From Arachidicoccus rhizosphaerae (lineage in GTDB: Bacteria; Bacteroidota; Bacteroidia; Chitinophagales; Chitinophagaceae): a stretch of 35,412 bases of DNA. The translations under genes and the position numbers were made by a program. Positions 1 through 35,412 of the stretch are shown here, in pieces. The notes beneath the pieces are model-generated. The model was not told where the DNA came from and made no database searches. It saw only the letters and a list, made by a program, of their open reading frames with translations. The stretch lies in NCBI RefSeq assembly GCF_900107765.1, contig NZ_FNQY01000032.1, positions 1 to 35,412 on the forward strand, read 5' to 3'. Position 1 is the stretch's first letter, and every line of letters starts with the position of its first letter.

Positions 1-2
1 GT

Positions 3-356
3 AAACTTTTTGGGAAGTGCACACATCATAGTGCCGATGCTATTTATGCCACCAATACCAACAGAAAGTATTGCCGTCAAAACAATATCACCACTAATTT
101 TATTCCTAAAGGAAGGCAGAAGCCTGCTTTGGTTGAACAATCTAAAACGATGCGGGCAGCGCTGAACCGTCAAAGGGGCACGGTCCTGGAAGGAAGTTTT
201 GGCAATGAGAAAAATCACTATCATTTAAATAAAATCAAAGCCAGGAACCAGTCTACCGAGACCTGCTGGATCTTCTTTGGCATCCTTACAGCAAACGCAT
301 CCATTATCAGCAAAAGAATGCAACAGGCCGCACAAATTAAAAGCACAGCGGCCTAG
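3..356 (+). CDS. DDE transposase, C-terminal part (runs in from left edge)
   Basis: An open frame from the first bases of the window to the TAG at 354-356 gives about 117 residues with no start codon in view. It contains DAIYATNTNRKYC, then LEGSFGNEKNHY and a hydrophobic WIFFGILTANA tail. This is the layout of the C-terminal catalytic part of IS1182/IS5-like DDE transposases, where the last acidic residue sits in an E-x-x-F-G-x-x-K type motif. The protein would cut and rejoin the ends of its insertion sequence. The family name is uncertain because the first two catalytic Asp residues lie outside the window. No terminal inverted repeat can be checked with only one end visible. A TTG at 129 is an internal codon, not a credible start. 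Confidence 0.75.
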   Translation, partial: KLFGKCTHHSADAIYATNTNRKYCRQNNITTNFIPKGRQKPALVEQSKTMRAALNRQRGTVLEGSFGNEKNHYHLNKIKARNQSTETCWIFFGILTANASIISKRMQQAAQIKSTAA

Positions 357-428
357 AATTAACACGCTTATCTTATCCAACCGGGCTAAATAACAGCTCC
401 GATGGCCTTGCTATGTCCCGTCTACAAA

Positions 429-472
429 AAATCCTCTCTTTAATTCCGTTTTACGGAAAAAAGAGAGGATTT
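429..472. terminator. bidirectional hairpin terminator
   Basis: A 13-bp perfect stem (AAATCCTCTCTTT at 429-441, complement at 460-472) encloses a second small stem TTCCGT/ACGGAA (444-449/453-458). A/T runs lie on both sides, so it can end transcription from the transposase (+) and from the flavin reductase gene (-). Confidence 0.75.
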
Positions 473-550
473 ATTAGTTTAATATTTAATATGTGGCAAC
501 TCCTTTTAAGAGTTTACAGGAACACCCTAATTTAAGGCCCCTTCAGCGGC

Positions 551-1264
551 TTACACTTCAACGGTAATTAACTGGCTGCCGGCTCCCAGATCCTCCAGAT
601 CCTGCTTGATTTCAGCTACCATCGGGTCCGGTCCGCAGATGTAAAAATGCTGCTGCAGATCAGAGATATTATGTTGCAGAAAATTTTTATCGATGCGTCC
701 TGACAGATATGGACTGTCTGACTCTTGGGTGAGAATATGGATACATCTGTCCCCTAAGATGGCTTCCAGTTCATCTTTTAAGATGATATCCGCCTCAGTT
801 TTATTGGAGAAAAAAAGTCTGTTATTACCTATTTCTCCTTTTTGATGTAAATCCCGGAAAATGGCGATAAAAGGAGTGATGCCGGCTCCGCCTGCAATAA
901 AAGTGCCTTCGCCATTATAATGAATCGCTCCCCAGACATCATGCAAAAGTAAGGTATCACCGGATTTCAGGCTGCGCAGCTCATTAGTGACGCCGCTGTG
1001 ATCGCTATAGGTTTTTATCGTGAATTCTAAATGATCCCAGCTTTGTAACCCGGTAAAGGTAAAAGGCCGCCGCTGCTGTTTAAACCCTTCTTTATTGATG
1101 GCTATCTCGGTTGCCTGTCCCGGTATAAAATTATATCCTTGCGGCCGCTCAACGGCTATTCTGAGGACATTATGCGTTACGGGTTCTATACCCAGGATTT
1201 TTACGGTGTGTTCTTCCGGTATTGGCTCTTGTTCTGCTGCGGTAGTGGTTGTATCGGTTGCCAT
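551..1264 (-). CDS. FAD/NAD(P)-binding oxidoreductase, ferredoxin-NADP reductase type
   Basis: 237 residues. An FAD-binding beta-barrel (about residues 18-115) carries RRPFTF (65-70), the R-x-[FY]-[ST] flavin motif. A nucleotide-binding domain follows with GGAGITP (125-131) and YICGPDPM (208-215), the latter typical of the NAD(P)H-binding end of the ferredoxin reductase superfamily. No 2Fe-2S, heme or oxygenase domain is fused, so it should pass electrons between NAD(P)H and a separate carrier such as flavodoxin or ferredoxin. The partner is not encoded nearby. The Thr-rich first 15 residues are probably disordered and the start could lie slightly downstream. No signal peptide, so cytosolic. 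A hairpin at 429-472 lies downstream. Fold confidence is high, substrate unknown. Confidence 0.85.
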   Translation of the reverse strand: MATDTTTTAAEQEPIPEEHTVKILGIEPVTHNVLRIAVERPQGYNFIPGQATEIAINKEGFKQQRRPFTFTGLQSWDHLEFTIKTYSDHSGVTNELRSLKSGDTLLLHDVWGAIHYNGEGTFIAGGAGITPFIAIFRDLHQKGEIGNNRLFFSNKTEADIILKDELEAILGDRCIHILTQESDSPYLSGRIDKNFLQHNISDLQQHFYICGPDPMVAEIKQDLEDLGAGSQLITVEV

Positions 1265-1394
1265 GGTTATTTGTTTTTGAAATTAGAGTATATGACTACT
1301 GCTAAAGTTACAAAAAAAAGGACGCCGGCCCTAATGTACTTATTGGGGCACCCCGGATATTCCAGTGCAAAATGGTATTTAAAGCGGCAGCCTG

Positions 1395-2126
1395 CTAGTT
1401 TTTGGTGACATTGTCCTTGGGGATTCTGCCGGCTGCCCGGTAAGCTCTTTTCCAGTAATATTCATCCAGGTCACTGATCATGACCCCGGAACTGGTGGAA
1501 GCGTGGACAAATTTACCGTTTTGCAGGTAAACTCCTACATGGGTAATTCTGGAGCGGCCTGAAGTGTGAAAAAAGACCAGGTCGCCTTGTTTGAGCTGAC
1601 TTTTTTTGATATGGTCGCAATAATCATATTGCTCTTCAGCCGTTCTTGGCAGAGATACGTTAAAGACATCATTGGATAGTGTTCTGGAAAAGGCAGAACA
1701 GTCGATGCCGTTTTTTGAGCTGCCGCCAAAGCGGTAGGGGGTACCGTACCAGTCATCAATTTCTTCAATCAGATCAATATTGCTGACTTTTTTATCTTCC
1801 ACGCCAAGGATGGTGGCATATTTACTGACCAGCGTGGATTCATTTAGGCTAAGATGGCTGTTGTCTGTTTCGGTTTTATCTTCTTCCGGTGCCTTTTCGC
1901 TATACCCATAACTCTTATTGCGTGAGGAGACCCTGTCTCCCGGATTTACGCTGATACCATCCAGAAAGCGGGGCCCTTTGGCCGCCGTATTAGCAGCGGA
2001 CTTATTGCTGGAAGCGGTTTTTAACGTACTGCTGCAGGAAAAAAGAGCCATGCTGCCAAAGGAGAATAGCAGGTATATGTATAGATGCCTTGGTATTGAA
2101 AATCGGCTAAAAGGTCTGGTTTTCAT
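1395..2126 (-). CDS. NlpC/P60 (C40) cysteine peptidase lipoprotein
   Basis: 243 residues. A hydrophobic segment ends in a lipobox LFSC with Cys31 as the predicted lipidated residue, so the protein should be anchored in the outer or inner membrane facing the periplasm. A low-complexity linker (about 32-120) precedes an NlpC/P60 domain. The catalytic Cys is C143 in GIDCSAF, the His is H196 in ITHVGVY, and H208 in FVHAS is a likely third residue. Family members cleave the D-Glu-diaminopimelate (or related) bond in peptidoglycan stem peptides, so a role in wall remodelling or recycling is likely. Upstream, AAGG stands just before the ATG. An alternative frame at 1535-1768 is only a shadow. Confidence 0.9.
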   Translation of the reverse strand: MKTRPFSRFSIPRHLYIYLLFSFGSMALFSCSSTLKTASSNKSAANTAAKGPRFLDGISVNPGDRVSSRNKSYGYSEKAPEEDKTETDNSHLSLNESTLVSKYATILGVEDKKVSNIDLIEEIDDWYGTPYRFGGSSKNGIDCSAFSRTLSNDVFNVSLPRTAEEQYDYCDHIKKSQLKQGDLVFFHTSGRSRITHVGVYLQNGKFVHASTSSGVMISDLDEYYWKRAYRAAGRIPKDNVTKN

Positions 2127-2378
2127 CCTTAAGGAAAACGGTTGATTATTGATTGTTGAAACGAAAGCCGGACCGTTTTATGGCGGTTCGGACTGCCCTA
2201 AATGATTTTTATAACGGAATCCAGCGGGCTATTTGCGGAGTCAGGATAATGCTGAATCATATTCTGACGGCTCCGACGTATTGGTAATAACCCGGTTAAT
2301 TCGGTCTGCCAGCAGCAAAAAATTTGCCGACTTTCAAAAATAAGGCTTTCAATTGGTTAAATTCTATCCAAAAACCTC
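2127..2378. other. gene-free stretch with an imperfect hairpin
   Basis: No credible gene between the two minus-strand genes. An imperfect inverted repeat around 2235-2276 (CGGAGTCAGGATAAT against ATATTCTGACGGCTCCG) could fold in the M1 peptidase 3' untranslated region, but it lacks a T run. Nothing else is recognised. Confidence 0.3.
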
Positions 2379-4370
2379 TTAATTGCCTTGCCAGTGGTTG
2401 TTGCTGCGATCCAGATCAGGCAGTAAGGCCTTGGGATCCAGTTGCACGCTTTTTAACTTGGAGGTAGAATTTACTTTAAAGGTCCAGCTGTCCCCTCTTT
2501 GCCAGATCTCTACTGGCAGCTGGACATGGATGGCCGGCCCGGTGAGCTGTTCAATAGCGGCCGAGACCGGCATCGGTAACTGCTCCTTATTTTTGATAGT
2601 AATCAGCGCTCCCTTAGTGGGATCGTCATCCACATAACTGACACCGGTAACGGCCTGGTCTAATTGCCAGTTATTATAAAACCACCCGCGCCAGAACCAG
2701 CCCAGGTCTTCGCCTGCGGCGTTTTCCATGGTACGGAAAAAATCCGTTGGCATGGGGTGCTTAAAGGCCCATTTGGCTGTATAATGCCGGAACGCATAAT
2801 CAAATCTGTCCGGTCCCAGAATCACTTCTCTGAGTAAAACCAGTCCGAAGGCTGTTTTAAAATAGCTCATCGGGTGTACATATTTATAATCCTGCCAGTC
2901 CGGCGGGGTCATAAGCGTGGGGCCGTTTTGTACTTCTTTTATCACAGGTACGATCTCATCTGCAGGATTGCCGCCTCCCGGTGCATATTCACCATCTCTT
3001 TTAGGGGCAAATTCTCCGTTGTTAAAATCCTGCTGGCAATAAATATCTACAAAGGTATTAAAGCCTTCATCCATAAAAGGCACCCTGCGTTCATCTGAAC
3101 CGACAATCATCGGATACCAGCTGTGACCAATTTCATGGGAAATCAACATAAACAGGGATTTGCCTGAGGCCTTGTGGTGGTCAAAAGTAATACCCGGATA
3201 TTCCATCCCGCCAATCGGTCCGGCTACATTGGTGGCTTCCGGATAAGGGTATTCAAACCATCTTTTGGAAAAGTCCTCCACGGAGGCTTTCACATACTCC
3301 GTGGCCCTGACCCAGCTGCTGTCCGTTTGAGCGCTGCTGGCAGGATAAACAGACTGTGCAAAACTTTTTTTGCCACTGGGTAAGTTGATCTTAGCCCCGT
3401 CCCAGATAAAGGCCTTGGAAAGGGCAAAAGCCACGTCCCTGGTATTACTCATCTGAAAATGCCAGGAGGTCGTACCTGTTTTTTTCCGGGTGGCGATACC
3501 ATTTTTTACGTCTTCCTGACTGCGGATCATCACGGTCTTATCGGAGTCTTTGGCTTTTTGAAGCCGTTTGTATAAGCCGTCATCCAGCACCTGCTCGCCG
3601 TTGACCAGAGCGCCGCCGCCTACCGCCAGCATGCCGGCCGGGGCGGTGATGGTGTAATCCATGTCTCCATATTCAAAATAAAATTCACCGCCACCTACAA
3701 AAGGCAGCGTATTCCATCCGTTGTTATCGTCATAGACGCAGACCCTGGGAAACCAATAGCCAAATTCAAAAATAGTACCCTCGGGCGTGCTCATGTAGCC
3801 GGCCCTGTCTCCCGCTGAGGAGGCTTGCAGTTTAAAGCTGTAATCAAGTTCCAGCTGTAGCTTGCCACCGTTCGCTTTAACCTTTTCAGGTAAAAAGATC
3901 TGCATACGGGTGCCGTAGACTTTATAAGAGACGTCCTGAAAGTTGGCGCCGTCCGTCGCTGCAGCCTGCACTTTTTGAAACTGAAAGCCCAGGTCATCTG
4001 ATAATTTTCTTTTGGAAGGCTGCAGGATATTGGCCAGCGCTTCCGTTTTTTCTGTATTCTGGTCCAGTTCCAGCCAGATATAATTAAGCGGGTCACCGCT
4101 GTTATTGGTATAAGAGATGAGGGCGGTACCGGTGAGTAGATGGCTGGTACTGTCAAAACCGGCCTTAATGGTATAATCAGCCCTGTTCTGCCAGTATCCG
4201 GGGCCGGGATCGCCATTTGCACTTCTGAATGCATTTCCGTTCTGGGTATAAAGCGTGGGAGCAAAGGCCGCGTGGGCATCATAATGCTGCGCCTGCAGAC
4301 TGCTTAGAGACAGTAAAGCTGCTGAAATCAAAGTCAGGGGCAGTGCCCATCTGGAATTGTACTTGTGCAT
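2379..4370 (-). CDS. M1 family zinc metallopeptidase (aminopeptidase N-like), secreted
   Basis: 663 residues. A signal peptide covers about residues 1-27 (basic start, hydrophobic core, AQA-type end), so the protein is periplasmic or exported. The zinc site is HEIGH at 412-416 with the third ligand E435 exactly 18 residues further on (DEGF). GGMEYP at 387-392 is the family's G-x-M-E-N-like substrate-binding motif with Tyr in place of Asn. M1 enzymes remove N-terminal amino acids from peptides. This one has the N-terminal beta domain and catalytic domain but is shorter than classical PepN, lacking the long C-terminal helical domain, as is common in Bacteroidota. A second, shorter M1 enzyme lies at 14067-15767. 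An imperfect -7 box (TACATTCG on the minus strand) occurs upstream. Confidence 0.92.
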   Translation of the reverse strand: MHKYNSRWALPLTLISAALLSLSSLQAQHYDAHAAFAPTLYTQNGNAFRSANGDPGPGYWQNRADYTIKAGFDSTSHLLTGTALISYTNNSGDPLNYIWLELDQNTEKTEALANILQPSKRKLSDDLGFQFQKVQAAATDGANFQDVSYKVYGTRMQIFLPEKVKANGGKLQLELDYSFKLQASSAGDRAGYMSTPEGTIFEFGYWFPRVCVYDDNNGWNTLPFVGGGEFYFEYGDMDYTITAPAGMLAVGGGALVNGEQVLDDGLYKRLQKAKDSDKTVMIRSQEDVKNGIATRKKTGTTSWHFQMSNTRDVAFALSKAFIWDGAKINLPSGKKSFAQSVYPASSAQTDSSWVRATEYVKASVEDFSKRWFEYPYPEATNVAGPIGGMEYPGITFDHHKASGKSLFMLISHEIGHSWYPMIVGSDERRVPFMDEGFNTFVDIYCQQDFNNGEFAPKRDGEYAPGGGNPADEIVPVIKEVQNGPTLMTPPDWQDYKYVHPMSYFKTAFGLVLLREVILGPDRFDYAFRHYTAKWAFKHPMPTDFFRTMENAAGEDLGWFWRGWFYNNWQLDQAVTGVSYVDDDPTKGALITIKNKEQLPMPVSAAIEQLTGPAIHVQLPVEIWQRGDSWTFKVNSTSKLKSVQLDPKALLPDLDRSNNHWQGN

Positions 4371-4599
4371 AGCGGAAAAATTGAGTACCGAATGTAGGCA
4401 ATTTTACCAGAACATAATGTCAGAAAAACCGCTTTTTTGTACCCAGCACCCTTCGCAAACTGTGGATATCTGGGCGACTTAAGATTTGGCGGTATTCAAA
4501 GGCCTGTATTTACAGGGATCCGGGCAGGGGCGGAAGGTAAAATCATGCATTTTACATAGGTAATCCTGCGGGTATTGCCGGTAGGATAGTAACAGTAAA

Positions 4600-4633
4600 G
4601 TTGACGATTATTAGGGCAAAACCAGTAATTTTG
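4600..4633 (+). promoter_or_regulatory. putative promoter for the FKBP gene
   Basis: TAATTTTG at 4626-4633 fits the Bacteroidota -7 consensus TAnnTTTG. GTTG at 4600-4603 is a near match to the -33 TTTG with a 22-nt spacer. The rest of 4371-4600 shows no gene. Confidence 0.5.
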
Positions 4634-4679
4634 GGCTTTGTTACCAAAGGCCGTAAAGCACGGTTTAAATTATTTTATT

Positions 4680-5114
4680 ATGGGTATAGCAGATTTATTA
4701 TTTCAGCGCAATCAACAAAAGGCCGCTGAAAACTTAAAGGCAGGCCAGCAGTTCTTGGCTGAAAATGCTAAAAAGGAAGGAGTGGTCAGTCTGGAAAGCG
4801 GACTTCAGTACCAGGTATTACAGGCAGGTGAGGGTGTCAGACCAGGTCCTACGGATCAGGTTAGCTGTCATTATCACGGAACCATGATAGACGGAACGGT
4901 CTTTGACAGTTCAGTGGAACGCGGGCAACCGGCCAGTTTTCCTTTAAACCGTGTCATCAAAGGCTGGACGGAAGGTCTGCAGTTGATGGCTGTGGGAAGC
5001 AAGTTCCGCTTTTTTATCCCCCCGCATCTGGCCTATGGGGAGAGAGCGGTGTCTGCGGTTATCGGCGCTAACAGCACTTTGATTTTTGACGTAGAGCTGC
5101 TGGGTGTAAATTAA
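4680..5114 (+). CDS. FKBP-type peptidyl-prolyl cis-trans isomerase
   Basis: 144 residues from ATG 4680 ([11 protein letters not shown]). An upstream in-frame TTG at 4638 is less likely because it lies only 5 nt after the predicted -7 box. A short helical N-terminus (about 1-40) resembles the dimerisation segment of FkpA/Mip proteins. An FKBP domain follows with [35 protein letters not shown] and the AYGERA loop, all conserved active-site elements. The enzyme speeds proline cis-trans isomerisation during protein folding. No signal peptide is visible, so it is probably cytosolic, unlike most FkpA proteins. It is convergent with the GNAT gene, with a strong hairpin between. Confidence 0.9.
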
Positions 5115-5151
5115 CAGGGGCCTCTGAACCTTTTCTTACAATGGACTTTAT

Positions 5152-5203
5152 AAAAATGGTCCCTTATACCTGGCAGCTCTGCCTGGCATAAGGGACCATT
5201 TTT
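5152..5203. terminator. bidirectional terminator between FKBP and GNAT genes
   Basis: A perfect 16-bp inverted repeat (AAAAATGGTCCCTTAT at 5152-5167, complement at 5188-5203) with an inner GGCAG/CTGCC pairing. A and T runs at the two ends allow it to act on both convergent genes. Confidence 0.85.
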
Positions 5204-5238
5204 ATTTGGACAAGGGCTTTGCCTTAACTGCTTTACCG

Positions 5239-5802
5239 CTATTCATCCAGCGGTTTAATCATCACATAATCATTCATGTAATACCCGTTACCAATGGGGT
5301 TATCTACCGTTTCTGCAATGGTAAAGCCCATACGCTCATAAAAGCCCAGGGCATTGTTATATCGGTTTACATTGAGTTTCACAAACCGGCAGCCCAGGGA
5401 TTTGCTCTGCTGCAGGGCATATTCCATCAGCAGTTTGCCATAGCCCTTACCCTTGCTGGCCGGCAAAAGGTATATTTTATGGAGCTTGCAGTAATCGCTG
5501 TCCTGCTTTTCTACATCAATAAAGCCCATCGCGGTAGCGGCATTGGAATCGTCTGCGCTGTTTTCCCACAAAATAGAATAGTGATGTGTGGAGCGCATCT
5601 GTGCTTCCAGGGTCTGTGTATTATACATCATATCCAGCATATAGGATAATTGCGCTTCAGACAAAATCCGGCCATAAGTGTCCGGCCATGAAACGTCCAC
5701 AATTTGCTGAATCAGGGGGATGTCTGGGGGCCCGGCAGGAAGTATGCTTGCCGCGGGCAGGGGGTGATGGACGGGGGTGTTATCTGTAGGTGTTGTTGCC
5801 AT
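5239..5802 (-). CDS. GNAT family N-acetyltransferase
   Basis: 187 residues. The acetyl-CoA pyrophosphate-binding motif is GKGYGKLLM (a Q/R-x-x-G-x-G/A type loop), followed by the family's C-terminal LNVNRYNNALGFYERMGF segment. The fold transfers an acetyl group from acetyl-CoA to an amine. The substrate cannot be told. The first ~25 residues are Pro/Thr-rich and not part of the fold, so the true start may lie downstream. It sits alone between the terminator shared with the FKBP gene and the valS terminator. Confidence 0.88.
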   Translation of the reverse strand: MATTPTDNTPVHHPLPAASILPAGPPDIPLIQQIVDVSWPDTYGRILSEAQLSYMLDMMYNTQTLEAQMRSTHHYSILWENSADDSNAATAMGFIDVEKQDSDYCKLHKIYLLPASKGKGYGKLLMEYALQQSKSLGCRFVKLNVNRYNNALGFYERMGFTIAETVDNPIGNGYYMNDYVMIKPLDE

Positions 5803-5850
5803 GGTAAAAAAGCTTTATGTTTTCGTCTGGTATGTCCGGCCTTAATGCAA

Positions 5851-5890
5851 ACAGACAACTGAAAAAGTCGATTCGTTTTCAATTGTCTGT
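5851..5890 (-). terminator. hairpin downstream of valS
   Basis: Inverted repeat ACAGACAACTGAAAA (5851-5865) against TTTTCAATTGTCTGT (5876-5890), 14 of 15 pairs, 10-nt loop. It lies 43 bp past the valS stop codon. The T run beyond the stem is short. Confidence 0.55.
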
Positions 5891-5933
5891 TGCCGAAGGG
5901 CGGTTATACTCCTAATCTTCCGGAAATAAATTT

Positions 5934-8558
5934 TTATCCCAGCACCGCCAGGCTTTCCTCCAGCGTCTGGATTCTGGCCAGCGCATCCGCCTCTTTTTTA
6001 CGTTCCAGTTCCACGACTTCCGGTTTTGCATTCTGAACAAAACGCTCATTGCCGAGTTTTACACGTACGCTGTTTAAGAACTTATGCTGATATTCTAATT
6101 GGCTTTTGAGGTCCGCTTTTTGAGCTTCCACATCAATTTGCTGATTGAGTTCCAGATAATATTTATCCTGTTGCAGGGTAATGACCACGCAACCGGTAAT
6201 GGCTTCACTGGTAAATTTCAGCTCTTCCGCATTGACCTGTTTTTGTAAAATGGCCGTCAGCGGCTCATATTTACCGGAGCTCGTGGTTTCAATAAAGAGT
6301 TTAATCGTCTCTTTGGGTTTCAGGTTGTTTTTGCCTCTGGCATCTCTGATCTGTGTGATTACATTCTTTAAGAGTTCACCCTGTGCCAGTAATTCACTGT
6401 CAAAATCTGTAGCAGGAGCAAGTGTGCTGACGCATAACGCTTCAGAGCGTTCACCTAAGAGGCTATAGATCTCTTCCGTGATAAACGGCATATAAGGATG
6501 CAACAGCTGCAGTAACTGTTCAAAGTACGCGATCGTATTTTGCAGGGTTTTTTGTTCAATCGCCTGGCCATAAGCCGGTTTAACCCATTCCAGATACCAG
6601 CTGCAGAAATCATCCCATATCAGGGAATATAAAGTTTTTAACGCCTCACTCAGACGGAACTGTTCAAGTAGCTGCTGGATTTCTGCTTTGGCCTGTTCCA
6701 GGCGGGCCTGGAACCAGTTGCCCGCAAAATCCGTGGAGCTATGATCCACTTCCGTCGCCTCCGTCTGTTCCCACATTTTGATCAGCTTCAGCGCGTTCCA
6801 GAGCTTATTATTAAAGAATCTGCCCTGTTCCAGGGAGCTCTCATCAAATAACAGGTCGTTGCCGGCCGGAGAAGAGATCATAATGCCAAAACGGACTGCA
6901 TCTGCTCCGTACTGGTCAATCAGCCCGATCAGGTCCGGAGAATTACCCAGTGATTTTGACATTTTTCTTCCCAGTTTGTCTCTGACCATACCGGTGAAAT
7001 AAACATCCTTGAAAGGAATCTCCTGCTCATATTCGAGACCCGCCATAATCATACGGGCCACCCAGAAAAAGATAATGTCTTGTCCGGTCACCAGCACGGA
7101 GGTGGGGTAGTAGTATTTGAACTCCGGATTCTCTGGTTCGGTAATGCCTTTGAAGACTTCCATTGGCCAGAGCCAGGAAGAGAACCAGGTATCCAGTACG
7201 TCTTCATCTCTACGGATGTCCCCAGGCTGGATATCGGGATAGTTGGCTTTAAAAAGTTCCAGGGCTGCCTCTTTTGTTGCAGCTACCTGCAGGCTGCCAT
7301 CCGGTCCATACCAGGCAGGGATCTGCTGTCCCCACCATAGCTGCCGGCTGATACACCAGTCTTTGACGTTTTCCAGCCAGTGGCGGTAGGTCGCCATAAA
7401 CCGGTTACCCGGGTGGATTTTAATGGCCCCCTGCGTGACCGCTTTTAGGGCCGGTTCGGCCAGTTGCTCCATTTTGACAAACCACTGGGTCGAGATTCTG
7501 GGTTCCACTACAGCGCCGGAGCGCTGTGAATATCCCAGACGGGTCTCATAACTTTCTTCTTTAATCAACAGACCGTTTTGCTGCAACTGCTGAACGACTT
7601 TTTTACGGGCAACAAACCGGTCAAGCCCTACAAAAATCTGAGCGGCTTCACTTAAGGTGCCGTCAGGATTTAAGGTGTCGATCACTTCCAGATGATGTTT
7701 AATGCCAATGTTATAGTCATTAATATCATGAGCAGGCGTGACTTTTAAAGCGCCTGTACCAAAGCTGCGGTCAATGTAAGTATCGAAAATGACAGGTACC
7801 TGGCGGTTAACCAGCGGTACAATGACTTTTTTACCTTTTAAGTGCTGATATCTGGGATCATCCGGGTGCACACAGATGGCCACGTCGCCCATAATGGTTT
7901 CGGGGCGGGAAGTGGCAACGGTAATATAGTCTTCCGGATTGTCTACTGCCTGATAACGAACATAATAGAGGTTACCCTGGACATCTTTGTATTCCACCTC
8001 TTCATCGCTAAGGGCTGTCTGGGCTGCCGGATCCCAGTTAATCATGCGGGCGCCTCTGTAGATCAGTCCTTTATTGTATAAATCAACAAATACCTTAATA
8101 ACGGCCTCATAATAATGGTCGTCCATGGTAAAGGAAACCCGGTCCCAGTCAACACTGCAACCCAGTTTTTCTATTTGCTGATAGATGATTCCTCCGTATT
8201 TTTCCTTCCATTGAAAGGCATATTCTAAAAATTCAGCCCTGGAAAGGGTGTTCTTGTCAATCCCTTTTTCTTTAAGCATGGCAACCACCTTGGATTCAGT
8301 GGCAATAGAGGCATGATCACTGCCCGGTACCCAGCAGGCATTCAGTCCCTGCATACGGGCCCGGCGAACCAGGATATCCTGTACGGTCTCATTGAGGGTA
8401 TGGCCCATATGAAGAACACCGGTTACATTGGGTGGCGGAATCACCACGGTAAAAGGTGTTCTGCTGTCCGGTGTGCTGTTAAAATATCTTCTTTCCTTCC
8501 AGAGGGAAGTCCATTTGCCGGCTGCTGCTGCGGCATCAAAAGTTTTGCTTAATTCCAT
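5934..8558 (-). CDS. valS: valine--tRNA ligase
   Basis: 874 residues, normal length for bacterial ValRS. It charges tRNA-Val and edits misactivated threonine. Class I signature HMGH at 50-53 follows PPPNVTGVL; KMSKS is at 532-536. The CP1 editing domain (about 190-350) holds TSRPE at 217-221 and GTGALKVTPAHD at about 267-278. The anticodon-binding domain covers about 600-750 and a C-terminal coiled coil about 805-874, rich in Glu, Lys and Gln. The start is supported by conservation beginning almost at once and by a -7 promoter box ending 4 nt before the ATG. It appears to be a single-gene transcript ending at the 5851-5890 hairpin. Confidence 0.98.
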   Translation of the reverse strand: MELSKTFDAAAAAGKWTSLWKERRYFNSTPDSRTPFTVVIPPPNVTGVLHMGHTLNETVQDILVRRARMQGLNACWVPGSDHASIATESKVVAMLKEKGIDKNTLSRAEFLEYAFQWKEKYGGIIYQQIEKLGCSVDWDRVSFTMDDHYYEAVIKVFVDLYNKGLIYRGARMINWDPAAQTALSDEEVEYKDVQGNLYYVRYQAVDNPEDYITVATSRPETIMGDVAICVHPDDPRYQHLKGKKVIVPLVNRQVPVIFDTYIDRSFGTGALKVTPAHDINDYNIGIKHHLEVIDTLNPDGTLSEAAQIFVGLDRFVARKKVVQQLQQNGLLIKEESYETRLGYSQRSGAVVEPRISTQWFVKMEQLAEPALKAVTQGAIKIHPGNRFMATYRHWLENVKDWCISRQLWWGQQIPAWYGPDGSLQVAATKEAALELFKANYPDIQPGDIRRDEDVLDTWFSSWLWPMEVFKGITEPENPEFKYYYPTSVLVTGQDIIFFWVARMIMAGLEYEQEIPFKDVYFTGMVRDKLGRKMSKSLGNSPDLIGLIDQYGADAVRFGIMISSPAGNDLLFDESSLEQGRFFNNKLWNALKLIKMWEQTEATEVDHSSTDFAGNWFQARLEQAKAEIQQLLEQFRLSEALKTLYSLIWDDFCSWYLEWVKPAYGQAIEQKTLQNTIAYFEQLLQLLHPYMPFITEEIYSLLGERSEALCVSTLAPATDFDSELLAQGELLKNVITQIRDARGKNNLKPKETIKLFIETTSSGKYEPLTAILQKQVNAEELKFTSEAITGCVVITLQQDKYYLELNQQIDVEAQKADLKSQLEYQHKFLNSVRVKLGNERFVQNAKPEVVELERKKEADALARIQTLEESLAVLG

Positions 8559-8562
8559 TTTG

Positions 8563-8570
8563 CAAATATA
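8563..8570 (-). promoter_or_regulatory. -7 promoter box abutting valS start
   Basis: On the minus strand TATATTTG matches TAnnTTTG and ends 4 nt before the valS ATG (8556-8558). No clear -33 TTTG is found at the expected distance. If real, the transcript begins at or within a few bases of the start codon. Confidence 0.5.
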
Positions 8571-8682
8571 GTATTTGGGCGGTAATGGTGATGTAGGATG
8601 GCCCCCTGATTTTAGGATAATTATCCTGCCCCTGGCTATTGAAGGTTAACCCCATCCTTATCCTTATACAGGATTTTAATGT

Positions 8683-8719
8683 AAAAGAGTGCGCAGCGTG
8701 TTGCCGTGCGCACTCTTTT
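8683..8719 (-). terminator. terminator of the DUF4197 gene
   Basis: Perfect 13-bp stem AAAAGAGTGCGCA (8683-8695) / TGCGCACTCTTTT (8707-8719) with an 11-nt loop, 27 bp downstream of the minus-strand stop codon at 8747. The stem itself ends in T4. Confidence 0.75.
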
Positions 8720-8746
8720 AGCTGAACTTTCTTTCCCGGGGCAGAT

Positions 8747-9457
8747 TTATTTGCTTCCGAAAATCGCTTTTAAGGCAGCAGTCGTCTGCTTTGCAGGGTC
8801 ATGACGGATATCTTTTTCTGCTGTCTGCATTTGATTGAACATCGCGTCAACGGCCTTGGTAGCGACATAATTTGTCAGATCCGGGTTCAGTTTATTTTTT
8901 ACAAGGGGAACTTTATTATAGGTGTCCGCTATCTGGGTATAATATTTAGTCGCATCGTTTTTATCCAGTGAGTTTTTGATAACAGGGGTAAAGGCCTCCA
9001 TTAACTGACTGGTAGTCTTTGTTTTAAAGTAATTAGTGATGGCATTGTCACCGCCTGTGATCAGATTGGCAGCATCCGTGATGGACATGGATTTAATAGC
9101 GCTTACAAAGATGGGCTTAGCCAGACCAACGGCCCCTTCAGCGGAGGTATTGATTTGAGTGACGGCTTTATTGACCACACTGCCCAGGCCAAGCGTGGTA
9201 AGCGTACTGGCGACTTGCTGCGCTTCAGGTGGCAACAGTATTTTATATAGGGAATTATTTAAAAAGCCTCCGGAAGTGCCCAGGTTGCCGATGCCGGCAA
9301 CGACTGCATTGGTCAGCAGGTCTTTGATGGCCGTGTTCTGGGTATTACCTGTTACAGCACTTACGCCGGGAAGGGAAGAACTGATCTGGTTTATATCACC
9401 GCAGGACATGGCAGTCATGCCAATCGCCAGTGATAACACCATGATTGTTTTTTTCAT
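8747..9457 (-). CDS. DUF4197 domain lipoprotein
   Basis: 236 residues. The N-terminus MKKTIMVLSLAIGMTAMSC ends in a lipobox-like AMSC with Cys19, indicating export and lipidation. The rest matches what I know of the DUF4197 family: an all-helical protein of about 220 residues beginning with an 'IKDLLTNAVVAGIGNL' type helix and containing YYTQIADTYNKVPLV followed by a VATKAVDAMFNQM helix. No enzymatic motif is visible and the family has no settled function. It is the last gene of a possible operon behind the nucleoside phosphorylase and dapF (78-bp gap). Confidence 0.85.
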   Translation of the reverse strand: MKKTIMVLSLAIGMTAMSCGDINQISSSLPGVSAVTGNTQNTAIKDLLTNAVVAGIGNLGTSGGFLNNSLYKILLPPEAQQVASTLTTLGLGSVVNKAVTQINTSAEGAVGLAKPIFVSAIKSMSITDAANLITGGDNAITNYFKTKTTSQLMEAFTPVIKNSLDKNDATKYYTQIADTYNKVPLVKNKLNPDLTNYVATKAVDAMFNQMQTAEKDIRHDPAKQTTAALKAIFGSK

Positions 9458-9535
9458 GTATTGTCTCGTTTTAGGTTTTGAGTAAAAATTTATTTCAACT
9501 AACAGATTGTTTTCAGCCAGGAAAGCGAATAATTG

Positions 9536-10321
9536 TTAGGATAGTTTGATTTTACCTTCAAAGACCAGCTCTGCCGGTCCGCACAGCAGCACATTTTCAA
9601 AATGCTCCTCGCTGGTTCTGTCAAATTCAACGGCCAGTTTACCACCCAGGGTTTCCACCTCAATCCGGTTAAAACCTCTGTCATTGTGCGCAGCTACAAT
9701 ACTTGCAGCTGTTACGCCTGTACCGCAACTGAGCGTTTCATTTTCGACGCCTCTTTCATATGTGCGTACAAAAATGCTGGTGTCATTAATGGTCTGGACA
9801 AAGTTTACATTGATCCCTTCTTCTTTAAAAGGGTCGCTATAGCGTATTTTTCTTCCTTCTTCAACGACATTCAGTGATTTAACCTGATCAGTCTGAACGA
9901 CATAGTGCGGACTGCCGGTATTTAATATGAAGTCTGTGCCGTATGTTTTTATCTGGCTGACATCTTTCATTTTCAGATTAACCCAGCCATTTTCCTCAAT
10001 GGTGGCTTCGTGTAAGCCGTCAATGGCTTTAAACCGGTAGCTGCCCGTGGGGAAGATGCCGATTTGTTTGGCAAATTTCACGGCGCAACGTCCACCATTG
10101 CCGCACATGCTTTGGGTGCCGTCGGCATTGTAATAATCCATTTCAAAATCCAGCCCTTCCGCCTTTTTTAAGATAATCAGACCATCCGTGGCAACGCCGA
10201 ATCCTTTACTGCATAATTTTCTGACTTGGTCCAGTGTTAACTCAACCGGGGTAGAAATCCCGTCTATCATCACAAAATCATTCCCTGTACCCTGATACTT
10301 ATAAAATTGTATTTCCTGCAT
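9536..10321 (-). CDS. dapF: diaminopimelate epimerase
   Basis: 261 residues. It interconverts LL- and meso-diaminopimelate for lysine and peptidoglycan synthesis in the cytosol, without a cofactor. Both catalytic cysteines are present and correctly placed: C73 in MCGNGGRC and C199 in LSCGTGVTA. The family N-terminus FYKYQGTGNDFVMID starts at residue 6, which supports this ATG. The nucleoside phosphorylase lies 40 bp upstream on the same strand, so co-transcription is likely although the pathways are unrelated. Confidence 0.97.
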   Translation of the reverse strand: MQEIQFYKYQGTGNDFVMIDGISTPVELTLDQVRKLCSKGFGVATDGLIILKKAEGLDFEMDYYNADGTQSMCGNGGRCAVKFAKQIGIFPTGSYRFKAIDGLHEATIEENGWVNLKMKDVSQIKTYGTDFILNTGSPHYVVQTDQVKSLNVVEEGRKIRYSDPFKEEGINVNFVQTINDTSIFVRTYERGVENETLSCGTGVTAASIVAAHNDRGFNRIEVETLGGKLAVEFDRTSEEHFENVLLCGPAELVFEGKIKLS

Positions 10322-10361
10322 TCCTCGTATTAAAAATTAATGTGCCGTTATTGCTATCTGC

Positions 10362-11243
10362 CTATATGCCGCTCAGTACATTCAGTACCTTTTTTATCGC
10401 CGATTCCACCGCTTTTTTGCCATCGGCAGAAAAAGTCTGGCTGATCCTGTTGGCGACCACCACGCTGATACTCAGGCATTGATGTCCCAGTGCACTGCCA
10501 AGTCCATAAATAGCACTTGTTTCCATCTCAAAATTAGCAATTTTATGCGAACCATAGGAAAATGAAGTCAATAAATCGATAAAATTAGGGTAGTGGAGAC
10601 CCAGACGCAGTACTCTGCCCTGAGGTCCGTAAAAGCCGGGGCAGGTGACGGTCATGCCGTGGTGGAACCCGTCCACAAAATGCATTCTGAGCGAACTGCC
10701 GGCGCTATGGATATAAGGTCTGGAAAAGTGCTCATCAATACGGGTATGCTGGATGAACTGTTGCAAAAGCTCATTTTCCTGCTCCGTATTGTCATGCTGG
10801 TAATAGTTCAGCAGGTTGTCAATGCCGACTCCATGGGAAGATACGACCATGGAATCCACCCCGTATTCTGCCTGCAGGGCGCCACAGGTGCCTATACGGA
10901 CAATATTGAGGGATGTCAGGCTGGGTTTAATCGTGCGTGTGTTGAAATCAATATTTACCAGCGCGTCCAGTTCATTAAATACAATGTCAATATTATCCGG
11001 GCCGATACCCGTAGAGACCACAGAAATCCTTTTATTTCCCAGAAAACCGGTATGGGTCACGAACTCACGGTGCTGACGGGTGAGTTCAACGCTGTCAAAA
11101 TGTTTACTGACTTCCTGGACACGGTCCGGATCGCCTACCGTGATAATGGTAGGCGCCAGTTCTTCTGGTCTTAGGTTCAGGTGGTAGATAGCGCCGCGAT
11201 CATTAATGATCAGTTCGCTTTCTGCAATAGGGTTCGCCATCAT
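10362..11243 (-). CDS. nucleoside phosphorylase (uridine phosphorylase-like)
   Basis: 293 residues of the PNP/UDP phosphorylase superfamily. The phosphate-binding GDPDR lies at 37-41, STGIGPDN and RIGTCGAL follow, and NFEMETSAIYGL supplies the ribose-binding Met-Glu. These enzymes split a nucleoside with phosphate into base and ribose-1-phosphate for salvage. The sequence resembles uridine phosphorylase more than purine phosphorylase, but base specificity is not certain. Two adjacent Met codons (MMANP) open the frame and either may be used. It heads the likely operon with dapF. No clean promoter box was found just upstream. Confidence 0.88.
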   Translation of the reverse strand: MMANPIAESELIINDRGAIYHLNLRPEELAPTIITVGDPDRVQEVSKHFDSVELTRQHREFVTHTGFLGNKRISVVSTGIGPDNIDIVFNELDALVNIDFNTRTIKPSLTSLNIVRIGTCGALQAEYGVDSMVVSSHGVGIDNLLNYYQHDNTEQENELLQQFIQHTRIDEHFSRPYIHSAGSSLRMHFVDGFHHGMTVTCPGFYGPQGRVLRLGLHYPNFIDLLTSFSYGSHKIANFEMETSAIYGLGSALGHQCLSISVVVANRISQTFSADGKKAVESAIKKVLNVLSGI

Positions 11244-11416
11244 GCATAATTAAACGTTATATAAATAGCAATCCCGGATAAGCCAACTTAAAATTTGAAA
11301 GCCATCCCGCACTTTCTAAAAAGAAAGTGCGGAACTATTAAATCTGTCCGGAATCAGGGCGAAAGTTAGTACTTTTACTGGGAATCAGCGATGTAGAAAT
11401 ATTTTGCGATTAGAAT

Positions 11417-11446
11417 TTTGTAATATGGAGGAATTGATTATTTTTG
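11417..11446 (+). promoter_or_regulatory. promoter of tRNA-Cys
   Basis: TTTG at 11417-11420, an 18-nt spacer, and TATTTTTG at 11439-11446 match the Bacteroidota -33/-7 consensus. It lies 22 nt before the tRNA. Confidence 0.7.
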
Positions 11447-11468
11447 CAACCCTCTAATGAGCGTTTAA

Positions 11469-11539
11469 GGTCTTGTGGCCGAGTGGCTAGGCAGAGCTCT
11501 GCAAAAGCTCCTACAGCGGTTCGAATCCGCTCGAGACCT
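11469..11539 (+). tRNA. tRNA-Cys (anticodon GCA)
   Basis: 71 nt. Acceptor GGTCTTG (11469-11475) pairs with CGAGACC (11532-11538) with one T-G wobble. The anticodon stem GAGCT/AGCTC encloses loop CTGCAAA, giving GCA. The T-loop is TTCGAAT, and the unpaired discriminator is T, as usual for tRNA-Cys. CCA is not encoded. Strong terminator right after. Confidence 0.96.
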
Positions 11540-11547
11540 CAAAGGAG

Positions 11548-11585
11548 AAAAGCAAAACCCCCGATTTTCGGGGGTTTTGCTTTTT
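11548..11585 (+). terminator. terminator of tRNA-Cys
   Basis: Perfect 17-bp stem AAAAGCAAAACCCCCGA (11548-11564) with complement at 11568-11584, 3-nt loop, then T-rich. A textbook intrinsic terminator. Confidence 0.92.
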
Positions 11586-11886
11586 AGGCGTTTTTTTATT
11601 GAACGATTTCTGACACCCTGCATCCATAACCATTGCTTTTTATAAGAAAATAATTTTTTTGGTAAATAGTTGAAAATTTAATGTCCATTAACTATTTTCG
11701 TTTCATAATCATGTAATTGTGATTAGACCAAAGAAATAATGTTTATGAGTAACCAGCGCTTTCAGCTGTCGTGATCATACTTCCATTTGCCAGGAATGCA
11801 TTACTTCAATGTACTTATCCTTTTAGAGATTATAAAAATTGCATCTTTTGAGATTTTTATATTAAAAAAACAAAAACAAAAACAAA
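11586..11886. other. AT-rich intergenic stretch before the Bor-like gene
   Basis: No gene seen. It is markedly more AT-rich than its surroundings. A dyad AAATAGTT (11664-11671) / AACTATTT (11690-11697) with an 18-nt centre could be an operator or a loose hairpin. The last ~20 bases are a CAAAAA repeat forming an A-rich leader of the next gene. No canonical TAnnTTTG box was found. Confidence 0.35.
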
Positions 11887-12204
11887 ATGAGAAAAAAAAC
11901 ACAACAGCTTTGTTGTTTAATGTGTGCTGCTTTATTATTTGCTTCTTGCTACACAACCAGAACTTATGTGGGTGATATTCAACCAAATGATCAGATAACC
12001 AAAGTGAATCATGTGACGAATAATTTCTTTTTATGGGGACTGGCAGAAGGTGGTCATTCACGCATTAGTGATAAAGACTATGTGAAGGATGAAAAGAATT
12101 ATGTTGTCGAAAAACAGCAGACTTTTGTAAACGGCCTTTTAAATGTCATTACATGGGGTATTTATTGTCCGATGACAACGAACTATTATGTTCCTGTAAA
12201 ATAA
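11887..12204 (+). CDS. Bor-like small lipoprotein
   Basis: 105 residues. A signal peptide leads to the lipobox LFASC (Cys20), so the mature protein is lipidated. The mature part, with NNFFLWGLAEGG, QTFVNGLLNVITWGIYCP and the C-terminal TTNYYVPVK, resembles the Bor family (phage lambda Bor / Iss), best known for serum-resistance lipoproteins carried by prophages and plasmids, and common as unassigned lipoproteins in Bacteroidota. This is judged from motif pattern only. It is preceded by an A-rich leader and followed by its own terminator, so it is a single-gene unit next to tRNA-Cys. Its local AT content is higher than that of the neighbours. Confidence 0.65.
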   Translation: MRKKTQQLCCLMCAALLFASCYTTRTYVGDIQPNDQITKVNHVTNNFFLWGLAEGGHSRISDKDYVKDEKNYVVEKQQTFVNGLLNVITWGIYCPMTTNYYVPVK

Positions 12205-12238
12205 GAAGCATTAATCTTATAACATTTACCATTTTTAG

Positions 12239-12271
12239 CTGCGCATGGGAATATTTTCTATGTGCAGTTTT
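12239..12271 (+). terminator. terminator of the Bor-like gene
   Basis: Stem CTGCGCAT (12239-12246) / ATGTGCAG (12260-12267) with one G-T pair, followed by TTTTATTT. It ends right where the prmC promoter begins. Confidence 0.6.
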
Positions 12272-12272
12272 A

Positions 12273-12306
12273 TTTGTATGGCTTACCGTCGATTCTTGTA
12301 CATTTG
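12273..12306 (+). promoter_or_regulatory. putative promoter of prmC
   Basis: TTTG at 12273-12276 and TACATTTG at 12299-12306 with a 22-nt spacer, slightly longer than typical. The ATG at 12336 would give a leader of roughly 25 nt carrying AAGGG. Confidence 0.55.
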
Positions 12307-12335
12307 GGCCGTGCCTTTTTCTATTTAAGGGATAA

Positions 12336-13238
12336 ATGTTAATTTTTAATCAGTGTATGACCATTAAGGAAGCAGGTATCCGCTTGAGAGCTGCAACAGC
12401 GAACTATTATGACCTGAGAGAAGCCGGCGCCATCAGTAATATGGTGCTGGAGGATCTGACAGGTTTTAGCAGGGTAGACCGGATTATCCATGATCAGGAG
12501 CCTTTGACAGCTGCCCAGCAGTCAGCACTCGCCGTATCCATTAAATACCTCCAGCTTAAAATGCCGGTTCAGTATATTCTGGGGTATGCTTATTTTGGGG
12601 AACTGCGCTTAAAGGTAAATAATCAGGTGCTGATACCCAGGCCGGAAACGGAGGAGCTGGTGGATTGGGTTCGTCAAAGTGTAACGGAGCATCACAAAGG
12701 CCGGGAGGCCGGCCTTGGATTGTTGGATATCGGCACCGGTACGGGTTGCATTCCCTTAAGTTTAAAAAAGTATTTTCCGGACAGTCATGTGTTTGGTTGT
12801 GATATCTCTGATGGCGCACTGGGTGTAGCCAGACATAACAGCCGGTTAACCGGTCTTGATGTCTCCTTTTTTAAGACCGACGTTTTGCAGCAATTGGAGG
12901 CTGAAACGCTGCTTGGGCGGCTAGGTCCCCTGGATTATATAATCAGTAACCCGCCCTATATAGATGCCAGTGAAAAGCCCGCAATGGAGGCGCATGTCCT
13001 GGATTTTGAGCCTCATCTGGCGCTTTTTCCGGAAAAATCCCTGCCAGCCACTATTTTTTACGAGAAAATTGCGTTTTTAGCGGCTAAAGTATTAAAACCC
13101 GGAGGCCGGCTGTTTTTGGAAATGAATCCATTATATGTTAAGGAGACGGTAGATTTGTTAAATAAGGCCGGTGGCAGTCTTATAGAAATCAAAAGGGATT
13201 TACAAGGAAAAGAAAGGATGGTTAATTGTTTGTTTTAA
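12336..13238 (+). CDS. prmC: peptide chain release factor N5-glutamine methyltransferase
   Basis: 300 residues. It methylates the Gln of the GGQ motif of release factors RF1/RF2 using S-adenosylmethionine, which speeds translation termination. A helical N-terminal domain (about 8-95) precedes the Rossmann methyltransferase. SAM motif I is LLDIGTGTGCIP (about 129-140) and the glutamine-binding NPPY is at 205-208. PRPETEELV (101-109) is also typical of PrmC. The ATG at 12336 is preceded by AAGGG at a good distance. ATG 12357 (MTIKEAG) is an acceptable alternative and would remove 7 residues. It probably forms one unit with msrA or stands alone (72-bp gap). Confidence 0.95.
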   Translation: MLIFNQCMTIKEAGIRLRAATANYYDLREAGAISNMVLEDLTGFSRVDRIIHDQEPLTAAQQSALAVSIKYLQLKMPVQYILGYAYFGELRLKVNNQVLIPRPETEELVDWVRQSVTEHHKGREAGLGLLDIGTGTGCIPLSLKKYFPDSHVFGCDISDGALGVARHNSRLTGLDVSFFKTDVLQQLEAETLLGRLGPLDYIISNPPYIDASEKPAMEAHVLDFEPHLALFPEKSLPATIFYEKIAFLAAKVLKPGGRLFLEMNPLYVKETVDLLNKAGGSLIEIKRDLQGKERMVNCLF

Positions 13239-13310
13239 TCCTAAATTTCTTTTGACAGGAATTAATTCTTTAGTAGTTTGCAAGGCGTGAGTATAAAAAA
13301 AAGTGGATAA

Positions 13311-13967
13311 ATGAGTGGTATGAAACTATGGTTAGGGTCCGTACTTTGTTTTGCACTGCTAACTTCTTGTGTAGAACAAAAAAATCATCAAAGAAATATG
13401 GACGATCAATTTGCTGACAAAGATTTTGAAATGGAAAATGTAGATACAGCTACGCTGGGAACAGGATGTTTCTGGTGTACAGAGGCAATATTCCAAAGAC
13501 TGAAAGGAGTTGTAAAAGTGGTAAGCGGATATAGTGGGGGTGAAAAACCTGACCCTACATATGAAGAAGTTTGTAACGGGACTACCGGCTACGCCGAAGT
13601 ATGTCAGGTCTTATATGATCCCAAAGTGCTTTCTTTTGATGAATTACTGAAAGTCTTCTGGGAGACCCATGACCCGACCACGCTCAACCGGCAGGGTAAT
13701 GACGTCGGACCCCAATACAGAAGCGTGATCTTCTTTCACAATGCGGACCAGCAGCAAAAAGCAGAACAGTATAAAAAAGAACTCAATGCCAGCGGCGCCT
13801 GGTCGAACCCTGTGGTGACTTCCATTGAACCCTATAGAAATTTCTATTCTGCCGAAAACTATCATCAGAATTATTATAATAATAACCCCAGACAGATGTA
13901 CTGTCAGTATGTAATCAAACCTAAGCTGGAGAAATTTGAAAAGGTCTTTAAAGATAAAATGAAATAG
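13311..13967 (+). CDS. msrA: peptide-methionine (S)-S-oxide reductase, lipoprotein form
   Basis: 218 residues. A signal peptide ends in the lipobox LLTSC (Cys20), so this MsrA is exported and lipid-anchored. It would reduce S-methionine sulfoxide in envelope proteins. The catalytic core begins near residue 47 with GCFWC (52-56; C53 nucleophile), followed by GVVKVVSGYSGG and YEEVCNGTTGYAEV, all family-typical. No MsrB domain is fused. Start could be Met1 or Met4. Upstream, TTTG at 13251 and TA-n-TTTG at 13274-13280 resemble a promoter with a shortened -7 box. It is followed by a very strong hairpin shared with the convergent M1 peptidase. Confidence 0.95.
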   Translation: MSGMKLWLGSVLCFALLTSCVEQKNHQRNMDDQFADKDFEMENVDTATLGTGCFWCTEAIFQRLKGVVKVVSGYSGGEKPDPTYEEVCNGTTGYAEVCQVLYDPKVLSFDELLKVFWETHDPTTLNRQGNDVGPQYRSVIFFHNADQQQKAEQYKKELNASGAWSNPVVTSIEPYRNFYSAENYHQNYYNNNPRQMYCQYVIKPKLEKFEKVFKDKMK

Positions 13968-13989
13968 ACCTGATTGAAATGGTTATTAT

Positions 13990-14045
13990 AAAGAGAGAGC
14001 CGCAGAAAATAATTGTTTAAAATTATTTTCTGCGGCTCTCTCTTT
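13990..14045. terminator. 25-bp perfect inverted repeat, bidirectional terminator
   Basis: Arms at 13990-14014 and 14021-14045 are perfectly complementary over 25 bp around the 6-nt loop GTTTAA. It lies between the convergent msrA and M1 peptidase genes, with A-rich and T-rich ends on the two sides. Confidence 0.85.
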
Positions 14046-14066
14046 ATTGCCGTTTTTAAATAAGGA

Positions 14067-15767
14067 TTAATGGACTTCTTTACAATCCAGGTAATACTGA
14101 TATTCTATGGCAATGGGATTGAAGAGATTGGCAATGGCTGCCGTAGGTAGCTTTGCCGATTGCCAGGCGGTGGTCGGATGCAGGCTGATCTGCGTCTGCT
14201 GATCCGTACTTGTCAGGACCATAGGCATGTCAAAGCCTGCTACACAGTTACTGTATCTGTATTGTACGGATTTATTATCCGAAGAGAATTTGATCTCGAA
14301 AACAGGTATCTGGGTCGTAGTCAGGTATTGCTCAAAGACCTTGTCAAAATTAATGTTTGATTTTTCATTGATATACTGCTCGATCTGACGTCCCGTCACG
14401 GTCTGATGATAAAAGGTCTCATTCAGACCGCGGAGTATGGATCTAAAAAGACTGTCATTATTTATAGCGTTTCTGATATTATTAATCATATTGGCGCCTT
14501 TATAGTACATATCGCCGCTTCCTTCCTGATTAACCCCGTAATGTCCCTGGATGGGCCGGTCGTTTTCAATATTGGCGCGGATGCCATTGACATATTGCTG
14601 GCCCGCGGCCTTCCCCCAGTAGTATTCCGTAAATAACGTCTCACTGTAGTTGGTAAAACTCTCATGGACCCACATATCGGCGATATCCTTGGTGGTAATA
14701 TTATTGCCGAACCACTCGTGGCCGCTCTCGTGTACCACGATAAAGTCAAATTTTAAACCAATGCCGGTGTGTGACAGGTCTCTGCCGGAATAACCCATTA
14801 AAAAATGGTTGCCGTAGGCAATCGCACTTTGGTGCTCCATGCCTAAATGCGGTGCCTGGACCAGTTTATATCCATCTTCATAAAAAGGGTAGGGACCGAA
14901 CCAGTATTCAAAAGCTTTAAGCATTTTGAATACATCAGGTTCGCAGTGACTGCGCATTTTGTCGATGTCATAGTCCAGTGCCCAGAAACTGACGGGCAGC
15001 CGGCCCTTTTCTCCCTGATAACTGGAATCAAAAAAAGTGTACTTACCTATATAGGGGATAATGTCGTAATTATTAATCGGGTTTTTGACCTGCCAGGTGT
15101 AACCGGTCAGATGATCAGGATACCGGGTCTTGGCAATAAGGTGACCATTGCCAATGGCCAGTAAGGTGTCTGGCACAATGGAGGTCAGGCTGGCGCCGTT
15201 ATCCGGCTCATCGCCCTGATAATCCTTACAGGGATACCACACGGAAGCGCCCATCCCCTGACAGGCCACTGACATCCAGGGGCGACCCAGCGAGTCTTTA
15301 GCCCAGATAAATCCTCCATCCCAAGGGGGCTTGACGGCCTCTATAGGGCTACCATGGTAATATATCGTAAGGCTGCTGGTGGTGCCTTGCTGCCATTTAG
15401 GCACCGGGACCATATGTGCGTTGCCGTCATCTCTGATCCCCGTAATATGGGAGCCGTCCGGCAGAATAATGCTATCAATCTGCAAAGGACGCATCAGATC
15501 TATTTGCATCGTATCCGGATGCGCTTTCGCTGCGGTAACCGTAAAGCCGATTTTAGTGACGCCTTTGATGGTTTTAGCGGTGTAATCCGGCTGGAAGCTG
15601 ATGTCATAACGGGTGACATTCCACCAGCTTCTGGCTGGTCCGTCGGTGCCTCTAAGGGTATCCTGGTGAGTGAAGGCTTTTGGGGCACCGTCCAGCAGTT
15701 GTGCCTGGAGGGGAAGCTGCGTGCCCATGCCGGCTACTGCCAGTAACAAAATAAATAGCTTTTTCAT
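14067..15767 (-). CDS. M1 family zinc metallopeptidase, secreted (second copy)
   Basis: 566 residues. A cleavable signal peptide (about 1-22, ending LQAQ) indicates export. The zinc motif HESGH lies at 346-350 with the third ligand E369, exactly 18 residues after the second His. GMEH at 309-312 is the G-x-M-E-N-like exopeptidase motif. It covers the N-terminal beta domain and the catalytic domain, ending soon after the helical tail that follows the zinc site. Likely an aminopeptidase trimming peptides in the periplasm. It is divergent from the solute-binding lipoprotein gene, with only 33 bp between start codons, so the control region overlaps coding sequence. TAGATTTA on the minus strand is a near match to the -7 box. 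Confidence 0.92.
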   Translation of the reverse strand: MKKLFILLLAVAGMGTQLPLQAQLLDGAPKAFTHQDTLRGTDGPARSWWNVTRYDISFQPDYTAKTIKGVTKIGFTVTAAKAHPDTMQIDLMRPLQIDSIILPDGSHITGIRDDGNAHMVPVPKWQQGTTSSLTIYYHGSPIEAVKPPWDGGFIWAKDSLGRPWMSVACQGMGASVWYPCKDYQGDEPDNGASLTSIVPDTLLAIGNGHLIAKTRYPDHLTGYTWQVKNPINNYDIIPYIGKYTFFDSSYQGEKGRLPVSFWALDYDIDKMRSHCEPDVFKMLKAFEYWFGPYPFYEDGYKLVQAPHLGMEHQSAIAYGNHFLMGYSGRDLSHTGIGLKFDFIVVHESGHEWFGNNITTKDIADMWVHESFTNYSETLFTEYYWGKAAGQQYVNGIRANIENDRPIQGHYGVNQEGSGDMYYKGANMINNIRNAINNDSLFRSILRGLNETFYHQTVTGRQIEQYINEKSNINFDKVFEQYLTTTQIPVFEIKFSSDNKSVQYRYSNCVAGFDMPMVLTSTDQQTQISLHPTTAWQSAKLPTAAIANLFNPIAIEYQYYLDCKEVH

Positions 15768-15800
15768 GCGGTAAATCTACAATGTTTTGGATATTTGAGG

Positions 15801-17432
15801 ATGCAATTTTATCTAAAATATTGGCTTTTACTCGGATGTATGGGTCTTTTGGCTGGTTGCGGTCAACAGCGTTCCCGGGATTTGCAGGTCTTTTATTATA
15901 ATGAGGCCCGGGGAGTGGCTACTTTGGATCCTGCGATGGCCAAGAGCCAGTCCGTCATGTGGCCGATTCACCAGATTTTTAATACACTGGTGGTTTTAGA
16001 TGATCATTTAAATGTACAACCCTCTTTGGCCACCCATTGGCAAATCAGTGCGGATAATCTGACGTATACTTTTTATTTACGTTCGGATGTATATTTTCAG
16101 GATGATCCGGCGTTCAAAGCAGGCAGGGGCAGGAAAATGACCGCTTTTGACGTGGCTTTTAGCCTGAACCGGATTATCAATCCAGCCACTGCCAGCACAG
16201 GGGCCTGGATTTTTAACGACAGGCTGGCACCGGGAGGATGTAAGGCCTTAAATGACAGCGTATTTGAGTTGAAATTAGTCAGGCCTTTCCATCCTATATT
16301 AAATATCCTGACCATGGATTACTGTTCTGTAGTAGCTCCTGAGGCTGTCAGCAGTTATGGCAAAGATTTTGGCCGCCATCCGGTGGGAACCGGCCCCTTT
16401 GGCTTTAAATACTGGGATGAAGGACAAAGTCTGGTGCTTACTAAAAACAGGCATTATTGGGAAAAAGACAGCCTGGGCAGAGCGCTGCCATATCTGGACG
16501 CGGTGAGCATCAGCTTTTACAGTAACAAGGCGACTGAGTTTTTAAAATTCAGACAACATAATCTTAGTTTTATCAATGATATAGATCCGGCCTTTAAAGA
16601 TGAAGTGATCAGTAAGGCCGGTAAGCTGAGAGAGAAATGGAAGGGGATTATCCATATGGAAAAACATCCCTATCTGAATGTCGAATATTTAGGGATATTA
16701 ATGGATCCGAAAAATCCTTTGGTGCAAGGCAGCCCTTTAAAAGATAAACGTATCCGTCAGGCAATCGCTTACGCAATCCCTAAAAAGCAACTGATGATGT
16801 ACCTGCGCAATTCTATCGGCCTGCCGGCCACGGGCGGATTTGTGCCGGACGGGATGCCCTCCAGAAACGCACAACTGGTAAAAGGCTTCAGCTTTAATAT
16901 GGACAAATCCCTGGCGTTGTTAAAGCAGGCAGGCTACCCGGGAGGTAAGGGACTGCCCGCTATCAAATTATCCACGGCGCCGGAGAATGCGGACATCGCC
17001 AGTTTTATTGCCCGGCAGGCGGATAATGTAGGTATTCATATAGACGTGGAAGTGTCCCAGAAAAGCATGATCCTGCAGCAGACCGCTAAATCGGAAGCCG
17101 TGTTTTTTATCGGGACCTGGATTGCGGACTATCCTGATCCGGAAAACTATATGGCCTTTTTTAATTCAAAAAACCCGGCGCCGCCTAACTATACCCGCTT
17201 CAATAATAAAGAATTTGACAGGCTCTATCAGGCTGCTCTCTTAGAAAATGTAGATAGTCTTCGTTATGGTCTGTACCGGCAGATGGATCAGCTGGTCATG
17301 GATGAAACACCTGTAATCCCTATTTATTATGATGAGGTCATCTGGCTTATGCAACCCGGATTAAGAGGGTTTAACCCCAATGCCCTGAATATGGTGCAGC
17401 TGAAAAAAGCTTATTTTGTAAAGCAGCCTTAG
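15801..17432 (+). CDS. ABC transporter solute-binding lipoprotein, family 5 (peptide/OppA-like)
   Basis: 543 residues from ATG 15801; an upstream TTG at 15795 adds only two residues. A signal peptide with lipobox LLAGC (Cys20) is followed by an SBP_bac_5 fold: ARGVATLDPAMA, LATHWQISADNLTYTFYLR, FDVAFSLNRI and GTGPFGFKYWDEGQSLVLTKN are typical peptide/nickel-binding protein segments. It would deliver oligopeptides or similar ligands to an inner-membrane ABC importer, but no permease or ATPase gene lies beside it. Being divergent from a peptidase suggests, without proving, a peptide-scavenging role. A clear terminator follows. Confidence 0.93.
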   Translation: MQFYLKYWLLLGCMGLLAGCGQQRSRDLQVFYYNEARGVATLDPAMAKSQSVMWPIHQIFNTLVVLDDHLNVQPSLATHWQISADNLTYTFYLRSDVYFQDDPAFKAGRGRKMTAFDVAFSLNRIINPATASTGAWIFNDRLAPGGCKALNDSVFELKLVRPFHPILNILTMDYCSVVAPEAVSSYGKDFGRHPVGTGPFGFKYWDEGQSLVLTKNRHYWEKDSLGRALPYLDAVSISFYSNKATEFLKFRQHNLSFINDIDPAFKDEVISKAGKLREKWKGIIHMEKHPYLNVEYLGILMDPKNPLVQGSPLKDKRIRQAIAYAIPKKQLMMYLRNSIGLPATGGFVPDGMPSRNAQLVKGFSFNMDKSLALLKQAGYPGGKGLPAIKLSTAPENADIASFIARQADNVGIHIDVEVSQKSMILQQTAKSEAVFFIGTWIADYPDPENYMAFFNSKNPAPPNYTRFNNKEFDRLYQAALLENVDSLRYGLYRQMDQLVMDETPVIPIYYDEVIWLMQPGLRGFNPNALNMVQLKKAYFVKQP

Positions 17433-17453
17433 CAGCCCATGTCTTTTTCCATA

Positions 17454-17510
17454 AAAGAAGCCCTCCCTGTTTCTTTCATTTTTTGAAAGACTGACATCGG
17501 GGGCTTCTTT
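17454..17510. terminator. bidirectional terminator between solute-binding protein and NO reductase genes
   Basis: Outer stem AAAGAAGCCC (17454-17463) / GGGCTTCTTT (17501-17510) and an inner TCTTTCA/TGAAAGA hairpin. Flanking A and T bases suit both directions. Confidence 0.75.
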
Positions 17511-17568
17511 ATAAGGGCTTTTATAAGCGAGCTGCCATTAGGATAGCGCTTATCTGCTTTGCCTGTTT

Positions 17569-19839
17569 TTAACTGGTGACGGGTTGCTGGTCATGTCGGT
17601 CATCCGGATGTTTATCCTTTCTGAACTGTAAGTCAAATACAAACCAGACAAAGGCAAATAAACCGAGCGCAAAAATCGTGTCTCCTATAATCCTGAGCCA
17701 TTTTAAAGTGCTGATGACAGGCTGCTCTAAAAATTGCGGAGATCTGGCATACCACATACCTTTGGATACACTGGCTACTGCCTGAGCGATGCCGACCGGC
17801 AGCAGACTCAGCAGCAGCATGAGCATCAGGCCTATATTGGTCGCCCAGAAAGCAAATCCAATTAGCTTATTATTCCATTGTTTATGCCGGTAAAGGCTGC
17901 GTAACACAAAAAGAATCAGGCCAATGCCCAGGATTCCGTAAACGCCAAATAAGGATCCGTGCGCATGGGCAGCGGTTGTATTCAGTCCCTGAACATAATA
18001 AAGGGCAATGGGCGGATTGATGATGAAACCCAGGATACCTGCTCCGAAGAAATTCCAGAAGGACATGGCTACCAGGCAGTAAATAGGCCACTTATAGTCC
18101 TTGAGCCAGGGGGTGGCCCTGCTGAGCATATAGTTCTGATAGGCTTCAAAGCCGATGAGCACCAGGGGCACCACTTCCAGCGCACTGAAAGAGGCGCCTA
18201 CTGCTAGTACGGCTGTTGGCGTACCGCTGAAATACAGGTGGTGGAAGGTGCCGAGGATACCGCCCGAGAGAAATATGATGGTAGAAAATATAATAGAAAT
18301 GGTAGCCGTTTTGGTTTTTAACAGACCCAGCCGTACAAATAGGAAGGCGGAGACCACGGTGGCAAATACCTCAAAGAATCCTTCCACCCACAGATGTACC
18401 ACCCACCAGCGCCAGTATTCCGCGATGGCCAGATTGGTCTGCCTTCCCCACATCAGGCCTGCACCATAGAAGATGGCAATGGCTGCAGAGGCTATAATAA
18501 ACAGACGCAGCATCCCTTTTTCACCAGAATTGCTTTTGAAAACGGGAAGCAGCGGCCTTACCATTAGGGCCAGCCATATAAACAGGCCGACAAACAGGAA
18601 CAGCTGCCAGAAACGCCCCAGATCGACATATTCATAGCCCTGATGTCCGAACCAGAAATTGGTTTTAAGTCCGAGCTTTTGCATAATGCCCATCCATTGC
18701 CCCGCCATGGAACCAAATACGATAATCACCAGACAGATAAACAGAAAGTTTACGCCTAGTTTCTGATACTTTGGGTCTTTGCCTGATAAGGAAGGCGCTA
18801 TATATAAACCGGTAGCCAGCCAGGCTGTGGCAATCCACAGAATGCCCAGTTGAACGTGCCAGGTCCTGGAAACCGAATAAGGCATTATTTTAGACAGATC
18901 CAGCCCGTAAAAGCCACCGCCTTCCACACCGTAATGGGCGGTCACCACGCCGAAAGTCATTTGTATGAGTACCAAAAAGGCGACAATCCAGATATATTTT
19001 TTCACTGCCCGCATGGAGGGTGTAATCTTTTGTTGCATCAGCGGGTCTTCCCTTGGCGTCAGCGGCTCCTCTTCCCTGCTTCTGGCATGGAAGAAGGCCA
19101 TAATGCCAACGCCGCAGAGTAATAAGATAATGCTTACACCGGTCCATATCAATAATCCGCTGGTGGCCTCATTGCCTACCAGCTTTTCTGAAGGCCAGTT
19201 ATGGGTGTAGGTAATAACTGAATTAGGCCGGTTGGTGACGCAGGCCCAGGATGCCCAGAAAAAAAAGTCCCCCATCTGCCGGGCTTTGGAGCTGTCTTTT
19301 AAGGTGCCCGCGAAAATGGCGTAATCATTACGAAGCGAGTCCATGGCCGGGTCATTCATAAAAAGACTCCTGTAATAGTTTTGCAGATAGGCAAAGGCCT
19401 CGGCTCTCTCCGGACTGATGGTGATCGCACCTGTATGGGGGTCATAGGTGTTTTTGCGTATCATGGCAACCAGTCTTTCATGCAACCCAGCCTGTATCTC
19501 TTTGCTGAGCTGGTCATAAGGCTCGCTATAATCCTGTGCGGCCCATTTATTCAAAATGAAGAGGGCTTCCCTGTGGATATAATCAGCCGTCCAGTCCGGA
19601 GCGGTATAAGCCCCATGGCCCCAGATAGAGCCTACTTCCTGACCTCCGATACTTTGCCAGACGTTCTGACCGTCTTTAATGTCCTGTCCGTTTATGAGTA
19701 GCGTGCCATCCTGACTGACGACCTGGCTGGGGAAGGGGGGTGCTTTTTGATAGATCTCTGTTCCAAAATATAAGAGGGCAGCAAAAGAGACACTGACAAC
19801 GATAATAAAGGCGGTCCAAAGTTTTCTTTCCCTGGTCAT
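17569..19839 (-). CDS. norZ: quinol-dependent nitric oxide reductase (qNOR)
   Basis: 756 residues, the length of single-subunit qNOR. It reduces two NO to N2O with electrons from quinol in the inner membrane. An N-terminal helix is followed by a periplasmic domain (about 35-215) with the qNOR-type GGQEVGSIWGHGAY. About 12-13 further membrane helices follow. Heme/FeB ligand regions are visible: RTWHVQLGILW, HLWVEGFFEVFA with the Glu near FeB, GTFHHLYFSG with the His pair, and HAHGSLFGVYG. The N-terminal domain makes it self-contained, so no NorC is needed and none is nearby. No nitrite or N2O reductase lies in the window, which suggests NO detoxification or a partial denitrifier. No regulator gene is adjacent. 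Confidence 0.95.
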   Translation of the reverse strand: MTRERKLWTAFIIVVSVSFAALLYFGTEIYQKAPPFPSQVVSQDGTLLINGQDIKDGQNVWQSIGGQEVGSIWGHGAYTAPDWTADYIHREALFILNKWAAQDYSEPYDQLSKEIQAGLHERLVAMIRKNTYDPHTGAITISPERAEAFAYLQNYYRSLFMNDPAMDSLRNDYAIFAGTLKDSSKARQMGDFFFWASWACVTNRPNSVITYTHNWPSEKLVGNEATSGLLIWTGVSIILLLCGVGIMAFFHARSREEEPLTPREDPLMQQKITPSMRAVKKYIWIVAFLVLIQMTFGVVTAHYGVEGGGFYGLDLSKIMPYSVSRTWHVQLGILWIATAWLATGLYIAPSLSGKDPKYQKLGVNFLFICLVIIVFGSMAGQWMGIMQKLGLKTNFWFGHQGYEYVDLGRFWQLFLFVGLFIWLALMVRPLLPVFKSNSGEKGMLRLFIIASAAIAIFYGAGLMWGRQTNLAIAEYWRWWVVHLWVEGFFEVFATVVSAFLFVRLGLLKTKTATISIIFSTIIFLSGGILGTFHHLYFSGTPTAVLAVGASFSALEVVPLVLIGFEAYQNYMLSRATPWLKDYKWPIYCLVAMSFWNFFGAGILGFIINPPIALYYVQGLNTTAAHAHGSLFGVYGILGIGLILFVLRSLYRHKQWNNKLIGFAFWATNIGLMLMLLLSLLPVGIAQAVASVSKGMWYARSPQFLEQPVISTLKWLRIIGDTIFALGLFAFVWFVFDLQFRKDKHPDDRHDQQPVTS

Positions 19840-20504
19840 GGCATTTTAATTTTAGAAGATTAGAAGTGTTGTGTTACCGATTTGTTTATAGTAAATGGAT
19901 CTTTGTCTCTTCTGTAAGCTTGTTCAAAAATTAAATCTGATCATCACCCTTCGCGGTTCACGGCAAATAATTTCAACGGTCCGGATTATTTTGATGCGCC
20001 TCAAAAAATATCGTTGTTAGGGATACCGACTGAGTAAGGCAGATGGAAAGACAGGCTTTTACGGGACACTTAACAGGCAGTAATATGAGATCTTTTAGGT
20101 AACCAGAGAGAAGCGCCCAGCTGACCAGTAATGCAATGTCAATAAAAATATTCGTGGTGACTGGCCCCGTTGAATGCTTTCAACTATTGGACAAACGGCC
20201 AGTGCTCTTTCGGGGAGGAAGCAGGGGGAAATACGCTTATAAATTGCCGCTGCTACGCCCGGGTGTTGAAGTGCACAACATGCCCGATTTTTCGGGGTCT
20301 GAGTGCTTTGCTTTTCGAATTTTATGGTTGAATAATAAACCTTTGTTCAATCTGGATAATGTTGACCCTTACCCTGTTACAAATTTATTTAATAATTTGA
20401 ACAATAACCAAGATTTTAAGGATAATTCTGCAAAAACAAATGTTGATTGTACAAAAGGCAGCCATTGCAGTAGCCGTCTTGCTTTGATTGTATTTTAAAA
20501 CAGT
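19840..20504. other. long gene-poor region upstream of NO reductase
   Basis: No gene is recognised. An open frame at 20136-20498 (+, 120 codons) has no visible domain, no ribosome site and uneven codon use (Asn-rich end), so I do not call it a gene; it could be a remnant. I looked for palindromic FNR/NsrR-like sites before the qNOR start and found none I trust. Part of this region must carry the qNOR promoter. Confidence 0.4.
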
Positions 20505-20536
20505 AAAAAAAGTGAGGCACAATAGCTGTGCCCCAC
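20505..20536 (-). terminator. minus-strand terminator of the small unknown gene
   Basis: Stem GTGAGGCACA (20512-20521) / TGTGCCCCAC (20527-20536), one mismatch, followed on the minus strand by a run of seven T. The nearest minus-strand gene ends at 20718, leaving about 180 bp of untranslated RNA. Confidence 0.6.
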
Positions 20537-20717
20537 TCAGGGTGTCATACAAAATAAACCAAAGATGTGAATATTTCGAATAAAAAATATACTTATATAA
20601 ACTGGAACCGTTGGTAAGTCTACTTTCCCTGCACTGTTTACCTCTATGAAAATAAACAGGTTAAAGAAAATGGATGAAGCCGGATGCGAACAGTTGTTAT
20701 TTATTGAGGTGTCGCTT

Positions 20718-20966
20718 TCATGTGGCAATAATTTCTTTCAAATCACTCCAGAGATGCTCTTCTTTACGGTCTTTTTGGTTTTTTGAGTTCAACCAGCGCT
20801 GGCAGGTAACAATAAAAGTACTTTCCGTTATCTCTGTTACCAGGTAGATTCCTTTTTTTGAATATAGCAGGACCTCATCACCGGGTGAACAGGAAATGTC
20901 TCCTTTTAAGTAACGCGGTGGATGGTGTTCTTTTTCTTTTAAGGCCTGTTTGATCTTACGATACAT
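20718..20966 (-). CDS. small protein of unknown function
   Basis: 82 residues, not recognised. A basic N-terminus (MYRKIKQALKEKEHHPPRY) is followed by GDEVLLYSKKGIYLVTEITESTFIVTCQRW, whose alternating pattern suggests a small beta-barrel (SH3/KOW-like), and a charged C-terminus. No signal peptide or membrane segment. The frame ends about 180 bp before a minus-strand terminator, which supports it being transcribed. It is divergent from guaB, with starts 139 bp apart. Confidence 0.5.
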   Translation of the reverse strand: MYRKIKQALKEKEHHPPRYLKGDISCSPGDEVLLYSKKGIYLVTEITESTFIVTCQRWLNSKNQKDRKEEHLWSDLKEIIAT

Positions 20967-21070
20967 ATGGGTCTTTTTTTCAGATGAGAAATAGGTTAGC
21001 CTAAAATCCTGCGAATTTTATGCCGATTCCCGCAAATCTTCTTATCGAATTGTTAGGATTGAAAAAAAAT

Positions 21071-21102
21071 TTTGTACATAATAAGTTAGGCATCTATCTT
21101 TG
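21071..21102 (+). promoter_or_regulatory. promoter of guaB, overlapping its start region
   Basis: TTTG at 21071-21074, a 20-nt spacer and TATCTTTG at 21095-21102 give a full match to the Bacteroidota consensus. The -7 box ends 3 nt before the ATG at 21106, so transcription would start at about the start codon. Confidence 0.7.
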
Positions 21103-21105
21103 CAT

Positions 21106-22605
21106 ATGGAAACAAAGAATACCTCAACAAGATCAACCTCTCCCAAGTCAAGATTTTACGGAACCGGGCTCACATTTGATGATGTGCTGTTACAGCCTGC
21201 TTATAGCGAAGTGTTGCCTGGTCAGGTAAATATCCAGACCAAACTGACCAAAAGTATCCAACTGAATATTCCTATGCTTTCTGCGGCCATGGACACCGTA
21301 ACGGAAGCCTCTTTAGCCATTGCACTGGCCAGAGAAGGAGGGCTGGGAATTCTGCACAAGAATATGTCTATTGAAAAGCAGGCAGAGCAGGTAAGAAAAG
21401 TAAAAAGAAGTGAAAGCGGACTTATTTTTGATCCCATTACCTTACAGGTAGATGCAACAGTGGGTGACGCTCTAAGACTGATGCGTGAAAACAAAATCGG
21501 CGGTATCCCTATTATAGATGCCGGCGGTAAACTGGTGGGGATTTTAACCAATCGTGATTTACGCTTTGAAACCAATATGCGCCAGCGGGTAGCAGATGTA
21601 ATGACCAAAGAGAACCTGGTCACGGCACCGGAAGGCACCGATCTGAAGAAGGCAGAAAAAATCTTCCGTCAGCATATGATTGAAAAGTTGCCGGTGGTGA
21701 ATAAAGCCGGTAAACTGACCGGGCTGATTACTTATAGAGATATTTTGCAGTTAAAGAATTTTCCCAATGCTGTTAAGGATAGCTTTGGACGATTGCTGGT
21801 TGGTGGTGCACTGGGTATCACTAAGGACCTGCATGAAAGGGCTGACGCTTTACAGCAGGTCGGCGTGGATATCGTAGCACTGGACAGTTCACACGGACAT
21901 AGCCTGGGCGTTATCAATGCCTTAAAAGGCCTTAAAAAGAACTTTAAAAATCTGCAGGTTATTGCAGGCAATATAGCCACTTATGAAGGCGCCAAGGATC
22001 TGGCAGACGCCGGTGCTGACGCCGTTAAAGTAGGTATCGGACCGGGCTCCATCTGTACCACACGTATCGTTGCCGGTGCCGGTGTTCCGCAGCTAAGTGC
22101 AGTGATGGACGCCGCTGCGGCTTTAAAGCGCCGCGGGATCCCTGTGATTGCCGATGGAGGTATTCGTTATACCGGAGATATGGTCAAAGCACTTGCCGCC
22201 GGTGCCCAGGCAGTTATGATGGGCAGCGTATTTGCAGGGGTGGAAGAAAGCCCTGGAGAAACCATTATTTATGAAGGTCGTAAGTTCAAGCAATATAGAG
22301 GTATGGGCAGTATCGGCGCCATGCAGCAGGGTAGTGCCGATCGTTATTTCCAGGACGGTGGTGCTGATGCCAAAAAATTAGTACCGGAAGGGATTGAAGG
22401 TAGGGTTGCCTTCAAAGGGAATTTAAATGAGATCGTTGCGCAGTATGTGGGTGGTCTAAGAGCGGGTATGGGACTGACAGGTTCCAAGGATCTGGCCGCT
22501 TTGCAAAAAGCAACTTTTGTTCAGATTACCAATGCAGGGATGAGCGAAAGCCATGCCCATGATGTATATATTACCAAAGAAGCACCCAACTATAGCCGCA
22601 AATAA
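21106..22605 (+). CDS. guaB: inosine-5'-monophosphate dehydrogenase
   Basis: 499 residues from ATG 21106; the in-frame TTG at 21100 lies inside the promoter box and is unlikely. It oxidises IMP to XMP with NAD+, the committed step of GMP synthesis, as a cytosolic tetramer. [11 protein letters not shown] opens the TIM barrel. Two CBS domains (roughly residues 105-160 and 166-218) form the regulatory insert. The catalytic Cys (about 317) is in GPGSICTTR, and QGSADRYFQ carries the flap Arg. No other in-frame start exists until well inside the barrel, so the ATG next to the promoter must be used. A terminator follows at 22639-22685. Confidence 0.98.
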
Positions 22606-22638
22606 TCTGAAGGCGGATAGCGATAATGTTGATCAATT

Positions 22639-22685
22639 AAAACAGGAATGTTTTTGGGAATTCCCAATAAGACATTCCTGTTTTT
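22639..22685. terminator. bidirectional terminator between guaB and the VOC gene
   Basis: Perfect 13-bp stem AAAACAGGAATGT (22639-22651) / complement (22672-22684) with an inner TTGGGAATTCCCAA palindrome, followed by T5. Confidence 0.88.
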
Positions 22686-22754
22686 ATGTTTAGTGCATTG
22701 CTGTCAGGTTCCGGGACAGTGGTATTGGTTTTAAACAAAGCTGTTCTTAGCCCA

Positions 22755-23243
22755 TTAACGGAGCTCACTGAGCAGACTGTCCAGATCCAGATGACGGGTA
22801 TACATGTTAATGCCGCCATCTGCAGTTCTGGGCCATACTTCCCTGGGCTTATCCCAATATAGCTCCACTCCATTCCCATCCGGATCGTCCAGATAAAGCG
22901 CTTCAGAAACACCATGGTTAGCGGCACCGGTTAAGGGATAAGCTGCCTCCACTAGTCTTTTATAGATGATGGCCAGGTCCTTTCTTTCTGGATAAACAAT
23001 GGCCGTATGAAATAAGCCTACCCCATATTTTGGGGCGGGCGGAGCGCCCAGACTTTCCCAGGTATTTAATCCGATATGATGATGATAGCCTCCTGCAGAA
23101 ACAAATGCTGCCTGATTGCCGTAACGCTGGGTTAATGAAAAGCCCAGCAGACCCTGGTAAAAATCCAGGGCTCTTTGTAAATCGGAGACTTTTAGATGGA
23201 CATGTCCGATTTGTGTGCGGGCGGGAACGGTATAAGGATCCAT
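22755..23243 (-). CDS. VOC superfamily protein (glyoxalase / extradiol dioxygenase fold)
   Basis: 162 residues. A VOC module begins IGHVHLKVSDLQRALDFYQGLLGF, the classic first beta-alpha unit with a metal-binding His (around 14-16). A second His candidate is in GLFHTA (79) and the Glu is in NGVELYWD (127), consistent with a metal site. GYHHHIGLNTW and YLDDPDGNGVELY resemble the catechol 2,3-dioxygenase-like CatE group of Firmicutes and Bacteroidota, which is usually twice as long; this is one module pair. The reaction cannot be assigned. Cytosolic, apparently single-gene. Confidence 0.85.
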   Translation of the reverse strand: MDPYTVPARTQIGHVHLKVSDLQRALDFYQGLLGFSLTQRYGNQAAFVSAGGYHHHIGLNTWESLGAPPAPKYGVGLFHTAIVYPERKDLAIIYKRLVEAAYPLTGAANHGVSEALYLDDPDGNGVELYWDKPREVWPRTADGGINMYTRHLDLDSLLSELR

Positions 23244-23527
23244 ATTGCTATTTGAAAATTTTAAGGGTGAAGGTAAGCTGTTACGGGCTTAAAGTTACGA
23301 AGCCGTTGCAGAAAAGAGCACAGAGATTGCAGGATGGCCGTTTTACCCGACTCTTTTGTATCAATACCGTACAGAAACTGTTCGTTATTGATACAGTTGG
23401 TGATATTTTAAATTTATAATAGATTTAAAATTAGTATGTTAGTTGTTGGCATATTTTAAGCAATCTTTTTTTCGCTATTTTGAGTTATTCCTGGTAGTTT
23501 TTATTATTGACCTGTTAATGATCGAGT

Positions 23528-25969
23528 ATGCAACTGTTTAAAAGAAATCTGCTGATTGCCTTTAGGAATTTTAAAAAAAGTAAAGCTACGACGGCCATCC
23601 ATATATTGGGACTGGCGGTAGGTATCAGCGCTTCACTGGTAATATTTCTGATTGTTCGCTATGATTTTAGCTTTGACAAATGGGAGCCGGAGGCTGACCA
23701 GATTTACAGATTGTATACCCAAACGGGTACGGAAGGCACGAATGCTGGTGTTAATCTGTTGGCTCCTGATGCCATCAGGCAAAATGTAACCGGAATCAGT
23801 CATGTAGCCCAGGTATGTGCGGCTGATTTTTTAAATTATGCAAAGGTTCAGACAAAAGCAGACTGGAAAACGGTGTCGGATTGGGGGGCTACCGTCTTTG
23901 TGGATGCCAATTATTTTAATCTTTTTCCCTATCAGTGGCTGGCAGGAAGCCCCGGGGTTTTAAACGAACTCAATACCATTGTACTGTCCACCTCGGAGGC
24001 AGGGAAATTCTTTCCCGGGGTAAATTATAACGAGGTAGTAGGAAAGGTCATCAGTTTTGATGATTCCGTCAATGTAACGGTCAGAGGTATCGTACAGGAC
24101 CAGAAACAGCATACCGATTTTAAGTTTGATAATTTTATATCCCTTTCAACTTTTACCAAGACGCCGCTTATTAATAGCTATGGAACCATCTCCTGGTCTT
24201 CGGTCAATGGGTACGCTCAGTGTCTGGTACGGTTAGTCCCCGGAGTAAATCCACAGAAAGTGGGTAAACAGATTAAAGATTTATATTTAGCCAATACAAA
24301 GGACCAAAAGGCTAAATGGCGTCAATTAGGTGTATTGCAGCCGCTGTCTGATGTACACTTTAATATGAAAATTGATGGCAGGGTCAGTAAGTCTTCCTTA
24401 CTGAATCTAGGAGTTCTTGCCTTATTGTTACTGCTTTTGGCAGCCATTAATTTTATTAACCTGTCAACTGCTCAGTCTACGCTCAGAGCCAGAGAGATCG
24501 GTGTCAGAAAGAGTTTTGGCAGCAGTAATAAAAAAATTATTTATCAGTTTTTGACGGAAACGTTCGTATTAACGGTACTGGCTACAGTGCTGGCACTGCT
24601 CCTTGCTCCATTTTTACTGCATGTCTTTAAAGGCTTTGTACCCGATGGTTTAAATATGAAGGATATGTTGAACCCCGTGGTATTGCTGTTTTTGATGATG
24701 ACCATTATCCTGGTGACTTTTTTGGCTGGATTATATCCGGCTTTTGTGCTGACTCAATTTAAGCCGGTTGAGGCGCTTAAAAACCAGACGACAAAGAATG
24801 GCAAAACCAGAAACGCCACCCTCAGGCAGGTATTAACCGTCTCTCAGTTTGTAATTGCTCAGATCTTTTTGATCGTGGTAGTCGTCATAGGCAAACAGAT
24901 ACATTTTATGATGAATAAGGATCTGGGGTTCAGAAAAGATGCCATTATCTCCTTTTATATTCCGGATGGTTTTACGTTGGGTAATAAAAGCCATAAATCT
25001 GTATTATTGAATGATCTCAGACAGGTGAACGGCATTCAGGATATCAGTATTTCTACAGGGATGCCCACAAGAAATGGCTGGAATACGACCTCTGTTGATA
25101 TAGTCAGAAACGGGAAGAAAGAAAATTTTGATAATATCCATACCAGGAGTGTTGATGACAGGTATCTGCCGGTTTTTGATCTCAAATTACTGGCGGGTAA
25201 GAATATCCAGGTAGATACTTCCAGTAGGATGGGACAGGTAATGATCAATGAAACTTTTATGCATCAGCTCAATGTGAAAGACCCAAATCAGATCATCGGC
25301 CAGTATATGTTTGGTGGCGGTGCCGATACAGCCGTAATTGTCGGTGTATTGAAAGATTTTACGACGCAGAATCTTCATTTTGCAATTAGCCCGACCGTTG
25401 TTTTTGCCGATAACCACTCTTATGGGTATATGATGTCCATTTTATTGGATCAGAAAAGACCCGATAGCTGGCCTGGTATTATTGCAACCGTAGAAAAGAA
25501 ATATAAAACCTTTTACCCCAATATAGATTTTAATTACAGCTTTTATGATGAGAGTCTGGAAAAATTATATAATGCAGATCAACGACTCTCCACCTTGCTG
25601 ATGTGGGCGACCGGTCTTGCTATCTTTATCAGCTGCCTGGGATTACTGGGTCTGGTGAGCTTTATGGCGAATCAAAGAACCAAAGAGATTGGTATCCGTA
25701 AAGTACTGGGGGCCTCCGTAGGAAGCATTATTGGTCTGCTTTCCAGAAGTATGGTCAAGCTGGTCCTTCTGGCAGCAGTTATAGCATTCCCCTTTGCCTG
25801 GTATTTTTCCAATAAATGGCTCCGTGACTTTGCTTTCAGAACCAAAGTAGGGTGGAGCATCTTTTTCATTTGCGCTGCAGGGATGCTGTTGATTGCGCTA
25901 ATGGTACTATGTCTTAGAACGCTGAAGGCTGCCAGGGCAAATCCGGTTCAGAGTCTGAGAGATGAATAA
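23528..25969 (+). CDS. FtsX/MacB-type ABC transporter permease
   Basis: 813 residues. An N-terminal membrane helix (about 20-45), a large MacB-type periplasmic domain (about 46-270), three helices with an FtsX domain (about 290-415), a second helix and periplasmic domain (about 435-680), and a final FtsX domain (about 690-805). RAREIGVRKSFGSS and RTKEIGIRKVLGAS are the two conserved cytoplasmic coupling motifs that contact the ATPase. This duplicated layout is common in Bacteroidota and is thought to work in mechanotransmission or export of lipoproteins, peptides or toxic compounds. No ATPase gene is beside it, so it must share one from elsewhere. A 284-bp upstream stretch is gene-free and AT-rich. 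Confidence 0.92.
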   Translation: MQLFKRNLLIAFRNFKKSKATTAIHILGLAVGISASLVIFLIVRYDFSFDKWEPEADQIYRLYTQTGTEGTNAGVNLLAPDAIRQNVTGISHVAQVCAADFLNYAKVQTKADWKTVSDWGATVFVDANYFNLFPYQWLAGSPGVLNELNTIVLSTSEAGKFFPGVNYNEVVGKVISFDDSVNVTVRGIVQDQKQHTDFKFDNFISLSTFTKTPLINSYGTISWSSVNGYAQCLVRLVPGVNPQKVGKQIKDLYLANTKDQKAKWRQLGVLQPLSDVHFNMKIDGRVSKSSLLNLGVLALLLLLLAAINFINLSTAQSTLRAREIGVRKSFGSSNKKIIYQFLTETFVLTVLATVLALLLAPFLLHVFKGFVPDGLNMKDMLNPVVLLFLMMTIILVTFLAGLYPAFVLTQFKPVEALKNQTTKNGKTRNATLRQVLTVSQFVIAQIFLIVVVVIGKQIHFMMNKDLGFRKDAIISFYIPDGFTLGNKSHKSVLLNDLRQVNGIQDISISTGMPTRNGWNTTSVDIVRNGKKENFDNIHTRSVDDRYLPVFDLKLLAGKNIQVDTSSRMGQVMINETFMHQLNVKDPNQIIGQYMFGGGADTAVIVGVLKDFTTQNLHFAISPTVVFADNHSYGYMMSILLDQKRPDSWPGIIATVEKKYKTFYPNIDFNYSFYDESLEKLYNADQRLSTLLMWATGLAIFISCLGLLGLVSFMANQRTKEIGIRKVLGASVGSIIGLLSRSMVKLVLLAAVIAFPFAWYFSNKWLRDFAFRTKVGWSIFFICAAGMLLIALMVLCLRTLKAARANPVQSLRDE

Positions 25970-26027
25970 AGCCCATGCTATTAAAGCAAAGGAGTGGAGA
26001 CGCTTCACAAGGTATGCGCCATAGAAA

Positions 26028-26050
26028 AGGAGCAGCTTTTGACTGCTCCT
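26028..26050. terminator. small hairpin downstream of the FtsX permease
   Basis: AGGAGCAG (26028-26035) / CTGCTCCT (26043-26050), 7-nt loop, without a clear T run. It may end the permease transcript, or that of the minus-strand pseudogene whose frame stops at 26145. Confidence 0.35.
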
Positions 26051-26144
26051 AATCCCCATTTTGAAAGTGCTCAGTCAGCACACTTGCTTAATGGTAAAAG
26101 AAAAAACACTTTTGATTAATAAGGAGATAAAAGCCACCCATTTA

Positions 26145-26774
26145 CTATCCGGAATCTTTAAACGACTGTGGTACGGATTCTCTTTTAGATAGAATTTGTA
26201 TGATTTCATCAATGTGAAAAGGCCTGTATTCCCCCAATAACCTATAAGCACTGTCTATTCCAACATCCATACTTCTGCCCCATGCTTTGTTGGGGTGTCT
26301 GTCAATTGCGTCATGGCTGTGGCCATAAAGGTGAAAATGTCCTTTATGCATATGGTGCCAGACACGCATGGCATAATGACAAAGCAAAAATATATGACCA
26401 TGATAATTGAGTTCCATCATATCCGAAAGGGAGCTGAACTTGTCATTATATTTCTCTATTTTGGTGTCATGATTGCCGATGATGTGATGTAGATTCCTGC
26501 AAACAATACGGTCCCTTAACTGAGGGATAAAAGTGTGATTTTTAAAAACAAAATCCCCCAGATTAATCATAATGTCATCATGACCGACATGCTTATTGAT
26601 CTGGTCAATGATATGATCCGTCATTGTAAACTCGTCTTTAAAATCCCGGAAACCGGATTCCCAGACAGTTCTGTTCGGCCCGCTGATATTTTTATGCAAC
26701 AGGTGAAGTCATAGGTCCGAGGTAAACCAGATATTTCTGGCACCCTCGGACGCATTTATTTTTAGGTGAAACAT
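26145..26774 (-). pseudogene. calcineurin-like metallophosphoesterase, interrupted by in-frame TGA
   Basis: The frame opens at ATG 26774-26772 and reads MFHLKINASEGARNIWFTSDL, then TGA (26711-26709), then LHLLHKNISGPN and onward to 26145. Family proteins start with a beta strand ending in a D-x-H-x-x-H motif (SDxHxxHKN). Here removing six bases (such as CTATGA) restores SDLHLLHKN exactly, so a 6-nt insertion has introduced both the stop and two extra codons between Asp and His. The other metal-site motifs are intact: NLGDFVF, IIGNHDTK, LLCHYAMR and YGHSHD. A restart at TTG 26699 would lack the first Asp and His ligands, so an active enzyme is unlikely. It lies 80 bp downstream of the RNA ligase on the same strand and may have healed RNA ends for it (inference). 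Confidence 0.8.
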
Positions 26775-26854
26775 TTTCTATTGTTTTTGTGATTAATAAC
26801 TTGATGGATACAATTAGCGGTGTTATCCAGTTTTATGTATGGCGTTCAGTTGTG

Positions 26855-28162
26855 TTAATTGTCCTCTTCCATATCTGCAAGCTGTTTGTCCTGAGCTCCT
26901 GATTCATATAACTGAAATTTCCTGGATTTGATTTTAAAAGCCCGTACACAGGGATAGCTGTCCTGACGCAGGACAAACCCTTCTTCCGTTACCTGAGGAT
27001 CTAATATCGAAGGCATATCCAGCAGGTGTTTATAAAATAACTCTTCCAGTGCCGGTTGTAAACTTATCTCATCCACCAAATCCGGTATTTCAATGTAATG
27101 GCGCTGCAGTAAAGGTGCCAGCATACCGTGATAAAATTCCGGCACCGTATCCAGACCTAACTGTGATGCTCTTTGTTTAACCTGAGACCAGCTCAGGTCA
27201 ACTTCGATACCTTCCGGATTGATCTGGGTAATTCGGTAGATAAAAAGTTTAGGACCGGATAATCCATACGTATATCCCTGTTGGATAGCACCACCCTCAA
27301 AATCCGAACCCACTATTTCTGCATATATGGATTCTCCTTTATTGAGTTTGTCCTTCAGGCAGTCCTGGGCAACTTTTGTCCAAAGATCGGGCTTGAAAAA
27401 TTTGTAATTATTGACTGAACCAAAATCTTTGGATTTAATCAGTCTTCTGGATCCAACCAGGTAGCTGTATTCACGGTCCTGGATATTGACACCCAGTTTT
27501 TTAAGGAATTTCTCCATCAGGTTCAGCCTGCGTTTGATCAGGGTATGAAATACCCTGATGGAAGTGCCATGGAGTTTGTGAGTAATGGTTACCTGGCTTA
27601 GTAAGCCCAGATGCTGACAGTTTTTTAATAACTGCGCCGTATCCGTGTGTTCGGGTGCAAATTTGGGATCTACCAGCGTCTGGATATCAAAGTTTTTAAT
27701 TTTGACCGCACCTGAACTAAATCCTCTTTGCGGACGAATGAATTTCCTGCAAATAGACTGTCTATTGATGTCCGTAAAACTCTCCCCTATAGGGAGTAGG
27801 GCCGGATCAATCAGGTAGCCCAGGCTTGCCGCCGGAATGATAAAACCCGTTGAGATAATCCCTTTGAATTTAAGGGCTTTGACCCTGCCTGAATCTTCAA
27901 AAAATCCTGTTTTACTTGGATCCAGATTTTGCGGGGCATGACGAAATAGATTATTGTTGAATAAAAACTTCTGGTCCAGCACGCAACCTGATGGGAAAAA
28001 CAGGTATTTCCCCGCTGAATCACTGGTTTTCTGAACCAGACAATCATTGCCCTGATAGGTAACCCGGACCAGATTGTCCAGACTGGGAACCTCTACCTTG
28101 GCAGGCAAGGATATAACCTGGGCTGTGTAGTTTTCCGATCCTTTCTGAATACTTAAATGCAT
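26855..28162 (-). CDS. RNA ligase, Rnl5/DraRnl-like, with N-terminal OB domain
   Basis: 435 residues. Covalent nucleotidyltransferase motifs appear in order: I, K196-LHGTS (K-x-x-G-x-S, the lysine that carries AMP); III, IYAEIVG (279-285); IV, EEGFVLR (393-399); V, AFKIK (408-412, two Lys). The ~190 residues before motif I form a separate, beta-rich region, matching the N-terminal OB-fold module known in the Deinococcus radiodurans DraRnl (Rnl5) family, which seals 3'-OH/5'-phosphate nicks in duplexes with an RNA 3' end. The motifs are intact, so the enzyme is probably active, using ATP. A DNA ligase is unlikely: no zinc finger, BRCT or C-terminal OB domain. It sits between a small phage-type gene upstream and a damaged metallophosphoesterase downstream on the same strand. 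The family call is from architecture and motifs, not a search. Confidence 0.85.
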   Translation of the reverse strand: MHLSIQKGSENYTAQVISLPAKVEVPSLDNLVRVTYQGNDCLVQKTSDSAGKYLFFPSGCVLDQKFLFNNNLFRHAPQNLDPSKTGFFEDSGRVKALKFKGIISTGFIIPAASLGYLIDPALLPIGESFTDINRQSICRKFIRPQRGFSSGAVKIKNFDIQTLVDPKFAPEHTDTAQLLKNCQHLGLLSQVTITHKLHGTSIRVFHTLIKRRLNLMEKFLKKLGVNIQDREYSYLVGSRRLIKSKDFGSVNNYKFFKPDLWTKVAQDCLKDKLNKGESIYAEIVGSDFEGGAIQQGYTYGLSGPKLFIYRITQINPEGIEVDLSWSQVKQRASQLGLDTVPEFYHGMLAPLLQRHYIEIPDLVDEISLQPALEELFYKHLLDMPSILDPQVTEEGFVLRQDSYPCVRAFKIKSRKFQLYESGAQDKQLADMEEDN

Positions 28163-28195
28163 ACATTTTGTTTTAATACTTAAAAAATAGGTTTC

Positions 28196-28307
28196 TGGTG
28201 TAATGGCAGGTCTATTTTTTCGGTATTAACAGGCACTTTAATATAAAGCCTGATAATTAAATGGCTTGGTGGTAATGGCAGGTGTAAAAGGTAAGAAACC
28301 GGTGTAA
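28196..28307. repeat. clustered GGTGTAA / GGTAATGGCAGG short repeats before the RNA ligase gene
   Basis: GGTGTAA occurs at 28197-28203, 28281-28287 and 28301-28307. The longer pattern GGTGTAATGGCAGGT at 28197-28211 recurs as GGTGGTAATGGCAGGTG at 28268-28284. All lie in the 187-bp gap upstream of the RNA ligase start and downstream of the small gene at 28350. They could be operator sites or chance. Confidence 0.4.
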
Positions 28308-28349
28308 GGTTATTTCAGGGTGTTTTTGGCAGGATGAACCGTTATGGGG

Positions 28350-28664
28350 TTAATGGCATAAGTCTGCCTCCGGGCATCCCGTGGCTTCTCTGTTCAGCGC
28401 TGCATTCAGTCTTTTAGAAAATTCTTTTTCACCGTCATCATAACTTAAAAACCAATCAATTCTTTGCATATACACATAGGCTATTCGAAGCTGTTTTAGC
28501 CCCTGTTCTAATTTTTCCAGCGTATCAGTCGTCATTTCTGGAAATTCAAAACGGTTGTCTTCTGCACCTGATCTGATTTTTTTAATGGTTTCTATACTGT
28601 TACGAAGCAAGGTGATGGCATCTAATAACCGACACTGATTGTATTCAAACAATCCTCCTGACAT
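28350..28664 (-). CDS. conserved small protein, MSGG-family, phage/accessory type
   Basis: 104 residues. It starts MSGGLFEYNQCRL, continues with a helical middle (ITLLRNSIETIKKI, TLEKLEQGLKQLRIAYVYM) and ends QRIDWFLSYDDGEKEFSKRL. I recognise this pattern (MSGG-x-F-x-Y near the start, QRIDWxxSxDDGExxFxxRL near the end) from uncharacterised proteins found in phages and accessory regions of many bacteria; I know of no function. No signal peptide or membrane segment. Same strand as, and 187 bp upstream of, the RNA ligase gene, so possibly co-transcribed. Confidence 0.7.
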   Translation of the reverse strand: MSGGLFEYNQCRLLDAITLLRNSIETIKKIRSGAEDNRFEFPEMTTDTLEKLEQGLKQLRIAYVYMQRIDWFLSYDDGEKEFSKRLNAALNREATGCPEADLCH

Positions 28665-28843
28665 AATAATCCCAATTGATTTTTACAAATGATTCACTTT
28701 AAAATTCAAGTAATTTTATTTTCTATGGCACTTCTTCATATAACCAGTGCAAAGTAACTAAAATTCCCTGAGATGGCCGGAGTCTTTGTCCTATTTTTTT
28801 AAAAAAATACGCTGTTGCAGGTTTATATTTTTCTGCATGTACC

Positions 28844-28861
28844 TTTATGCTACATTTGTGT
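28844..28861 (+). promoter_or_regulatory. promoter core identical to that of the tRNA-Gly
   Basis: TTTATGCTACATTTGTGT here is identical over 18 bases to 29350-29367. It contains the -7 box TACATTTG (28851-28858). The -33 position reads TTTT (28828-28831) instead of TTTG. It would drive the small gene at 28943 with a leader of about 80 nt. Confidence 0.5.
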
Positions 28862-28942
28862 ACCCAAATTAAATGGACAGGCATTGGGACGCCGCCGTTT
28901 ATCAGGATGAATGCCCGCTTGTTAACCATATAAATATTTTTT

Positions 28943-29275
28943 ATGAGTAACTCATACCGTAAAGCCATTGTAAGAGACAAACCGAGAAATGCTAAAAGAA
29001 CTTCTTTATACTGGAGAACGATAAGAAGGAACATAAAAAATAAGGTTTCGTCTTTTAAAAACAAGTGGATGGATCCTTATCAATTTATTGAGTTGGATGA
29101 ACTACCCAGGGATTTTAAGGATATTGAGTTTCTGGAGGATACGATACCTAGCCCCAAAGCCTTGATTAATGACTATAGCTACGAAGACTTCAAGTTGGAT
29201 TATGAATTTGACAGGGGTCGGCAAAAGTGGGGTACCATGGCAGAAAAGTTCAGGAATAAATATAGGAGAAAATAA
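28943..29275 (+). CDS. small basic protein of unknown function
   Basis: 110 residues, not recognised with certainty. The N-terminal 45 residues are strongly basic (SYRKAIVRDKPRNAKR, WRTIRRNIKNK), suggesting nucleic-acid contact. A middle acidic stretch follows (ELDELPRDFKDIEFLEDT), then PSPKALINDYSYEDFKLDYEFD and a basic tail KFRNKYRRK. No signal peptide or membrane segment. The start follows an AT-rich leader. It is divergent from the MSGG-family gene and followed by the tRNA-Gly promoter. The composition differs from the housekeeping neighbours and fits an accessory or phage-derived gene. Confidence 0.6.
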   Translation: MSNSYRKAIVRDKPRNAKRTSLYWRTIRRNIKNKVSSFKNKWMDPYQFIELDELPRDFKDIEFLEDTIPSPKALINDYSYEDFKLDYEFDRGRQKWGTMAEKFRNKYRRK

Positions 29276-29333
29276 TATATGAACCTCGGTGATTGCGATT
29301 CGTTTTATAATATCGGCTCACATACAAACTCCA

Positions 29334-29364
29334 TTTGACGGAATTCTTTTTTATGCTACATTTG
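29334..29364 (+). promoter_or_regulatory. promoter of tRNA-Gly
   Basis: TTTG (29334-29337), 19-nt spacer, TACATTTG (29357-29364): an exact match to the Bacteroidota consensus, 36 nt before the tRNA. Confidence 0.85.
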
Positions 29365-29400
29365 TGTTCCTAAAGATTAAAATAAATCTTTTTTCTAAAA

Positions 29401-29473
29401 GCGGAAGTAGCTCAGTTGGTAGAGCGGCGGCTTCCCAAGCCTCAGGTCGCGAGTTCGAGTCTCGTCTTCCGCT
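29401..29473 (+). tRNA. tRNA-Gly (anticodon CCC)
   Basis: 73 nt. Acceptor GCGGAAG/CTTCCGC is perfect. D-stem GCTC/GAGC, T-stem GCGAG/CTCGT (one G-T) with TTCGAGT. The anticodon loop TTCCCAA gives CCC. The anticodon stem GCGGC/GCCTC has one C-T mismatch at the second pair (28-42). The discriminator is T; CCA is not encoded. Confidence 0.93.
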
Positions 29474-29629
29474 CAGAATTATTTGGAGTATAACCTCCCG
29501 GCAAGCATGCATGGCACCTGCAGCTTGCCGGCGGCTGATTGAAGGAAAATATTACAAGCAAAATTGCCGATTCAGCCAAACATATTTGAATTCAGGGAGT
29601 TAACCACTCCCGTGGATAACTCCCGATTT

Positions 29630-29637
29630 TATATTTG
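29630..29637 (+). promoter_or_regulatory. -7 box before holB
   Basis: TATATTTG fits TAnnTTTG and lies 27 nt before the holB ATG. No TTTG at the expected -33 position. Confidence 0.4.
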
Positions 29638-29664
29638 CCATTAAGACCTTATCTTCGCTGGCAA

Positions 29665-30801
29665 ATGCAATTCAAGGATATTATAGGACAGCAGGATACC
29701 AAAAAGCAATTGGTAGAGATGGTTAACCGCAACCGGTTAAGCCATGCCCTGTTTTTTTTAGGCAAGGAAGGCACGGGGGCGCTCCCTCTGGCAATGGCCT
29801 TTGCCCAGTATATCCTTTGTGAAAATAAAACAGAAGGGGAGTCCTGCGGCAATTGCCCCTCCTGTAAAAAGGCATCGGGATTAGTGCACCCGGACATACA
29901 TTTTTCATTTCCGGTCATCCCTAAAAAACCAGGGGATAAACCCATTAGTTCTGATTATCTCCCCGAGTTCCGGGAATTTATAAAAGGATTTCCTTACGGC
30001 AATGTATATGACTGGCTGCAATCCATCCAGGCAGAAAATAAACAGGGTAATATTACCACCGAGGAGTGTAATGATATTTTCAGGAAACTGTCCTTGAAAA
30101 GTTATGAGGGTGAGTATAAGATCCTGATCCAATGGATGCCGGAATACCTGGGCAACTCAGGCAATAAATTGCTCAAGCTTATTGAGGAACCCCCTGAAAA
30201 GACCTTATTTATATTAGTCGCCGAAAATGAAGAAAAAGTTCTGGGGACGATTTTAAGCCGGACCCAACTGGTGAAAGTGCCTATGCTGGATAACCAGCAG
30301 GTGGCCGCAGCCCTTGAGCAAAAGGCAGGCTTATCGGCGGATGAGGCCTTACAACTGGCGGCACTTTCCGGTGGCAACTACAGAGAAGCCATTCAACTCT
30401 CCTCCCATAACGGGGAAGACTGGCAGTCTTATTTAAGAGACTGGCTCAATGCCGTGATGCAGGGCAATAATATCCAGCTGGTTAAATGGATTGATGAGGT
30501 AGCTAAGCTCGGCAGGGAGAATCAGAAGCAATTTCTGTATTATTTTAACCATCTGTTGGGCCAGAGCATCCGGCTAAGGATTCTGGGTACGGAGAATTTT
30601 CCGATTTCTGAAAAAGATAAGGATTTTGCACTCAGAATCAATAAGATTGCATCGGTTAGCCAACAGGAAGTCATTGTAGAGGAATTAGATAAGGCCGCCT
30701 ATTATATCGAGCGAAACGCCAATGCTAAAATGCTCTTTCATGCACTTAGTATTAAACTAAGGTATATTATTAAGCAGAAATCATTAATTTTGGCTGGTTA
30801 G
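29665..30801 (+). CDS. holB: DNA polymerase III subunit delta'
   Basis: 378 residues from ATG 29665 (MQFKDIIGQQ); an in-frame TTG at 29635 overlaps the -7 box and is rejected. This is the clamp-loader stator that, with gamma/tau and delta, loads the beta sliding clamp onto DNA. The AAA+ fold begins with DIIGQQDTKKQL. The Walker A loop is degenerate (GKEGTGAL: the catalytic Lys is replaced by Ala), as usual for delta', which does not hydrolyse ATP. The zinc module has the exact C-x8-C-x2-C-x2-C spacing (C52, C61, C64, C67). LIEEPPEKTLFIL and SRTQ are family sensor motifs, with the Arg-finger region SRT in place of SRC. Confidence 0.93.
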   Translation: MQFKDIIGQQDTKKQLVEMVNRNRLSHALFFLGKEGTGALPLAMAFAQYILCENKTEGESCGNCPSCKKASGLVHPDIHFSFPVIPKKPGDKPISSDYLPEFREFIKGFPYGNVYDWLQSIQAENKQGNITTEECNDIFRKLSLKSYEGEYKILIQWMPEYLGNSGNKLLKLIEEPPEKTLFILVAENEEKVLGTILSRTQLVKVPMLDNQQVAAALEQKAGLSADEALQLAALSGGNYREAIQLSSHNGEDWQSYLRDWLNAVMQGNNIQLVKWIDEVAKLGRENQKQFLYYFNHLLGQSIRLRILGTENFPISEKDKDFALRINKIASVSQQEVIVEELDKAAYYIERNANAKMLFHALSIKLRYIIKQKSLILAG

Positions 30802-30835
30802 CTAACAAATGTTTTCTGATTTGTTTCGCTGATTC

Positions 30836-30851
30836 TATATATATATATATT
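30836..30851. repeat. TA microsatellite
   Basis: A run of alternating TA, about 7.5 units, in the 115-bp gap between holB and ricT. It lies where the ricT promoter should be, and length changes could alter spacing there. Confidence 0.7.
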
Positions 30852-30916
30852 AACAATTTTAATCATCCGTTATCTGAACATACTAATGAAACAGGTAATG
30901 TCAAACATAAAAGAAC

Positions 30917-32539
30917 ATGGGTTGTGGAAGTTGTGGCACAAAGCCAAATGGCTGCAAAAGCAACGGCGGCTGTAGCACAGGGAGTTGTAACCGGTTAAAT
31001 GTACATGACTGGTTGATGAATCTCCCGATGAGTGATGAGGAAAGCAGCTGTAAAATCGTCGAATTAAGTTTTAAAAACGGAAGCCGTAAGGACTTCTTCA
31101 GAAATAATTCCCTTCAACATTTTGAAAAAGGCGAATACGTAACCATAGAGGGCGTAAGCGGCTTTGACGTGGGTGAAATCAGCCTAACAGGCGAACTGGT
31201 CCGCGTACAGATGAAGAAAAAGGGTGTAAAGGAATTCAGTCCGGATATTAAAAAAATACTGCGTCGCAGCAGTGACCGGGATATAGAACTGTTCAAACAA
31301 AGCAAGGACCGGGAGCAACAGGTGCTGATGCGCAGCCGTGAAATCGCCCGTGATCTGAAGCTGGCCATGAAACTCTCGGAAGTGGAGATTCAGGCAGATG
31401 GCAAAAAAGCCACTTTCTTCTATACTGCAGATGAAAGGGTGGATTTCAGGGAAATGATCAAGGCTTATGCATCAGAATTTAAAGTAAAAGTAGAAATGCG
31501 CCAGATCGGCATCCGTCAGGAAGCCGGAAAGGTAGGCGGTATCGGTAGCTGCGGCAGGGAGCTTTGCTGCAGTACCTGGCTGACCGACTTTAAGAGTGTC
31601 AACACGACTGCTGCCAGGTACCAAAACCTGAGTATCAACCAGACGAAGCTCAGCGGTCAGTGCGGCCGTTTAAAGTGCTGTCTGAACTATGAACTGGATA
31701 CCTATCTGGATGCGTTACAGCATTTCCCAAATAATGCAGATAAACTGGAAATCCAGCGTGGCAGGGCCACACTGGTTAAAAAAGATATTTTCAAGGATTT
31801 GATGTGGTATACCCTGCCCGATAGTAATAAACAATATCCACTGACGCTCAAAAGAGTACGGGAGATCCTCCGCCTGAATGCAGAGGGGGACCGTCCGGAA
31901 AATCTGGAAGCTGTCGAACTGGTGGGTAAAGCCCAGGAGATAGAGCCTAGCTTTGTGGATGTGGTCGGTCAGATCAGCCTGCGTTCCCTGGAGCGTAGTG
32001 ACAGAAAACGCAAAAATAAAAGCCGAAATGAGCGTGGAGATAGAGGGACAGACCGTAATCAGGACCGCAACGACCGAAATAGTGAACGTGGCGAGCGTTC
32101 CGGCCGGCCTCAGTCATCCGGGGCCAATGGCAATGAACCGGTAAAGGCAAAAAACAGAAAAGATAGATTTGACCGCTCCGCAAATGACCGCAACGAAAGA
32201 AATAATGAGCGGGGGGGTAATGATAAGGAACGGCCGAATAAACCAGGTCGTGGTAACAATAACGGCCGGGGTCAGGGACCTCAGCATCAGCAGGATCGTC
32301 AGGGGCAAAACCAGGGACAGGGCGCTAAACCCGGACAGCCCGGCAAACAAAACAGAAATCCGCAGGGGCAGAAAAACGGCGGTGCTCAGCCTCAGCCAGG
32401 CGCTCCGGGTAACCAGGGGCCACAGGGAGGATCCCGCAAGCCAAAACCCAGAAGAGACCGGGAAGACCGGGAAAACCGGGAAGGGCGCAATAAAGGGGGT
32501 GGGGAGCATCCTCCGCAGACGACGCCTCCTGCCAACTAG
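30917..32539 (+). CDS. ricT: PSP1/RicT-family protein with Cys-rich head and disordered basic tail
   Basis: 540 residues. The first 25 residues contain six cysteines (GCGSCGTKPNGC, then GGCSTGSC). The PSP1/RicT core (about 40-300) includes RQIGIRQEAGKVGGIGSCG, ELCCSTWL and GQCGRLKCCLNYE, the conserved Cys clusters. In Bacillus RicT (YaaT) belongs to a Y-complex with RicA and RicF that carries Fe-S clusters and tunes RNase Y maturation; Bacteroidota role unknown. The C-terminal ~180 residues are low complexity, rich in Arg, Asn, Asp, Gly and Gln (RNERGDRGTDRNQDRNDR style), likely disordered and RNA-binding. The gene lies directly after holB, as RicT homologues often lie near clamp-loader genes. 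Confidence 0.9.
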   Translation: MGCGSCGTKPNGCKSNGGCSTGSCNRLNVHDWLMNLPMSDEESSCKIVELSFKNGSRKDFFRNNSLQHFEKGEYVTIEGVSGFDVGEISLTGELVRVQMKKKGVKEFSPDIKKILRRSSDRDIELFKQSKDREQQVLMRSREIARDLKLAMKLSEVEIQADGKKATFFYTADERVDFREMIKAYASEFKVKVEMRQIGIRQEAGKVGGIGSCGRELCCSTWLTDFKSVNTTAARYQNLSINQTKLSGQCGRLKCCLNYELDTYLDALQHFPNNADKLEIQRGRATLVKKDIFKDLMWYTLPDSNKQYPLTLKRVREILRLNAEGDRPENLEAVELVGKAQEIEPSFVDVVGQISLRSLERSDRKRKNKSRNERGDRGTDRNQDRNDRNSERGERSGRPQSSGANGNEPVKAKNRKDRFDRSANDRNERNNERGGNDKERPNKPGRGNNNGRGQGPQHQQDRQGQNQGQGAKPGQPGKQNRNPQGQKNGGAQPQPGAPGNQGPQGGSRKPKPRRDREDRENREGRNKGGGEHPPQTTPPAN

Positions 32540-32547
32540 TCCGTTTT

Positions 32548-32575
32548 AGCGGTTATTACCGCTGTATTTTATTAA
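32548..32575 (+). terminator. weak terminator of ricT
   Basis: AGCGGT (32548-32553) / ACCGCT (32558-32563), TATT loop, followed by GTATTTTATT. It overlaps the stop codon of the convergent acyltransferase gene at 32572. Confidence 0.5.
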
Positions 32576-33315
32576 TAATTGGCCTCATAGTAGTTCCACA
32601 TGGATTCATAGATCTGGCGATTGAGCTGGATATGGGTCAGACCGGCAGGGTCCACCGGAGGCAGGAAATGTAATTCAATGGTGCCAGGCAGTAAGTAAAA
32701 AGGCTTGCTGGCTGGCATCATTTTTTTAGTACCCAGGATAACGACCGGTAATATCGGTTTGCCGGTTTCTATGGCCAGCCTGAATGCGCCACTTTGAAAT
32801 TTCCCCAGCGGCTGATGGGTTTTATTACGGGTGCCTTCGGGAAACAGTAACATATCCATGCCAAGGTCCAGGACTTTTTTCATTTCCAGATAGCTGTGCC
32901 TTTTACTCTCATCGCTTGTGCGGTCCACAAGGACCGAACCCCAGCGATAAATCCAACCGAATAAAGGAATGGATGCCATGCTTTTTTTGGCGATGGTTTT
33001 AGAAATACCCGGTAAAAAGGGATTGGTCACCATTACATCCAAAAAGCTGTTGTGGTTGCATACGACAATATAGTTCCGGTCTTTGCGGTAGTGTTCCATG
33101 TGAATCATTTTACGCCTGCAGCCGGTAAGCGCAAAAAATACGGTCATCCAGACCCTGGAAACGGCCTGTTGCCAGCCTGCTTTGCGTGGATCTTTAAGCC
33201 AGATGCACCTGCTCATAATAATCAGACAGGGAAGCATGGTCACAAAAAATACGATCAGTGCCCAGCCGGCCCAGATATGCCCGAATATATCTTTAAGTTT
33301 TTTTCTAAGCTTCAA
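32572..33315 (-). CDS. plsC: 1-acyl-sn-glycerol-3-phosphate acyltransferase
   Basis: 247 residues. A membrane-anchoring N-terminus (about 12-38) is followed by the acyltransferase core: NHNSFLD at 87-93 (the H-x4-D catalytic dyad, H88 and D93) and FPEGTR at 158-163, which binds the glycerol phosphate. It should transfer the second acyl chain to lysophosphatidate, giving phosphatidic acid at the inner membrane. Substrate is not certain since the family also includes ornithine-lipid acyltransferases. ung lies 28 bp upstream on the same strand, so the two are probably one transcript. It is convergent with ricT. Confidence 0.9.
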   Translation of the reverse strand: MKLRKKLKDIFGHIWAGWALIVFFVTMLPCLIIMSRCIWLKDPRKAGWQQAVSRVWMTVFFALTGCRRKMIHMEHYRKDRNYIVVCNHNSFLDVMVTNPFLPGISKTIAKKSMASIPLFGWIYRWGSVLVDRTSDESKRHSYLEMKKVLDLGMDMLLFPEGTRNKTHQPLGKFQSGAFRLAIETGKPILPVVILGTKKMMPASKPFYLLPGTIELHFLPPVDPAGLTHIQLNRQIYESMWNYYEANY

Positions 33316-33343
33316 GGTATAAGTGATTGGTTTGTAATATTAA

Positions 33344-34021
33344 TCAGCTGTCCAGACTCCAGTCGATCGGGTCTTTTTTTTGGCCAACGAGTAGCTCATT
33401 GGTTTTACTGAAGTGCTTGCAGCCAAAAAAACCGTTATGCGCACTGAGTGGAGATGGGTGGGCCGATTTTAAAATATGATGCCTGGTTGGATTGATAAGA
33501 ACCTCTTTTTGCTGGGCGAACCTTCCCCATAATATAAAAACGACGCCGGTATGAACCGCAGCTATTTTTGCAATAACGGCGTCCGTAAATTCCATCCAAC
33601 CGATTTTAGCATGACTGTTGGCCTCCGCAGCCCGGACGGTAAGGGTGGCATTCAGCAGTAGTACGCCTTGCTGCGCCCAATGAGTCAGATCGCCATGCGT
33701 GGGTGTCTTTAGCCCGATATCCGTTGCTAATTCCTTAAAAATATTTTTTAAAGAAGGAGGAAGCGCAATCCCTTTATTGACGGAAAACGCCAGCCCATGC
33801 GCCTGTCCCGGACCGTGATAAGGGTCCTGACCTAAAATGACCACTTTTACTTTCTCAAAGGGCGTCTGTTCAAATGCATTGAAAATCAGGGGACCTGCGG
33901 GATAAATTGTTCTTTTTAACTCTTTTTCAGCCTTTAAAAAATCAACAATTCCTTTAAAATAAGGCTGTTCAAATTCTGAGGCCAGGACTTTTTTCCAGCT
34001 AGGGGCGATCTGTACGTTCAT
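33344..34021 (-). CDS. ung: uracil-DNA glycosylase (family 1)
   Basis: 225 residues, standard length. It removes uracil from DNA for base-excision repair. The water-activating loop GQDPYHG is at 64-70 with catalytic D66, the uracil-binding Phe is in GLAFSV, LLLNATLTVR follows, and the DNA-intercalating HPSPLSAHNGFFG (H188) is intact. The start is supported by family N-terminal conservation (SWKKVLASEF near residue 8) and by a -7 promoter box ending 4 nt before the ATG. It probably leads a two-gene operon with plsC. The IS element inserted upstream of the promoter leaves only about 100 bp before its left end. Confidence 0.97.
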   Translation of the reverse strand: MNVQIAPSWKKVLASEFEQPYFKGIVDFLKAEKELKRTIYPAGPLIFNAFEQTPFEKVKVVILGQDPYHGPGQAHGLAFSVNKGIALPPSLKNIFKELATDIGLKTPTHGDLTHWAQQGVLLLNATLTVRAAEANSHAKIGWMEFTDAVIAKIAAVHTGVVFILWGRFAQQKEVLINPTRHHILKSAHPSPLSAHNGFFGCKHFSKTNELLVGQKKDPIDWSLDS

Positions 34022-34025
34022 AAAC

Positions 34026-34033
34026 CAAAAGTA
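34026..34033 (-). promoter_or_regulatory. -7 promoter box abutting ung start
   Basis: On the minus strand TACTTTTG matches TAnnTTTG and stands 4 nt before the ATG (34019-34021). No clear TTTG at -33. Confidence 0.5.
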
Positions 34034-34131
34034 GTTAATTCAACTGATTAAAGAAGCGGTGAGGGGCAATTGCTGATAACCCGACTCCAAAAGGGGGGAC
34101 TTTGACAGGGTAGTTCCTTACAGGACATCCC

Positions 34132-34149
34132 CAGGGTTGACGCATTAAA
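34132..34149. repeat. left terminal inverted repeat of the IS
   Basis: CAGGGTTGACGCATTAAA. It matches the reverse complement of 35394-35411 in 17 of 18 positions (T/C difference at the sixth base). The transposase stop codon (34145-34147) lies inside it. Confidence 0.85.
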
Positions 34150-35275
34150 TTTTAGCCCCTGCTATCATTTCGAGCAGATAATCATTGTCCCAGGCGGCCA
34201 TATTCCTTTTTCGCCTGGCGCTAATTCTTGTACCTCCCTTGTCTTTTTCACCCGGATTATGGTTTTTTATCAGGTTTAAAGCTACTTTGGTCATTAATGA
34301 GAAGTTCTGGGCAGCATTCCCCTCTCTTTTCTTGCTTTGGTCCTCTCTGAATGCAACATCCAGCGTCCAATGCAATTTATTTTCAATGCCCCAGTGGCTT
34401 CTTATATAACTGTTAAACTGCTCTGCGCTAGCATTCTTACTGCTGATATAATAGCGCACTGCGTCCTCCTGTTTACCCGATTTTTTATCTATTCGTTTAC
34501 TTAGTACCATAATGATACAATATAATTGCTGCCATTCTTTTCGACTGCATACCCAGTCAAGATCATGAATTACTTTAGTTGTCCGTGTTTCTATACGACC
34601 ATGACTCAATTCAACTTTTGCCTCGTATTCATCATCTGCCTTTACTTCCTTAAATGCATCTTTAATGTCATCTTCCAAGAACTCCTGATTACCTTTTACC
34701 GCTAATACGTAGTCCCCTTTGCCGGCAATTATCTTTTTGGCGATTTCTTTTTGTGTCCCCATGGCGTCTATCGTAATAATAGCCCCGTCAATAAAGAGCG
34801 CATCCAACAGCTTTGGAATTGCCGTGATTTCATTACTCTTTTCGTAGACCTTCTGTTGACCCAGAACCAGATTACTTTCATTACACCAGGCACTGACCAT
34901 GTGGATAAAACTACCTTCACTGTCTACACGGCTGCCACGCAAGCATTTACCATCTATGCTGATAACCCGGTCATTCAAGGTGCTGGCTATCGAGGAAACC
35001 CACTCACTGAAACATTGCTCTAAGGCTGCACTATCTGCCTTGGCAAAGAAACGGTTAAAAGTATCATGGGAGGGGATGCCTCCCGAGAGATCTAAAAACT
35101 GACCAAGCCATCGCTGTTTCTTTATCCCGAAATCTTCTATGTCATACCAACTCTCAGCTCCACTTATAATCGCTGCCAAGGTTATTGCAATAATGGTGTC
35201 TAACTTATGTACTTGTTTTCGTTTCATCCGGTGGTCTTTGTAACCACGAAAATAGGTTAAAGGGGCGCTTGTCAT
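34145..35275 (-). CDS. ISAs1 family DDE transposase
   Basis: 376 residues, full length and uninterrupted. The N-terminal DDE-associated region (about 5-100) has HKLDTIIAITLAAIISGAESW and GIPSHDTFNRFFA, typical of ISAs1. The catalytic triad candidates are D108 (ISIDGKCLRG), D170 (IITIDAMGTQ) and E298 (SHWGIENKLHW), with the family tail FREDQSKKREGNAAQNF. It cuts and joins the IS ends. The gene starts about 120 bp from the right end of the element and its stop codon overlaps the left inverted repeat, so little non-coding DNA remains. No frameshift, so the element may be active. Confidence 0.95.
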   Translation of the reverse strand: MTSAPLTYFRGYKDHRMKRKQVHKLDTIIAITLAAIISGAESWYDIEDFGIKKQRWLGQFLDLSGGIPSHDTFNRFFAKADSAALEQCFSEWVSSIASTLNDRVISIDGKCLRGSRVDSEGSFIHMVSAWCNESNLVLGQQKVYEKSNEITAIPKLLDALFIDGAIITIDAMGTQKEIAKKIIAGKGDYVLAVKGNQEFLEDDIKDAFKEVKADDEYEAKVELSHGRIETRTTKVIHDLDWVCSRKEWQQLYCIIMVLSKRIDKKSGKQEDAVRYYISSKNASAEQFNSYIRSHWGIENKLHWTLDVAFREDQSKKREGNAAQNFSLMTKVALNLIKNHNPGEKDKGGTRISARRKRNMAAWDNDYLLEMIAGAKI

Positions 35276-35393
35276 GGTTTTACCTACAATGAAAGACCAA
35301 ATAATCTAACAAAACCTCTCATGTGAATAAAAACTCTAATATTAGAGCCAAATACACAGGAACCCTCAAATGTGGATAACTCAATAAAATAAT

Positions 35394-35411
35394 TTTAATG
35401 CGTCAGCCCTG
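35394..35411. repeat. right terminal inverted repeat of the IS
   Basis: TTTAATGCGTCAGCCCTG, complementary to the left end except for one base. It ends one base before the window end. Confidence 0.85.
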
Positions 35412-35412
35412 A

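Follow-up and report, generated by a model that had tools for sequence, protein, structure and literature searches.

A candidate in-frame stop hop in metallophosphoesterase genes of Arachidicoccus and viral contigs

A metallophosphoesterase gene of Arachidicoccus rhizosphaerae has a stop codon inside its first metal motif, and we consider that it is probably an active gene with a programmed in-frame stop hop, i.e., the bypass of six nucleotides (probability of about 0.83). The gene lies in the window, the whole stretch of 35,412 nucleotides that was analysed, which is contig C31 of a genome of 4.87 Mb (G000; G001 and G005 are other Arachidicoccus genomes, and L-numbers designate loci, mostly viral contigs). 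The ribosome would read to the codon after Asp (CTA), with the stop codon then in the A site. The peptidyl-tRNA would release the take-off codon, the mRNA would slide by six nucleotides, and the same tRNA would re-pair on the synonymous codon past the stop (CTT). A single amino acid would thereby be specified by nine nucleotides, and the product would have an exact D-L-H metal motif. A hairpin with its 3' arm ending at the Asp codon may refold on its exit from the ribosome and draw the mRNA onwards, as proposed for T4 gene 60. The evidence is drawn from the genes themselves: an insert shared between species, synonymous codons on both sides of the stop, a hairpin that covaries, coding constraint after the stop and, in viral contigs, an association with endonucleases. 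From these we infer the hopping of ribosomes, its efficiency, the motor role of the hairpin and a homing origin of the insert. The features of the locus are given in Table 1.

Table 1. Coordinates of the gene, the putative hop elements and the 5' neighbour in the window.
Feature	Positions	Strand	Basis
Metallophosphoesterase gene (calcineurin-like, phrog_547), including the in-frame stop	26145..26774	-	ORF reading, phrog_547 match, PF00149 via the G001 orthologue
Lower stem, 5' arm, GTCCGAGG	26744..26751	-	Stem of 8 contiguous pairs that abuts the take-off codon
Upper hairpin, GCCAGA-AATA-TCTGGT	26726..26741	-	RNAfold structure
Lower stem, 3' arm, CCTCGGAC (covers the Ser and Asp codons of T-S-D and two bases of its Thr codon)	26715..26722	-	RNAfold, stem table, covariation
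Putative take-off codon CTA (Leu)	26712..26714	-	Comparison with the intact orthologue, codon table of 17 genes
In-frame stop TGA (TAA in G005)	26709..26711	-	Translation and G005/G001 comparison
Putative landing codon CTT (Leu), synonymous with the take-off codon	26706..26708	-	Comparison with the intact orthologue, codon table of 17 genes
Putative resume codon CAC (His of D-x-H)	26703..26705	-	G001 comparison; H22 invariant in two alignments
RNA ligase gene (PF09414, phrog_968), 5' neighbour; adjoins the phosphoesterase in G001 and G005 too	26855..28162	-	Profile matches, locus comparison

The initial annotation had placed a gene of the phosphoesterase family on the minus strand with its start at ATG 26774, which the ORF reading and the match to phrog_547 bear out. 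The frame runs from this ATG through MFHLKINASEGARNIWFTSDL to TGA (26711-26709), continues with LHLLHKN and stays open until TAG at 26145. The ORF after the stop matched phrog_547 (E 1.6e-30) and had no match to Pfam models at 0.001. The intact orthologue of G001 scored 27.8 bits with PF00149, above the curated cut-off of 21.5, and its AlphaFold2 model (mean pLDDT 88) has a phosphoesterase fold, with 1xm7 as the best match (TM 0.64 by query length and 0.71 by target length). The window gene is thus like the calcineurin-like metallophosphoesterases (phrog_547, PF00149; nearest solved fold 1xm7) in sequence family and fold, but unlike these relatives it has an interrupted D-x-H. It reads TSDL-TGA-LHLLHKN, which is two codons longer than the family motif, and by standard decoding D-x-H-x-x-H is whole only if six nucleotides are skipped. 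The six extra bases that had been proposed for this motif are confirmed by G001, which reads TCG GAT TTA CAT CTA CTC CAT, exactly two codons less than the window.

Homologues without the insertion, another expectation of that annotation, do exist besides G001. The motif D-x-H-x-x-H was whole in all the rows of two alignments (10/10 and 30/30), the rows of which were picked from uninterrupted genes. Among unpicked viral relatives (the best 80 of 162 confirmed) D-x-H was uninterrupted in 79, of which 77 were found with the first pattern and two (L147 and L178) on inspection. The remaining one, L150, reads SDL-stop-LHFGH and has the same kind of insert. The intact L147 gene (frame from 1516) has three in-frame TGA codons at positions where its relatives have Trp (e.g., NWN, VWN), and this virus looks to read TGA as Trp.

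The phosphoesterase gene is present in three of the six Arachidicoccus genomes, G000 included. In G000, G001 and G005 it is encoded between an RNA ligase and an FtsX-type permease, in the order ligase, phosphoesterase, permease, and we therefore took the three genes as orthologous. The three genomes are near-equidistant and leave the species tree unresolved. G001 has the intact motif and no insert. G005 has the same two extra codons with a different stop, GAC CTT TAA CTA CAC for GAC CTA TGA CTT CAC in the window; between the two genes, each of the flanking codons has a different wobble base and still encodes Leu. Synonymous divergence between G000 and G005 is saturated (pS is 1.16 in the 28 codons that follow the stop and 0.80 in the remainder), pN is low (0.21 and 0.15, respectively), and LHLLH is identical in the two proteins though its codons differ synonymously. 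Hence, the sequence after the stop is under coding selection.

The gene had been described as inactivated by a single recent-looking event. Standard decoding would indeed produce a peptide of 21 residues, as expected of a pseudogene created by the six-base insertion, but the insert is common to two species at saturated synonymous distance, has another stop in the second species, and is followed by sequence under purifying selection. The recent single event is contradicted by this comparison. The inactivation is left unsupported by the constraint after the stop, by the insert of G005 and by 15 more viral genes of the same architecture (see below), and we regard a pseudogene as very improbable. 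The presence of the insert in G005 also makes an assembly slip in G000 unlikely. The same comparison bears on the restart at TTG 26699 that had been expected of an automatic gene call. The shorter ORF from this TTG is real, the codon being the fourth after the stop, and one may imagine that a leader of 21 residues is released and that a second product starts there or at the ATG near codon 51. As a general answer this fails, since G005 has no ATG, GTG or TTG in the 28 codons following the stop.

Three pattern scans of viral contigs, which left both codons around the stop free, returned 7, 8 and 17 contigs. Together, they provided 18 contigs representing 15 distinct phosphoesterase genes with D-x-STOP-x-H at this motif (hop genes). 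These contigs are metagenomic assemblies, and three of the genes were each found on two contigs (L197/L198, L200/L201, L211/L215). Four loci are cut by their ends (L195, L204, L211 and L213, with L215 supplying the rest of L211). L203 is a truncated remnant copy, a point in favour of a pseudogene. Five other contigs from the scans (L206, L207, L208, L212 and L214) were discarded as their translations are not phosphoesterases, and the pattern matches L190-L193 were also judged from translation to be other proteins. A single-protein scan of genome contigs, the A1 scan of viral contigs and an LLH-specific pattern all led nowhere. An RNA model (R1) searched over 394 genomes of the family matched 11 genomes at E 1 or better, strongly only in G000 and G005. 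Searches of named phages with stop-spanning peptides gave no confirmed hop gene among the matches listed: the four that were opened (L216-L219) are all intact, and most of the other listed rows have the length of the intact motif. In Pseudomonas phage Bitten (L220), a phosphoesterase gene of the same family is flanked on both sides by a gene annotated as an HNH endonuclease.

The codons flanking the stop are synonymous in all 15 viral genes: Leu in nine, Thr in four, Gln in one (CAG TGA CAA) and Ser in one (TCA TGA TCG). With the two bacterial genes this amounts to 17 out of 17 (Leu 11, Thr 4, Gln 1, Ser 1). For two sense codons drawn at random, the chance of being synonymous is about 6%; the hop genes are related, and we rely on no combined probability. 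The first two bases are alike in all 17 pairs, which are identical in five cases and differ at the wobble base in 12. The stop itself varies (TGA in eight genes, TAG in five, TAA in four). This joint conservation of a stop and of synonymous flanks in 17 genes is not expected of decaying sequences. Nor would it be explained by restart: a possible start (ATG, GTG or TTG) occurs within nine codons of the stop in five genes, but the first one is the 22nd codon or a later one in the other 12. Restart would also leave unexplained the constancy of LHLLH between G000 and G005 and a hairpin anchored to the stop, and we find it highly unlikely.

Readthrough, with decoding of the stop by a near-cognate tRNA to give a product longer by two residues (D-L-X-L-H), would account for a stop that is in frame and followed by coding sequence. 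It would, however, widen the spacing between the Asp and His of the metal site by two residues in a family where nearly all the unpicked viral relatives keep D-x-H, and it gives no reason for synonymous flanks in every one of the 17 genes. Furthermore, the structure that we found sits 5' of the stop, with none notable on the 3' side in G000 (z -1.3) and G005 (z +1.4). We therefore hold readthrough to be improbable. Selenocysteine and suppressor tRNAs were rejected given the three different stops and the lack of a stop-reading anticodon among the 41 tRNA matches in G000.

The stop hop that we favour depends on re-pairing by a single tRNA. G000 has five isoacceptors of tRNA-Leu (anticodons TAA, CAA, TAG, CAG and GAG), and re-pairing from CUA to CUU by the tRNA with anticodon TAG is plausible. 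In G005, the move from CUU to CUA would be a wobble mismatch if the tRNA with anticodon GAG decodes CUU there. Given that the wobble base differs in most codon pairs, and that TAG and GAG are anticodons of distinct tRNA-Leu in G000, re-pairing would be imperfect in some genes.

We placed the hop genes in a tree of 103 bodies, built without five bodies shorter than 120 aa (L195, L203, L211, L213 and L170) and without rows sharing the first 150 residues. The 13 hop rows require 11 changes of state, of which at least five are forced by well-supported branches. Shuffled hop labels reached as few changes in 60 out of 500 cases, and clustering of the hop state is therefore weak. In this tree, the hop state is scattered over the phosphoesterases.

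The window hairpin, GTCCGAGG...CCTCGGAC, has a 3' arm that ends exactly at the Asp codon ahead of CTA-TGA-CTT. No coding window (of 7,889) and no synonymous recoding (of 5,000) was predicted to be as stable. In G005, six of the coding windows and three of the recodings were as stable as the hairpin, and in G001, which has no insert, the corresponding 412 and 930 cases reveal no unusual hairpin. All 16 measurable hop genes have a contiguous stem of 6-13 bp ending at the base before the take-off codon (L204 is not measurable, being at a contig edge). For controls, 103 intact genes were asked for, of which 94 had the motif and 90 were used after removing four duplicates. Stems of at least 6 bp were found in 11 of these 90 controls and stems of at least 8 bp in three, the other 79 having fewer than 6 bp (Mann-Whitney p 3e-10, indicative only since the rows are related). 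The mean MFE was -16.8 kcal/mol in hop genes and -4.6 kcal/mol in intact controls.

The pairs at the wobble positions of the Ser codon (C-G in 10 genes, T-A in four, G-C in two) and of the Thr codon (G-C in seven, T-A in five, T-G in two, C-G in one, and one mismatch) vary across the 16 genes. Judged from these pairs, the stem is covarying at synonymous sites, which also argues against a pseudogene. The loop varies from 5 to 30 nt, and the distance from hairpin to stop is fixed. Some intact genes have similar stems: a 10-bp stem flush with the Asp codon in L142 (motif SDTHFCH), which is near the hop gene L205 in the tree, and stems of 9 and 8 bp in L151 and L131. Hence, the hairpin is not exclusive to hop genes. 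L142 may represent a reverted state, in which the insert was lost, or a pre-insert state.

Two other functions of the hairpin were considered and rejected. The nearest possible start codon is 6-20 codons before the take-off codon, and in G000, G005 and L203 the sole such codon lies outside the hairpin; with a stem always flush with the take-off codon, such variable distances show that start masking is not its common function. A role of the inverted repeat as a DNA site was ruled out by the varying loop lengths.

The first 20 codons provide further indications on what is conserved. Between G000 and G005 their synonymous distance is 0.08 (1.0 difference over 12.2 sites). This is the minimum among the 1,389 twenty-codon windows of this gene, the RNA ligase and the permease, although the figure depends on only some 12 sites (for identical codons, Fisher p 0.008). 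The same codons have synonymous distances of 0.62 and 0.50 in the pairs with G001. The nonsynonymous distance of this region between G000 and G005 (0.19) is not lower than the synonymous one, which points to the RNA, not the peptide, as the conserved element. This lack of an excess of synonymous change could by itself also be accommodated by a pseudogene.

The ORFs upstream of the viral hop genes were identified using one rule (same strand, at least 80 residues, and an end no more than 260 nt upstream), for which 13 viral hop loci qualify. Six of these have a homing-type endonuclease, ending 19-160 nt before the take-off codon. The ORFs of L203 and L211 matched LAGLIDADG models at or below Pfam cut-offs and phrog_4645, "endonuclease" (E 3e-19 and 2e-13), and the partial ORF of L194 is related to them. 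Those of L210 and L213 matched NUMOD3 above the cut-off; the ORF of L200 has no Pfam match and was assigned by similarity only (50% identity with L213 and 34% with L210). BLAST found no similarity between the L203/L211/L194 group and the L210/L213/L200 group. Among the upstream neighbours of intact controls, at most three of 67 are of the HNH type (HNH 2, HNH_5 1; Fisher p 4e-4), counting 25 of 87 Pfam families listed, so that single endonuclease matches could be hidden. The same rule gave no upstream ORF in 23 of the 90 controls. Searches with the endonucleases of hop loci (tblastn, E 1e-6) retrieved no relative in the control loci, most of which cover about 1.5 kb on each side. The window locus has no endonuclease, the upstream neighbour being the RNA ligase in the window, G005 and G001.

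T4 gene 60 similarly has a homing endonuclease on its 5' side. This nuclease is named mobA. An endonuclease and a bypass sequence reportedly make up a mobile DNA cassette, according to the title of one paper. Along these lines, the 6-nt insert, the cost of which would be offset by the hop, might be an immune allele that protects the gene of its carrier against the upstream nuclease, and it might later have been kept without the nuclease in Arachidicoccus. This origin is the least certain part of our proposal. For gene 60 itself, the insert may have protected against the nuclease encoded 5' of the gene (PMC5009743).

Very few natural cases of translational bypassing are known. The stop hop was described as involving synonymous codons around a stop, with nine nucleotides specifying one residue (Atkins and colleagues, PMC5009743), and was demonstrated with synthetic constructs in E. 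coli (Weiss 1987, as cited in PMC5009743). On natural in-frame stop hopping, the 2016 review states that "no occurences are known" and that cases could hide among presumed readthrough genes (PMC5009743). The phosphoesterase genes have the same arrangement as these constructs, i.e., matched codons flanking the stop and nine nucleotides for one amino acid, but the constructs are artificial whereas the candidate cases described here are natural, recurrent and accompanied by a hairpin. No natural in-frame stop hop and no bypass in phosphoesterases was reported among the matches listed in the open literature, which leaves most subscription papers outside. 

The stem-loop 5' of the T4 gene 60 take-off site is thought to pull the mRNA (PMC5009743, PMC11194080), and the hop genes resemble it in having a stem-loop next to take-off. 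They differ from it in several respects: the gap of gene 60 is 50 nt long and out of frame, whereas theirs is of 6 nt and in frame; gene 60 has take-off and 3' stem-loops, whereas we only found the 5' hairpin (the 3' side being checked in G000 and G005); and gene 60 requires a nascent peptide, whereas here take-off may come as soon as 8 codons into the gene. This is the distance in L213, where no other start is possible and little room is left for a nascent-peptide signal. As proposed for the inserts of phosphoesterases, the byp elements of Magnusiomyces capitatus mitochondria are short and tolerated through bypass, and the codons of some match imperfectly (PMC5009743). Yet, they occur at 81 sites of a single organelle, where decoding is relaxed and there is no mRNA context, whereas here a single motif of one family is concerned, in bacteria and viral contigs. 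Ribosomal protein L9 is described as limiting hopping (PMC4399890).

We lean slightly towards a broader proposal, that these are the first natural family of in-frame stop-hop genes, with a minimal element (a covarying 5' hairpin, a sense codon, any stop and a synonymous codon) that would have arisen or moved repeatedly in viral and bacterial phosphoesterases, partly in the role of immune allele in a homing endonuclease cassette. If so, the "nuclease plus bypass" of phage T4 gene 60 would be a recurrent strategy instead of a single oddity, reached here with a 6-nt insert at the catalytic motif of an enzyme. The association with endonucleases, if it holds, would provide an evolutionary reason for bypassing. 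Because codon pairs, stops and stems vary naturally among the 17 genes, this set offers a direct way to test take-off, landing and the proposed motor role of the hairpin, in a system with little or no nascent-peptide signal. Stop-hop genes resemble pseudogenes or shortened ORFs, which calls for caution in annotation.

The position of the RNA ligase gene directly upstream in the three Arachidicoccus loci, and of the hairpin next to the insert, might suggest instead that the six nucleotides are removed from the mRNA by cleavage and re-ligation, perhaps by this ligase. Yet, G001 encodes the ligase and has no insert, such a process does not require synonymous codons, and only one of the 20 neighbours of viral hop genes that were scanned (L196) matched an RNA ligase family in PHROGs, weakly and below better kinase/ATPase matches. 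We consider this the least probable of the explanations discussed here. The RNA ligase of the window scored 20 bits with TIGR02306, far under the cut-off of 151. A phrog_6724 gene of unknown function is encoded nearby (28350-28664), making up a phage-like cassette of the RNA-repair type in a bacterial chromosome. Other observations concern more distant parts of these genomes. In G001, the msrA orthologue (L104) of window positions 13311-13967 has one in-frame stop (tblastn with the window msrA), and the short FtsX-type ORF beside the full permease (L007:10410-10835) resembles, by eye, the fused ends of a deleted second copy. A second copy of the valyl-tRNA synthetase, with several stops and apparently decayed, is found at G004:C25:77417-78736. 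Near the contig end, the window encodes a DDE transposase with a DDE_Tnp_1-associated domain (34145-35275).
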